Below are positions 1 to 52,127 of a stretch of DNA of 52,127 nucleotides, in pieces. The stretch comes from an uncultured Bryobacteraceae bacterium (lineage in GTDB: Bacteria > Acidobacteriota > Terriglobia > Bryobacterales > Bryobacteraceae). The DNA is taken from assembly GCA_955652915.1 (NCBI GenBank), contig CATPCJ010000157.1, positions 1-52,127 on the forward strand, in the 5' to 3' direction. Each line of letters begins with the position of its first letter. The first letter of the stretch is position 1. The notes beneath the pieces were generated by a model. The model was not told the DNA's origin and did no database searches. It saw only the letters and a list, made by a program, of their open reading frames with translations. The position numbers were made by a program, and so were the translations under genes.

Positions 1-93
1 ATGGCCGTACTGGGACTTTAGCCCGTACTAGTGGCCGACTCCCCTATTGACCTTAGATCCACCGCGGAGTAGAGTCGATACGTAGAGTCCTGA

Positions 94-387
94 ATGGAAC
101 AACGAAAAGCCCAAAGATTCGATCTCAAATTACCCTTTGAATTGATCCGCGCCGGCTCGGCTGCTGCGTCCCGGCAAGGTGAGACGAAGAATGTCAGTTC
201 TTCGGGAGTCCTCTTCGAATCGGATGTCAGTCTCCGAATCGGGGAGCCGGTTGAGTACGTAATTACCCTCCCGACCTCGCCCACTCCTGGGATTCAGGTG
301 CGGCTCCGTTGCATGGGCAAAGTCGTTCGAATGGTAAAAGAAACCGGAATCGCGGCGACGTTGGAACGCTACGAGTTCGTCCGCTAA
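94..387 (+). CDS. PilZ domain protein
   Basis: A 97-residue protein made almost entirely of a PilZ domain, the family that binds cyclic di-GMP. Both halves of the ligand motif are visible: R4-xxx-R8 at the N terminus (RKAQR) and N33-x-S-x-x-G38 (NVSSSG). A stand-alone PilZ protein usually passes a c-di-GMP signal to a partner by protein contact; the partner cannot be told here. There is no signal peptide or membrane segment, so it should be cytosolic. Its stop codon overlaps the stop of the convergent helicase by four bases, leaving no room for a separate terminator. Binding of c-di-GMP is inferred from the motifs. Confidence 0.85.
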   Translation: MEQRKAQRFDLKLPFELIRAGSAAASRQGETKNVSSSGVLFESDVSLRIGEPVEYVITLPTSPTPGIQVRLRCMGKVVRMVKETGIAATLERYEFVR

Positions 388-2723
388 GCGGCCAGCAGTT
401 CTTCCAGAATTCTAATCGCGGCTTCTTTACCACGCTCGCCAACTTCTCCGATCGGTCCAACGCACGAAGGACAACCAGCGTCGCAACCGCAGGACCGCAG
501 CAACTCCATCGCGCCGGTAAGCAGTTTCGACGTCAGCTTGAATAAAGGCTGGCTCTGGCCGATTCCTCCGGGGTAGGTGTCGAAAAGAAACAAATCCGGC
601 TCAAATGTCTGCGTGCCTTTCGAGATGTCCTCGGCGAATGCGATTCCAAGGTCGCGCGGATCGCACATCAGCAATAACGAAGCCACGGTGCGCAGGGCGT
701 TTGCCAGCCCACTAAGCGCGTTTTGCTTCTCTGCGCGGCTTAAGTCCGGAAAACGCGCCAAAAATACGGCTGGAAAGTGCAGCCAGAAAGCAGTGGTATG
801 CATTTCGCGTTCCGGCATCGAGAGATTTCCCGCGCCGACATTTTCCATCGTGTAAAACCGGACCTTCTTGAACCCCACCACCTGCGTGTTCAACCGCACG
901 TCGCCGTGGACCGCCCGCGCCCCATTTAGCTCGCGCGAATCGAATTGCTCCAGTTCCTTGACCTGCGTGTAGTCGATGGCATCCGTGAAATAATCGCTGT
1001 CCACGCGCCGTACGTACGCCTTGCGCCCGTCGTAATCGAACTTCTCCACCTGGTACTGGCGCGCCTCATGCAGATAGATTGCCTTTTCGTGCAGAGTGGC
1101 GAACGCCATCGGAAAGGACACTTCCGCAATTACCCGATGCTCCCCGGTGATGTCGACCACGACGAAGTTATCGCTGGAAACGGACCGCAGGCTCACCGTG
1201 TCGGCCGGATAGGTGTCCGAAGTCCAATGCCAGCAACTTGCGGAATGATGCAGCAGTCCGGCGTCCTCGGAAAGAAATTTGCACAGCTCCGTGGGATCGT
1301 GCGGCCCGAACTTTTCGCCATCGCGAATGGACAGCTCGAATGCCGCGCACTTTAAGTGACTGATCAGGATCTCCAGGTTGTCGGGGTTGATGTGCGCGTG
1401 TTCCGGCGAGCGATCGAAGAAATACTCCGGGTGCTCGACGACGTATTGATCGAGCGGAGCGCTGGAGGCCACCATCACCGCCAGAGACGCAGTTTGCCGG
1501 CGGCCGGCGCGGCCCGCGCGCTGCCATGCCGACGCGATTGAGCCCGGATAACCGGCCATGACCACGGCATCCAGCGATCCGATGTCGATTCCCAACTCCA
1601 GCGCATTGGTGGCCACCACCGCGCGAATCTCGCCCTCTCGCAGCTTGCGCTCGATTTCGCGGCGTTCCCGCGGCAAGTAGCCGCCACGGTATCCGCGAAT
1701 GGTGTCGCCGGGATATGGACCCCGCTCGCAGGCGTCCTGGAGATACTTCAGCAGAATCTCAGTTGCCAGGCGGCTATTGGCGAAGATCAGCGTCTGTTGA
1801 TGCCGCTCGATAAACTCGGTCGCGATGCGGCGCGTCTCGCTGAGATAACCGCGGCGGATGCCGAGCTGCTTATTCACGACCGGTGGATTGTAGAAGACAA
1901 AATATTTCTCGCCGCTGGGCGCTCCATTGCGGTCCACCAATTCGAAGGGTGATTCGGCCAAAGCCTCGGCCAGCTCCTTGGGATTCGCGATGGTCGCGGA
2001 ACAGCAGATAAACCGCGGCTTCGATCCATAAAATTCGCAGATCCGCCGAAGCCTTCGCAGCACATTCGCGAGATGGCTGCCATAGACGCCGCGATAGTAA
2101 TGCAGCTCGTCGATGACCACGTAGCGAAGGTTTTCGAAGCACTTCGCCCACTTGGTGTGATGCGGCAAAATGCCGCTGTGCAGCATGTCCGGATTTGTCA
2201 GCACTACGTTGGCGCGTTCGCGAATGGCGCGGCGCGCATCCTGCGGAGTGTCGCCGTCATAAGTGAAGGCTCGAATATTGGAGCCCATGGCGTCCACCGC
2301 CGCCTGGAATTCGTGCAGTTGATCCTCGGCCAGCGCTTTGGTCGGAAACAAGTACATCGCGCGCGCCGAGGGATCTTCAATCAGGCGCTGCAATACGGGC
2401 AGGTTGTAGCAAAGCGTTTTGCCGCTGGCCGTGGGCGTCACAACCACGACATTTTTCCCGGCGTGACAATGACGGACAACTTCGGCCTGATGCGTATAGA
2501 GGCGGGCAATTCCTCGGGATTCGAGCGTCTGGCGAAGAGCAGGCGCAACACTCTCGGGATACTCTTCAAACTCTCCCACGCGCGCCGGTTGATGCCGGAT
2601 GGCCCGGATTGGCGATTCCGGATCGGTCATCAATTGCTCGAACCGCGCTACCGACGTTTCGATTTCCGAGCGCCGGGCAACACCGGTGCCAGTCCCTTCT
2701 GATAGCCCCAATGACAAGTTCAT
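384..2723 (-). CDS. DEAD/DEAH-box helicase with C-terminal DUF1998-type zinc region (MrfA/YprA-like)
   Basis: A 779-residue superfamily 2 helicase. The Walker A motif TPTASGKT is at residues 96-103, the Walker B box DELH near 204 and the SAT motif near 243. The helicase C domain carries NALELGIDIG and QRAGRAGRR. The C-terminal half matches the DUF1998 region, ending in a cysteine cluster (CGCDAGCPSCVG, about residues 742-753) expected to hold zinc. This layout is that of Bacillus MrfA/YprA, a 3'-5' DNA helicase that repairs mitomycin C damage; the repair role is inferred from the family. Length fits the family. It has no operon partner here and converges on the PilZ gene. Confidence 0.88.
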   Translation of the reverse strand: MNLSLGLSEGTGTGVARRSEIETSVARFEQLMTDPESPIRAIRHQPARVGEFEEYPESVAPALRQTLESRGIARLYTHQAEVVRHCHAGKNVVVVTPTASGKTLCYNLPVLQRLIEDPSARAMYLFPTKALAEDQLHEFQAAVDAMGSNIRAFTYDGDTPQDARRAIRERANVVLTNPDMLHSGILPHHTKWAKCFENLRYVVIDELHYYRGVYGSHLANVLRRLRRICEFYGSKPRFICCSATIANPKELAEALAESPFELVDRNGAPSGEKYFVFYNPPVVNKQLGIRRGYLSETRRIATEFIERHQQTLIFANSRLATEILLKYLQDACERGPYPGDTIRGYRGGYLPRERREIERKLREGEIRAVVATNALELGIDIGSLDAVVMAGYPGSIASAWQRAGRAGRRQTASLAVMVASSAPLDQYVVEHPEYFFDRSPEHAHINPDNLEILISHLKCAAFELSIRDGEKFGPHDPTELCKFLSEDAGLLHHSASCWHWTSDTYPADTVSLRSVSSDNFVVVDITGEHRVIAEVSFPMAFATLHEKAIYLHEARQYQVEKFDYDGRKAYVRRVDSDYFTDAIDYTQVKELEQFDSRELNGARAVHGDVRLNTQVVGFKKVRFYTMENVGAGNLSMPEREMHTTAFWLHFPAVFLARFPDLSRAEKQNALSGLANALRTVASLLLMCDPRDLGIAFAEDISKGTQTFEPDLFLFDTYPGGIGQSQPLFKLTSKLLTGAMELLRSCGCDAGCPSCVGPIGEVGERGKEAAIRILEELLAA

Positions 2724-2943
2724 GTCTTCGCCTTTTCTTTGCCAAGCTTACACGAATTGCCAGACAGAATCCAGTAGATTTTCGAATTCGGCCTAGTTTA
2801 GTTAAACAACTGGAACTGCCACGGGGAACAAACTTAACGAATCAAGCGACGACTAATGGAGAATGCGGGCTTATCTAAGCAATAGTCCCCAGGTTAGAAA
2901 TACTAGTTTCTTGCGATAGTGTCAGCAGTTAACCACCTAACCC

Positions 2944-5900
2944 ATGCGACACTGTCACCTTATTACGATATGTGTACTCTCAGCCCTTGCGGCCTTTGGA
3001 CAAGGAAATATTACAACCACCGCCGGGACCGGGGCGTGCGCTTACGGCGGTGACCAGGGCCAGGCCGTTCAAGCCACCCTGTGCAATCCGCAAGGCGCGG
3101 TGGCGGACGCCGCGGGCAACGTCTACTTTGCCGACAGTACCAACTGGAGAGTCCGACAGATCGCGGCCAACGGCGTAATCACAACCATCGCCGGGAACGG
3201 CACCCGCGGCACCTCCGGCGATGGCGGACCCGCGATCTCGGCCAGCATCGGTATGGTTACGCACCTCGCCTACGATGGTCTGGGACACGTCTGTTTCGGA
3301 GACCAGGACGCGTACAAGGTTCGTTGTGTCTTCCTGTCCAGTGGAATGATTGCCGGTTACGGATCAGGGGGCTCCATTTCGTCGGGCGATGGAGGCCCCT
3401 TCCCCAACGCCAGCTTCAGCCGCCTTAGTGGGATCGAATTCGTCCTGCGCTATCAGAGTCCCAACGTATTTTCCGATCTTTACATCGTTGACGGCGATAG
3501 CGCCGTCCGCCGCGTCGATGGAGCCACGGGAATCATCTCGACAGTGGTGGGCCCCGGCCAGACGACCATACTTGGCGATGGCGGACCGGGAACGGCCGCA
3601 TCACTCGCGGGTCCGGAAGGTTTGCGGTATTGGAACAATGCGATCTACATCGCCGACACTTACCATCATCGGATTCGCAAGCTCGACCTTGCCACCGGAA
3701 TCATCACGACCGCGGTCGGAGACGGCATTCCTTCCTTTTTTGGCGACGGCGGTCCTGCCACTCAGGCCTCGATCACTTCTCCCGGACACATCGTATTCGA
3801 TCCGCTCGGCAACATGTTCCTAACGGATCGCGGGAACATGCGAGTGCGCAAGGTGGACTTGAGCGGAACCATCAGCACCTTCGCCGGGGACGGCACCACC
3901 GGCGTTGGACCGGATAACGTACCACCCACGCAGACGGATTTCAACGGCCTGAACGGACTGGCCTGGAACCCTGTAACGAACGGATTGGTAATCGCGGACG
4001 GATCGAACCGGCTACGCGAGGTACCTCCCAATTCCGCATCTACTACTAACTTAACCGTCTCCCCCAACCCGGCAACTTCCGGCAGCGCGCTCACCTTGAC
4101 CGCGACGATTACGCCGGCCGTAGCCAGCGGAAATGTGAGCTTCTTCAACGGCTCGGCCGTCATCGGAACATCGGTGCTCAGCAATGGTGTCGCGACATTT
4201 TCGTGGAACCCGCCCAGCTCGGGCACCTTTCAATTGAGCGCGACCTACAACGGCGAAGCGCACTACGCATCGTCCACCTCCGCGACTGTGAACGCCGTGG
4301 TCCAGTCCGCGTCCACGACGACCACGATCGCCTCCAACCCGAACCCCTGCGTTCAAGGACAAACCGCGTTATTCACCGCGACGGTGACTCCCGCAGCAGC
4401 CTCGGGGACAGTGCAGTTCATGACCTCTAACCAGGTGGTTCTGGGCACTGCTCCGCTGGTCAACGGCATCGCGAGGTTTACCACAACAACGCTTCCCGCC
4501 GGCTCGACTATGATTTTCGCATCCTACCTCGGGGATGGCACCTACAACTCCAGCGCATCCTCTCCGATCACCCAAGTGATCCAGGCCACCACCACAACGG
4601 GACTCTCGATCGTCCCGGCCACCGCCTCCTATGGGTCTCCGGTCAGCATCGTCGCTCAGGTAACGCCTTCCTCCGCAACCGGTACTGTGCAGTTTTCCAG
4701 CGGGAGCTCGTTTCTGGCTTCGGCTACTCTCGACAGCGGCGGATATGCGCGCCTTACGCTTACCATTCTGTCGGTGGGCACGAATTCGATTACAGCGGGT
4801 TACCTCGGCGACTCCAATAATTCCCTCAGCATTTCCAGCGCAGTAGTGGTGACGATCACCAAAGCGAGCACGACCACCACTCTTTCGGTTAACCCCACGA
4901 CATCGACGTTCGGCCAAGCCGTAACGCTGAACGCGTCCGTCACGCCGCCGCTGGCAACCGGAATCGTACAGTTCTTCAACGGCAGCACATCGCTGGGTTC
5001 GGCGGTCATCGCCAATAATCTGGCGCAGATTATAACGACGGCATTACCAGTGGGCGCCAATTCGCTGACAGCAGTGTATAGCGGCGACGCCAACGCGCTC
5101 ACGAGCACGTCCGCCGCGGTCGTGCAGACCGTGAGTAAGGCCGCATCGACCACAACACTCTCGGCTAGCCCCGCTCCTTCCACCTCGGGCCAATCCGTGA
5201 CCCTGACGGCGGCCGTAACTCCGACAGGAGCTACCGGCACCGTGCAGTTCTTCAGCGGCAGCACTTCCTTGGGTTCAGCAACCATCACCAGCGGACAGGC
5301 TCAATTGGCGACAACCGCATTGCCTGTGGGAACAGATTCGCTCACCGCCGTTTACAGCGGTGATTCGAATACCGCCGGAAGCACCTCCGCCGCAGTCGCA
5401 CAGACAGTGAGCCTGGTGAGCACCGCCACCGCTCTCACGAGCAGTCCGAATCCCTCCATCTTGGGCGCGTCCGTCACGTTGAATGCGACGGTATCGCCGG
5501 CCGGCGCCACGGGCGCGGTGCAATTCTTGAACGGCGCCACGCTGTTGGGCTCGGCCAATCTCAGCGGCGGGCAGGCTCAATTCGCCACCACGACATTGCC
5601 GGCCGGGACGAACACCCTCACGGCCACCTACACCGGCGACACGAACAACGCCACCAGCACTTCGGGCGCCGTGCAACAGATCGTCAACAAATTGACCAGC
5701 ACCACCGGCCTCGCCAGCAGCGCGAATCCAATCACGCTTGGCGGGTCGGTGACTTTCACCGCCTCCGTGTCTCCGGCTGACGCCACCGGAACGGTGCTGT
5801 TCGTCACAATCGCAGCCGGAAACCCTAGCACTTTGGGGTCTGCCGCGATCATCGGCGGCGTAGCGACGCTTACTACCAGCGCCCTGAGTTCTGGTCCCAA

Positions 5901-8900
5901 TACAGTCACGGCGCAATATAGCGGAGACGCCCGCTACAACGGCAGCACGTCCTCTGCTGTGAACGAAATGGTTCGATTCACCAGTTACACGGTTCTGAGC
6001 ACCAACCCGAATCCGTCGGTCTTCGGCGGGGCTGTGGTTCTAACGGCTAACATTTATCCTGCGAATAACGGACAGACGGGTTCGGTCCAGTTCTTAAACG
6101 GCAGCGTAGTGCTGGGTTCGGCCACGCTCAATGCCGGCGGACAGGCTCAGTTGACCACCACCGCGCTACCTCTGGGAACGGATTCCCTGACGGCTTCCTA
6201 CAGTGGCGATACTTACTGGGCTAACAGCACCACGTCCGCGACCCTGACGGTAAACAAGCCGGGCACCACCACCAGTCTCGCCAGCAGCGCGAATCCAATC
6301 ACACTTGGCGGGTCGGTGACTTTCACCGCGACCGTGTCGCCGTCTGATGCCACTGGAACCGTGCAGTTCGTCACGATCGACTCCGGAAACGCGACCACCT
6401 TGGGGTCTGCCGCGGTTATCGGCGGCGTGGCGACGCTCACTACCAGCGCCCTCGCTTCCGGTCTCAATACGGTTACGGCGCAACATAGCGGTGACGCCCG
6501 CTATAACGGCAGCACTTCTTCCCCCGTGAACGAAATGGTTCGATTCACTAGTTACACGGTTCTGAGCACCAGCCCGAATCCGTCGGTTTCCGGCGGGGCT
6601 GTGGTTCTAACGGCTAACATCTATCCCGCGAATAGTGGGCAAACGGGTTCGGTCCAGTTCTTCAACGGCAGCGCAGTGCTGGGCTCGGCCACGCTCAATG
6701 CCAGCGGACAGGCTCAGTTCACCACCAACGCACTACCTCTGGGAACGGATTCCCTGACGGCTTCCTACAGTGGCGATACTTACTGGGCTAACAGCACGTC
6801 GGCCGCGATCCAGCAGACTGTGAACAAGCCGAGCACCACCACCAGTCTCAGCGGCAGTCCGAATCCGTCAGTGTGGGGCGCATCGGTTACGCTAACGGCA
6901 ACAGTCTCGCCGTCCAGCGCGACGGGGCCGGTGCAATTCTTAAATGGCAGCACGCTGCTGGGCTCGGCCAATCTTACGGGCGGACAAGCTCAATTCAGCA
7001 CCACGGCCTTACCCGTCGGCACGGACTCGCTCACTGCGATTTACAGCGGTGATGCCAACAATTCCGGGAGCACTTCGAGCGCGATCCCACTGACCGTAAA
7101 CAAGGCGAACACCAGTGCCACGCTTGCGGCCAATCCATCCCCATCGACGGTAGGCCAGGCGGTGACGCTTACGTCTACAGTGGCGCCATCCAGCGCCACA
7201 GGCTTGGTACAGTTCTTCAACGGCAGTACGGTGATGGGCACGGCCAACGTGAGCGGCGGACAAGCGCAGTTCACCACCACCGCACTCCCCGCCGGCACAA
7301 ACTCGCTCACAGCGGTCTATAGTGGCGATACGAACTACTCGAATGCCACTTCGGCGGCGATCGCGCAAACCGTCACCAAAACGGCTACAGCCACTACCGT
7401 GACGTCATCGCAAAATCCTTTGATCGCGGGAGGCGGCGTTTTGTTCAGCGCGGCGGTGACGCCGTCGACAGCCACAGGAACCGTGCAGTTCCTGGATGGA
7501 ACCACGGTTCTCGGGACGGGGACACTTGGCGGCGGTACGGCGTCATTCGGCACTTCGACGCTCACCCAAGGGACGCATTCGATCACTGCCGTCTATAGCG
7601 GCGATGCGGCAAACACCGGATCCACCTCCGCGGTTTTGTCTCAGTCCGTCAAGCTTTACGCCGGACTGACCATGGGGATCTCTCCCAGCCCGGCGGCGGT
7701 GGGACAGACGGTGATAATCACCGCGACCATGAACAGTGCCGCTACGGGCACGGTAAAATTCACCGATGGAAGCGCGGTGCTGGCGACGGTGCCGGTGTCG
7801 GCCGGCGTGGCGTCTTACTCGACCTCGTCGTTGACCGCGGGCTCGCATACGCTGGGCATCGGTTACAGCGGCGACACAACCTACGTCACTACGTCGGCGA
7901 GTTTCAATGAGACGGTGTTAGTGGCTTCCTCTGTCGTCTTGCAGTCAAACGCGAATCCGACGACGGTTGGACAGAGCATCACCTTCACGGCGGTGGTTAC
8001 ACCGACCTCGGCGACCGGCACCGTGCAGTTCTTCGACGGCGGGACCTTAATCGCAACGGCGCCGGACGTTGGTGGTCTCGCCACGTTCTCGACGGCTTCG
8101 TTCGCCAAAGGATCGCACTCCGTCACCGCTATCTATAGCGGCGACGCCGCAAATTCGCAAGCGTTTTCCGCGCCGCTGACAGAGATCGTGAGGGCAATTA
8201 CGTCGGTGTCGCTGGCCTCCAGCGCGAACCCTTCCACGGTTGGCCAGTCCGTAACATTCTCCGCGAGCCTTTCATCTTCAACGGCCACGGGCACGGTCCA
8301 ATTTATTGATGGAGCCACAGTGCTTAGTACGGTCACGGTGAACTCGGGTAGTGCGATGTTTACCACTTCTCAGCTCGGGGCCGGCGTGCATTCGATGACC
8401 GTGCTTTACAGCGGAGACAACTCCGACACGGCGGTCACGTCCGCGGTACTGACGCAGACGGTCAATGTTCCCCCGCCGGCTGCTCCTTCCAATCTGACCG
8501 CTACGGCGGCGGGATCTAGCCAGATTAACCTTGCCTGGATGGCGAGCCCGACTAGCGGCGTCACTTACACCGTCTACGGGAGCACATCGTCGGGAATTAC
8601 GCCATCGGCGTCCAATCGGATTGCCAGTGGCGTAGCATCCACAACCTACCCGGCCGCGGGACTCAGCGCTTCGACGGCTTACTATTACCGGGTGACCGCG
8701 GTGAATGCCGGTGGAGAATCGGCCGCAACAAATCAAGCGAGCGCCACGACCGCGGGCGTGCTGGCTTGCCACGTACGCTATAGCGTGACGAATCAGTGGA
8801 ACAACGGGTTCACCGGCGCCATCTCGATCAAGAACACGGGTGCCACCCCGATCAATTCCTGGACGCTGACCTGGACTTGGCCCGGGAATCAGAGGGTCAC

Positions 8901-9078
8901 GCAATCGTGGAGCGCGAACTCCAGCCAGAGTGGAGCAAACGTCACGTTTACGAATATGAGTTACAACGCCACGATCGCACCGGGAGCGACCTTGACCGGT
9001 GTGGGATTTAACGCGAGCTACAGCGGAAGCAATCCCGCGCCGGGGGCGTTCTCTGTCAACGGAACACCTTGCCACTAA
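2944..9078 (+). CDS. Giant secreted NHL / Ig-like repeat / FN3 / CBM2 protein
   Basis: A 2,044-residue exported protein. Residues 1-20 form a signal peptide with likely cleavage after AAFG. Residues about 25-360 are NHL-type beta-propeller repeats (recurrent AGDG...G and GNVYFAD-like units). Residues about 364-1840 hold 16 Ig-like repeats of about 90 residues, each with a start like TTTLS..PNPS..G, a middle like TGTVQFF.G and an end like YSGD. An FN3 domain follows (about 1843-1938). The last 105 residues resemble a family 2 carbohydrate-binding module, with paired terminal Cys (CHVRYSV...TPCH) and Trp-rich strands (WTLTWTWPG, QSWSA). I see no catalytic domain, so a cellulose-binding adhesin or spacer is inferred. 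The start is the first ATG before the signal peptide. The gene is monocistronic. Confidence 0.88.
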   Translation: MRHCHLITICVLSALAAFGQGNITTTAGTGACAYGGDQGQAVQATLCNPQGAVADAAGNVYFADSTNWRVRQIAANGVITTIAGNGTRGTSGDGGPAISASIGMVTHLAYDGLGHVCFGDQDAYKVRCVFLSSGMIAGYGSGGSISSGDGGPFPNASFSRLSGIEFVLRYQSPNVFSDLYIVDGDSAVRRVDGATGIISTVVGPGQTTILGDGGPGTAASLAGPEGLRYWNNAIYIADTYHHRIRKLDLATGIITTAVGDGIPSFFGDGGPATQASITSPGHIVFDPLGNMFLTDRGNMRVRKVDLSGTISTFAGDGTTGVGPDNVPPTQTDFNGLNGLAWNPVTNGLVIADGSNRLREVPPNSASTTNLTVSPNPATSGSALTLTATITPAVASGNVSFFNGSAVIGTSVLSNGVATFSWNPPSSGTFQLSATYNGEAHYASSTSATVNAVVQSASTTTTIASNPNPCVQGQTALFTATVTPAAASGTVQFMTSNQVVLGTAPLVNGIARFTTTTLPAGSTMIFASYLGDGTYNSSASSPITQVIQATTTTGLSIVPATASYGSPVSIVAQVTPSSATGTVQFSSGSSFLASATLDSGGYARLTLTILSVGTNSITAGYLGDSNNSLSISSAVVVTITKASTTTTLSVNPTTSTFGQAVTLNASVTPPLATGIVQFFNGSTSLGSAVIANNLAQIITTALPVGANSLTAVYSGDANALTSTSAAVVQTVSKAASTTTLSASPAPSTSGQSVTLTAAVTPTGATGTVQFFSGSTSLGSATITSGQAQLATTALPVGTDSLTAVYSGDSNTAGSTSAAVAQTVSLVSTATALTSSPNPSILGASVTLNATVSPAGATGAVQFLNGATLLGSANLSGGQAQFATTTLPAGTNTLTATYTGDTNNATSTSGAVQQIVNKLTSTTGLASSANPITLGGSVTFTASVSPADATGTVLFVTIAAGNPSTLGSAAIIGGVATLTTSALSSGPNTVTAQYSGDARYNGSTSSAVNEMVRFTSYTVLSTNPNPSVFGGAVVLTANIYPANNGQTGSVQFLNGSVVLGSATLNAGGQAQLTTTALPLGTDSLTASYSGDTYWANSTTSATLTVNKPGTTTSLASSANPITLGGSVTFTATVSPSDATGTVQFVTIDSGNATTLGSAAVIGGVATLTTSALASGLNTVTAQHSGDARYNGSTSSPVNEMVRFTSYTVLSTSPNPSVSGGAVVLTANIYPANSGQTGSVQFFNGSAVLGSATLNASGQAQFTTNALPLGTDSLTASYSGDTYWANSTSAAIQQTVNKPSTTTSLSGSPNPSVWGASVTLTATVSPSSATGPVQFLNGSTLLGSANLTGGQAQFSTTALPVGTDSLTAIYSGDANNSGSTSSAIPLTVNKANTSATLAANPSPSTVGQAVTLTSTVAPSSATGLVQFFNGSTVMGTANVSGGQAQFTTTALPAGTNSLTAVYSGDTNYSNATSAAIAQTVTKTATATTVTSSQNPLIAGGGVLFSAAVTPSTATGTVQFLDGTTVLGTGTLGGGTASFGTSTLTQGTHSITAVYSGDAANTGSTSAVLSQSVKLYAGLTMGISPSPAAVGQTVIITATMNSAATGTVKFTDGSAVLATVPVSAGVASYSTSSLTAGSHTLGIGYSGDTTYVTTSASFNETVLVASSVVLQSNANPTTVGQSITFTAVVTPTSATGTVQFFDGGTLIATAPDVGGLATFSTASFAKGSHSVTAIYSGDAANSQAFSAPLTEIVRAITSVSLASSANPSTVGQSVTFSASLSSSTATGTVQFIDGATVLSTVTVNSGSAMFTTSQLGAGVHSMTVLYSGDNSDTAVTSAVLTQTVNVPPPAAPSNLTATAAGSSQINLAWMASPTSGVTYTVYGSTSSGITPSASNRIASGVASTTYPAAGLSASTAYYYRVTAVNAGGESAATNQASATTAGVLACHVRYSVTNQWNNGFTGAISIKNTGATPINSWTLTWTWPGNQRVTQSWSANSSQSGANVTFTNMSYNATIAPGATLTGVGFNASYSGSNPAPGAFSVNGTPCH
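5695..6828 (+). repeat. 567-bp direct tandem duplication inside the Ig-repeat gene
   Basis: Two consecutive copies of a 567-bp unit (about 5695-6261 and 6262-6828) are much more alike than the other Ig repeats. The segment beginning CTCGCCAGCAGCGCGAATCC occurs at 5710 and again at 6277, and TACTGGGCTAACAGC at 6214 and 6781, both 567 bp apart. Each unit encodes two Ig-like domains (189 residues). The reading frame is kept, so this looks like a recent in-frame duplication by unequal exchange or slippage. Confidence 0.85.
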
Positions 9079-9172
9079 CGGGTGCGGCCTATCGCGCGCT
9101 CACGGGATACTGTTCGCTCCGCCTGGGAAACCCGGCTCACAGACATGCGCGCGTTTGTCGCAAGTTGCAGGA

Positions 9173-9288
9173 AGCTGTGAAAAAATCGCTCTAAGGTCCA
9201 CACAGGCAAGAATGCCTGTGCCACAATTTGCGCGAACTCAGTGGCACAGGCATTCTTGCCTGTGTTGGTTTGCGATTTTTTCACAGCT
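9173..9288. repeat. Nested inverted-repeat element (REPIN/MITE-like)
   Basis: Outer arms of 17 bp at 9173-9189 and 9272-9288 (AGCTGTGAAAAAATCGC and its complement) enclose perfect inner arms of 24 bp at 9201-9224 and 9241-9264. Each inner arm contains its own short hairpin (CAGGCA-AGAA-TGCCTG). The whole can fold into one long hairpin or a cruciform. It fills most of the gap between the giant Ig-repeat gene and the ATP-grasp gene. No transposase is present, so it would be non-autonomous; it could also act as a terminator for the upstream gene. Confidence 0.8.
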
Positions 9289-9441
9289 TTCAGACGATCG
9301 TTATTTCGTGTTTCAGTACCATTGAAGACCGATTGCACGGGATGCGCTCCGCCTGCCCACGCCGCTCCTGTGGCAAAGCTTGCGCGCTAAACGCGCCGGG
9401 ATCAACCGGCGTGTTGTTATCATCGGAAGCAAGCCGCTACT

Positions 9442-11934
9442 GTGATCGCCGATCTGCTTCAAATGCCGTTGCCCGGCCAGTCGGGTTACAACGAACTCGC
9501 GCCGGACGGAGTTACTCTACGGCCGCACTGGTCGTCCTTCATCGATTCGCTGCAGGCCATCGGGTCCGACGAATTGGCGCGCCGCTGGGAGCGCGCGGAA
9601 CGCCGCATCCGGGAAAACGGCGTCACTTACAACATCTACACAGACCCTCAAGGCGCGAACCGGCCCCTGGCGATCGATCCGATCCCGTTTCTTATCCCGC
9701 CGGAAGAATGGCGCTTCATCGAGGCGGGCATTATACAGCGGGCCCAACTGCTCAATCTGCTCCTCGAGGATATCTATGGCCCGGGCCGGCTGGTGAAGAA
9801 CGGCGACGTTCCGGCGGCGTTGCTTTTTGCCAATCCGGCCTTTCTGCGGCCATTGACGGGCGTCGCGGTTCCGAAGCATTCGTATCTGCATTTGCTCGGC
9901 GTGGATCTCGCTCGATCGCCGGACGGCCGCTGGTGGGTACTCGCGGACCGCACGCAATCGCCTTCGGGCACTGGATATGCACTCGAAAATCGATCCATCG
10001 TCTCGGACGTTCTGCCGGACGCTTTTCGCACCGCGAATGTCAGGCGCCTGGCTTCCTTTTTCCGGACTCAGCGTGAAGTGCTGCTCGGCTTAGCGCAGTC
10101 CCATCGTCCGCGAGCGGTGCTGCTGACGCCGGGTCCATACAACGAAACTTACTTCGAGCATTCCTACCTGGCCCGGTATCTCGGATTCACGCTGGTCGAA
10201 GGAGGCGATTTAACGGTTCGCGACCGGCGGGTCTACCTGAAAACGGTGGAGGGCTTGCAACCCGTGGACGTAATCCTGCGCCGCGTCGACGACAGTTTCT
10301 GCGATCCGCTGGATCTCCGCGGCGATTCATTCCTGGGAGTCGCGGGATTGGTGGACGCGATCACCGCCGGGAACGTAGTCGTGGCAAATGCGCTGGGAAG
10401 CGGCGTGATCGAGACCGCCGCCATTATGCCGTTTCTCCCCGGCCTCGCTACAAAGCTTCTGGGAGAGCCGCTCAAATTACCGTCCGTGGCCACCTGGTGG
10501 TGTGGTCAGGAATACGCATTGGATTGGGTGCTGCACCATTTGGATGAGGTGGTCGTAAAACCGGCGTTTCCATTGCGTGGAATGGAACCCATTTTCGGCG
10601 CGGATCTAGCAAAAGCGGAAAAACAGAAAATCGGCGATTGGTTGCGTTCACGCCCCTACGAATACGTGGCGCAGGAGCAGATGGCCCTCTCCACCGCCCC
10701 GGTGTGGGACCACGGCCGCCTCTACTCGCGCAGTCTGGTGCTGCGCACGTATGTTCTGAACACCGGTTCAGGTTGGGTCGCGATGCCCGGTGGTTTGGTG
10801 CGCGTGGCCGGAGCCGACGGCCCGGTTGTCTCCATGCAGCGCGGCGGCGGCGGCAAAGACGCCTGGGTTCTGTGGGACGAACCGGTCGACACGTTCAGCA
10901 TGCTGCGTCCGCGCAACCAGCCGGTCCAACTGCAACGTTCTCCAGTGGACTTGCCAAGCCGCGCCGCGGACAACCTTTTCTGGCTGGGCCGCTATGCCGA
11001 GCGGTCGGAATGCATCGCGCGCCTGCTGCGGTGCCTCATGACGCGCGTCCGGAGATCCACCGGCGCCGAACTTTCGTGCCTGTTTCGCTTGCATGGCTGT
11101 TTTGATTCGCAGCACGGCATTCTGCCAAAAGATCGCCCGGCCACGGCGCGCGAGCTGGAAGACGAACTCGTCTCTTTGATGTCGAACGCCGAGCGGCCCG
11201 ACAGCCTGGCGTCCACTCTGGCCGAGGTTCAGCGAGTGGGTGGAAATCTTCGCGAGCGCCTTTCCTCGGATATGTCGCGGCTCGTCGTCGCGCTTGCCGA
11301 ATCCGGTCACACCGAGGAGTACATGCTGTTTGTCGAGTACAACGCCGTACTCAGCGGATGCCTGGAAGTACTTTCCGCATTTTCCGGCATGGAACGTGAA
11401 AATATCACCCGCGGACCGGGCTGGCTCTTCATGAGTCTGGGGCGCAGACTGGAACGAGCGATGCGCTCGGCCAGGCAGTTGCGGGAATTGACGGTGCGGC
11501 TCGATGAGGAAAGCTGGCCTCTGCTGGAATACTTATTGGAAGTGGCCGATAGCTCCATGACTTACCGCTCACGCTACTTCACGACGTTGCAGCCGCTGGC
11601 GGTGCTGGACGTATTGATGGCGGATGAAAGCAATCCTCGATCGTTAAATTTCCAAGTAGCTCATTTGGCTGACTTGTATTCCAAGTTGCCGCGTCATGCT
11701 CCGGACGATCTGCGGGCGATACAGCACGCGCTCGCGCTGCTGCGAGCTTTAGACCTTCAGAAGCTCGATTTTCCACTGCCCGGAAGCGGACGGACGGGCT
11801 CCGATTCCGAAGGACAATTGCAACTAAATCGGTCTCTTGGCTTTGTCCAGAATCTCTTGCCTTCCTGGGCGGATAATATTTCGCTCACTTACTTCGATCA
11901 TGCCCGCACTTACCCGATCAGCATAGGCGGATGA
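9442..11934 (+). CDS. Circularly permuted ATP-grasp type 2 / alpha-E (DUF403) fusion protein
   Basis: An 830-residue cytosolic protein. Residues 1 to about 495 match the circularly permuted ATP-grasp family (older names DUF404/DUF407), with signature stretches such as GVTYNIYTD, LLLEDIYGP and the YNET...RYLG region. Residues about 503-825 form an all-helical alpha-E domain (DUF403) starting DLPSRAADNLFWLGRYAER. In many genomes the two are separate neighbouring genes; here they are joined. The family is predicted to form amide bonds, possibly on peptides; the substrate is unknown. A GTG start is used, with GGAAG about 12 bases upstream. The stop overlaps the start of the transglutaminase gene (ATGA), so the two are translationally coupled. 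Confidence 0.9.
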   Translation: MIADLLQMPLPGQSGYNELAPDGVTLRPHWSSFIDSLQAIGSDELARRWERAERRIRENGVTYNIYTDPQGANRPLAIDPIPFLIPPEEWRFIEAGIIQRAQLLNLLLEDIYGPGRLVKNGDVPAALLFANPAFLRPLTGVAVPKHSYLHLLGVDLARSPDGRWWVLADRTQSPSGTGYALENRSIVSDVLPDAFRTANVRRLASFFRTQREVLLGLAQSHRPRAVLLTPGPYNETYFEHSYLARYLGFTLVEGGDLTVRDRRVYLKTVEGLQPVDVILRRVDDSFCDPLDLRGDSFLGVAGLVDAITAGNVVVANALGSGVIETAAIMPFLPGLATKLLGEPLKLPSVATWWCGQEYALDWVLHHLDEVVVKPAFPLRGMEPIFGADLAKAEKQKIGDWLRSRPYEYVAQEQMALSTAPVWDHGRLYSRSLVLRTYVLNTGSGWVAMPGGLVRVAGADGPVVSMQRGGGGKDAWVLWDEPVDTFSMLRPRNQPVQLQRSPVDLPSRAADNLFWLGRYAERSECIARLLRCLMTRVRRSTGAELSCLFRLHGCFDSQHGILPKDRPATARELEDELVSLMSNAERPDSLASTLAEVQRVGGNLRERLSSDMSRLVVALAESGHTEEYMLFVEYNAVLSGCLEVLSAFSGMERENITRGPGWLFMSLGRRLERAMRSARQLRELTVRLDEESWPLLEYLLEVADSSMTYRSRYFTTLQPLAVLDVLMADESNPRSLNFQVAHLADLYSKLPRHAPDDLRAIQHALALLRALDLQKLDFPLPGSGRTGSDSEGQLQLNRSLGFVQNLLPSWADNISLTYFDHARTYPISIGG

Positions 11935-12806
11935 CTTACCGGATCGTTCATAAAACGACTTACAAGTACAAGCAACCGGTGTCTCTCGGGACTCATGTAG
12001 CCTACCTAACCCCCCGGTCTCAGCCGCACCAGAGTTGTAAGTCGCATGAGTTATTGGTAACACCGGCCCCGGCTGATCTGCGCGAACGGGTGGATTACTT
12101 TGGCAATCCGTGTACGTTCTTCACAATCCGCGAACCGCATACAGAACTAATCATCGAAGCCAGCAGCCGGGTTGTCATCGATGGGCATCCGGTAATCTGG
12201 CCGGAATACTCACCCCCGTGGGACGAAGTGGTTCGTTCTCTGCCGAAGGATCTCAGTCCGGCCGGGCTCGACGCTTACCAGTTCGTGTTTGAGTCGCCTC
12301 GTGTTCCACCAGGCGCCCAGTTTGCGGCGTATGCGTCGCAATCTTTTTCGCGCGTGCGGCCGCTAACCGAAGCATTACTTGATTTCACCGGACGCATCTT
12401 CAAGGATTTCCGGTTCGATTCCAAAGCAACCAATGTGCGGACCTCGCCGGACGAAATACTTCGCTCCGGGAGAGGTGTCTGTCAGGACTTCGCTCATTTA
12501 CAAGTCGCGTGCTTGCGATCGTTGGGCTTGCCCGCCAGGTACGTAAGCGGATATTTACGGACATACCCGCCGCCAGGACGTCCCAGACTAATCGGCGCTG
12601 ATGCTTCGCACGCCTGGGTGTCCGTGTATTGTCCCGGTACGGGTTGGCTGGACGTGGACCCCACCAATAATCTGATCCCGTGCCAGAGTCACGTCACGCT
12701 CGCGTGGGGCCGCGATTACGGCGATGTGAGTCCAGTGCGCGGCGTAATTCTGGGAGGCCGCGACCACAAACTCGAAGTTGGCGTGGATATGGAAGCGCTG
12801 GACTAA
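11931..12806 (+). CDS. Transglutaminase-like protein (bacterial transglutaminase N + core domains)
   Basis: A 291-residue protein with the N-terminal beta region of this family (MTYRIVHKTTYKYKQPVSLG) and a transglutaminase/protease core. The expected triad is visible: C184 in GRGVCQDFAH, H227 in DASHAWVSV and D243 in DVDPTNN. There is no signal peptide, so it should work in the cytoplasm. It overlaps the ATP-grasp/alpha-E gene by four bases. That pairing recurs widely in bacteria and suggests an amide-forming and an amide-cleaving or transferring enzyme acting on the same unknown peptide; this pathway role is inference. Confidence 0.9.
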   Translation: MTYRIVHKTTYKYKQPVSLGTHVAYLTPRSQPHQSCKSHELLVTPAPADLRERVDYFGNPCTFFTIREPHTELIIEASSRVVIDGHPVIWPEYSPPWDEVVRSLPKDLSPAGLDAYQFVFESPRVPPGAQFAAYASQSFSRVRPLTEALLDFTGRIFKDFRFDSKATNVRTSPDEILRSGRGVCQDFAHLQVACLRSLGLPARYVSGYLRTYPPPGRPRLIGADASHAWVSVYCPGTGWLDVDPTNNLIPCQSHVTLAWGRDYGDVSPVRGVILGGRDHKLEVGVDMEALD

Positions 12807-13243
12807 AACATCGTACTGACCAATCCTGGCCAACCTCACTTAGTTTTTCTCGAAAGCCGGAATGCGGGCAAACCCTGTGGGGCGGATCCCCGGTCCGCGC
12901 GGGTCCCCCTGGACGTTATTCATTCGAAGATTCCAATCGCTGCCGGCTAAAAGCCCTATACGCGCCGGCTCCCCAGTGTCTGATGCGCACGGAGCTTATT
13001 CTCCGTGGCGGACATTTTCTTTCGAGGTAAACCGGAGCGGGAGATCCGTGATCCGCCTTGCCGCAGCCCTCGATCCCGTCAACGAATGGGGATCGGCCGA
13101 ATCGACATTCATCGGCATCGAGCGACGAATAGTTTTGTGCCGGATGTCGATTCAGACGATGGCCGTGCGTCTTCGAAGTGAGGACCTACTTAGAGAGAAA
13201 CGGTCCAGATGCAGTTCTAGTTTGGTACGCTAGCTTCATTTAA
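12807..13243. other. Gene-free stretch with a repeat-like hairpin
   Basis: I find no supportable gene here; open frames lack family features. A hairpin at 12882-12898 (GCGGA-TCCCCGG-TCCGC) follows TGTGGGG and resembles the half-element near 44.85 kb, so it may be a decayed copy of the same intergenic repeat family. It lies just after the transglutaminase gene and could help terminate it. Confidence 0.4.
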
Positions 13244-13850
13244 GTGTCTGATGGGTTCGTTGATCTTCCTGGCGTGAGGCTTGCCCATGACATCGCTGGT
13301 CATGGAGATTCCGTTATTTTTCTGCGCGGCAGGTTACTTGATCGACGAATGTGGGATGAGCAGTTCTCGTTTTTCGCCCGACACTATCAGGCCGTCCGGT
13401 ATGACATGCGAAGTGCGGGTCAGAGCGAAACGGCGCCGTCGAGCGAGCTTCTCTTGTTGGTCTGTCCAATTACGCTGCGGCCCTTGATTTCGCGATAGCC
13501 TACCCAACATGGTGCTGAAGCTCGTTCTGGTTTCGCCAGGATTGCGCGGGTATTAATATCGAGATCCGTGGGTCGGCGCGCGCTTGCCGCTATGCTCCAA
13601 GCGCTTGAGCAGCGGAATCTCACTGGTGTGGTGGAGGTGTGTTTTTGACCATGTGGGTCGCTAGCCGGTATCGGACACCCGAGCAAGTCGATCAAGTTTT
13701 GCCCCCAATCTGAGGAAACTCGAACCGCCCGCAATCGGGCGTCTCGCCGAAGTGCATATACCAACCTTAATTGTCCTGGGTGACAAAGATGCACCCGACA
13801 TTCACTCGATCGGCGAATTGATCCACCACCAGACATCGAGGTCGAGCGGG
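13244..13850 (+). pseudogene. Alpha/beta hydrolase pseudogene, several frameshifts
   Basis: The first 65 or so codons read as the start of an alpha/beta hydrolase (GVRLAHDIAGHGDSVIFLRG, then RRMWDEQF and YDMRSAGQS). The similarity then jumps between frames: YAAALDFAIAYP near 13467-13505, LKLVLVSPGLRGY near 13514-13555, and PTLIVLGDKDAPDIHSIGEL near 13763-13820, ending PPPDIEVERE with a stop near 13850. The part that should hold the GxSxG nucleophile is missing, and the usual HGG oxyanion motif reads LRGR. It was probably a small lactonase- or haloperoxidase-like hydrolase and is now dead. Confidence 0.8.
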
Positions 13851-13871
13851 AATAACCTGATATCCAATCCC

Positions 13872-16469
13872 TTAGTCCTCCAGCCCCAATTCCGCGCGTA
13901 ACCGGGCCATGTCGTAGAATGGCTCGCCGGCCTGGCGCTTCCGATCCTCGCCGTTCTCAAAATCTTTCAGGAGGGCGGTCACCAGCTTGCGGCCCTTCGG
14001 GGTTCGCACCGCCTCTCGCGGCGTCTTTCCGTCCAGCGCCGGAAGATTCATGTCCGGCCATCCGCGGTAGTGATCCTCCATGAAGCGCCCCACTGCCTCA
14101 TTGAGTACTTCCTTTGGAATCTCCTCCTCGGCCGGCCGGGCGCCCCGAGGCTCTTCCGCCGCCCTCCGCCGGAGTTCCTTCTGCGTGGTGAACTCATCGC
14201 GCAGATGCTGCAGCGACTCACCCGTTAGGCCTGACAGCAATAGTTTTCCCCGCTCCAAGCGCTGCTTCGAATTGCACTCCAGCACAAGTTCATTGCTAAC
14301 GATCTGGATGTTCCCCAACACGGTCCGCTTCCTGTCAAACCAGACAAAATGCTTTTGCGCCCCCTCACGGCTGATGTCGGCATCGAACTCGGGGCACATC
14401 TCCAGGGCCCCGATTACCGCGGCCTCGTCGATCATTCTGTGCACCGCCTTAGAGAAGAGCAGTTCCTCGCCGTCCGTGTTGGACAGCCGAAGCGATTCCA
14501 TCCAGTCCGCTGCGATGTCAAAAGACTGGCGGCGAATCCGCGCCCAGTTCATCTTCAGATAGTCCCGCCATTCCAGGCCCGCTTTCTTGCGGTCCTCTTC
14601 CATCCATTCGAGAAGCGGTTCAATGTTAGGGCGCGGCACGGTGACTCCGATACCGCCAAGCTCGGTGCCGCGTTCACCGGGCAACACGCGAGCGAGTAAC
14701 CCGTCCCATCGCGCCAGTTGTGTCGACATACTCACATCGTGAGCAAAGAACGTCTCACCGAATATAAGATCTTTTAGTTTGATCCCGACTCCGGCAGTCA
14801 GCTCCTGAACTTCATAAAGCCCCACGAAGCTCCGCGACCAGGCTTCCACCATATTCCGTTCGCGTTCCGTGATGCGGGATCCATGCCGCACCAGAAACTC
14901 CTGCATGACTGTGCGGCCCAGGCTCCGCGCTACCCGGTCATGCAGTATCCAGTCGACCACGGCGATATTTGCCGCGTCTCCGTCATCCTGCAACCGATCG
15001 CCAAAAAGCTCTTCGATCGCAAGCTTGAATTCCCGTTCCGGCAGTACCTCACCGAGAAACTCGCCGATGCGCTTCCGCAAGCCTGCCAACTCATTCGTCC
15101 CGCGCACAGCAGCCGTATCCTGGTTCCGCGGCTCATCCCGGCCCTTGTCTGAATCGAGATGGCATTTCTTGTACTTCTTGCCACTACCGCACCAGCATGC
15201 CTCGTTGCGCCCAAGGCCGGCCTTTCGCCGCGCCGGTTCCGGCACCGGCGGAACTTCTTCTTCCTCTTCCTCCTCTTCGTCGTCATCCCAATCCACTTCG
15301 CCCGCGCAGATTTCGTACACCGTCCCGCGCGAAGGCTCCATCGAAACCGGCGGAATTCCATCTTGAATGAGAGCGGCCAGCAGGCCATCGCATTCACGCT
15401 GGGCCTTCCGGGACAGCCGGCCACGCTGCCGCGCCAAAGCCGCGCGGCCCAAGGTCACTCCCTCAGGCCCTTTCGCGAGCGCCATCGCACCCAGGAGCGT
15501 AGGAAAGAACGCGTTGCGATCCTCCATTTTCATCGGCTCGAGGTTTTCGCTCAGCCGCTCGAGTAAAGACCCGGCCGGATCGAGCTCGGGATGCCGGAGA
15601 ATCTGCTCAGCCACCGCAAGCCGCTCAGCCGGCCCCAGCCCGCCGGCAATCGACTTGATGAACTGCCGCGCCGATTCCTCCGGATGGCGCTCGACGATCC
15701 GGCCTACCGCCCACGATGAAATGCCCGCCAACACCTCATGGTCCAGATCGACGAACTCCAGCAGATGGGGGATCTCCGCGGGAGAGCCGGTTTCACCCAA
15801 AAGCGCCAATGCATTCTCGACAGTACTATCGCCGTCATCGCCAAGGAAATCCTGTGCCCAATCCCGTAGCACCCCTACCAGCAGAGGCACCATGGATTCG
15901 CCTTCGCCAATGACCGCGTCAACAGTTTCGACGTCCAGCTCGCCCTCTTCCTGTATTTGCTGAAGCAAGCGGAGCGGGCGCAGCCGCTCCGTAACGGACT
16001 CCGGCTCCTCGTCACGCTTCCCGCGCATCGCAAGGGCGACTAGCCTCCTTTGCGTGCTGGCGGGAAGTTTCCTGAAGTCCTCAAGAACCTTTCCGTGGAG
16101 TCCTGTCTTCTGAAGATCCACGCCTTCCAGAAACGGTTCGTCGTTGTCCAAGCGTTTACTGATCCCCAGTTCGCCCAGGGCCTCAGCCAGCGCGACCGAT
16201 TCGGGCTCATGAAAAAGCATCTGGGACAACTGCAAATAGGGAGGACTGGTGCACGGATGGGCTTGAACGGCGCGCCAGAAATACTCCTTCGCCCGTGCAA
16301 AGTCGCCCGCTTCTATCCGCAACCGGCCCAGTCCGATCATCCCGATGTGGTCGTCCGGGTCCAGTTCCAGCATCTTCTGATAGGTTTGCTCGGCGGTTGT
16401 CTTGCCAGCGTCGAAGTCGCTCCACAAGCGCTTGCGGACATCATAGACAGATTCAGGGAGAAAGAGCAT
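13872..16469 (-). CDS. Large SEC-C motif protein with N-terminal TPR-like helices
   Basis: An 865-residue soluble protein of unknown function. Residues about 15-110 look like TPR helices (TYQKMLELDPDDHIGMIGLG). A long helical, HEAT-like region follows, then an acidic tract (DWDDDEEEEEEEEVPPVPEP) and a zinc-binding SEC-C motif near residues 415-435 (CWCGSGKKYKKCH), the metal site first known from the SecA C terminus. The C-terminal half is helical and unassigned. SEC-C with TPR-like repeats suggests a scaffolding or ribosome- or chaperone-associated role, but nothing in the context confirms this. It stands alone between two decayed regions yet has a long intact frame. Confidence 0.75.
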   Translation of the reverse strand: MLFLPESVYDVRKRLWSDFDAGKTTAEQTYQKMLELDPDDHIGMIGLGRLRIEAGDFARAKEYFWRAVQAHPCTSPPYLQLSQMLFHEPESVALAEALGELGISKRLDNDEPFLEGVDLQKTGLHGKVLEDFRKLPASTQRRLVALAMRGKRDEEPESVTERLRPLRLLQQIQEEGELDVETVDAVIGEGESMVPLLVGVLRDWAQDFLGDDGDSTVENALALLGETGSPAEIPHLLEFVDLDHEVLAGISSWAVGRIVERHPEESARQFIKSIAGGLGPAERLAVAEQILRHPELDPAGSLLERLSENLEPMKMEDRNAFFPTLLGAMALAKGPEGVTLGRAALARQRGRLSRKAQRECDGLLAALIQDGIPPVSMEPSRGTVYEICAGEVDWDDDEEEEEEEEVPPVPEPARRKAGLGRNEACWCGSGKKYKKCHLDSDKGRDEPRNQDTAAVRGTNELAGLRKRIGEFLGEVLPEREFKLAIEELFGDRLQDDGDAANIAVVDWILHDRVARSLGRTVMQEFLVRHGSRITERERNMVEAWSRSFVGLYEVQELTAGVGIKLKDLIFGETFFAHDVSMSTQLARWDGLLARVLPGERGTELGGIGVTVPRPNIEPLLEWMEEDRKKAGLEWRDYLKMNWARIRRQSFDIAADWMESLRLSNTDGEELLFSKAVHRMIDEAAVIGALEMCPEFDADISREGAQKHFVWFDRKRTVLGNIQIVSNELVLECNSKQRLERGKLLLSGLTGESLQHLRDEFTTQKELRRRAAEEPRGARPAEEEIPKEVLNEAVGRFMEDHYRGWPDMNLPALDGKTPREAVRTPKGRKLVTALLKDFENGEDRKRQAGEPFYDMARLRAELGLED

Positions 16470-16966
16470 GACTCTCTATTTTATTATCCGGCGCGCCAGT
16501 TGCCTATGACGCCACAGGCGTACGGACTTCGACTAGGAACTCGATATCGACCGCGCAATGAACTACGCCACCGGATGCGGCGGGGGAGATCTGTTCCGCC
16601 TCCGAGCCGGCAATGCCCCCGGCGGATCGGCTCATCAGCCGGGCAGCTCTGCAGCGCACGAGAAACGGGCGGAACACCTCCGATGTAACCGTTTTCCGGC
16701 GAGGGTGAGTTGATCACGACTTTTCTGCTAAGGTCAGGCACCCAAGGGTCACCGTGTTCCGTGATAACAGACTCAGAGCCCTTGCGCCTCTTGTAGAGGT
16801 TGGCGGTCAGGCCAAGCACGACAGGCTACTTTAACAAGGTAGTTCGGCTCTCCTTGAGTTCAGCGGGAAGAACGGCCACCGACGGACTCCACGTCGAACA
16901 TCGGGGAACACTGCTCTTCCGCGGGGCGAGCCTGGCCGAAATCATCCAGCGCCCTCCGATTCCGGG
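16470..16966. other. Gene-free stretch, no recognisable gene
   Basis: About 500 bp upstream of the SEC-C gene. One 111-codon minus-strand frame (16484-16819) exists but resembles no family I know and has no convincing ribosome binding site. Together with the adjacent remnant it looks like decaying DNA. It must contain the promoter of the SEC-C gene, but I cannot place it. Confidence 0.4.
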
Positions 16967-17351
16967 TCACGCCGCCTGATGGCTCGGCTGGTGGTAAAGG
17001 TGCAACAACTGATCGGCACGGCGAGAGACGCGTACGTCCGGCCGTCGTCGTCGCTGAATTCGACTTCGTAGACGCAGGGCGTAAGATTTTCGACAACGGT
17101 CCCGACCTGCCCCCGAACAAGCCCCTCCCCGGGTACATCTTCGAGAAGCGCAACCACTTCGAAATCGACCGTATATCGCTCGCCATATTCGTCAGCGTCG
17201 CCTTCCGCAACGTCGAATCTGTCTGCGTCAATCCGAGGGCTGAAGCGAAGACGCGCGCCTTGCGCCGGCCGCGTGGGTGAAGGGCGTTGAGGCAGTAGTC
17301 GCGCAGCTTTGCGAGATCAACAACGGCATGCTCGCCTCCGGGTAACTTCAT
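16967..17351 (-). pseudogene. Collapsed DUF6883-DUF4926 gene pair
   Basis: Reading from 17351 down, an ATG start opens a DUF6883-like N terminus (MKLPGGEHAVVDLAKLRDYC, then HPRGRRKARVFASALGL). A frameshift near 17225 leads into RFDVAEGDADEYGERYTVDF, still DUF6883-like. The sequence then passes directly into a DUF4926-like protein (VALLEDVPGEGLVRGQVGTV, then YEVEFSDDDGRTYASLAV). A second frameshift gives ADQLLHLYHQPSHQAA and a stop at 16967-16969. The C terminus of the first protein is missing, so a deletion seems to have fused two small neighbouring genes, followed by frameshifts. A GTG at 17157 could still start a shortened DUF4926 frame. Confidence 0.7.
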
Positions 17352-17504
17352 CTCGAACGAGCGTAACCGAGACCCACCACTAGGTAGTTAAAAGGGCCGA
17401 AAAGTTTCGATGGATCAGCGGTCACGGAGGCGTAGCGGCTCATTCGCACAAACACCACTAAAGCAATCCAAACATCGACCTGTTAACTACTCAGTAGACG
17501 CAGA

Positions 17505-18761
17505 TCAAGCTTTCATCGCCCGCACTTCACCCAAACGGCGCTCCAGAAAACGGCGCTCGCTGTCATTAGTGACCAGCGTGAGGGCCGTCGCGTAGCTTTT
17601 CGCGGCTTCCTCCGAGGATCCGCTGCGGCGCAACAGATCGGCGCGCGCGGAATGCAGCAGATGATAGCCGTCGAGATCGCCGGCGGCGGTAAGCTCATCA
17701 ATAAGCGCGAGCGCCGCGCGAGGACCTTGCACCATCGCGATTGCCACCGCGCGGTTCAACGCCACGATGGGAGAGGGCTGGAGGCTCTCGAGCACCTCGT
17801 ACAACCGGAGGATCTGTGGCCAGTCCGTATCTTGGGCCCTTGCCGCCCGGCAGTGCAGGGCCGCGATCGCCGCCTGTACGGCAAATGGGCCGGGTCCCCC
17901 TCGAAGAGACTCGTCGACCAGCGGCAACGCTTCGGCGATCTGACGTTGATCCCAGCGGCTGCGGTCCTGCTCTTCGAGAACAACTATATCGCTGGCCTCA
18001 TCGAGACGTGCATCGCGCCGTGCATCGTGCAGCAGCATGAGTGCTACCAGACCAGTCACTTCAGCCGGTGGCTGCGGCGACAGCAGCGTCCTCACGGCGC
18101 GTCCAAGACGGATGGCCTCGGCGCAAAGATCGGTCCGCACCAACGGTCCACTTCGAGTGGTTGCATAGCCTTCGTTGAAGACCAGATAGATCACCGTCAG
18201 CACCGCGTCGAGCCGCTCCGGCATATCGTATGTGCCGGGCACTGTATACGGAATACGCGCGTCGCGAATCTTACGCTTGGCCCGCACCAGCCGCTGCGCC
18301 ATCGTTACCGGCGGCACCAGAAATGCGCGCGCGATCTCGTCCGTCTCCAGGCCGCCCAGCGTGCGGAGTGTCAGCGCGACCTGTGATTCAAGCGCCAGCG
18401 CCGGATGGCAGCAGGTGAAGATCAGGCGAAGGCGCTCGTCGGGGATTTCGGCCGTGTCGTAGTCCGGCTCCTCGATGGTTTTCATCCACCCGGGGTTGGC
18501 GTATGTTTCAATATTTTCCTTGAATCGCGTTGAACGCCGGATACGGTCGATGGCCTTGTGGCGGGCTGTCTGTATGATCCAAGCGCGTGGGATATCCGGG
18601 ATGCCGGAGGTGCGCCACTGATCCACGGCGGCCGTAAATGCTTCTTGCGCAGCTTCTTCGGCGATTTCGAAGTCGCCCACGAGACGAATTAGGGACGCGA
18701 CGATCCGGCCCCAGTCCGAGCGATAGACCGCCTCCACCGCCTCATCGGCATTACAATGCAT
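17505..18761 (-). CDS. ECF sigma factor with C-terminal helical extension (ECF42-like)
   Basis: An RNA polymerase sigma factor of the extracytoplasmic-function type. Sigma region 2 is near residues 10-80 (EEAAQEAFTAAVDQW, HKAIDRIRRS) and region 4 near 110-165 (TLGGLETDEIARAFLVPP, MAQRLVRAKRKIRDA). A roughly 230-residue TPR-like C-terminal extension, the DUF6596 type, follows. I chose the ATG at 18761 (MHCNADEAVE); a longer frame to 18848 would run into the divergent gene and lacks family similarity. Sigma factors of this build are typically found beside YCII/DGPF genes, as here. There is no anti-sigma gene; the C-terminal extension may control activity instead. Confidence 0.88.
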   Translation of the reverse strand: MHCNADEAVEAVYRSDWGRIVASLIRLVGDFEIAEEAAQEAFTAAVDQWRTSGIPDIPRAWIIQTARHKAIDRIRRSTRFKENIETYANPGWMKTIEEPDYDTAEIPDERLRLIFTCCHPALALESQVALTLRTLGGLETDEIARAFLVPPVTMAQRLVRAKRKIRDARIPYTVPGTYDMPERLDAVLTVIYLVFNEGYATTRSGPLVRTDLCAEAIRLGRAVRTLLSPQPPAEVTGLVALMLLHDARRDARLDEASDIVVLEEQDRSRWDQRQIAEALPLVDESLRGGPGPFAVQAAIAALHCRAARAQDTDWPQILRLYEVLESLQPSPIVALNRAVAIAMVQGPRAALALIDELTAAGDLDGYHLLHSARADLLRRSGSSEEAAKSYATALTLVTNDSERRFLERRLGEVRAMKA

Positions 18762-18837
18762 GAACCGATGGTAAAAAAAATCTTCGAGGTTGTCGATCCA
18801 GCCGTTGGCCGTTCGACTATGTAATAGAGGCGCACAC

Positions 18838-19206
18838 ATGAAATACATGCTGTTGATTTACCTTGACGAGAACGCCCTGAACGAGACCGAGCGCCAGGAA
18901 TGTTACGCCGAGTCCGCGCAGCTCGCGCAGGATCTCAACTCCAATGGTCAATATCTGGCCACCGCTCCGCTGCACCCCACGTCGACGGCCACCAGCGTCC
19001 GGATGCGCGATGGCAGGCGGTTCGTGACCGACGGCCCGTTCGCGGAGACGCGCGAGCAACTCGGCGGCTTCTTCATGATCGACGCCAAGGATCTCGACGA
19101 GGCCATAGGCATAGCCGCGCGGATTCCCGGCGCGCGCAAAGGCGCCGTCGAAATCCGGCCGGTGATCGAGGTAGCGGGACTGCCGGATACAAGGAGCACG
19201 AAATGA
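18838..19206 (+). CDS. YCII/DGPF-domain protein
   Basis: A 122-residue protein of the YCII-related (DGPF) family: MKYMLLIYLDEN at the start, the RFVTDGPFAETREQLGGFF block that names the family, and a C-terminal PGARKGAVEIRPV segment. The start is the ATG at 18838, since upstream codons in the frame lack similarity. The fold is a ferredoxin-like dimer; its reaction in this context is unknown. It is divergent from the ECF sigma gene, with 76 bp between starts, and overlaps the DoxX gene (ATGA). The sigma factor probably drives this pair; that is inferred from the known association. Confidence 0.92.
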   Translation: MKYMLLIYLDENALNETERQECYAESAQLAQDLNSNGQYLATAPLHPTSTATSVRMRDGRRFVTDGPFAETREQLGGFFMIDAKDLDEAIGIAARIPGARKGAVEIRPVIEVAGLPDTRSTK

Positions 19207-19637
19207 ACCCTTCGCGGCGGACCACCTGGGCCGTAAGAATACTCACCACGTTAGTTATACTTCCCTTTACGCTGAGCGGAATCATGAAAGTGATGCACGC
19301 GCCCATGGTAGTGGAGGGATTCACCCGTATGAAAATACCGGAAGGGGCAATCTTGTTCATTGGGATCGTGGAACTGTCCTGCCTGGCTCTATATCTGGTC
19401 CCGCGAACCACGGTTCTGGGAACTCTGCTTCTCACCGGATATCTCGGGGGAGCAGTGCTGGCGAACATCATCAATCGATCCGACTTCATCCACGCTTTGG
19501 TTATTGGGCTAATCGTCTGGGCCGGCGCCTGGTTGCGAGTCGCCGAACTCCGGACGCTAATCCCCATTTATCAGGGCAAAGAGAGCACGGCCAGACTATC
19601 CGCCGCTAAACCGGGGGGTCCGGCTATACAGGGTTAG
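19203..19637 (+). CDS. DoxX-like membrane protein
   Basis: A 144-residue four-helix membrane protein of the DoxX/DoxD-like family. Hydrophobic helices are visible at ILTTLVILPFTLSGIMKV, ILFIGIVELSCLALYLV, LGTLLLTGYLGGAVLANI and ALVIGLIVWAGAWL. The start ATG overlaps the YCII stop, which shows that the larger frame from 18900 is only partly real. Such proteins are linked to redox or sulfur-stress functions in some bacteria, but its job here is unknown beyond belonging to the sigma-factor cluster. Confidence 0.88.
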   Translation: MNPSRRTTWAVRILTTLVILPFTLSGIMKVMHAPMVVEGFTRMKIPEGAILFIGIVELSCLALYLVPRTTVLGTLLLTGYLGGAVLANIINRSDFIHALVIGLIVWAGAWLRVAELRTLIPIYQGKESTARLSAAKPGGPAIQG

Positions 19638-19719
19638 GGAGCGGTTACACGACCACCGTTAGTGCTGTTGATGAACCCATTTACAATGAATGCAATAAAT
19701 TTCGGAAAGGAAATAAGGC

Positions 19720-20835
19720 ATGAGTAAAGTACGAGTACTAGTTGGTACACGCAAGGGCGCATTCGTCCTGACATCGGATGGCAAGCGCGAAGAGTGGGAC
19801 GTCAGTGGCCCCCATTTCGCGGGCTGGGAGATATACCATGTTAAGGGCTCGCCGGTGGACCGGGATCGGCTGTACGCGTCGCAGTCCAGCGCCTGGTCCG
19901 GGCAGGTGATTCAGCGCTCCAACGACGGAGGAAAGACGTGGGGGCCGGTAGATAACAAGTTCGTGTACGACGGCGTCGCCGGCACTCACCAGTGGTACGA
20001 CGGCACACCGCACCCGTGGGAGTTCAAGCGAGTCTGGCATCTCGAACCGTCACTGACGGATCCGGACACCGTTTACGCCGGAGTGGAGGACGCCGCCTTG
20101 TTCCGCACCGTCGACGGCGGCCAGAGCTGGCAGGAACTCAACGGACTTCGCGCTCACGGCTCCGGGCCCCGCTGGCAGCCGGGCGCCGGTGGGATGTGCC
20201 TGCACACGATTATTCTCGATCCGAGCGACCCCAACCGGATCTTCATCGCCATCTCGGCGGCGGGCGCGTTCCGTACCGACGACGCCGGCAAGACCTGGCG
20301 ACCGATTAACAAGGGACTACACTCACTCTACATTCCCGATCCAACGGCCGAGGTCGGCCACTGCGTTCACCACGTCGCCATGCATCCGTCTCGCCCGGGC
20401 GTGCTGTTCATGCAAAAGCATTGGGATGTCATGCGCAGCGACGATGCCGGCGACTCATGGCACGAGGTCAGCGGAAACTTGCCGACCGACTTCGGATTTG
20501 TCATCGACGTTCACGCGCACGAGCCGGAGACCATTTACGTGGTCCCGATCAAGAGCGACGCCGAGCACTTCGTGCCCGACGGAAAGTTGCGAGTGTACCG
20601 CAGCCGGACAGGCGGAAACGAGTGGGAGGCGCTTACCAATGGTCTGCCACAGACCGATTGCTATGTCAACGTGCTGCGCGACGCCATGGCGGTTGACTCG
20701 CTCGATAAGTGCGGCGTGTATTTCGGCACCAGCGGCGGGCAAGTATACGCATCAGCCGATGCCGGAGACAACTGGGCTCCTATTGTCCGGGATCTTCCGG
20801 CGGTGCTTTCTGTCGAGGTTCAGACGCTGCCATGA
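19720..20835 (+). CDS. Asp-box (BNR/sortilin-like) beta-propeller protein
   Basis: A 371-residue protein with six Asp-box turns (S/T-x-D-x-G-x-x-W): [50 protein letters not shown] and [10 protein letters not shown]. These are blades of a sialidase/sortilin-type propeller. Such proteins are often labelled exo-alpha-sialidase or glycosyl hydrolase, but no catalytic arginine triad can be identified, so enzyme activity is doubtful. There is no signal peptide, so it seems cytosolic. A strong ribosome binding site (GAAAGGAAATAAGG) precedes the ATG. The stop overlaps the next gene's start (ATGA), so it is coupled to a ThiS/MoaD-like protein. Confidence 0.85.
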
Positions 20836-21128
20836 TTCGTGTCGCGCTCCCGGGACATCTGCGGACGCTGGCGAACATTGATGGCGAGGTGAAGCTCGAG
20901 ATCGCGGGCGAGGTCACGCAGCGTTCGGTCCTCGACGCGCTGGAGGGCGTATATCCAATGTTGCGGGGGACCATCCGGGATCATGTCACGCAAAAGCGGC
21001 GCCCATTCTTGCGGTTCTTCGCCTGCGCGGAAGATCTCTCGCATGAATCGCCGGACGTTCCGCTGCCTGCGGCCGTCGCTTCAGGCGCGGAACCTTTTTT
21101 GATCCTCGGCGCGATTGCCGGCGGTTAG
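20832..21128 (+). CDS. MoaD/ThiS-family small protein ending in Gly-Gly
   Basis: A 98-residue ubiquitin-fold protein. The N terminus ([14 protein letters not shown]) and the central [18 protein letters not shown] helix fit the MoaD/ThiS family, and the chain ends AIAGG, the diglycine tail that is adenylated and turned into a thiocarboxylate in sulfur carriers. No MoeB/ThiF-type activating enzyme or cofactor pathway gene is nearby. It is coupled by a four-base overlap to the Asp-box protein. Whether it carries sulfur or tags a protein is unknown. Confidence 0.85.
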
Positions 21129-21334
21129 CCGCAAACGGACTTTTCAATCGCACAACGCCAAATGCGAGACAGCCTTCAAATTGGTCTTTGGCCGGGCCAA
21201 GCCACACCAGTATCGCACCGATACCAACGTATCGTTGACAAACAACGCCCCGGCGCTGCGCATGACAGCATTTTCGCCGAGGCGCTCGGCTGATCCTGAT
21301 TCGAATCGGCTCTTGAAGCCGGTTTTGGTCCGTC

Positions 21335-21454
21335 CTATATTATTCGGGCCAGAATGAAGCCCGCGGTGGTGAGCATCAACAGACCCGTTACCGTCCACGT
21401 GACGATCCACAACGTCCTCATGTGAAGAGCGTCTGGACGTTCATCATTTTTCAT
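21335..21454 (-). CDS. 39-residue single-pass membrane peptide at the end of the ACIII operon
   Basis: A short frame: start ATG at 21454, stop TAG at 21335. The peptide begins MKNDERPDALHMRTLWIVTW and continues with a hydrophobic segment ending GFILARII, forming one predicted transmembrane helix with a charged N-terminal head. A purine-rich AAGGCGG lies about 10 bases upstream. It starts 43 bp after the barrel gene, in the same direction. Small hydrophobic peptides are common accessory subunits of respiratory complexes, so it may be one for ACIII. I recognise no family; position and ribosome binding site are the main support. Confidence 0.6.
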   Translation of the reverse strand: MKNDERPDALHMRTLWIVTWTVTGLLMLTTAGFILARII

Positions 21455-21496
21455 GCTGTTGTACCGCCTTTTTTAAGGTTGAAGATCCGGCGATCT

Positions 21497-22045
21497 TCAG
21501 AACCCGAGCCCGAAGTGAAGTCCAAACGTGACCGGGTTGGTGCTAGGGCCGCCTTGCGGCCGATTGAAACGAACAGGGAGAACTGCTTCCACGAAATAAG
21601 CTTTGAAGAAGTGTCCTTCGATGGGCCAACTGTGATTCACCAGAGGCGTGAATCCAAACTGCGAGGAATTGATATCGAAGGCCACGCGCATTCCCGCTGC
21701 CCAGTGGTGGCCCAGACCCCATACGAGTCCGGGATGAACGGTGAGGCTTGTCTTTCGTGGCGAGTCCTGTATCGAGGGAACGAACTCGAGATCGTAGGCC
21801 ATGCGCCCCTTACCCTTGAATGTGACTCCCAGCGGGAAGCCGATCGCAAAATTGTCGCCCAGGTTTGTCGTCTGACCACCGGCATGCGTAACCAGCGGCA
21901 GGACAAATCCGATGTGTCCACCGATGTTGTCATCCGCGCGCGCGGATGGCGTGAAAAGTATTCCGTGCATCAACAGGACCGCCGCGGCAACCCAGAACGT
22001 CTTCCGCCCGGCCCTCAACACTCTCTGCAATAGCTCTGCTTTCAT
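21497..22045 (-). CDS. Small outer-membrane beta-barrel protein
   Basis: A 182-residue exported protein. A basic N terminus and hydrophobic stretch (WVAAAVLLMHGILF) end at SARA-DD, a typical signal cleavage site. The mature part alternates polar and hydrophobic residues in short strands (GHIGFVLPLVTHAG, NFAIGFPLGVTFKG, MAYDLEFVPSI) and ends in GLHFGLGF, with the C-terminal Phe expected of a protein inserted by the BAM machine. It is the size of an eight-stranded barrel. Its start overlaps the stop of the five-haem cytochrome gene (ATGA), a strong coupling that suggests a shared role at the outer membrane. Confidence 0.8.
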   Translation of the reverse strand: MKAELLQRVLRAGRKTFWVAAAVLLMHGILFTPSARADDNIGGHIGFVLPLVTHAGGQTTNLGDNFAIGFPLGVTFKGKGRMAYDLEFVPSIQDSPRKTSLTVHPGLVWGLGHHWAAGMRVAFDINSSQFGFTPLVNHSWPIEGHFFKAYFVEAVLPVRFNRPQGGPSTNPVTFGLHFGLGF

Positions 22046-24864
22046 CGTTCGTCTCCTGTTTTGGTTTTTGTTTGATGCTTGAAATCAAAACTCGCCAGAT
22101 TCACGGATCGCCGAAAACCCATTGGCACGCTCGTGTCTCCGGTTCCCGGAGTACCTTCCGGGCTTACCTTGAAATTCCACAGCACCTCATGGGAGGTACA
22201 GTTTCCGGCCGCGTCGCAGATCCCGCCCTTGACGCGAGCCGTATATTTTTCACCTGCTTTCAAGAGAATTGAATCTGGGAAAAGCCCCCAGGCGCCGTCG
22301 CCGATCTGGTCCACCCAAGCCGCCACTGGTTTGCCCTGGGAATCGGTCAAGGTGAACGTCTTCGCATCCACGCCCCGGACGGGCTTCGAGAAGAAAATCT
22401 TTACCACCACATCCCGATAAACGTTGACGGCTCCAGTCGACGGATACGTGGCGGCCTCCGGTGGCGTCTTGTCCGCGGGCGCGCCGGCCACCGGAATGAT
22501 CCAATTACGGACGATCATGGGAACCGGGGGCGAGCCCTCCACCACCGCGGGTTCCGTGCTCGGCTTGCGTCCATCGCACAGGCCGCCCAGCACGCACGGC
22601 TCAAGAATAAAGTTGCCGTTCGTGTCCGTCATGTTCCCGAGAAATTTCAGCGCGACAATCGCTTCGACGGATTGATAGTAGACCGCGGCGCTAATGGCAA
22701 TCGGTCCCCGGGTTCCTTGCGGAATCACCACTGAGTAACGGTCCACTCTCTTGGTCGCGGCGGGATCCGGCATGGGTTTGAAGCGCGTGTCCATGAGGAA
22801 GGAATCGTCGAACAGATCGCCGTTATGGTTGAGGTCCCGGAACTGCGGCAAGCCGTCTGGATTGGTGGCGGCATCGATCACTCGCCCACGTTCGTCGATC
22901 GGCAGACCTTGTTTATTGGTCACCAGGTTGAGCGGCGCTGCGTAAGGCAGGTCGAGTGTCGGGCAACCATCTCCAAGAGACGCCACGGCCTTGAACTGCA
23001 TGGCGTAAGGATCCGCCGAACCGGCGGGGATTCTCCAATCACAATTCTTCGGGAAGTTCGGATCCGCCATTTCTTCCCGAGTCAGATTCCCGATACCGGC
23101 CGAGGTGCGATTCCAGACCGAATCGTAAATCGGCAGTTCGTTGCCCGTGGACAAATCGTAAGCATGGACGCTCAGCCACGCCGTCCGGCCTTCGGGGAAC
23201 CCAGTGGGGAAATTGTGTCCGCTGCCGGTGTTCGCGAGAGTTATCTTTAATGGAACCTTGTCCCCTGGCCGGCCAACCCCAGGCGCCTCCATATCCATGC
23301 TGAGCACGTGCCGCAAGCGATCCCAGGCCAGCCGTGCCTGCTGCGTATACGCTCCCTTCCTCTCCATGTGCGTCCAGTAGCCTCGCGAGTAGGGGCTTTT
23401 GTGGTCGTCCGACGAGAAGCTGAAAGCGGACAATTCCGGATAAGGCGAAACGCTGCCGGACTTGTCCACATCCTTGCCGATCAAGCCGGGTACCAGCGCA
23501 TTGCCGCCCACGAAATGATGCGCGAAGAAAGGTCGCGCGGCCCCATCTGTCGCGACGGCATCGGACGGAATCGGAAGCGGGTGGCCGCCTTGATAGAGAG
23601 TCTGCGCGGTGCCGGGCTGGCCGTAGTCCTGCTGCATATGGCAACTCTGGCAATCGCGCTTGTAATGCGGATCGAAGTTGGCATTGCCCGGACGATCGGC
23701 GTAGCGGCTGTTGGACCATTCCGTATAAGTGCGCTCAATCGGAAATCCGCCCACCCATTTGTGAAGCTTGTTCTTGATGGGCAGCGCGTTCGTCACATCG
23801 TGGCAAGCGGCGCACATTTCGGCGCGGACAAACATCGCCTGGTGGTAGCCTTTGTGTTTCTTGGGATCCGATCCCATGTGCTGATAGGGAATGTCCTGGC
23901 CGAATACCTGGCTCGTGTTGGCATCGACGGCCGCGGGAGGATCGTTGCTGCTGAGCGGTCCAAACGGTTCAAAGATGCCGATCACATGCGGAGAGAGGCG
24001 GAAGGAACCGGCCCCGATGCTGTATCCGAGATTGCGCTTGGTGGGGTCGGCCACCTGGAACATGTCCTGTTGCGCCGTGCCCAGAATCTCCGCTCGCGTT
24101 TTGGCGCCAACAGCCGGATTGTATTCATTGCCGCTGCGCGCATAGTTATGAAAGGGTGTGTCGCGAGTAGCCGCGAAGCTATGGCAGATGGCGCAGAAAA
24201 TCCCGCTCTTACCTGAGTCGGTGTTGCGGTATTGGGCCTCCAGCGTGGCAAACGCGAGTCCCGTGCCGTTGTCGGAAGTGGGGTTGTAGTTTGGGTCGAC
24301 CGGCGCGACTTCGCGGTGCGTTGCGGCATCTATCTTAATGTTACGGATCGGAACGTTGTCGAGATAGTTGGCGGGCATGTGGCAGCGGGAGCAGAAGGCG
24401 TCGAGAAGCGATCCCGGCCGGGAGACCGTATACTTGCCGGTTCCAATGTCGAACTCCGACGCGCACTCACCTGGCTTCGAGAACGGATTGCGGCGTGCCT
24501 TGGGCGTGCCATCGGGAGGATCGGGTATGTCACACTCGCCATTCGCGGAAGTTTCTTTGGCCAACAACAGAAACGCCGCCCGCCAGACCGGATCGCGCCA
24601 GGAGTTAGACATCATCGAGCCGTTCCATTGGTCGAAAATCTTCTGATGACAGTTCTGGCATTGTCCGGGATTGTTCTGGGTCTGCCAGTAGTCCTCGTAG
24701 GGAGGCGGGAAAGCCTGGGCCTCCGCTGTAATGTAGGGAGCCGCTTCGGGGATCCGGTTGGGAAGATCGGCCAGGCTGTTTGGATCGGTTGGATAAACGA
24801 ATGCGCTGACGCCCAGCGCCGTTACCGCGAAAATCGTTCCTTTCAGGATTCTCAGATCGATCAT
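22042..24864 (-). CDS. Five-haem c-type cytochrome with C-terminal Ig-like domain
   Basis: A 940-residue exported cytochrome. Five CxxCH haem sites occur in the N-terminal half: CQNCH, CSRCH, CAICH, CAACH and CQSCH. The middle has a beta-sandwich-like part (VPLKITLANTGSGHNFPTGF, then EGRTAWLSVHAYD). The last 130 or so residues, from DKTPPEAATYPSTGAVNVY, look like a bacterial Ig-like (Big_5-type) domain. I chose the ATG at 24864 (MIDLRILKGTIFAVTALGVS), which overlaps the actF stop and opens a signal-anchor; the open frame extends to 25662 but that part is actF read out of frame. It probably carries electrons in the periplasm or at the outer membrane for the ACIII operon; partner and direction are inferred. 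Confidence 0.85.
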   Translation of the reverse strand: MIDLRILKGTIFAVTALGVSAFVYPTDPNSLADLPNRIPEAAPYITAEAQAFPPPYEDYWQTQNNPGQCQNCHQKIFDQWNGSMMSNSWRDPVWRAAFLLLAKETSANGECDIPDPPDGTPKARRNPFSKPGECASEFDIGTGKYTVSRPGSLLDAFCSRCHMPANYLDNVPIRNIKIDAATHREVAPVDPNYNPTSDNGTGLAFATLEAQYRNTDSGKSGIFCAICHSFAATRDTPFHNYARSGNEYNPAVGAKTRAEILGTAQQDMFQVADPTKRNLGYSIGAGSFRLSPHVIGIFEPFGPLSSNDPPAAVDANTSQVFGQDIPYQHMGSDPKKHKGYHQAMFVRAEMCAACHDVTNALPIKNKLHKWVGGFPIERTYTEWSNSRYADRPGNANFDPHYKRDCQSCHMQQDYGQPGTAQTLYQGGHPLPIPSDAVATDGAARPFFAHHFVGGNALVPGLIGKDVDKSGSVSPYPELSAFSFSSDDHKSPYSRGYWTHMERKGAYTQQARLAWDRLRHVLSMDMEAPGVGRPGDKVPLKITLANTGSGHNFPTGFPEGRTAWLSVHAYDLSTGNELPIYDSVWNRTSAGIGNLTREEMADPNFPKNCDWRIPAGSADPYAMQFKAVASLGDGCPTLDLPYAAPLNLVTNKQGLPIDERGRVIDAATNPDGLPQFRDLNHNGDLFDDSFLMDTRFKPMPDPAATKRVDRYSVVIPQGTRGPIAISAAVYYQSVEAIVALKFLGNMTDTNGNFILEPCVLGGLCDGRKPSTEPAVVEGSPPVPMIVRNWIIPVAGAPADKTPPEAATYPSTGAVNVYRDVVVKIFFSKPVRGVDAKTFTLTDSQGKPVAAWVDQIGDGAWGLFPDSILLKAGEKYTARVKGGICDAAGNCTSHEVLWNFKVSPEGTPGTGDTSVPMGFRRSVNLASFDFKHQTKTKTGDER

Positions 24865-26072
24865 TGGCTGGCTCCTTGTACCAAGGGGTGAGCAAAAGTT
24901 TCGTGAGCCAAATGCAGTTCCGCCTCGGCGGCCAGGATCGGATCGTGTACCGGCACCGGCGGAGCCGTGGCAAAACTCCGGACGAAGATCAGGTACAGAA
25001 GGGCCGCATAGCCGGCCGCGATGACCAGCTCCTGGGCCCCGAATCTTGGCGCGCTCCAAACGGCCGGCATGATCAGGACATATAGGTCCAGCCAGTGGCC
25101 GCACAGCAGCAAAGCGCTGACCGCCGCGAGCACGCGGGGATTTCGTTTCGTACGCACCGGCAGCAGCACCGCGAACGGAATCACCCAATTCACCAGGAAG
25201 TTCGACACGAAGAGCCATAGCCACGGCCCATTCGTACGCTTGAAATGGTGGCTCACTTCCTCGGGAATATTTCCGTACCAGATCAGCAGGTACTGGCAGG
25301 TCCAAATGTACGCCCAGAAGGTGGAGAAGGCGAACAGCATTTTGCCCAGATCGTGAAGCTGCTGCTCGCTGATCGAATCCCGAAGCACGCCGGCCCGCTT
25401 CAACAGCACGGCCGCCAATGTGACGGCGGCGATGCCCTGCACAAACGTGCCGATGAAAGCATAGATGCCGAACATTGTGCTGAACCATTCCGGCTCCAGC
25501 GAGATCAGCCAGTCGAACGCGCCCATGGTGAACGTCACGGCGAATATCAGGACAAACATAATGGAGTAGCGTGTCAGCCGTTGGTGCAGAACCAGGCTGA
25601 GTGCCGGGTTCCGATCCTGTTCGCGCGAGGTCTTGCGCCAAAGCCAGATCAACAAAGTCCACAGTGCGAGGGCCACGGCCATGCGCCCAAAAACCCAGGG
25701 AGTTTGCAAGTATTGCAACTTTCCCGCGAAGGACGGCTCATGCGCCAGCCCACCGGGGCGGCTCCACGCATAGATCGTCTGCCGGCCGAAGAAGAGGACC
25801 AGCATCAACACGGCTGCCGCCGGGAGACCCAGCATCAATGCTTCGGGGATTCTGCGCAAACTGGCGGACCAACGTGCTCCCGTGAGCCGTTGAGTGGCCA
25901 GGAAAAACATCGCGGATAGAGAAAGCGACATGATGTAGAAGCCGTTCAGAAGAAGATTGGGCCAGGTCCGATCGGGCGTCGAATATACGCCGTAAATCGC
26001 CATGGCGGTTCCCGCAAGAATCAGGCACAAGGCTACCAGGCGGCTTCTCGGAGAAACTTCAAACAGACGCAT
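24861..26072 (-). CDS. actF: Alternative complex III subunit ActF
   Basis: A 403-residue membrane protein with about ten hydrophobic helices, matching the ActF integral subunit of quinol:cytochrome c/HiPIP oxidoreductase, a shorter relative of the NrfD-like subunit ActC. Recognisable stretches are TMGAFDWLISLEPEWFSTMF, QLHDLGKMLFAF and WAYIWTCQYLLIWYGNIPEE. I chose the ATG at 26072 (MRLFEVSPRSR). A GTG nine bases earlier (VTEMRL) would overlap the actE stop and is a credible alternative. The open frame to 26333 is actE out of frame. The stop overlaps the next gene's start. Confidence 0.93.
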   Translation of the reverse strand: MRLFEVSPRSRLVALCLILAGTAMAIYGVYSTPDRTWPNLLLNGFYIMSLSLSAMFFLATQRLTGARWSASLRRIPEALMLGLPAAAVLMLVLFFGRQTIYAWSRPGGLAHEPSFAGKLQYLQTPWVFGRMAVALALWTLLIWLWRKTSREQDRNPALSLVLHQRLTRYSIMFVLIFAVTFTMGAFDWLISLEPEWFSTMFGIYAFIGTFVQGIAAVTLAAVLLKRAGVLRDSISEQQLHDLGKMLFAFSTFWAYIWTCQYLLIWYGNIPEEVSHHFKRTNGPWLWLFVSNFLVNWVIPFAVLLPVRTKRNPRVLAAVSALLLCGHWLDLYVLIMPAVWSAPRFGAQELVIAAGYAALLYLIFVRSFATAPPVPVHDPILAAEAELHLAHETFAHPLVQGASQ

Positions 26073-26077
26073 TTCTG

Positions 26078-26653
26078 TCACTTCAAATCTCCGGGCTGCG
26101 CGGAGGCCGCGTCGTCGGCCATTTGTTGCAGCGTGTGTACGTAAGTAACGACCTTCCAGCGCTCGTCCGCGCTGAGTTGCGCGGCATAAGATGGCATTTT
26201 GCCGGAGCCTGTCGTGATCACGTGGAAAATCCGGCCTTCCGGAAACGGCTTCACCCGATCGGATGTATACGTCGGAGGATGAGGAATCTTCTCGGCTAGA
26301 GGACCGTCTCCCTTGCCGCTCGCCCCGTGGCACACCAGGCAGTAGGTTTCGAACAGCGCCTTTCCTTCTTCCAGAGTTTTTGGAGTAGCGGCATAAGGAT
26401 TTTGAAGTTCGCGGCCGGCTCGCGCCGCTTCGTCGTCTCCGGTTCCATAGTGCATGGGAGAGTATCCACGCGCGATTGTCCCCGCGACGGGCCGCTGTAA
26501 CGTCAAACCGTCTCGTGTCACCGGACTAGGCGCGAAGGCTTTATAGGCGGGATCGCGCGCCATGTCGGGCATATATTCGAAGGCTCGCTTTTGCGAACTT
26601 GCGCCGCAGCCCGCCAACACTACCAGGAACATTGTGCAGACAATACGTTTCAC
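26078..26653 (-). CDS. actE: Alternative complex III subunit ActE, monohaem cytochrome c lipoprotein
   Basis: A 191-residue lipoprotein cytochrome. The N terminus MKRIVCTMFLVVLAGC carries a lipobox (LAGC), so it is anchored by lipid on the periplasmic side. One haem site, CLVCH, lies near residue 108 within YCLVCHGASGKGDGPLA. GSGKMPSYAAQLS gives the probable Met ligand. It is the monohaem subunit that hands electrons from the ACIII core to soluble or oxidase partners. It starts four bases inside the actD end (ATGA). Confidence 0.95.
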   Translation of the reverse strand: MKRIVCTMFLVVLAGCGASSQKRAFEYMPDMARDPAYKAFAPSPVTRDGLTLQRPVAGTIARGYSPMHYGTGDDEAARAGRELQNPYAATPKTLEEGKALFETYCLVCHGASGKGDGPLAEKIPHPPTYTSDRVKPFPEGRIFHVITTGSGKMPSYAAQLSADERWKVVTYVHTLQQMADDAASAQPGDLK

Positions 26654-27183
26654 AGCTCGCCTGCCTTTTCCTCGACTCCGGTCACTCCGCTTTGCTCCAG
26701 CAGCAAGCGGGCCAGATGAGCGTCAAAGGAATCGTCGCGTATTCGGAGCACTAGCGCGAAGGTATTGTCGGTGACTCCGTGGAGCATCGGGCTTTCGCGC
26801 TTTCCCGGGAATAGACGGGCGCGCAGGAACAGAGCCGCTACCGTGGACAATCCTCCAATCAGGACCGTGAGCTCAAAGGTGATGGGGACGAAGGCGAGCG
26901 TGGAATTCGCGGGCTTTCCGCCAACGTTCAAGGGCCAATCCCAAATTGCTGTGTAAAACTGCATAAGCAGCGCGAAAATCAGCGCGGCCCCGCCGGCCCC
27001 TAACGTTACCCACGGCAGGCGGGTCCGGCGAATCCCCATCTCACCATCCAGATTGTGGATGGGATAGGGAGCGTAGACATCGAAGATGCGGAAGCCACGA
27101 TCGCGCACTGCCCGTACGGCCTGGAGCAAGCTGTTCTGGTCCAGGAAAGTGGCGACTAAAAAGTTCTTAGGCACGGGCGGCAC
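26650..27183 (-). CDS. actD: Alternative complex III subunit ActD (DUF3341)
   Basis: A 177-residue DUF3341 protein. The N-terminal soluble part has the family pattern (FLDQNSLLQAVRAVRDRGFR, then FDVYAPYPIHNLD). Two membrane helices follow (LPWVTLGAGGAALIFALLMQ and FELTVLIGGLSTVAALFL), then a C-terminal soluble tail (LRIRDDSFDAHLARLLLEQS). ActD braces the membrane part of ACIII and holds no cofactor. Its start overlaps the actC end by 17 bp, and its stop overlaps actE. Confidence 0.95.
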   Translation of the reverse strand: MPPVPKNFLVATFLDQNSLLQAVRAVRDRGFRIFDVYAPYPIHNLDGEMGIRRTRLPWVTLGAGGAALIFALLMQFYTAIWDWPLNVGGKPANSTLAFVPITFELTVLIGGLSTVAALFLRARLFPGKRESPMLHGVTDNTFALVLRIRDDSFDAHLARLLLEQSGVTGVEEKAGEL

Positions 27184-28621
27184 TCGTCTGATCCGGCGCG
27201 CTCACCGCCAGCGTATGCGCTTGCTGTTGGGCGACGCCTTTGATTTCCCAGATGGCAATCATGGGCAGAAAGCGGATGAACAGCAGGAAGAAGGTGAAGA
27301 ACATGCCAAACGCGCCGACCAACACACCCACGTCGATCAACGTTGGGTAGAACATGCCCCACCCGGATGGCAGGAAGGCTCGATGCAGAGAAACGACAAT
27401 GATGACGAAGCGCTCGAACCACATTCCGATGTTCACCAGAATTGAAACAACAAATAATGCCGCGACGCTGCCGCGGATTCTCTTCGACCACAGCACCTGC
27501 GGCGTGATCACGTTGCAAAGCACCATGAGATAGAAGCACCAGGCATAGGGCCCGGTGGCGCGATTGATGAAGTGATAGCGTTCATACAAGTTGCCGCCGT
27601 ACCAGGCTCCAAAAAACTCCGTAAGATACGCGTAGCTGACGATCATGCCGGTGAGCATGGTGACTTTCGCCATCATGTTCAGGTGCCGCATGGTAATGAA
27701 GCGCTCCAGATGCATGGTTTGCCTGGTGAGAATCAGCAGGGTCAGCACCATGCCGAAGCCCGAATAGATCGCCCCGGCGACGAAATAGGGTGGGAAGATC
27801 GTGGTGTGCCATCCCGGCACCAGCGAGGTCGCGAAATCCATGCTGACGATGGAGTGCACGGAAAGCACGAGGGGCGTCGCCAAGCCTGCCAGCACCAGAC
27901 TGACAACTTCGTATCGCGCCCACGTTCGCTGCGATCCATTCCATCCGAAGCTCAAAACGCGGAACACAAATTTGCGGATACGGTTGGTCACCCGGTCGCG
28001 CATCGTGGCCAGGTCGGGGATCATTCCCAGATACCAGAACGCCAGCGAGATAGTAAGGTACGTGGTGATGGCGAAGACATCCCACACCAGCGGCGAACGG
28101 AAGTTCACCCATAGCGGTCCGCGTTGGTTGGGATAAGGAAACATGAAGAATATGTCCCAGGGCCTGCCCATGTGGATCGCGGGGAACAAACCGGCGCACA
28201 TCACCGCGAAGATGGTCATGGCTTCAGCGGACCGATTGATGGATGTGCGCCACTGCTGGCGGAACAGCAGCAGGATGGCGGAGATCAGCGTGCCGGCGTG
28301 GCCGATACCGATCCAGAACACGAAGTTCGTAATATCGAAGGCCCAGCCCACGCTATTGTTCAATCCCCACACGCCGATTCCGTTAGCGATCAGGTAGGTG
28401 ACCATTCCGCCCAGGTTGAGGAAAGCGGCAAACGCCAGGGAAAAACAGATCCACCACCCCTTCCCCGGCCGCGCTTCCATTGGCCGGACAATGTCGTTCG
28501 TGATTTGCTGCAGCGAGGTATCCCCGTCAACCCAGGCCGGCGGCGGCAGGATTATCGTTCCGGTTCGGCCTGTTGGCGCATTGGATGTCGCATTGGGTGT
28601 AGCAATCGTAGTGCTGCTCAT
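27167..28621 (-). CDS. actC: Alternative complex III subunit ActC (NrfD-like quinol-binding membrane subunit)
   Basis: A 484-residue polytopic membrane protein of the NrfD/PsrC family with about ten helices. Family-typical stretches include WVNFRSPLVWDVFAITTYLT, SIVSMDFATSLVPGWHTTIF and YFVAGAIYSGFGMVLTLL. In solved ACIII structures ActC carries the quinol site next to the iron-sulfur subunit ActB. The start is an ATG nine bases after the actB stop, and the end runs 17 bp into actD. Confidence 0.96.
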   Translation of the reverse strand: MSSTTIATPNATSNAPTGRTGTIILPPPAWVDGDTSLQQITNDIVRPMEARPGKGWWICFSLAFAAFLNLGGMVTYLIANGIGVWGLNNSVGWAFDITNFVFWIGIGHAGTLISAILLLFRQQWRTSINRSAEAMTIFAVMCAGLFPAIHMGRPWDIFFMFPYPNQRGPLWVNFRSPLVWDVFAITTYLTISLAFWYLGMIPDLATMRDRVTNRIRKFVFRVLSFGWNGSQRTWARYEVVSLVLAGLATPLVLSVHSIVSMDFATSLVPGWHTTIFPPYFVAGAIYSGFGMVLTLLILTRQTMHLERFITMRHLNMMAKVTMLTGMIVSYAYLTEFFGAWYGGNLYERYHFINRATGPYAWCFYLMVLCNVITPQVLWSKRIRGSVAALFVVSILVNIGMWFERFVIIVVSLHRAFLPSGWGMFYPTLIDVGVLVGAFGMFFTFFLLFIRFLPMIAIWEIKGVAQQQAHTLAVSAPDQTSAARA

Positions 28622-28630
28622 CGAGATTCC

Positions 28631-31600
28631 TTAAATCACCGCGCTGCCGCGGACCTTCTTGAGATAGCCCACGTTCGGCCGCGTCCCAAGTTCCTCTAAC
28701 ACCTGGTAGTAGCGCTGGCTCTTCATCAGTTGCGAAACGCGGCTGTTGGGATCTTTCAAATCTCCGAACGCAATCGCCTGAGTAGGACAAGACTGTTGAC
28801 ACGCGCTCTTGATATCTCCGTCGACGAGCTCGCGCTTACCTTGCAGGGCAATGTTCTTGGCCAGTTGAATCCTTTGCACGCACAAGCTGCATTTCTCCAT
28901 CACGCCGCGCGTACGAACCACCACGTCGGGGTTCAGCACCAGGCGGCCCAGAGGGCTGTTCATGTTGAAATCGAATTTCGGATTTTCGGTGTAGTTGTAC
29001 CAATTGAATCGCCGGACTTTGTAGGGGCAGTTGTTGGCGCAGTATCGCGTGCCGACGCAGCGGTTGTAGACCTGTTGGTTGATTCCCTCGGAACTTGTGG
29101 TGGTGGCGAGCACCGGGCAAACGGTCTCGCACGGCGCATGTCCGCAGTGCTGGCACATCATGGGTTGATGAAGACTGACGGGATTGTCTTCAGAGCCGCG
29201 ATAGTAATGATCGATGCGAATCCAGTGCATGATCCGGACGCGTTGGACTTGATCTTTACCGACGACGGGAACGTTATTCTCGGCCTGGCAGGCGATCACG
29301 CAGGCGGAGCACCCGGTACAGGCATTCATGTCGATACTCATGCCCCAGGAATGCTCCCCCTGCGGCTGCTCGGTCCACAGCGTGGGCGTCGCCTTGTGTT
29401 CCTCGCCCGCCGCGGATTCTTTGCTTAAGTCAGCCAGTGTCGTTTCGAGAGCGATGGGCCGCCCCTCCATGCTGAAGTGGGTCTGCGTGCCGGCGAGATC
29501 CACCCGCCGCCCTGTCTTTTCCAGGGCTATGTTCAAGGCGGACAGGCGGCGGAATCCGTTGGAGACTTGTGCCAGTGGATAAACATTCTGGCCGACATTG
29601 TTCCCGGCCTTTCCAACTTGCTTTCTTCCATAGCCGACGGCCAACGCAATGGTGCGGTTCTCCTGGCCCGGCTGGATGAAGACGGGAAGCTCCGCGCGGG
29701 CGTTCTCCGTCTTGAGCGCGATCACATCGCCATTGCTCAGGCTGAGCCGTTGCGCAAGCTGCGGTGACACAGCCGCGAAATTTGCCCAGGTGACTTTGGT
29801 GATCGGATCCGGCAATTCCAGCAGCCATGGATTGTTCGCGGAGCGTCCGTCGCGCATCGCTACGCTCTCGTAGAGATGCAGCTCGTAACTGTCCTCCCGG
29901 CTGGCCGGCTGCTGCTTCTGCCGGTCAATGATGCCGCTCGCGGCCGCGCGCCAATCTCCGTGGAAGCTCGCCGCTGGCGCAGCGGATTTAGCGGGAAAGT
30001 CCACCACTCCGTCCTGCAGCGAGCGGTCCCAAAACGCGTCGAAGCTGGCGGCCTCTTTCTGGTGGGGAAACATATTCTTTTGCCAGAACGAGCGTAGATA
30101 GGAGTAGTGAGACGTGTCGTTTCCAAGCCACATGAGCAGGCTTTCCTGGGCCGCGCGCGTATTGAACAGCGGTGCGATCAGCGGTTGCGCCAGGCTGAAA
30201 TGGGATTCCACCGGCTCGGCATCGCCCCAGGCTTCCAGGAAATGATGATCCGGACAAATGACGTGGGCGTGCGAGCTGGTCTCATCGCGGCGATCGGAGA
30301 AAGAGATCGAGAGCGTCACTTTTTCCAAGCCTTGCAGGAAGCGTCCGGCGTCGGCATAGTCGTAGCCCGGATTCACCCCGTGCAGCATCAGCGTGTGAAC
30401 CTCGCCGCGATTCATGCGTTCGACGAGCTCGGCCATGGCCGCATCGTCGCCACTCCGCTGCAGCGACGGCCGCGCGGTGTCCACGGTCTTTCCGATATTG
30501 CCGAGGAAGGCGTTCAGAGCGTTCACCACTACCTGGACGGATTCATCCTGAACGCCGCTCACCACCAGGGAGGCTCCCCGATGACGCCAGAGTTCTTCCG
30601 ACACTGCATCCAGCTTCTTTGAATCGGCGAGCGGTTCCGGACCCTCGGGGAAACCCGCCATGCCGGCCTTTTGCGCGATTCGGCGAAGCAAGGCGACGGC
30701 CACCGCGCCCAGATTCGACGGGGCTACCGGGACCCGGACGTCGGCGTTGCTTCCAGTGACGGATAAGCCCGGCTCAAATTGAACGTGCAGCGACGATCCA
30801 TTCTCCGGCTTGCGCGACGCTGCGTACTGCCGCGCGAATTCCACGGGCGACAGCCACGTTCCCAGAAAATCCGCCTCGATCCCAACGATCACCCTGGCCT
30901 TGTCGAACCAGTAGTGAGGAATGAGCTTGCGCCCAAAGCTTTTTTCGTTTGCCGCGCGCATCGCGCTAAGAGAGATAGCGTCGTAGACCACATGGCGGAA
31001 GTTTGAATATCGTTTGCTCCAGTCCGTGACGATTTCGAGCATGGAAGGACTGGTGATGGTTCCGCTGAGCAACACAATTTCCCGGTTGGAGCGCTCCGCG
31101 GCGGCCAACGATTCGCTCACATGCCGGTCGATCTGCCGCCAGTCCGCGGATTGGCCCTTCCAGGCCGGACCGCGGAGACGCTCGCCGTCATACAGCGAAA
31201 GTACGGTTGCCTGGCCGGTGGCGCAGGTTCCGCCTCCGAATAGAACCGAACGGTCGTTGCCTTCGATCTTGATGGGCCGGCCGTCGCGCTGCTTGACCAG
31301 AAGGCTGCAGGAGGACGGGCATCCGCCGCACGTAGTGGCGTACCAACTGGAGACGCCGGGCACAATCTGATCGGAGCCGACCAGCATCGGAATGGCTTGC
31401 TGTACCGGAGCGCGGCAGGCTGCCAGTCCGGCGGCTGCAACCGTGAAACCCATCAGGGAAAGAAAATCGCGGCGAGTGTCGTCGGTACGCGTGACCGCGG
31501 CGGACGGCAGGCCTTTGGCGAACTCAGCGGACGGCTTCTGGCCGCCGTGCAATTGCTCCAGGCTCTTCCAGTAAGCGCGAGGATCCGGCTGGCCGATCTG

Positions 31601-31669
31601 CACCAGTTCTTCTTTCCGATTTTTACAGGCTCCCTCGGCTCGAGTGCTGGGGGTCATGTCGTTCCTCAA
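28631..31669 (-). CDS. actB: Alternative complex III subunit ActB, molybdopterin-oxidoreductase-like and iron-sulfur fusion
   Basis: A 1,012-residue protein. A twin-arginine motif (RRDFLSLMGF, R66-R67) precedes a lipobox-like Cys near residue 85, so export by Tat and lipid anchoring are likely. Residues about 100-740 resemble the molybdopterin oxidoreductase fold with an early C-x2-C-x3-C site (CGGCPSSC); known ActB subunits lack the molybdenum cofactor. The C-terminal third is a ferredoxin-like electron wire with four cysteine clusters: CTGCSACVIAC, CQHCGHAPCETVC, CVGTRYCANNC and CSLCVQ...CQQSC. The two halves are fused, as in most ACIII operons. An ATG 12 bases further in (MTPSTRAEG) is an alternative start. 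Confidence 0.96.
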   Translation of the reverse strand: MRNDMTPSTRAEGACKNRKEELVQIGQPDPRAYWKSLEQLHGGQKPSAEFAKGLPSAAVTRTDDTRRDFLSLMGFTVAAAGLAACRAPVQQAIPMLVGSDQIVPGVSSWYATTCGGCPSSCSLLVKQRDGRPIKIEGNDRSVLFGGGTCATGQATVLSLYDGERLRGPAWKGQSADWRQIDRHVSESLAAAERSNREIVLLSGTITSPSMLEIVTDWSKRYSNFRHVVYDAISLSAMRAANEKSFGRKLIPHYWFDKARVIVGIEADFLGTWLSPVEFARQYAASRKPENGSSLHVQFEPGLSVTGSNADVRVPVAPSNLGAVAVALLRRIAQKAGMAGFPEGPEPLADSKKLDAVSEELWRHRGASLVVSGVQDESVQVVVNALNAFLGNIGKTVDTARPSLQRSGDDAAMAELVERMNRGEVHTLMLHGVNPGYDYADAGRFLQGLEKVTLSISFSDRRDETSSHAHVICPDHHFLEAWGDAEPVESHFSLAQPLIAPLFNTRAAQESLLMWLGNDTSHYSYLRSFWQKNMFPHQKEAASFDAFWDRSLQDGVVDFPAKSAAPAASFHGDWRAAASGIIDRQKQQPASREDSYELHLYESVAMRDGRSANNPWLLELPDPITKVTWANFAAVSPQLAQRLSLSNGDVIALKTENARAELPVFIQPGQENRTIALAVGYGRKQVGKAGNNVGQNVYPLAQVSNGFRRLSALNIALEKTGRRVDLAGTQTHFSMEGRPIALETTLADLSKESAAGEEHKATPTLWTEQPQGEHSWGMSIDMNACTGCSACVIACQAENNVPVVGKDQVQRVRIMHWIRIDHYYRGSEDNPVSLHQPMMCQHCGHAPCETVCPVLATTTSSEGINQQVYNRCVGTRYCANNCPYKVRRFNWYNYTENPKFDFNMNSPLGRLVLNPDVVVRTRGVMEKCSLCVQRIQLAKNIALQGKRELVDGDIKSACQQSCPTQAIAFGDLKDPNSRVSQLMKSQRYYQVLEELGTRPNVGYLKKVRGSAVI

Positions 31670-31705
31670 AGGTTCGCGGGCACATCTGGGGGCGCCGCCG
31701 GGTTG

Positions 31706-32281
31706 TTAATAGTGACAGCTCGTGCAGTCGAGCCCTGCCACCGGGTTGAAATTCTTCGCCACGGTTGAGATCGCGCGCGGAACCGCGGCCACTGGGACGT
31801 GGGCGTGCTCTCGATGGCAATCGAGGCACCAGCCCATGGTGAGCGGCGCAAACTGTTTCACCCGCTCCATTTGTTCCACCGGCCCATGGCAACGCTGACA
31901 GGCTACGCCGGAAAGAACGTGCTGGCTATGATTGAAATAAACAAAGTCTGGAAGATTGTGAATCTTGGTCCACTTGATGGGGCGCAGATCCTGCACCGCC
32001 TCCTTCAGTTTTTCGATCTCTACCGTTTGCTTCTCCACCAGGCTGTGACAGTTCATGCATACGCTGGCCGGCGGGATTCCGGCATGGCGGCTGGTTCGCG
32101 CCGCATAGTGGCAATACAAGCATGGAATCTTGTTGTCGCCGGCATGAATCTTATGGGGAAACGCGATGGGCTGAACGGGCTCATACCCTTGATGAATTCC
32201 CACGCGTGACAGGCCCCATGCGGCGAGCGCGCCTCCCAGGCAGACGGCCAAAATGCCCACAGCGATAAATCGTCTTCTCAC
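31706..32281 (-). CDS. actA: Alternative complex III subunit ActA, pentahaem cytochrome c
   Basis: A 191-residue membrane-anchored cytochrome. The N-terminal helix (FIAVGILAVCLGGALAAWGL) serves as anchor. Five haem sites are visible: CLYCH, CMNCH, CQRCH, CLDCH and a C-terminal CTSCH, the count expected for ActA. Nearby His and Met residues can supply distal ligands. It passes electrons from ActB to ActE. It lies 36 bp before actB and nine bases after the NarI-like gene. Confidence 0.95.
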   Translation of the reverse strand: MRRRFIAVGILAVCLGGALAAWGLSRVGIHQGYEPVQPIAFPHKIHAGDNKIPCLYCHYAARTSRHAGIPPASVCMNCHSLVEKQTVEIEKLKEAVQDLRPIKWTKIHNLPDFVYFNHSQHVLSGVACQRCHGPVEQMERVKQFAPLTMGWCLDCHREHAHVPVAAVPRAISTVAKNFNPVAGLDCTSCHY

Positions 32282-32290
32282 GTTGAGCAG

Positions 32291-33019
32291 TCAATCCTCT
32301 TCCGGCCAAATCCACGGTGCCGGGTTATATTTCTGCCGCAGTGATTCGAGTGTTCTCCGGGGTGAAGCGGTTCGTCCGGATACCTGCGCGCCCATGCGGT
32401 CGAGTACACGGTGAAACGAAAGAATCACGGCGGTAGCGATGCTCGTGAACGGAAGCATGGGCAATACCGTCACTGCGGAGATTACGTGCAATCGAACGAG
32501 GAATGGCATTCCGGCGACGAGAGCGCCGACCGGCGCACCGCGGAAGATAGAGAGTACATATGGAGTCACCGTCATTACTCCCCACGAAGATCCCCAGCGA
32601 TACATTACGGCCGCGAGGAGTCCCGATAGAAGCGCGACGAAGAACAACGACAGGGAGATCGCATCGACTAGCTGCGTGGCGACCGACTCGGTCGATTTGC
32701 CGAACTGCCGCCACATCACCCGGAGACAGCCGCCGAGGACCAGTAATCCAGAGGCGAAGGCCGTTGCTTCCAGGACATACAACCGGAATGGAACACCATT
32801 CCAATACAGAACTTCGCGGGGAAACAACAATCCACCCAAGTGACCGGCCAAAAGCAAAACAAGGCCAACGCGCCAGAGCCTGTCACTTCGAGACAGCTTT
32901 CCTCGCTTTGCCCTGACCTCCCGCTGCGTACGAAGAATGCCATAGCGGATAACGAATCCAATGGCGAACAAAGCCATGGCGACATACGGCCAGCCGTGGA
33001 AGAGCAAACTGGTCTTCAT
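32291..33019 (-). CDS. NarI-like b-type cytochrome membrane subunit
   Basis: A 242-residue protein with five hydrophobic helices, resembling the gamma (NarI) subunit of respiratory nitrate reductase and related quinol dehydrogenases. Candidate haem-ligand His residues sit in GLVLLLAGHLGGLLFP, VRLHVISAVTVLPM and AVILSFHRVL. The start is the ATG at 33019, overlapping the stop of the diheme cytochrome gene; the longer frame to 33271 is that cytochrome out of frame. NarI is not a standard ACIII subunit. Fused tightly by position to a cytochrome c, it could form a second quinol-oxidising module feeding the same periplasmic pool; this is inference. Confidence 0.8.
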   Translation of the reverse strand: MKTSLLFHGWPYVAMALFAIGFVIRYGILRTQREVRAKRGKLSRSDRLWRVGLVLLLAGHLGGLLFPREVLYWNGVPFRLYVLEATAFASGLLVLGGCLRVMWRQFGKSTESVATQLVDAISLSLFFVALLSGLLAAVMYRWGSSWGVMTVTPYVLSIFRGAPVGALVAGMPFLVRLHVISAVTVLPMLPFTSIATAVILSFHRVLDRMGAQVSGRTASPRRTLESLRQKYNPAPWIWPEED

Positions 33020-33804
33020 TTCCTGCTCCGTACGACGGGGCTTACCGACGCGGCTTGGGCAACGTGAGCCAGATACGCCTTCAGGTCGAAGGATTCCTGA
33101 GGGGCGAGGTAGTTGTCCGCGAGCATCTCCGGATGGCGCGGAAAGCAGGGACGCTTGAGAAAATCCGTGAGGGCGCGGTCCGTGTACTTTAAATACACCG
33201 CGGCGAGATTCGGCCCCAGCGTACCGTATCCCGGCACGGCGGTCTCTCCGCTGGCATGGCAGGTATTGCACGCTCGCGCGCCGGAACGAAGAGGTGTGAT
33301 GGCGTGGAATAATCGCCGGCCGCTATCGATTTCCGCGGCTGTTGCGGTGTCGGCATGGCGTTCGTCGGGCTCCTTCTGCAAAGGCCCGTCCTGAGCAAAG
33401 TAGGCGATAATCCCGGAGATCTGTGGGACGGAAAGGTCGGTCCAGTCCGGCATCCGTTCTTGTTTGAATTCGCGGAACAGCGCCGTGGCGGTAGGATCTC
33501 CCGCCTGAATTGTCTTCGATGACGAGCGAATGAACCCCAGCAGCCACTCGCGGCTACGCCGGTCGGTGACGCCTTTGAGATCTGGTCCTACCTTGATCCC
33601 TTTGCCGTAGGTATGACAGCCGGTGCAACGTTTGCGGAAAATGCTCTTTGCTTCCGCCGTGTCGGACGCAGCCAACACTGGCGCCGCGGTGAACCCGGCG
33701 GCGATGACGGCGTAAACGGAGATTAGGCAGCCGAGACGGGCCGAAGTGCGGCGGTGCAGGCGCGTCTGTGCACGATTCCGTTGCGACAATGTTATGCCAT
33801 TCAC
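33016..33804 (-). CDS. Diheme c-type cytochrome, first gene of the ACIII operon
   Basis: A 262-residue exported protein with two cytochrome c domains. The haem sites are CTGCH (GIKVGPDLKGVTDR follows) and CNTCH (GYGTLGPNLAAVYLKYTDR follows), each with the downstream PDL/PNL pattern of class I cytochromes. A hydrophobic export segment (LGCLISVYAVIAAGFTAAPV) ends near VLAASD after a basic leader. It overlaps the NarI-like gene by four bases. With that gene it looks like a cytochrome b/c module placed ahead of the ACIII genes. Confidence 0.88.
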   Translation of the reverse strand: MNGITLSQRNRAQTRLHRRTSARLGCLISVYAVIAAGFTAAPVLAASDTAEAKSIFRKRCTGCHTYGKGIKVGPDLKGVTDRRSREWLLGFIRSSSKTIQAGDPTATALFREFKQERMPDWTDLSVPQISGIIAYFAQDGPLQKEPDERHADTATAAEIDSGRRLFHAITPLRSGARACNTCHASGETAVPGYGTLGPNLAAVYLKYTDRALTDFLKRPCFPRHPEMLADNYLAPQESFDLKAYLAHVAQAASVSPVVRSRK

Positions 33805-33832
33805 GATTCTTTTACCAGGAGCCTTGCGTTAG

Positions 33833-33860
33833 ATATTACACTACAATTTTCTAGTGTCAA
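33833..33860 (-). promoter_or_regulatory. Promoter of the ACIII operon with an embedded inverted repeat
   Basis: On the minus strand TTGACA (33860-33855) and TAATAT (33838-33833) are separated by 16 bases, close to the sigma-70 consensus. Transcription would begin near 33826, about 22 bases before the first gene. An inverted repeat ACACTA-8-TAGTGT (33838-33857) lies between and over the two boxes, where a repressor would block polymerase. It resembles the short dyads used by BlaI/MecI-type repressors, but the regulator is a guess. Confidence 0.6.
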
Positions 33861-34305
33861 TAGAGGAGTTTGCATTTCAATAGAAATTTTAGGGTGGGAT
33901 TTCGATACTCATTGATTTATAACCAATTATTCTGTTGCCAGAAAACTTTGCTCATGCCTCTGGATACCTTTACATTGGCGGGATGCTTACATAGACGCGC
34001 CTGTTTAATCATGCAAAGGGATGTTCCTAACGTTCTCCAACCATGATTCATCATGCATCATAGAGAAACGCTAAAGTTATAATAATATCTACCATTCATC
34101 ATTGTTTTTAATTAATAGCCCTTCGGCTTCAAAAAAGAAATAACGAAAGCCGGGGGCGTACGGCATCCAGGCACGGCGTGAATTCGAACTTATCCGAATA
34201 TCCTGACGCTGATCTCCTGGCGGGCTTATGTCAACCGCCCTCACACGCGGGTTCCGTTAGGGGAGTGCGGAGGTCAACGGCGCGAAGTGCCCCAACGGCA
34301 CCGGC
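33861..34305. other. AT-rich gene-free region upstream of the ACIII operon
   Basis: The part up to about 34140 is clearly richer in A and T than the rest of the window, with runs such as TTTATAACCAATTATTCTG and AGTTATAATAATATCTACC. I find no coding frame, RNA gene or repeat. It may hold further regulatory sites for the ACIII operon. The last 160 bases, toward the permease remnant, return to high GC. Confidence 0.45.
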
Positions 34306-35358
34306 TCACTCCAGCCGAAGAGATATCGCCGGATCCGTGCGGCCCGCGCGGAGCGCCGGAATCAAGCAGGCGAAGAGCCCGGCCACAGCGAGCAGGCATG
34401 CCGCGCCAAAATGGGTCCGTTACGCGGAGCGTCAGGCCAAAGCGGCGGAGTAGGAGCAGGGTCGCCGAGGCGCGCGCCACGGCCCATCACGAACTGAACG
34501 ATCTCGCGGGACCCTGCGCCCACGGCCATTCGAATCCCGATGTTTCGCTGCTCAATGGCCACTATCTGCGACAGCACGCCGTATACGCCGACGACGGAGA
34601 GCGCGAGTCCCAACACGGCGAAGACGCCCATAAGCCACACTCTAAAACGGCCGCTACTGTAAACGTAGCGGTCCATGAGGTTTTCGAGCGTTCGCCTTTC
34701 GTCAATGGGCTGCGAAGGGTCGATAGCATAGATTTGTGCACGGACGTAGGGCGCTATACTCATCGGGTCGTCCGCGGGCTCACCACAAAAGTGCCGGCCA
34801 TGCTGGTGAGCGAGTAAGGGAAGTACAATTCGGCGCGTGCATCCCGTTGTGGAGCTCATGAATCGCGTCCTCCACCGTACCGATCACCTAAAACGGACTG
34901 TCCGTAAGTTTGAAAGGAGGGTTCTGAAGCCGCGGAATTTTTTCGATCTTACCCAACGAGGATTGACCGCCGAAGTAGCGTGCGGCCAAGGTTTGGTTGA
35001 CGACGCAGAGGAAGCGGCGCGCGCTCAGGTCCGGCTCTTCGAACCAGCGGCCGGTAAGCAAGCGGATTCCAGTGGCGTCAAGATAGGTTCTATTGATCTG
35101 ATGAACATTCACCTCCCGCGTATCCGGTGCGATCGAGCCCCGAATCTCGACCGGCAGTGTCCAGCTTCCCAGCGGGTGCAGTCCGGCGTTGATACCTGCA
35201 GCGCGGACACCCGGTAGCGCAGAGATGCGTTCAATCGCCTCGCGAATGAAGACGGTGCGGCGTTCGGCGGTGGGGTAGCGCTCGGCGCTGAGAGGCAGGC
35301 GCAAGGTGAGACGGTGGTCAATGCCGGCCGCGAGCAGGGCTGAGTACAGCCGGGTCAA
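34306..35358 (-). pseudogene. MacB/FtsX-type ABC permease pseudogene (acidobacterial orphan permease remnant)
   Basis: Two frames carry pieces of one permease. The first (35358-34888) is a MacB-like periplasmic domain: LTLRLPLSAERYPTAERRTV, ERISALPGVRAAGINAGLHP and ATGIRLLTGRWFEEPDLSAR. The second (34859-34362) is the FtsX core: YAIDPSQPIDERRTLENLMD and GVFAVLGLALSVVGVYGVLS. The tail continues in another frame (LLAVAGLFACLIPALRAGRT, then DPAISLRLE and stop at 34306). The N-terminal membrane and ATPase-contact parts are absent. It was probably a duplicated orphan permease of the kind abundant in Acidobacteriota, now truncated and frameshifted. Confidence 0.82.
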
Positions 35359-35408
35359 CGATAATTTTCACAGCTTCCTGTCCCAGTTCACTCCTTGAAA
35401 GTAGGCTC

Positions 35409-35846
35409 TTACTTCACGCCCACCACCGTTTCCTGTTTCACTGTCTTCCCTTGGCCATCCTCCGCGGTCAGGACGTACCGCGTTTCCTGGCGCGGACGAA
35501 TCTCGATGCACCGGCTCAAGGCCGGTGAGACCAGTTCCACGGCCGGCTCGATCCGTACGCTTTTTGCCCCCGCGACTCCATAACACAGCAGCGTCCGCTC
35601 GCCCCCTTCCACGATCGCAGGACTCGCATAGAACGTCAGGATCTTCAATTGCCCGCCGCCAAGCCGCCGCAAGATCTCGCGGTCTCCCTGCGCGCGCCGG
35701 GCTGCTTCAACCGCTTCAGCTTCTTCGCCCCGGCGATTCTGCGCGTGGCGCGAGTACAAAACCCATCCCGAGTAGCAGGCGGCCAGCAAGACCGGAATCC
35801 ACCCGATCTTCACAATCGTATTGAGAGCGGTCGATGTCCGGTTCAT
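35409..35846 (-). CDS. Single-pass membrane protein of unknown function
   Basis: A 145-residue protein with one N-terminal transmembrane helix (IVKIGWIPVLLAACYSGWVL), a charged coiled-coil-like linker (NRRGEEAEAVEAARRAQGDR) and a C-terminal beta domain of about 80 residues (LTFYASPAIVEGGERTLLCY, then CIEIRPRQETRYVLTAEDGQ). The beta part reads like an Ig-like fold exposed in the periplasm. It lies 11 bp downstream of sixA on the same strand and is probably co-transcribed with it. I do not recognise a named family. Confidence 0.65.
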   Translation of the reverse strand: MNRTSTALNTIVKIGWIPVLLAACYSGWVLYSRHAQNRRGEEAEAVEAARRAQGDREILRRLGGGQLKILTFYASPAIVEGGERTLLCYGVAGAKSVRIEPAVELVSPALSRCIEIRPRQETRYVLTAEDGQGKTVKQETVVGVK

Positions 35847-35857
35847 ACCCGCGTCGC

Positions 35858-36340
35858 CTAAGAGTGCAATTTAGAAGTCAGCATCCATTTCAAAACGCCA
35901 TGCGGTTCCGGATCGAAGCGGTCGATTTCGACGCATGCGATCGCGCCTTTCTTGAAGTCGACCTGCAGATTCGGGCAGCCGAGCAAATAAGCCGCCAGTG
36001 AACTGAAGAGCGGTTCGTGCCCGGCCAGCAAGATTTGCCGTTCGTTCTTATGAACTCTGATCTCGTCCCAAACCACTCGCGGATGAGAGCCGGGTTCCAG
36101 GGCCTTGGTGCGCAACAAATCGCCCTTGTACTCCAGAATTTCAACCGCGAGTTGCGCGGTTTGAACCGCGCGGCGATAAGGGCTGGTGAGAATCAGCGAC
36201 GGCTGGATGCCGGCTTCATGCACGGCGCGCAAGGTATTCCGCAGTTTTTTCTTCCCTTCGGCCGTGAGCGCGCGTTCGGAATCGGGCTGGCCCGCGTGGC
36301 CTTCCTCGGCGATGCCGTGCCGGAAAATGTAGATCTCCAT
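35858..36340 (-). CDS. sixA: SixA-like phosphohistidine phosphatase
   Basis: A 160-residue histidine phosphatase. The catalytic RHG motif is R7-H8-G9 (MEIYIFRHGIAEEGHAG), the second arginine is in LTSPYRRAVQTA and the second catalytic histidine is in ILLAGHEPLFSSL. Size and motifs fit SixA, which removes phosphate from histidine on phosphotransfer proteins such as ArcB or the nitrogen PTS; its target here is unknown. It is divergent from the O-antigen ligase gene. Confidence 0.88.
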   Translation of the reverse strand: MEIYIFRHGIAEEGHAGQPDSERALTAEGKKKLRNTLRAVHEAGIQPSLILTSPYRRAVQTAQLAVEILEYKGDLLRTKALEPGSHPRVVWDEIRVHKNERQILLAGHEPLFSSLAAYLLGCPNLQVDFKKGAIACVEIDRFDPEPHGVLKWMLTSKLHS

Positions 36341-36358
36341 TCCTGGTAGCCTACTGGA

Positions 36359-37573
36359 TTGAAACCTTATCTCGATCGAGCCGCATTTTACCTGGCGTGC
36401 GCCTCGCTTGTTTCCATTCTATTCTCGATCGCCGTTTCTCACATCTTACTCGGTTTAGCGTTTGCCGCTTTACTACTTTCCTCCGAGCCGTTGCGCCTTC
36501 CACCCATCAAACTTCCGCTCGCGCTTTTCGTCGCGGGAACGATTGTCTCCTGGCTTGCTTCAGGCCATATTCATGACGGAATTCCGCAAATTCGTAAATT
36601 TTTTGTCTTTCTGGTCTTGCTGCTGGTGTGCAGCACGTTTCGCACGATAGCGGAGATTCGAACCATGGCGGTGATTTGGGCCGGCGTCGCCACCCTCTCC
36701 GCGATTCGCAGCCTGTTTCAGTTCTGGCAGAAGTATGAGGATTCGCTCGCGCAGCACCGCAATTTCTACGAGTTCTACATTGGGCGGCGCATCACCGGAT
36801 TCATGAGCCATTGGATGAACTTCGGCGGCCAGGAAATGATCGTACTGTTGTTTCTGGCCGCGTTGCTATTCTTTTCGATTGAGCGGCGCTGGAAGTCCTT
36901 CGGATGGTTTTGCGCCGCTGTACTGAGCCTGTCGCTGGTGTTGGGAATGACGCGCAGCATTTTTCTGCTCGGTTTCCCGGTCGGCTTGGTGTATCTGCTT
37001 TGGTTTTGGCACAAGTGGATGGTGGCGGCGATGCCCGTCATCGCGGTGCTGGCTTTTCTTGTTGCTCCGTCCGTACTGAAGGAGCGCGTCGTCTCCATCA
37101 TCCATCCGCATGGCGAAACCGATTCCAACCAACATCGCGCGATTCTGCGCCGAACTGGAGTGCGAATGATTCGCGCGCATCCGTGGCTCGGGTTGGGTCC
37201 GGAAGTTATGAAGCCGCGCGAGGAGTTCGACAAGTATGTGCCGGCGGACATTCCCAGGCCCTTACCCGAGGGCTGGTACTCGCATCTCCACAATATCTAT
37301 TTGCAATACGCGGCGGAGCGTGGCATCCCAACCATGCTGATGATGATGTGGATGATCGGGAAGATGCTTTGGGATTTCGCGTCGGCGTTGCGCGGGAAGC
37401 CGGCGAATCCCGAAGCGCGCTTCGTGCTGCATGGCGCCATTGCGGTGATCCTCGCGATTCTGGCGGAAGGCTTCTTGGAATACAATCTTGGCGCCAGTGA
37501 AGTGCTGATGCCGTTTTTGGCCGTCGTCGGTTTCGGTTACGTGGCACGAGAGGCGGCGGACGTTGCCGCCTGA
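36359..37573 (+). CDS. O-antigen ligase / Wzy-type polymerase membrane protein
   Basis: A 404-residue polytopic membrane protein with ten or more hydrophobic helices and a long periplasmic loop, the layout of the Wzy_C/O-antigen ligase family. The loop holds RRTGVRMIRAHPWLGLGPEV and the histidine-containing SHLHNIYLQYAAERG, typical of these enzymes. It likely transfers or polymerises surface polysaccharide from a lipid carrier on the periplasmic side. It uses a TTG start at 36359. Its end overlaps the SDR gene by 11 bp. No other O-antigen genes are nearby. Confidence 0.82.
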   Translation: MKPYLDRAAFYLACASLVSILFSIAVSHILLGLAFAALLLSSEPLRLPPIKLPLALFVAGTIVSWLASGHIHDGIPQIRKFFVFLVLLLVCSTFRTIAEIRTMAVIWAGVATLSAIRSLFQFWQKYEDSLAQHRNFYEFYIGRRITGFMSHWMNFGGQEMIVLLFLAALLFFSIERRWKSFGWFCAAVLSLSLVLGMTRSIFLLGFPVGLVYLLWFWHKWMVAAMPVIAVLAFLVAPSVLKERVVSIIHPHGETDSNQHRAILRRTGVRMIRAHPWLGLGPEVMKPREEFDKYVPADIPRPLPEGWYSHLHNIYLQYAAERGIPTMLMMMWMIGKMLWDFASALRGKPANPEARFVLHGAIAVILAILAEGFLEYNLGASEVLMPFLAVVGFGYVAREAADVAA

Positions 37574-38246
37574 AAACCCGACGATTCAAGGACTGGAAAT
37601 CCTGCTGTCGGGCGGCGCGGGCGGTCTTGGATCGGTGACGGCGGCGCTGCTGGAATCCGAAGGCGCGCACGTGGTGATCAACTCCCGGCATCGTGGCTTG
37701 CGGGCCGATATCACCAAGGCTGACGATCGCAAGTGGCTGCTGGACGGCGTTCCGAAGCTGTACGGATTGGTCGTGTTCGCGGGGAATCCGGCGCGTGGGC
37801 CGGCCGCTGAAGCCATGCAGCTTTCGCATGCCGTGAACTACGAAGGTCCCATTATGCTGGCGCGCGAAGCGGCCGAGCGGATGAAGGCGCGGGCGATGCA
37901 AGGGTCGATCGTCTTGTTTTCCACGATGCAAGCGGTCGCGCTCTTTCCAGGCTCCACCGCGTACGCCGGCGAAAAAGCGGCACTCCTGCATGCCGCGCGG
38001 ATACTGGCCAAGGAGTGCCGGGGACCGTTGAACATTCGCGTCAATGTAATCGCACCAGGTGTGATGGCGGCCGGAATGGCGGAAGCGAGCATTGCGTCCG
38101 GCAAATACGAGCGCTATCTGCGGGACGAAACAATCTCGCGTTACGGCGCTGCCGCGGATATCGCGCGCGCCGTACGATTTTTTCTGGAGCCCGACAATTA
38201 CGTCACGGGTCAAGTCTTGTCGGTAGACGGCGGGATCACCTTATAG
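37563..38246 (+). CDS. Short-chain dehydrogenase/reductase
   Basis: A 227-residue SDR enzyme. The Rossmann motif GGAGGLGSVTAALLESEGAH binds NAD(P), the active-site pair is in AYAGEKAALL (Y-xxx-K) with a Ser upstream in VLFSTMQAV, and the C-terminal DNYVTGQVLSVDGG block is standard. The substrate is unknown; such enzymes are often annotated FabG-like. It uses a TTG start (MPPENPTIQG), overlapping the O-antigen ligase gene, so the two are coupled and it may act on a sugar or lipid in that pathway. Its stop touches an inverted-repeat element. Confidence 0.88.
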   Translation: MPPENPTIQGLEILLSGGAGGLGSVTAALLESEGAHVVINSRHRGLRADITKADDRKWLLDGVPKLYGLVVFAGNPARGPAAEAMQLSHAVNYEGPIMLAREAAERMKARAMQGSIVLFSTMQAVALFPGSTAYAGEKAALLHAARILAKECRGPLNIRVNVIAPGVMAAGMAEASIASGKYERYLRDETISRYGAAADIARAVRFFLEPDNYVTGQVLSVDGGITL

Positions 38247-38365
38247 TTTTTTGTGGGGCAGGATGTCATCCTGCCGCCGATTGAAAATCGGCTGACGCTT
38301 GAAAGCTTCACGGGATAGGCCGATTGCCAATCGGCCGGCAGGATACCATCCCGCCCCACAAAAAC
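38246..38365. repeat. Long imperfect inverted-repeat element between convergent genes
   Basis: Arms of about 46 bp at 38246-38291 and 38320-38365 start from GTTTTTTGTGGGGC and its near-complement and differ at only a few bases. Inside each arm are smaller hairpins (AGGATGTCATCCT, CCGATTGAAAATCGG). It exactly fills the gap between the stops of the SDR and RidA genes. It may be a non-autonomous mobile repeat, and would also serve as a two-way terminator. Confidence 0.82.
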
Positions 38366-38366
38366 A

Positions 38367-38729
38367 CTACCGATCTGGCTTATACGCGATACAGTCGATC
38401 TCCACCTTCATCTCCGGCGTGGCGAATTGGGCTTCCACCGTTGTTCGCGCCGGACGAGTCTCGCCGAAAAACTCGGCATAGACCTCGTTCATCGCCGTGA
38501 AATCCTTTCCGCTGGAAAGGAACACCGAACACTTCACGACATCGGCGGGCGTGGCGCCGGCTTGCGCCAGAACACCCTTGATGTTATTCAGCACCAATCG
38601 CGTTTCGTGTTGAATGCTGCCGAACGAATATTGATTGGTAGCCGGATCGATGGGGCCCTGACCGGAGACAAAGATAAAGTCTCCGGCCCGGACGAATGGC
38701 GAATAGGGACCGCGTGGTTTGGGAATCAT
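38367..38729 (-). CDS. ridA: RidA/YjgF family protein
   Basis: A 120-residue RidA-family protein with the typical start (KPRGPYSPFVRAGDFIFVSG), the QGPIDPATNQ block, NIKGVLAQAGATPADVVKCS and the C-terminal RPARTTVEAQFATPEMKVEI, which holds the conserved Arg of true RidA. RidA trimers deaminate reactive enamine/imine intermediates from PLP enzymes. It lies 12 bp after the NYN-LOTUS gene on the same strand, so the two are probably co-transcribed. Confidence 0.93.
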   Translation of the reverse strand: MIPKPRGPYSPFVRAGDFIFVSGQGPIDPATNQYSFGSIQHETRLVLNNIKGVLAQAGATPADVVKCSVFLSSGKDFTAMNEVYAEFFGETRPARTTVEAQFATPEMKVEIDCIAYKPDR

Positions 38730-38741
38730 TGCCGGATTGAA

Positions 38742-40064
38742 TTATTGCATGGTGTGGTGTTCAGGTTTTTTCTTGCGTGGGCGGCGCGCGCGATCGCCCG
38801 TGTTGCCGGAGGCGGATGGTTTTCGCGGACGTCGTACGGGCTTCGGTTTGACCGGTGGCGGATTGGGCTCCAAGAGAGATGGCTGCCCTTCGACGATGGG
38901 CTGCCTTTCTTCCTCTTCTTCTTCCTGCTGTTCCTGAGGGGGCGCTTCCTGGATAGCCGGCGGATAAAACTCGGCGCCGAGATAGACCACCAGTCCCTTC
39001 TCTTCGTCCGGCACAACGCGCACCACCAGCTTGTCCTGCGCGTAGTTGAGGAATTCGGAAAACTCCTGGAAGCCGTAAGCGGCAGCGTCGAAGTTCGGCA
39101 TCTCGGCTTGAACCCAGCCCGCCAGTTCGTCGGCGGCGGCTCCATTCTCGAGTTCCAAACGGTGGGTCTCCAGGACGTCGCGAAACTGTGGCAGTGTCTC
39201 TTCGGGCTTGGGAGTGGGCCGGTCGGGCTGGCTCGAAGTTTTTCGTTCGATGATATAACGGCCGCCTTGGCCGCTGACATTGACGTAGTCCGCTTTCTTG
39301 AGTTTCTCGACAAAGTCGGAGAAGCTGCCCGCGCCATATGCCTTCTCGGTAAATGCGGAATCGAGCTGGAGCATGGTCGATTTCAACAAGCCGAGCTGCG
39401 GTTGGACGGCTCGGCGCTCCAGAACTTGAAGTGCGCGCTCCACCAGCGGCATTGCTTGCGCCAGATCGAGCGGCGCGGGACGAGCGCGATGCCCGCCTTG
39501 TTGCCGGCCGCCCCCGCTTCCTTGTCCGCCTTGACCGCCGTGCTGTTGTTGCTGCGGCCTGGGTGGACGATCGCGGCTTTCGGAACGCTCCCCGGGATCG
39601 GAGAGCAACGATTCGTAGCTCACAAACTCATGGCAATTTTGTTGCAGGATGGTGCTGGTGAACGCTTTGCCACCGACCACGAAAACCGTCTTGCCATATT
39701 CCTTGAGCTTGTTGACCAGCGGAATAAAATCGCTGTCGCCGCTGACAATGGCGAAGGCGTTCACGTGCGGATGGGTGAAAGCCATCTCCAGGGCGTCGAG
39801 AGCGAGATTGATATCGGCGCCGTTCTTGTCGCCGCGGGGGGAAGGCAATCGCTGGACCATCTGGACGGCATTTTCGGCCATCGATCTGGTGGCTCCTTCC
39901 TGGCGTCCCCAATTCGCATATGCGAATTTTGCGACCAGGTCGCCGCGCTCTTTGAGCGCATCAAGCGGGAGCGATACGTCGAATTCCCGCCGGAGAGTGG
40001 ATTTCACACCGATCTCGATGTTGTCGTAATCGACGAATACGGCGATGTTCAGTTTTTCTTGCAT
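38742..40064 (-). CDS. NYN-domain nuclease-like protein with two LOTUS/OST-HTH domains
   Basis: A 440-residue protein. The N-terminal NYN (LabA/DUF88, PIN-like) domain has acidic active-site residues in FVDYDNIE (D12, D14), GDKNGADINLALDAL and IVSGDSDFIPLVNKL. A Gln/Gly-rich linker (residues about 165-200) follows. Two OST-HTH/LOTUS domains come next, about 205-275 (SDFVEKLKKADYVNVSGQGG) and 290-365 (YGFQEFSEFLNYAQDKLVV). The tail is Pro/Glu-rich, then Arg/Lys-rich (RARRPRKKK), apt for nucleic acid contact. The combination points to an RNA-binding, possibly RNA-cutting protein; the target is unknown. Confidence 0.88.
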   Translation of the reverse strand: MQEKLNIAVFVDYDNIEIGVKSTLRREFDVSLPLDALKERGDLVAKFAYANWGRQEGATRSMAENAVQMVQRLPSPRGDKNGADINLALDALEMAFTHPHVNAFAIVSGDSDFIPLVNKLKEYGKTVFVVGGKAFTSTILQQNCHEFVSYESLLSDPGERSESRDRPPRPQQQQHGGQGGQGSGGGRQQGGHRARPAPLDLAQAMPLVERALQVLERRAVQPQLGLLKSTMLQLDSAFTEKAYGAGSFSDFVEKLKKADYVNVSGQGGRYIIERKTSSQPDRPTPKPEETLPQFRDVLETHRLELENGAAADELAGWVQAEMPNFDAAAYGFQEFSEFLNYAQDKLVVRVVPDEEKGLVVYLGAEFYPPAIQEAPPQEQQEEEEEERQPIVEGQPSLLEPNPPPVKPKPVRRPRKPSASGNTGDRARRPRKKKPEHHTMQ

Positions 40065-40105
40065 TGGTTCTTTCTTTGTTTCAGTTCTTTAAGTTTACTG
40101 GCACT

Positions 40106-40507
40106 TCAGGCGGTCTGTTTTACAGAAGACCGAATGAAGCCGACGATCTCGTCGAGCGAGGCTCCGGGCTGGAACACAGCCGCGACGCCTAGCTGTTTCA
40201 GCTTGGCGGCGTCCTCGTCCGGAATTATACCGCCGATGATGACCAGGACGTCGTCCATGTGCTTTTCCCGCAACAACTGCATCACGCGCGGAACGATCGC
40301 ATTATGCGCGCCGGACAGAATGGACAATCCGATGACTTGGACGTCCTCTTGCAACGAGGCGTTTACAATCATCTCCGGAGTTTGGCGCAGGCCGGTGTAA
40401 ATCACTTCCATGCCCGCATCGCGGAGCGCGCGCGCGATTACCTTCGCCCCCCGGTCGTGGCCGTCCAAACCGGGTTTGGCGACCAGCACCCGGATGCGAT
40501 GATCCAT
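40106..40507 (-). CDS. Stand-alone cobalamin-binding protein (methylmalonyl-CoA mutase C-terminal type)
   Basis: A 133-residue B12-binding domain. The lower-axial motif DxHxxG is present as DGHDRG (D15-H17-G20), with the rest of the fold in [20 protein letters not shown] and [21 protein letters not shown] chose the ATG at 40507 ([16 protein letters not shown]); a longer frame to 40549 runs into the inverted repeat. The matching catalytic subunit is not in the window, so it must be encoded elsewhere. It could serve methylmalonyl-CoA or another acyl-CoA mutase. Confidence 0.9.
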
Positions 40508-40523
40508 ACCCTCCGATCTTAGC

Positions 40524-40598
40524 AAACAATGGGGTGACAGCCACCTCAATCACCGCCACGGGAGATCGGTGATTGAGGTGGCTGTCACCCCATTGTTT
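40524..40598. repeat. Perfect 32-bp inverted repeat, 11-bp loop
   Basis: Arms at 40524-40555 and 40567-40598 are exact complements (AAACAATGGGGTGACAGCCA outward to the loop). The loop is CCACGGGAGAT. It begins three bases past the stop of the protease gene and ends 16 bases before the start of the B12-binding gene. It could terminate the protease transcript. It could also mask or separate the start of the next gene, or be a recent mobile palindrome, given its perfection. Confidence 0.85.
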
Positions 40599-40600
40599 CT

Positions 40601-42328
40601 CTATCGTCGCGTCACGTTGATGGACCGCCAACTCGTATTCCCCGCCGCGTCGCTCACTTTGATCGTGATGGTCGTGGTGCCGATGTATAGCGGAATGGCT
40701 GGAGTAGTCCAATTGTCCGTGCCGCTCGCGCTTCCTGAGCCGCCGGTCGAACTTGACCACGTCACCAAAGCGACCTTGACATTATCGTGAGCTGTTCCGC
40801 TAAGGACGACCGAGCTCGCGGACGTCGAAAAGCTATTTATAGCTGGCGAAACGATAACCAGGGACGGCGGCGTGGAGTCCGGCCCTTGCGGCGCCGCCGG
40901 CTGTTGCCGCGCTACCGTCAAGCTGCGTGTTACCTGATTCTGCTTCCCGTCCACCGCCGTGATGGTGATCGCATTGTCACCAGTACCTAGCGCAATGCTC
41001 GGGATCGTCCAAGTGAGTGATCCTTGCGCCGTCCCCGATGCTCCACGATTCGATGACCAAGTTACTTTCAGCGCCCCGGAGCTGGTTCCGCTGAGAGCAA
41101 TGCTGGATGCAGTCGTCGGGCTGACGGGAACTTGAACAGTTAGCGTCAATGGATTCGCCGCAACGGCCTGCGCGGCGTACAACTGCAAAATCGCGTTGAT
41201 GTCGTTCTGCGTCAGGCCGGTTGCGCGCCCGTAATAGGGATACATGACGTCGCCAGGTTTATCGGAATGGCCCAGACCCAATGCATGGCCGGTCTCATGC
41301 AGCGCGATGCTGAACAGATCGACGTTCGCGCCAATCTTCCAGTTTTCGTCGTCATCGAAGTGCATGTCCCCCGCGATCGGCTCGCGATTGATGGGAAACG
41401 GATAAAAGGTATGTGCCAGCACGCCGCCCGGCCCGTCGAAGGGGTAACCGTCGCCGTGATCTCTGCTCGCAAAGAGAACCGCCAACGTCCGGCTGGCATA
41501 CTTGTCGTCGATCGGTGTGAAGGTCAGTTTCGCGTACTTGGCCCACTCCCCGAACGCGCGTACAATTTCCGCCTTCGCCGAATCCGCGGCCAATTTATCC
41601 GTTACGTGAACGAACGTGTAGTTGAGATCCGCGCCGCCGCGGCCTGGCCCATCCCAGCCATCGCCCATCAGCAAGATCGACTGGCCTACGGGGCCGAAGC
41701 TGGTCAGCGCGCCCGCACAACCTTGCGCCGGCGTGCCCTGAATCAGATCGCTGGAAACTGGAAAAATGTAAGACACTTCGTCCCAATTCGCCAAAGCCAG
41801 TACTTGATCCGGCGAGCCAGACAACAGGAGATGGTTGGCCACCAAGTCCGGATTCTCCTGAATTACCAAGCCCGCCTCGTTCGCGATCGCCCGGGCGTCG
41901 TTGAGGTCTACGTCTGTATAAAACTCGGCTAAAATCGAGAGCTTCACTTCGGTCGAAAGCAATCCAAATAGGTCGGGACTGATTCGTTCGTCCGGATACA
42001 ACTGTGCGATCGAGAGCAGATTCAACCCATCAAAAGAAGTTCCATCGCCAGCCGAAACCGAAAGAGTGAAATCCGGAACGTACGAAAGCACACGAGCGCC
42101 ACGATTTGAAAGGTCGTTCAACTGATCCTGAGTGGGATTGTCATCGAATTGGAGCAGTAAGTGCGACCGGCCCGGTGTTCGCGATTTTGGAGCGCTGTCA
42201 AGCAAGAAGTCCGTTCCCCCACGCTGTTGCCGCAACCCCTTCAGATGGATGGCCGGTTGCGCAAAGGCCGTGCTCGTAAGCAGCAGCGCCACAAGCCCTC
42301 CCAACAGTTTCCTCATAGTTTTTCTCAT
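40601..42328 (-). CDS. Secreted matrixin-like zinc metalloprotease with Ig-like C-terminal domains
   Basis: A 575-residue exported protein. Residues 1-23 are a signal peptide (LLGGLVALLLTSTAFA). A propeptide-like region of about 190 residues follows. The catalytic domain has the zinc motif HETGHALGLGH near residues 341-351 and the Met-turn DVMYPYYGR, as in matrixins and other metzincins. Residues about 395-575 form two Ig-like domains (LTLTVQVPVSPTTASSIALS; PPSLVIVSPAINSFSTSASS). It probably digests extracellular protein. It is divergent from the NHL-TIGR03437 gene, with only 58 bp between starts, so the promoters must overlap. Confidence 0.9.
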   Translation of the reverse strand: MRKTMRKLLGGLVALLLTSTAFAQPAIHLKGLRQQRGGTDFLLDSAPKSRTPGRSHLLLQFDDNPTQDQLNDLSNRGARVLSYVPDFTLSVSAGDGTSFDGLNLLSIAQLYPDERISPDLFGLLSTEVKLSILAEFYTDVDLNDARAIANEAGLVIQENPDLVANHLLLSGSPDQVLALANWDEVSYIFPVSSDLIQGTPAQGCAGALTSFGPVGQSILLMGDGWDGPGRGGADLNYTFVHVTDKLAADSAKAEIVRAFGEWAKYAKLTFTPIDDKYASRTLAVLFASRDHGDGYPFDGPGGVLAHTFYPFPINREPIAGDMHFDDDENWKIGANVDLFSIALHETGHALGLGHSDKPGDVMYPYYGRATGLTQNDINAILQLYAAQAVAANPLTLTVQVPVSPTTASSIALSGTSSGALKVTWSSNRGASGTAQGSLTWTIPSIALGTGDNAITITAVDGKQNQVTRSLTVARQQPAAPQGPDSTPPSLVIVSPAINSFSTSASSVVLSGTAHDNVKVALVTWSSSTGGSGSASGTDNWTTPAIPLYIGTTTITIKVSDAAGNTSWRSINVTRR

Positions 42329-42386
42329 CGGAAGTAATTTGAGAACTTTCTAACGTCCCTCCGCACTACTCCCTTGAGGACTATTC

Positions 42387-44804
42387 GTGGGTATCCCTGC
42401 TGGCTTCGTTTTTGCGTTTTCCCTTGCCGGACTTGTGTCCTCTTTGAACGCGGCCAGTCCGCCCGCGAAGGCTTACACCATTCAAAGCGTTGCAGGCACT
42501 GACCTTGTCGGGGATGGCGGGCCGGCAATCGCCGCGATATTGAGCCAGGCCCAGGGGATTGCGGTTTACAATGGCACGATTTACGTTGCCGACGCCGCCG
42601 CCAACCGTATCCGAAAGATAACGCCGGACGGCATCATACAGACCATAGCCGGCACCGGTGTGGCGGGATTTTCAGGCGATGGCGGACCCGGCGACGCGGC
42701 GATGATCGATCATCCTTATGGACTTGCCGTGGACACGGCCGGAAATCTGTTCATTGCCGACCTGGGCAACGCGCGAATTCGCAAGCTGTCCGTCCATGGA
42801 ACCATTCAAACCGTGGCCGGAGGAGGCCTCGCGACAGGCGATAACAACCCGGCTCTAAGCGTGCAATTCATGCAGCCACGCAATATCGCGCTGGATGCCG
42901 ATGGCACATTGTACATTTCGGACTTCGGCGCCAACCGAGTGTACCGGATATCGGCGGGCGGCAATCTGACCACGCTCGCCGGGACGGGAAATGCAGGCTA
43001 TACGGGCGATGGCGCCTCGGCGGTTTTGGCGCAGCTAAAGGCGCCCGCGGGCCTCGCATCGGACACACTAGGCAACGTCTACATCTGCGATAGCGGTAAC
43101 AATCGGATTCGCAAGGTGAATCGCGGCATCATCACCACCGCCTTCACCATTGCCGCTCCAACTGGCATCGCCATCAATCTGAGCAGCACGTTGTATATCG
43201 CGGCGGCTAATTATTTCGGAACGCAATTTCGTCCGATCGTTGGAGTCGCGGCTCCCCAGGACGTGGCGCTGGATGTCGCCGGAAATGCGTACGCAACCAC
43301 CGGTCAGGAAGTGCGCAAGATCGCGGCCGATGGAAAAGTGAGTGTGATCTCGGGAAGCGCAACGTCGGGATTTTTTGGGGGCGACAACGGCCCGGCGACA
43401 TCAGCCAGGTTGCATGCGCCGGCAGGGATCGCCGTGGATGAACTTGGAAATTGGTATGTAGCCGATTCGCTGAACAACCGTATTCGTAAGATTACGTCCG
43501 GCGGCGGCATCAGCACCATCGCGGGAATGACCGAGGCCGGATTTAGCGGAGACGGCGGACAGGCAACGCTCGCGCGATTGAGCGGACCCCGGGGTGTTGC
43601 GCTGGATTCGCAGCACAATCTGTACGTGGTGGACACCGGCAACAATCGCATTCGCAAAATCACGCCAACTGGAAATATCGCCACGATTGCCGGAGGTTTC
43701 AACGCTCCGGAGTACTTGATCGCCACAGCGGATGGCTCTCTTTACGTCGCCGACGCGGGCAACAACCGGGTTGTCAAGGTGCTGCCTTCGGGAAGCACGG
43801 CCATGGTTGCGCAAGTCCTGAAGCCTTCCTCGCTGGTGATTGACTCGTCCGGAAATATTCTGGTAAGCGAGTTGACGCGCATATCCAAGATCTCAACCGC
43901 GGGTATCGTCACCACCGTTTTGGATGGACTGAATTCGCCGCGCGGCTTGGTGCTGACCGAAGAAGGCGACCTGTTGATTGCCGAGATGGGCGGGAACAGA
44001 ATCCGGCGCTTAACGGCAGCCGGAATACTAAGCACCATCGCGGGCACCGGAGTCGCCGGACCCTTCGGTGACGGCGGGTTGGCATCATCCGCTCAGTTGA
44101 ACGCTCCCGCCGATCTTGTGGTGGATTTGGGCGGCAAAATTTGGGTGGCCGACTCCGGCAACAATCGCATTCGTACGCTGACGCCGGACTCGGTTGGATC
44201 CATTCTCGGAGGGGCCACCGTGGTGAATGCCGCAAGTGTTGCCATTGGAGCAATTGCCCCCGGCGAGATCGTCAGCATCTTCGGATCGGGGTTCGACCCA
44301 GCGAGCGCGCAGGTGTTTTTTGCAAGCAAACCCGCGACGCTGTTCTATGCCGGCGCGACTCAGTTGAATGTGCTGGTTCCTGCGGATCTGGCGCCCGATT
44401 CAAACGCTGAGATTCTGATCAAGGCGCAGGGAGCGGCGGTGGCGGATTTTTCAACGAAGGTAGCCGCGGCCGCTCCCGGCATCTTCACGATATCGAATGG
44501 AACAGGTCAAGCCGCGGCCAACAACGCCGATGGGACGGCGAATTCATCCTCGAACCCAGTCGCACGCGGAGCGATCATCGTGCTCTACGCGACGGGTGAG
44601 GGTCAGAATATAGAATCCATCAGCCTGACCATCGGCGGAGACTTGGCCGAATTGCTTTACGCCGGACGCGCTCCAGGATTTCCCGGCCTGATGCAGATCA
44701 ACGCGCGAGTTCCCGCCGGTACGGCGCCCGTGGGTAATCTTCCAGTGAGTCTAGGGATCGGAAATGCAGCAAGCCAGTCGGGAGTGACGATCGCGGTGCG
44801 TTAA
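42387..44804 (+). CDS. Secreted NHL-repeat protein with TIGR03437 C-terminal domain
   Basis: An 805-residue exported protein. The N terminus (IPAGFVFAFSLAGLVSSLNA) is a signal peptide. About ten NHL repeats form a large beta-propeller part (repeats such as GNLFIADLGNARIRKLS, NRIRKITPDGIIQTIAGTGV and NWYVADSLNNRIRKITSGGG). The last 210 or so residues, from ILGGATVVNAASVAIGAIAP, match the TIGR03437 domain, which is named after Solibacter (APGIFTISNGTGQAAANNAD; VGNLPVSLGIGNAASQSGV). It uses a GTG start. The TIGR03437 domain may anchor or sort the protein at the surface; its function is unknown. It is divergent from the matrixin-like gene. Confidence 0.9.
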   Translation: MGIPAGFVFAFSLAGLVSSLNAASPPAKAYTIQSVAGTDLVGDGGPAIAAILSQAQGIAVYNGTIYVADAAANRIRKITPDGIIQTIAGTGVAGFSGDGGPGDAAMIDHPYGLAVDTAGNLFIADLGNARIRKLSVHGTIQTVAGGGLATGDNNPALSVQFMQPRNIALDADGTLYISDFGANRVYRISAGGNLTTLAGTGNAGYTGDGASAVLAQLKAPAGLASDTLGNVYICDSGNNRIRKVNRGIITTAFTIAAPTGIAINLSSTLYIAAANYFGTQFRPIVGVAAPQDVALDVAGNAYATTGQEVRKIAADGKVSVISGSATSGFFGGDNGPATSARLHAPAGIAVDELGNWYVADSLNNRIRKITSGGGISTIAGMTEAGFSGDGGQATLARLSGPRGVALDSQHNLYVVDTGNNRIRKITPTGNIATIAGGFNAPEYLIATADGSLYVADAGNNRVVKVLPSGSTAMVAQVLKPSSLVIDSSGNILVSELTRISKISTAGIVTTVLDGLNSPRGLVLTEEGDLLIAEMGGNRIRRLTAAGILSTIAGTGVAGPFGDGGLASSAQLNAPADLVVDLGGKIWVADSGNNRIRTLTPDSVGSILGGATVVNAASVAIGAIAPGEIVSIFGSGFDPASAQVFFASKPATLFYAGATQLNVLVPADLAPDSNAEILIKAQGAAVADFSTKVAAAAPGIFTISNGTGQAAANNADGTANSSSNPVARGAIIVLYATGEGQNIESISLTIGGDLAELLYAGRAPGFPGLMQINARVPAGTAPVGNLPVSLGIGNAASQSGVTIAVR

Positions 44805-44848
44805 TCCTGCATCAATAAGATGGTACTTGCACATAGTACATTTTGAGA

Positions 44849-44880
44849 TTTTGTGGGGCGGGCAATCCTGCCCGCAGCCG
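44849..44880. repeat. Half-copy of an intergenic repeat (hairpin)
   Basis: TTTTGTGGGGC is followed by a 7-bp-arm hairpin (GCGGGCA-ATCC-TGCCCGC, 44858-44875). The lead and hairpin resemble one arm of the element at 38246-38365, so it looks like a single unit of the same repeat family. It lies 45 bp after the NHL-TIGR03437 gene and could act as its terminator. Confidence 0.6.
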
Positions 44881-44964
44881 GCTTCAGCCGTCTACTTCGT
44901 GGAGTAGCGCCACAACGCCCTCATAGCCGATACTGAATCGAGGTAGTCGAGAAGATTCCGCCTC

Positions 44965-45459
44965 ATGGCATACCCACGGATACCGGCCGAACCCGGCACC
45001 GATCTGGAGTTCATCCGCCAGTTGCGGGAATGCGTGGCACGTTACTTCCGCGCCCTTGATGCCTGGGAAGCCGGGTATCACAAGTTCTATCGCATGGCCG
45101 GTCCGCATCTCAGCAAGAGTCCGGATCTCGAGGAAGCGCGCCTGGAGTACGCGGCGGCGCGCCAGGAGTTGGCGGCGCTCAGCCATCGCGCGCGGCGTCT
45201 GTGTGCGCGATTCAGTTTGCGCGATCCTTGGCCGGGGCTGCTACGAATCGAACTGGGGGCGCACCCGCCCCAGGTCCGAACCGCCTCGGCCATCGGCCGC
45301 AGCGAGCGGCTGGCCATCACCGATTGCCTGGCCAATCTCGAACTTAACAGCGTCCAGTGGGAGGAACAGCATGCGGCCCCGAAGCCCCCACCGGCCGCGG
45401 ACACCGTACAGCCCCCGCACCGCCACATCCTGCAGCGGATCTTCGATTGGTTCATCTAA
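44965..45459 (+). CDS. Small helical protein of unknown function
   Basis: A 164-residue protein, probably soluble and largely helical (TDLEFIRQLRECVARYFRAL; EEARLEYAAARQELAALSHR), with a proline-rich stretch (PKPPPAADTVQPPHRHI) before a short hydrophobic end (IFDWFI). I recognise no family. Codon use looks like the neighbouring real genes, which supports it, but there is no partner gene and the ribosome binding site is weak. Confidence 0.55.
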   Translation: MAYPRIPAEPGTDLEFIRQLRECVARYFRALDAWEAGYHKFYRMAGPHLSKSPDLEEARLEYAAARQELAALSHRARRLCARFSLRDPWPGLLRIELGAHPPQVRTASAIGRSERLAITDCLANLELNSVQWEEQHAAPKPPPAADTVQPPHRHILQRIFDWFI

Positions 45460-45939
45460 GATCGGGCCGATGCTTCCCCCGTGAACTCCAGCCTCGCCGC
45501 GGTTATCTGAAATATCGCAACCAACGGCGATTGAGGCCTACACCGGAACGCACCTCAACACTTACCGGGTCGAACGACGTTCGACACACGGTTTCACGAA
45601 ATTGAACCGCGCCGTGGCCGTCGGCCAGGGGCTTACTCCCCGGCCGAGATTTTTGCCGCGACGTTTCACCGCCCAGTTTGGTTCCGGTTATGCCGGTTTA
45701 GGGATGGACGTCCGTAACAGTACGAAGATGACCTCAACGTGGCGCCCAGTGAAACGGTTGGACTCGCGCCCGCACGATAGAGTGCGAGCAACTCTTCGCA
45801 AAAGGCGGCACATATCGGACGAGTTGTTCTGTCGCGGAATATGAAGCGTGGAGGAGCGGACCAGCACGCTGAAAATCAAAAGGGTGGAAACAATGACGCC
45901 GGCAGAAACCGGCAGCCCGCCCCTTGTTGAGTCTCGACA
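45460..45939. other. Gene-free stretch, nothing recognised
   Basis: Several short frames cross this 480-bp region on both strands, but none shows a domain, signal peptide or convincing start. I see no repeat or RNA gene. It looks like degraded or non-coding DNA between the helical protein gene and the secreted protein gene on the other strand. Confidence 0.4.
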
Positions 45940-46410
45940 TCAATCGCGGGTCGAGGTAACGTCGCCGGCCGGCTGGCCGACGTTCTGTGCCTTCCCTTTT
46001 CGGTCGCCCTTCTGTGTGTTCACGCCAGCTCCCTTAGGAGTTCCAAAATCCAGTCCGACATTATCCCCGGGATAGAACCAAGATCGCAGCATCGCTGGTT
46101 GACCCCCTTGCGGATCGGAAATCGTGAACTGGGTGGTCCCGCTGGGCACGCTCCGGTAAGCCGAGTTAGCCTGAATCGTAGCCTCTAGCCGGGTCCCATC
46201 CGCATTGTAGATCTGAACGGTATGGCCATCGTAATTCGGACCGGCCATCTTGAACATATACCGGCCGGGCGCCAACAGCGTGTCCTGAACTTGGAGCGGT
46301 TGATGAGTGGTGATGTAGGTAGTCTTGTTCGCTTCATCGGCTCGCATGGAGGGCGTCAAGATAGCGCTCAGCATACCTAATGTCGCGGACATCATTTTAA
46401 GTTTGTTCAT
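45940..46410 (-). CDS. Secreted small beta protein of unknown function
   Basis: A 156-residue exported protein. I chose the ATG at 46410 (MNKLKMMSATLGMLSAILTP), which opens a signal peptide ending near SMRADE and has GGAG six to nine bases upstream; the longer frame to 46521 adds sequence without export features. The mature part has a beta-rich core (PLQVQDTLLAPGRYMFKM, DGHTVQIYNADGTRLEATI) and a charged tail. Proteins with this LAPGRYMFK-type core are frequent in Acidobacteriota but have no assigned role. Confidence 0.75.
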   Translation of the reverse strand: MNKLKMMSATLGMLSAILTPSMRADEANKTTYITTHQPLQVQDTLLAPGRYMFKMAGPNYDGHTVQIYNADGTRLEATIQANSAYRSVPSGTTQFTISDPQGGQPAMLRSWFYPGDNVGLDFGTPKGAGVNTQKGDRKGKAQNVGQPAGDVTSTRD

Positions 46411-46739
46411 AAATAGTTCTCCGTGTTTTTTGGTTCCTTCACTCAGCAAGACCGCTTCAGCCGCGCAAATGTTCCAGGAAAACGTCATACTCACGCCGGA
46501 AGTTTTTGCGGACCGCGCCACTTAGCAGTTTTAGGATTTATTGAACGGAAGGAAACTGCAAATGAAGTAATTTATGTTTGCTTCAAACCATCGGCGCTGC
46601 GAATCCGCAATCACCGGGAACTCAACCTCATTCCCAAATTGAGCAGCCAGCGGCGAATTTGATTCGTTCGACTCGTGGACGCAGCTTGATCCTGAAGACG
46701 GGCTTCGGCAACAAGCCAAATATGAAGACGAGTTCGGTC
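46411..46739. other. Intergenic region with the promoter of the secreted protein gene
   Basis: A 330-bp stretch between two minus-strand genes. No coding frame looks real. It must hold the promoter for the secreted beta protein and probably the end of the SPFH operon transcript, but I see no strong hairpin terminator or clear -35/-10 pair. Confidence 0.35.
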
Positions 46740-47219
46740 TTACTTCACGGGTGTGCCGTAGGGCACGAGCGTCTTCACCCGCTGCGCTGTTTCGACGCGC
46801 ATGATTTTCCAGCCTGTGGCGGTCTTTTCGAGATACATGTTTTGGGCTTCGTTTCGATCCTGATACACGTATTCCACGCGGGCCTTTACTTCCCGGGCGC
46901 TGACGATCTCCGGCGCCATGACCGCCACTCCCTTCAGCGCTGAGTTCGTCTCCTTAAGATACTGGCTGAAGGCGGAGCTCGATGACTCGGCAATCGATTG
47001 CCGCAACGATGTTTCCATCGATCCGCTGTAGGCCGCCACATACTTCTGCACGTCGCCTTTCCGGGCAGCGTCCAACATCGCGTAGATCGCGTCTTCGGGC
47101 GTCGCTTCCGCTATTCGCGTTGTCCGAAACGTCCAGCCGTTTTTCTTGGCAAGAGTCCCGCCCAGCACCGCCACCAGGATCACGACCGTGAGAATCCGAG
47201 CGATGCGTTGTTTGTTCAT
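46740..47219 (-). CDS. NTF2-like membrane-anchored protein at the end of the SPFH operon
   Basis: A 159-residue protein with an N-terminal helix (ILTVVILVAVLGGTLA) that is either an anchor or a signal peptide, then an NTF2/SnoaL-like fold of about 120 residues (ATPEDAIYAMLDAARKGDVQ; YLEKTATGWKIMRVETAQRV). It resembles the DUF4878 type of small exported NTF2-like proteins. It starts 12 bp after the second HflK-like gene, so it is likely part of the same transcript and may sit with the SPFH complex on the outer face of the membrane. Its role is unknown. Confidence 0.75.
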   Translation of the reverse strand: MNKQRIARILTVVILVAVLGGTLAKKNGWTFRTTRIAEATPEDAIYAMLDAARKGDVQKYVAAYSGSMETSLRQSIAESSSSAFSQYLKETNSALKGVAVMAPEIVSAREVKARVEYVYQDRNEAQNMYLEKTATGWKIMRVETAQRVKTLVPYGTPVK

Positions 47220-47231
47220 CGCGTCGGGCCC

Positions 47232-48182
47232 TTACTTCTCACCCCTGCGAATAATGGTGAGATCCAGATTTCCTTTATTGTCGACAATCAGCTTCTTGAT
47301 CTTCGGAAGAATTGTCTCCATTGTCTCCAGGTAAAGCCGTTCGCCATTCACTTGGCTGGCCTTGGCATACTCGCCGGCCACTTGCGTAAAGCGCTCCGCA
47401 TCGCCCTGGGCCTCATCGATCTTTCGTTGCCGGTAGCCCTGCGCGGCTTCGAGGAGTTGCTGGGCCTGGCCGCGCGCGCGCGGAATCACGTCGTTGGCGT
47501 AGCCCTGCGCCTCATTCACTATTCGCGCGGAGTCTGCCCGCGCACTGGCGACGTCCCGGAAAGCGTCGGCGGCTTCCGGTGGCGGCGTGACGCTTTCTAT
47601 ATTGATGGTCGAAAGCAGAACGCCCGCCCGATACTCGTCCAGCAGCCGTTGCGACGTAGCCCGAACGTCTTCTTGAATGGCCGCTTTGCCGCTGGTCAAA
47701 ATTGCATCGACGCTTTGCGCCGCAACCTTCTGGGCCAGCGCCGTCTCGACAGTTGATGCGACTACCTGCGCGACATTGCTGGTTCGGAACAGGTAATCGA
47801 CCGGTGAGGCGACGGAATACTGAACCACCACCCGCAAACTGATGATGTTCTGAACACCCGTGAGGAACTGCGAGCGCAAGGGCTGAGACCTTCCCACCAC
47901 CGTATCGGCAGCGTCGCCGCCGACCACCAACCGCTGCAGTTGCTGCACCTTCAGCCTCGTTACGCGGTCGATGGGCCAGGGCAGAGCGACATGAATGCCG
48001 GGAAGAACTCGCGGTTCCACCACCGCGCCAAAGCGCGTCACCACCGCCTGTTGCTGCGTGTTGACGAGGTACACGCCGGTCAGCAGCCACACAACCACGG
48101 CGGCAAAAATCCATTGGCGGAAACGCCGCCTGATCTGCGGCGGTGCAACCAGGGCGAGCTCGGGCTTAAGCAGAGCCTGCAT
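47232..48182 (-). CDS. hflK: HflK-like SPFH protein (second HflK of the operon)
   Basis: A 316-residue SPFH/prohibitin-family protein. One N-terminal membrane helix (WIFAAVVVWLLTGVYLV) is followed by the band-7 domain (PGIHVALPWPIDRVTRLKVQ; SVTPPPEAADAFRDVASARA) and the coiled-coil ending (QGYRQRKIDEAQGDAERFTQ; RLYLETMETILPKIKKLIVD). These features fit HflK rather than HflC. HflK and HflC form a large cage around the FtsH protease on the periplasmic side. No ftsH is nearby. Its start overlaps the HflC stop by one base (TAATG). Confidence 0.88.
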   Translation of the reverse strand: MQALLKPELALVAPPQIRRRFRQWIFAAVVVWLLTGVYLVNTQQQAVVTRFGAVVEPRVLPGIHVALPWPIDRVTRLKVQQLQRLVVGGDAADTVVGRSQPLRSQFLTGVQNIISLRVVVQYSVASPVDYLFRTSNVAQVVASTVETALAQKVAAQSVDAILTSGKAAIQEDVRATSQRLLDEYRAGVLLSTINIESVTPPPEAADAFRDVASARADSARIVNEAQGYANDVIPRARGQAQQLLEAAQGYRQRKIDEAQGDAERFTQVAGEYAKASQVNGERLYLETMETILPKIKKLIVDNKGNLDLTIIRRGEK

Positions 48183-49075
48183 TATTTCGCGCCGCTCTCA
48201 CCCCGCATCATGATGCGCAGCAACTCTGAATCGGAGCTGAGAATCGCGGTGGTCTTGTCATCGAAGATCTTTTTGTACGCCTCCAGCGTGCGCAGCAATT
48301 TATAAAAACGCGGGTTCTTGGAGTAGGCCGCGCTGTACGTACGCGTCGCTTGCGCGTCGCCTTCGCCCTTGATTTTTTCCGCCTCTTTGTAAGCGCCGGA
48401 CAGGATCTGTTCTTTCTGCCTATCGGCGTCGGCGCGAATGCGCAGCGCCTGCTCCTCCCCTTCCGCGCGGTATTGCCGGGCGATCCTTTCGCGCTCCGCC
48501 CGCATGCGCGCGTACACGCTTTGCTTATTCTGCTCCGGCAGATTCAAACGCTTAATGCGAACGTCGACCACTTGGATTCCATAGCGTTCCAGCGCGGCGC
48601 GATCGGTCAGATTCGTCAAGCTGTCCAGCAAGGTACTGGCTTGGACGGTCTCGGCCGTGGGAGCGATCAACGAATCCAGATCGTGTGTTCCGAGAGAAGC
48701 CGAGAGTCCCGACCATACGATGTCGTGCAAGCGCATCTCAGCCGCGCCAGGATCGCCGACGGTTTCGACGAACCGCTTCGGATCTTGAATCCGCCACGCC
48801 ACGTAGCTTTCGATAACCAGGTTCTTCTTATCGTGAGTCAGGAATTCCGAAGGCCGGGGATTGTAAACGCGCAGCCGCCGGTCGAAATAGTTTGTGCTCT
48901 GGAAGAACCATTTGGCATGCAGGCCGGCGTCCGTTACCGTGTAGAGCGGCCGGCCGAATTGAGTGATCAGCACGAACTCCGTCTCGCGCACGGAGTAGAA
49001 CGTCAACCAGACCAGGAGCAGAAGAGCGAGAGCGCCCGTCCATGGAAAATAGCGTTTGTATTTTTCTTGAATCAT
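48182..49075 (-). CDS. hflC: HflC-like SPFH protein
   Basis: A 297-residue SPFH protein with an N-terminal membrane helix (WTGALALLLLVWLTFYSV) and the band-7 domain. It carries the diagnostic HflC stretch VDVRIKRLNLPEQNKQSVYA followed by RMRAERERIARQYRAEGEE, and ends in the coiled coil (EGDAQATRTYSAAYSKNPRF). It sits between two HflK-like modules in one transcript: the one fused to the P-type ATPase just upstream (10 bp gap) and the free HflK downstream. HflC normally alternates with HflK in the cage. Confidence 0.92.
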   Translation of the reverse strand: MIQEKYKRYFPWTGALALLLLVWLTFYSVRETEFVLITQFGRPLYTVTDAGLHAKWFFQSTNYFDRRLRVYNPRPSEFLTHDKKNLVIESYVAWRIQDPKRFVETVGDPGAAEMRLHDIVWSGLSASLGTHDLDSLIAPTAETVQASTLLDSLTNLTDRAALERYGIQVVDVRIKRLNLPEQNKQSVYARMRAERERIARQYRAEGEEQALRIRADADRQKEQILSGAYKEAEKIKGEGDAQATRTYSAAYSKNPRFYKLLRTLEAYKKIFDDKTTAILSSDSELLRIMMRGESGAK

Positions 49076-49085
49076 GAAATTTTTC

Positions 49086-52055
49086 CTAATCGCCTGGTGG
49101 CCGGGGCCGCTCCGGCAAGATGCTGGGAATAGCGGCCGGAGCGAGCTCCACGCCGTCCTCCATCAACAACAGCGATCGGCGGCCTTTGCTGGCGTCGACG
49201 ATCATTTTTCGTTTCCCTGCAAGAATCTGTTCCATCGACTCCAGAAACAATCGCGCTTCCGTCAAGGCCGGCGCGGCGCGAAACGCCTCCTCGCTCTGCC
49301 CGAAACGGCTGGCGTCGCCCTCAGAACGGCTCTTGCGCCCGAGCGAGTAACCGTCGGCCTCAACTACACGGGCTTGAGCGCTTCCACGGGCCAGCGCGAC
49401 TTGCTCGTTGCGGTAGCCTTCCGATTCATTGATGAGCCGGTTCTTTTCCTCGAACGCGGCGGACACGTCGCGGAATGCATCCACAACTTCGAGCGATGGA
49501 TGCACATCCAGCAAGCGCGCGCCCAGCACTTCCACGCCTGCCTGGTAGCGGTCCAGCCGGCTCTGTAGCTCCGCGCGCAAGCGCGACTCCAGAGACAGGC
49601 GGTCGAACGTCAAGACGTTGTCGAGCGCGCTGGTGGTAGTGACCGATTGGAGCACCGACTCCGCGGCTGCGCGAACCGTCGCATCGCCGTCCATTTGCCG
49701 CAACAGGAAATCATCGGGCTTCCGCAGCCGGTAATGGATCACGGCGTTCACTTCGATCATGTTCAGATCGCCGCTGAGCATCAACGATTCCTCCGGCTTA
49801 GTCTGAAAGCGTCCGGTGCGATGCTGGACATTCCACTCGTAGGAGAGCGGTTCGGAGGTATCTTTGCCGGCGGAAGAGCGAAAACCGATCTCGACGGTGC
49901 GCACGCGGCCGGCCTGCACTCGCGTGAGCCGCTCGATTGGCCAAGGGAGCTTATAGTGCAGCCCAGGCTCGCGTAGCGGCAGAACCCTGCGTCCGAAGCG
50001 CTCGATCACGCCGGTCTCGCCGGGACGAAGCGCGTAGAATCCATTCAAGACGATCAGCGCGGCCGCGGTGAGCAAAACCGGGCGCGCCAATTCGCGACGC
50101 CGGTCGACGATGTTTAGAAAAAGGTCGCGTGCGTCGAACCTATCCATCCATCGGCGGAGACCGTGCCACACGAATTGCACGCGCGGATGCGCAAAGCATC
50201 GGAGACGCCGGACGCCCGTACCTTCGATGCGCAGCAGACGAAGCGAGTTCAGCATCACGAATAACGAAGAGAGCTGATGCGTAAAAGCAGCGCCCAAAGG
50301 CCCGATTACGCCCGTGGCAGCCGCGCCGACCGCCAATAGATTTACGACTCCCGCGAATAGAATAATGTTCTGCCATGCCGTGGCCACGGCCTTGCGGCTC
50401 ACTTCAAATAGCTTCGGCAGTTTCTCCAGCGAATGGCCGAGATACACCACATCGGCCGCCTCCGCCGTGATGTCGCTGGCCCCGGAGACAGCGATTCCGA
50501 CGTGGGCCGCGGCGAGCGCGGGCGCATCGTTGAGACCTTCGCCCACCATGGCCACGTGGTTTCCCTGCGCCATCCACCGGCGGACGTGATCCAGTTTTTC
50601 TTCCGGCAGAAGCTGTGACTCGACGAGCGGAATTCCGATTTCCCGCGCCACCGCTTCGGCAGCCCGGCGCCGGTCGCCTGTGAGCATGATCTGACGGGTC
50701 ATGCCCAACGCGTTCAAACCTTGTATCGCCTCTCGTGCGCCTTCGCGAATGCGGTCGCGCAGCAAAATCGCCCCGGCTAGCCGGGCGCCCTTTGCTACCA
50801 GAATGGCCGTTGCTCCCAGCCGATCCGCCTCTTCCAGCAGCGGCTCAAATCCATGGATTCCCGATTCTTCAAGAAAGGCGGCGTTTCCGGCGCGTACCGG
50901 CTCGCCATCGACCACGCATTCGGCGCCGCGGCCAGGAAGCACGCGCGCCTGCTCCGAACGGAAAAGCGCAAGATCCCGCCGGGACACTTCCTCATGAATC
51001 ACGCGAGCAAGTACGTGCTCCGATCCGCTTTCAGCCGCCGCGGCGAGAAGCAACAACTCAGGCTCGCCGACGCCGACTGGGATGACGCGCACAATTTCGA
51101 AGCGGCCCTCCGTTACGGTGCCGGTTTTATCGAACAGCACGGTGTCGATCTTGGCGGCTAGCTGCAGCACCGTGCCGCCTCGGACGAGAATACCTCGCCG
51201 GGCTAACCCCCCGATGGCCGCGACCATTGCGGTGGGCGTGGCCAGGATCAGCGCGCACGGGCACGCTACCAATAGCACAGCGACAGTTCGAAGCCAGTCT
51301 CGCGTGAAGTAGAAAGTGAGGCCGGCGGCGATCAGTAGTGCAGGCAGGAAGTAGCGCGCGAAGCGGTCCGCCAGACGCTCCACGGGCGCGCGCTGCTCGC
51401 TGGCTTCCTGGACCAGGCGGATCACGCGCGAGAGCGTGGTTTCATCGCCGGCGCGAGTCACCGAAATATGCAGCAGGGCGTTACCGTTCAAGGTGCCGGA
51501 GAAGACTTCATCGCCGGGCTGTTTCTCGCGCGGCAAAGACTCGCCGGTAATGGTGCTTTCGTCGATGCTCGAGATTCCCAGAGAGATCACGCCGTCGGAA
51601 GGGATTCGTTCGCCGGCGCGGACCACGATCTCGTCGCCCGGCGTGAGCGACGCCGCATCCACGTCGATTTCCTGTCCGCCGCGGAGCAATCGGGCGCGCC
51701 GCGGCATGCGCTCGACAAAACGGTGAATCGCCGCCGAAGTTCGCCCGGCAGCGTAGGCCTCCAATCCTTCGCCCAACAGCATGACGAACATGGCCTCAGC
51801 CGCCGCCAGGTATTGGCCGATCGCCAGCGCCGCGATGACCGCGATACAAATGGCGAGGTCCGCTGAGATGTTACCCCCGAGAAGAGCGGCAATGGAGTTA
51901 CGAAAAATCCGGTAGCCGCCGAGGACCGTGAGGATAGCCGCGGTATCGATTCCGAAAACTGTGGTGAAAATGCCGAGGAGGTTCAGTAATAGCAGGACAC
52001 CGACGATACCGGCGAAACCGAAATAACGAAGCCGCTCTCGACGCTCAGAATCCAT
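49086..52055 (-). CDS. P1B-type metal ATPase fused to an HflK-like SPFH domain
   Basis: A 989-residue single frame. Residues 1 to about 612 are a heavy-metal P-type ATPase: actuator TGES near 168, the metal-site CPC motif in VACPCALILATPTA near 264, phosphorylation site DKTGT near 307 and C-terminal helices ending FVMLNSLRLLRIE. There is no N-terminal metal-binding domain. After a linker (613-655), a membrane helix (PVLLTAAALIVLNGFYAL) leads into a complete HflK-like SPFH domain (GLHYKLPWPIERLTRVQAGR; VHPSLEVVDAFRDVSAAFEE) and its coiled coil. Two catalytic motifs deviate: MVGEGLNDAPAL instead of GDGxND, and SEHV instead of SEHP. It leads the operon with hflC and hflK. The likely role is metal transport tied to an SPFH scaffold; the metal is not evident. 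Confidence 0.9.
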   Translation of the reverse strand: MDSERRERLRYFGFAGIVGVLLLLNLLGIFTTVFGIDTAAILTVLGGYRIFRNSIAALLGGNISADLAICIAVIAALAIGQYLAAAEAMFVMLLGEGLEAYAAGRTSAAIHRFVERMPRRARLLRGGQEIDVDAASLTPGDEIVVRAGERIPSDGVISLGISSIDESTITGESLPREKQPGDEVFSGTLNGNALLHISVTRAGDETTLSRVIRLVQEASEQRAPVERLADRFARYFLPALLIAAGLTFYFTRDWLRTVAVLLVACPCALILATPTAMVAAIGGLARRGILVRGGTVLQLAAKIDTVLFDKTGTVTEGRFEIVRVIPVGVGEPELLLLAAAAESGSEHVLARVIHEEVSRRDLALFRSEQARVLPGRGAECVVDGEPVRAGNAAFLEESGIHGFEPLLEEADRLGATAILVAKGARLAGAILLRDRIREGAREAIQGLNALGMTRQIMLTGDRRRAAEAVAREIGIPLVESQLLPEEKLDHVRRWMAQGNHVAMVGEGLNDAPALAAAHVGIAVSGASDITAEAADVVYLGHSLEKLPKLFEVSRKAVATAWQNIILFAGVVNLLAVGAAATGVIGPLGAAFTHQLSSLFVMLNSLRLLRIEGTGVRRLRCFAHPRVQFVWHGLRRWMDRFDARDLFLNIVDRRRELARPVLLTAAALIVLNGFYALRPGETGVIERFGRRVLPLREPGLHYKLPWPIERLTRVQAGRVRTVEIGFRSSAGKDTSEPLSYEWNVQHRTGRFQTKPEESLMLSGDLNMIEVNAVIHYRLRKPDDFLLRQMDGDATVRAAAESVLQSVTTTSALDNVLTFDRLSLESRLRAELQSRLDRYQAGVEVLGARLLDVHPSLEVVDAFRDVSAAFEEKNRLINESEGYRNEQVALARGSAQARVVEADGYSLGRKSRSEGDASRFGQSEEAFRAAPALTEARLFLESMEQILAGKRKMIVDASKGRRSLLLMEDGVELAPAAIPSILPERPRPPGD

Positions 52056-52127
52056 GAGGCACTATGCATCTAACACCGGGTCAGCCGGCATAGTTTCACA
52101 TGATATCCCATGGAGTCGGGGCTGGGG

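Follow-up and report, generated by a model that had tools for sequence, protein, structure and literature searches.

In a soil bacterium of the family Bryobacteraceae, one protein is predicted to combine a heavy-metal pump with an HflK cage subunit. In the window (the whole stretch of 52,127 nucleotides that was analysed), a single open frame of 989 residues without internal stop lies at 49086..52055 on the minus strand, as do all features located below by position alone. The open frame, its domain matches and its conservation identify the product as a P1B ATPase-HflK fusion. When the translated protein was searched against Pfam, E1-E2_ATPase, Hydrolase and Band_7 were each found above the gathering score. 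The NCBIfam model of heavy-metal P-type ATPases (TIGR01525) matched residues 66-607 with 547.8 bits (curated cut-off 346.25 bits), and the hflK equivalog model TIGR01933 matched residues 673-964 with 189 bits (curated cut-off 159.4 bits). The domain search therefore recovered both halves above their cut-offs, in agreement with the original prediction that a full P1B ATPase and a full HflK are present within one unbroken chain. An N-terminal metal-binding domain is absent from the ATPase part.

The monomer of the fusion was modelled with AlphaFold from 35 sequences, with moderate confidence (pLDDT 74.7, pTM 0.56); confidence is low at the C-terminus and in a portion of the SPFH region. It contains eight ATPase helices, linker helices, a ninth helix (residues 653-670), the SPFH strands and a long helix (residues 855-926). 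TIGR01525, the modelled helices and Foldseek, whose top match for the ATPase model was the Zn-ATPase 4umw, place the ATPase part at residues 1-610 (50226..52055). E. coli HflK (7vhp_E) was aligned to residues 757-966 (E=9e-33) and, together with TIGR01933, supports an HflK SPFH and coiled-coil part at residues 673-964 (49164..50039). Between the two, an Arg-rich linker and a membrane helix (about residues 653-676) are predicted before the SPFH part (50028..50225). The ninth helix is thus predicted to be separate from those of the ATPase and not to be N-terminal in the chain, as expected if the SPFH part has a membrane helix of its own, which had been claimed from the sequence. In the fusions examined, the stretch before this helix contains more K+R than D+E. 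The model is consistent with a topology in which the ATPase end and the basic linker are cytoplasmic and the SPFH part is periplasmic, and this predicted topology would fit a pump tethered to an HflK/C cage.

Reading of the motifs revealed the CPC metal site (residues 265-267; 51255..51263), the DKTGT phosphorylation motif (residues 309-313; 51117..51131) and a TGE motif, and catalytic motifs are retained across the collected fusions. The claim that each half keeps its defining motifs holds for these three, but two other sites deviate. The window copy reads GEGLND (residues 505-510; 50526..50543) where relatives have GDGxND. This GEG (codon GAA) occurs in the window copy alone among the relatives whose motif was read; the sisters L036 and L069, which are 83-84% identical to the window fusion, have GDG. 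The substitution may indicate an impaired pump or a consensus error. In the nucleotide-site motif SEHP, which is usual for P1B ATPases but not strictly defining, the His is retained and the Pro is replaced in the fused proteins. The last ATPase helix carries HQLSS (residues 593-597; 50265..50279).

We searched for the same fusion in Acidobacteriota genomes. It is present in 57 of the 200 genomes of the order Bryobacterales, 49 of them with a single match of at least 854 residues and eight with matches broken by contig ends or indels. Across the phylum (396 genomes), 19 further genomes in three other families carry it with 43-46% identity. A set of named genomes yielded 31 further fusion loci, mostly from Bryobacterales, which partly overlap the genomes already counted. 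These genome searches covered Acidobacteriota, and other phyla were reached through plasmids, among which no P1B-HflK fusion covering 80% of the query was found. A division into two genes by a stop, which would have spoken against the original prediction, was not found in the relatives: the frame stays open down to 43% identity, in both sisters and in independent assemblies from several families. An assembly artefact was rejected on account of this conservation, and since the fusion is conserved, both halves are likely to be functional, as had been suggested. No publication describing transporter-HflK fusions was found in the open-access literature.

The only breaks seen among the relatives were contig ends, one frameshift and one in-frame loss within the ATPase. 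The frameshift lies between the two halves of the fusion (L146:4562-7572, genome G520). The in-frame loss gives an 840-aa fusion without approximately residues 326-520, which removes the catalytic ATPase part and leaves the HflK part intact (L063:5956-8478 and L147:3193-5715, probably the same contig). L135 and L136 were considered as the closest unfused ATPases of the order from which the fused one might derive, and were rejected as ordinary P1B genes without cassette neighbours and without HQxxS.

The fusion is followed on the same strand by genes for HflC (48182..49075; TIGR01932, 218.7 bits), a second, unfused HflK (47232..48182; TIGR01933, 225.4 bits), which has the same place in relatives, and a small NTF2-like protein (46740..47219). 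Fusion and HflC are separated by a 10-base gap, HflC and HflK overlap by one base, and a 12-base gap precedes the fourth gene; because of this close spacing, we regard the four genes as an operon. The fourth gene of the P1B cassette encodes a 159-aa protein, characterized by conservation, AlphaFold and Foldseek. A membrane anchor and an NTF2/cystatin-like fold were predicted for it (pLDDT 90.7), with weak Foldseek matches to NTF2-like folds and no Pfam family above the cut-off. The order fusion-HflC-HflK is retained in the loci with enough flank, and the small protein in most. HflC was detected in 59 of the 200 genomes of the order, namely in all 57 fusion carriers and in two others, G535 with a shortened HflC of the same cassette type and G480 with a distant split cassette (see below). 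No other HflC-type gene was found in the fusion carriers of the window's family, indicating that the cassette is the HflK/C of these bacteria. Two other families hold canonical hflKC besides the P1B cassette.

The window extends only 72 bp upstream of the fusion start codon. In relatives, the region upstream of the fusions contained neither a conserved gene or regulator nor a common palindrome, Zur-like or other; the sole recurring element there was the -10-like TGGCATAAT. Likewise, no zinc genes were found to be conserved beside the P1B-fusion cassette itself.

Several transporter-HflK architectures with exchangeable transporters exist, and the P1B fusion is one of them, which the original prediction had missed. 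Acidobacteriota HflC neighbourhoods contain the same three-gene set with an exchanged N-terminus of the first gene: a CDF cation efflux protein is fused to HflK in L081, L082 and L084-L088, and an ArsP_1 permease in L078-L080, L083 and L094, of which L078 passes the curated cut-off of the SO_0444 Cu/Zn efflux family. These modules occupy the same place before HflK as the ATPase (L078-type, L081-type), and their folds are unrelated to P1B. Metal-ligand motifs are retained in them. The CDF modules have HxxxD twice (8/8) and lack the usual C-terminal cytoplasmic domain, whose place is taken by HflK; CSC was found in the four ArsP modules with a readable N-terminus. Hence the transporter module is exchanged among relatives (P1B, CDF, SO_0444/ArsP_1), and the SPFH part and its two partners are constant. 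A profile of the first-gene HflK parts gave 30 matches in 392 genomes (E 4e-122 to 2e-97), all in frames of at least 593 residues, and unfused HflK starts at 3e-80, a gap that is partly by construction because many of the 30 matches are in or near the profile. In family f89 (L137-L141, L148, L149), an ArsP-HflK cassette occurs besides the P1B-HflK cassette, and canonical hflKC was not seen in these genomes. One ArsP_1-HflK cassette (L083:2961-6015) adjoins a ZnuABC-type zinc transporter (ZnuA, ABC-3), that of L094 has a ZIP gene as neighbour, and a CusB-type efflux gene lies near one ArsP cassette.

In the HflK tree, which is limited by long branches, the P1B-type fused HflK proteins form one clade (SH-aLRT 99). 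A single clade of all fused HflK was not rejected (p 0.645), and the constrained tree had a likelihood 4.5 units above the free quick tree; with the split forms added, the single clade was likewise not rejected (p 0.547). A single ancestral fused subunit whose transporter was exchanged later is possible on these trees.

In the split form, genes for X-HflK (X being an unassigned multi-helix N-terminal domain), HflC and HflK are accompanied by a separate P1B ATPase. It was found in two Acidobacteriota loci (X-HflK at L142:4314-6089 and L144:7385-9000) and on plasmids of the Pseudomonadota Klebsiella, Burkholderia, Paraburkholderia and Rhizobium (L150:8518-10224, L151:8224-10119, L152:8308-10128, L153:6116-8134). 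The ATPase is the fourth gene in L142 and on the plasmids; in L144, it comes after HflK, with X-HflK as the last gene. Zinc-type neighbours were observed at several of these loci: CobW in L142, ABC-3 in L144, and a GTP-binding protein with a zinc ABC transporter in L152. Judged by gene order and annotation, the split form would correspond to the P. aeruginosa locus PA2439-PA2435 with HmtA, which rises on zinc depletion (PMC4542158 Table 2; PMC11761036) and whose promoter is bound by Zur (PMC8531726). The hmtA locus shares with the window three HflK/HflC-family genes in an HflK-HflC-HflK type order and a P1B ATPase, but there the ATPase is a separate gene, whereas in the window it forms the N-terminus of the first HflK. 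The hmtA locus is zinc-linked and Zur-bound; no Zur site was found upstream of the fusions. The last-helix pattern H(Q/N)xx(S/T) together with CPC is common to fused and split cassette ATPases, and this helix pattern was not seen in the non-cassette ATPases compared. In the tree, the fused ATPases do not group as sisters of the split ones sampled. The comparison with HmtA is therefore based on operon order and a short motif, and the scaffold apparently acquired a P1B ATPase on more than one occasion.

As the best explanation, to which we assign about an even chance, we propose that a zinc-type metal transporter is hard-wired into a periplasmic HflK/HflC cage. The metal pump would be genetically tethered to one cage subunit, with the ATPase ending in the cytoplasm and the basic linker leading to the HflK helix and a periplasmic SPFH part. 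The latter would assemble together with HflC and the second HflK, forming a dome above the periplasmic mouth of the pump. Co-assembly and enclosure are suggested by analogy with the stomatin dome, which encloses aquaporin-1 and UT-B in red cells (PMC12407830). This structural precedent has an SPFH dome around membrane transporters, the way of working proposed for the cassette, but it is eukaryotic, non-covalent and on the cytosolic side, and stomatin is not a member of the family, whereas the cassette is covalent and would be periplasmic. A large ring may not have room for an eight-helix pump at every fused position. Like E. coli HflK-HflC-FtsH, the window has HflK and HflC at the curated level and an SPFH part predicted to be periplasmic; however, a single HflK without any transporter is present in E. 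coli, and the window has two HflK, one with a pump. Correspondingly, the canonical hflK-hflC operon consists of one unfused HflK and then HflC, in contrast to the fused HflK, HflC and second HflK found here. With ZntA/CopA, the fusion shares the P1B fold, CPC, DKTGT and TGE, but it differs in having no N-terminal metal-binding domain, no HP proline, an HQxxS last helix and a C-terminal HflK. The substrate would most likely be zinc or a close relative. Metal export, as originally proposed, is one of two conceivable directions: P1B, CDF and SO_0444 are export families, but the neighbours and HmtA point to zinc scarcity and import. We lean slightly towards release into the cage.

The opposite direction, in which the cage collects periplasmic zinc during zinc starvation and hands it to an HmtA-like pump, would be compatible with the rest of the caged-transporter explanation, and we regard it as a credible minority reading. 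It would account for the gene order of the zinc-starvation hmtA locus, whose HmtA was reported to be an importer (PMC4542158), as well as for the ZnuABC, CobW and ZIP neighbours of related cassettes and the common helix motif. However, P1B ATPases are exporters as a rule, the family names of the CDF and SO_0444 modules denote efflux, the CusB-type gene near one ArsP cassette belongs to efflux, and one study saw no response of hmtA RNA to added zinc (PMC8531726). That the fusion is a mere accident or artefact with functionally uncoupled halves is very improbable. Fusions of neighbouring membrane proteins do occur, and the unusual GEG of the window copy, the in-frame loss of the ATPase middle and the frameshift in L146 would agree with it, but this reading is contradicted by dozens of genomes from several families in which the fusion is conserved together with its catalytic motifs, and by other transporters fused at the same place.

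FtsH is a zinc protease, and the HflK part could instead recruit the pump to FtsH-HflK/C, so that FtsH would regulate the pump's abundance or quality, or would itself be served by the pump. In E. coli, FtsH is held and corralled by HflK/C assemblies (PMC12048511). The window genome encodes FtsH, and both SPFH partners are present and are the only HflK/C found there. Nevertheless, ftsH lies outside the cassette, most genomes of the order have no HflC of the cassette kind, and two other families keep canonical hflKC beside their P1B cassettes, which suggests a different role of the cassette. The published HflK contact residue Arg191 found no reliable placement owing to mismatched numbering. A link of the fusion to FtsH and protein quality control, as originally proposed, is possible, but none of the findings points specifically to it, and we consider recruitment to FtsH unlikely. 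We are similarly doubtful about a scaffold without enclosure, in which the SPFH part would cluster pumps in a lipid microdomain and set their density or lipid surroundings, the pump staying outside the ring. SPFH proteins mark microdomains, and with transporters of exchangeable type, conservation of specific contacts would not be required; but three co-conserved SPFH genes of HflK and HflC type point to a closed hetero-oligomer, and the structures known so far show closed or nautilus-like domes (PMC12407830, PMC12048511).

Returning to the caged transporter, these results suggest a little-known class of bacterial membrane cages around zinc-type transporters. In its full form, which we put at somewhat below even, it would comprise modular, FtsH-independent SPFH cages for metal transport, with an exchangeable transporter on HflK (P1B, CDF, SO_0444 permease, or an X domain with a separate P1B), a periplasmic dome and zinc-type ions as substrates. 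Three unrelated metal transporters on one scaffold suggest a principle, metal transport inside a membrane microcompartment. This bears on the question of what bacterial SPFH cages hold besides FtsH: the proposed cargo and the cage subunit are one covalent chain, and enclosure is therefore directly testable by structure. The proposal could also account for the three HflK/HflC-type genes, so far unexplained, that neighbour hmtA in P. aeruginosa; PaFlo5-PaFlo6-PaFlo7 of PA14 probably correspond to them. Outside Acidobacteriota, a cassette of CDF-HflK, HflC and HflK was observed on the alphaproteobacterial conjugative plasmid NZ_CP018172.1 of Aquibium oceanicum (L098:6001-9646), where a heavy-metal ATPase and an Nramp gene lie near by and the CDF-HflK protein is annotated only as HflK.
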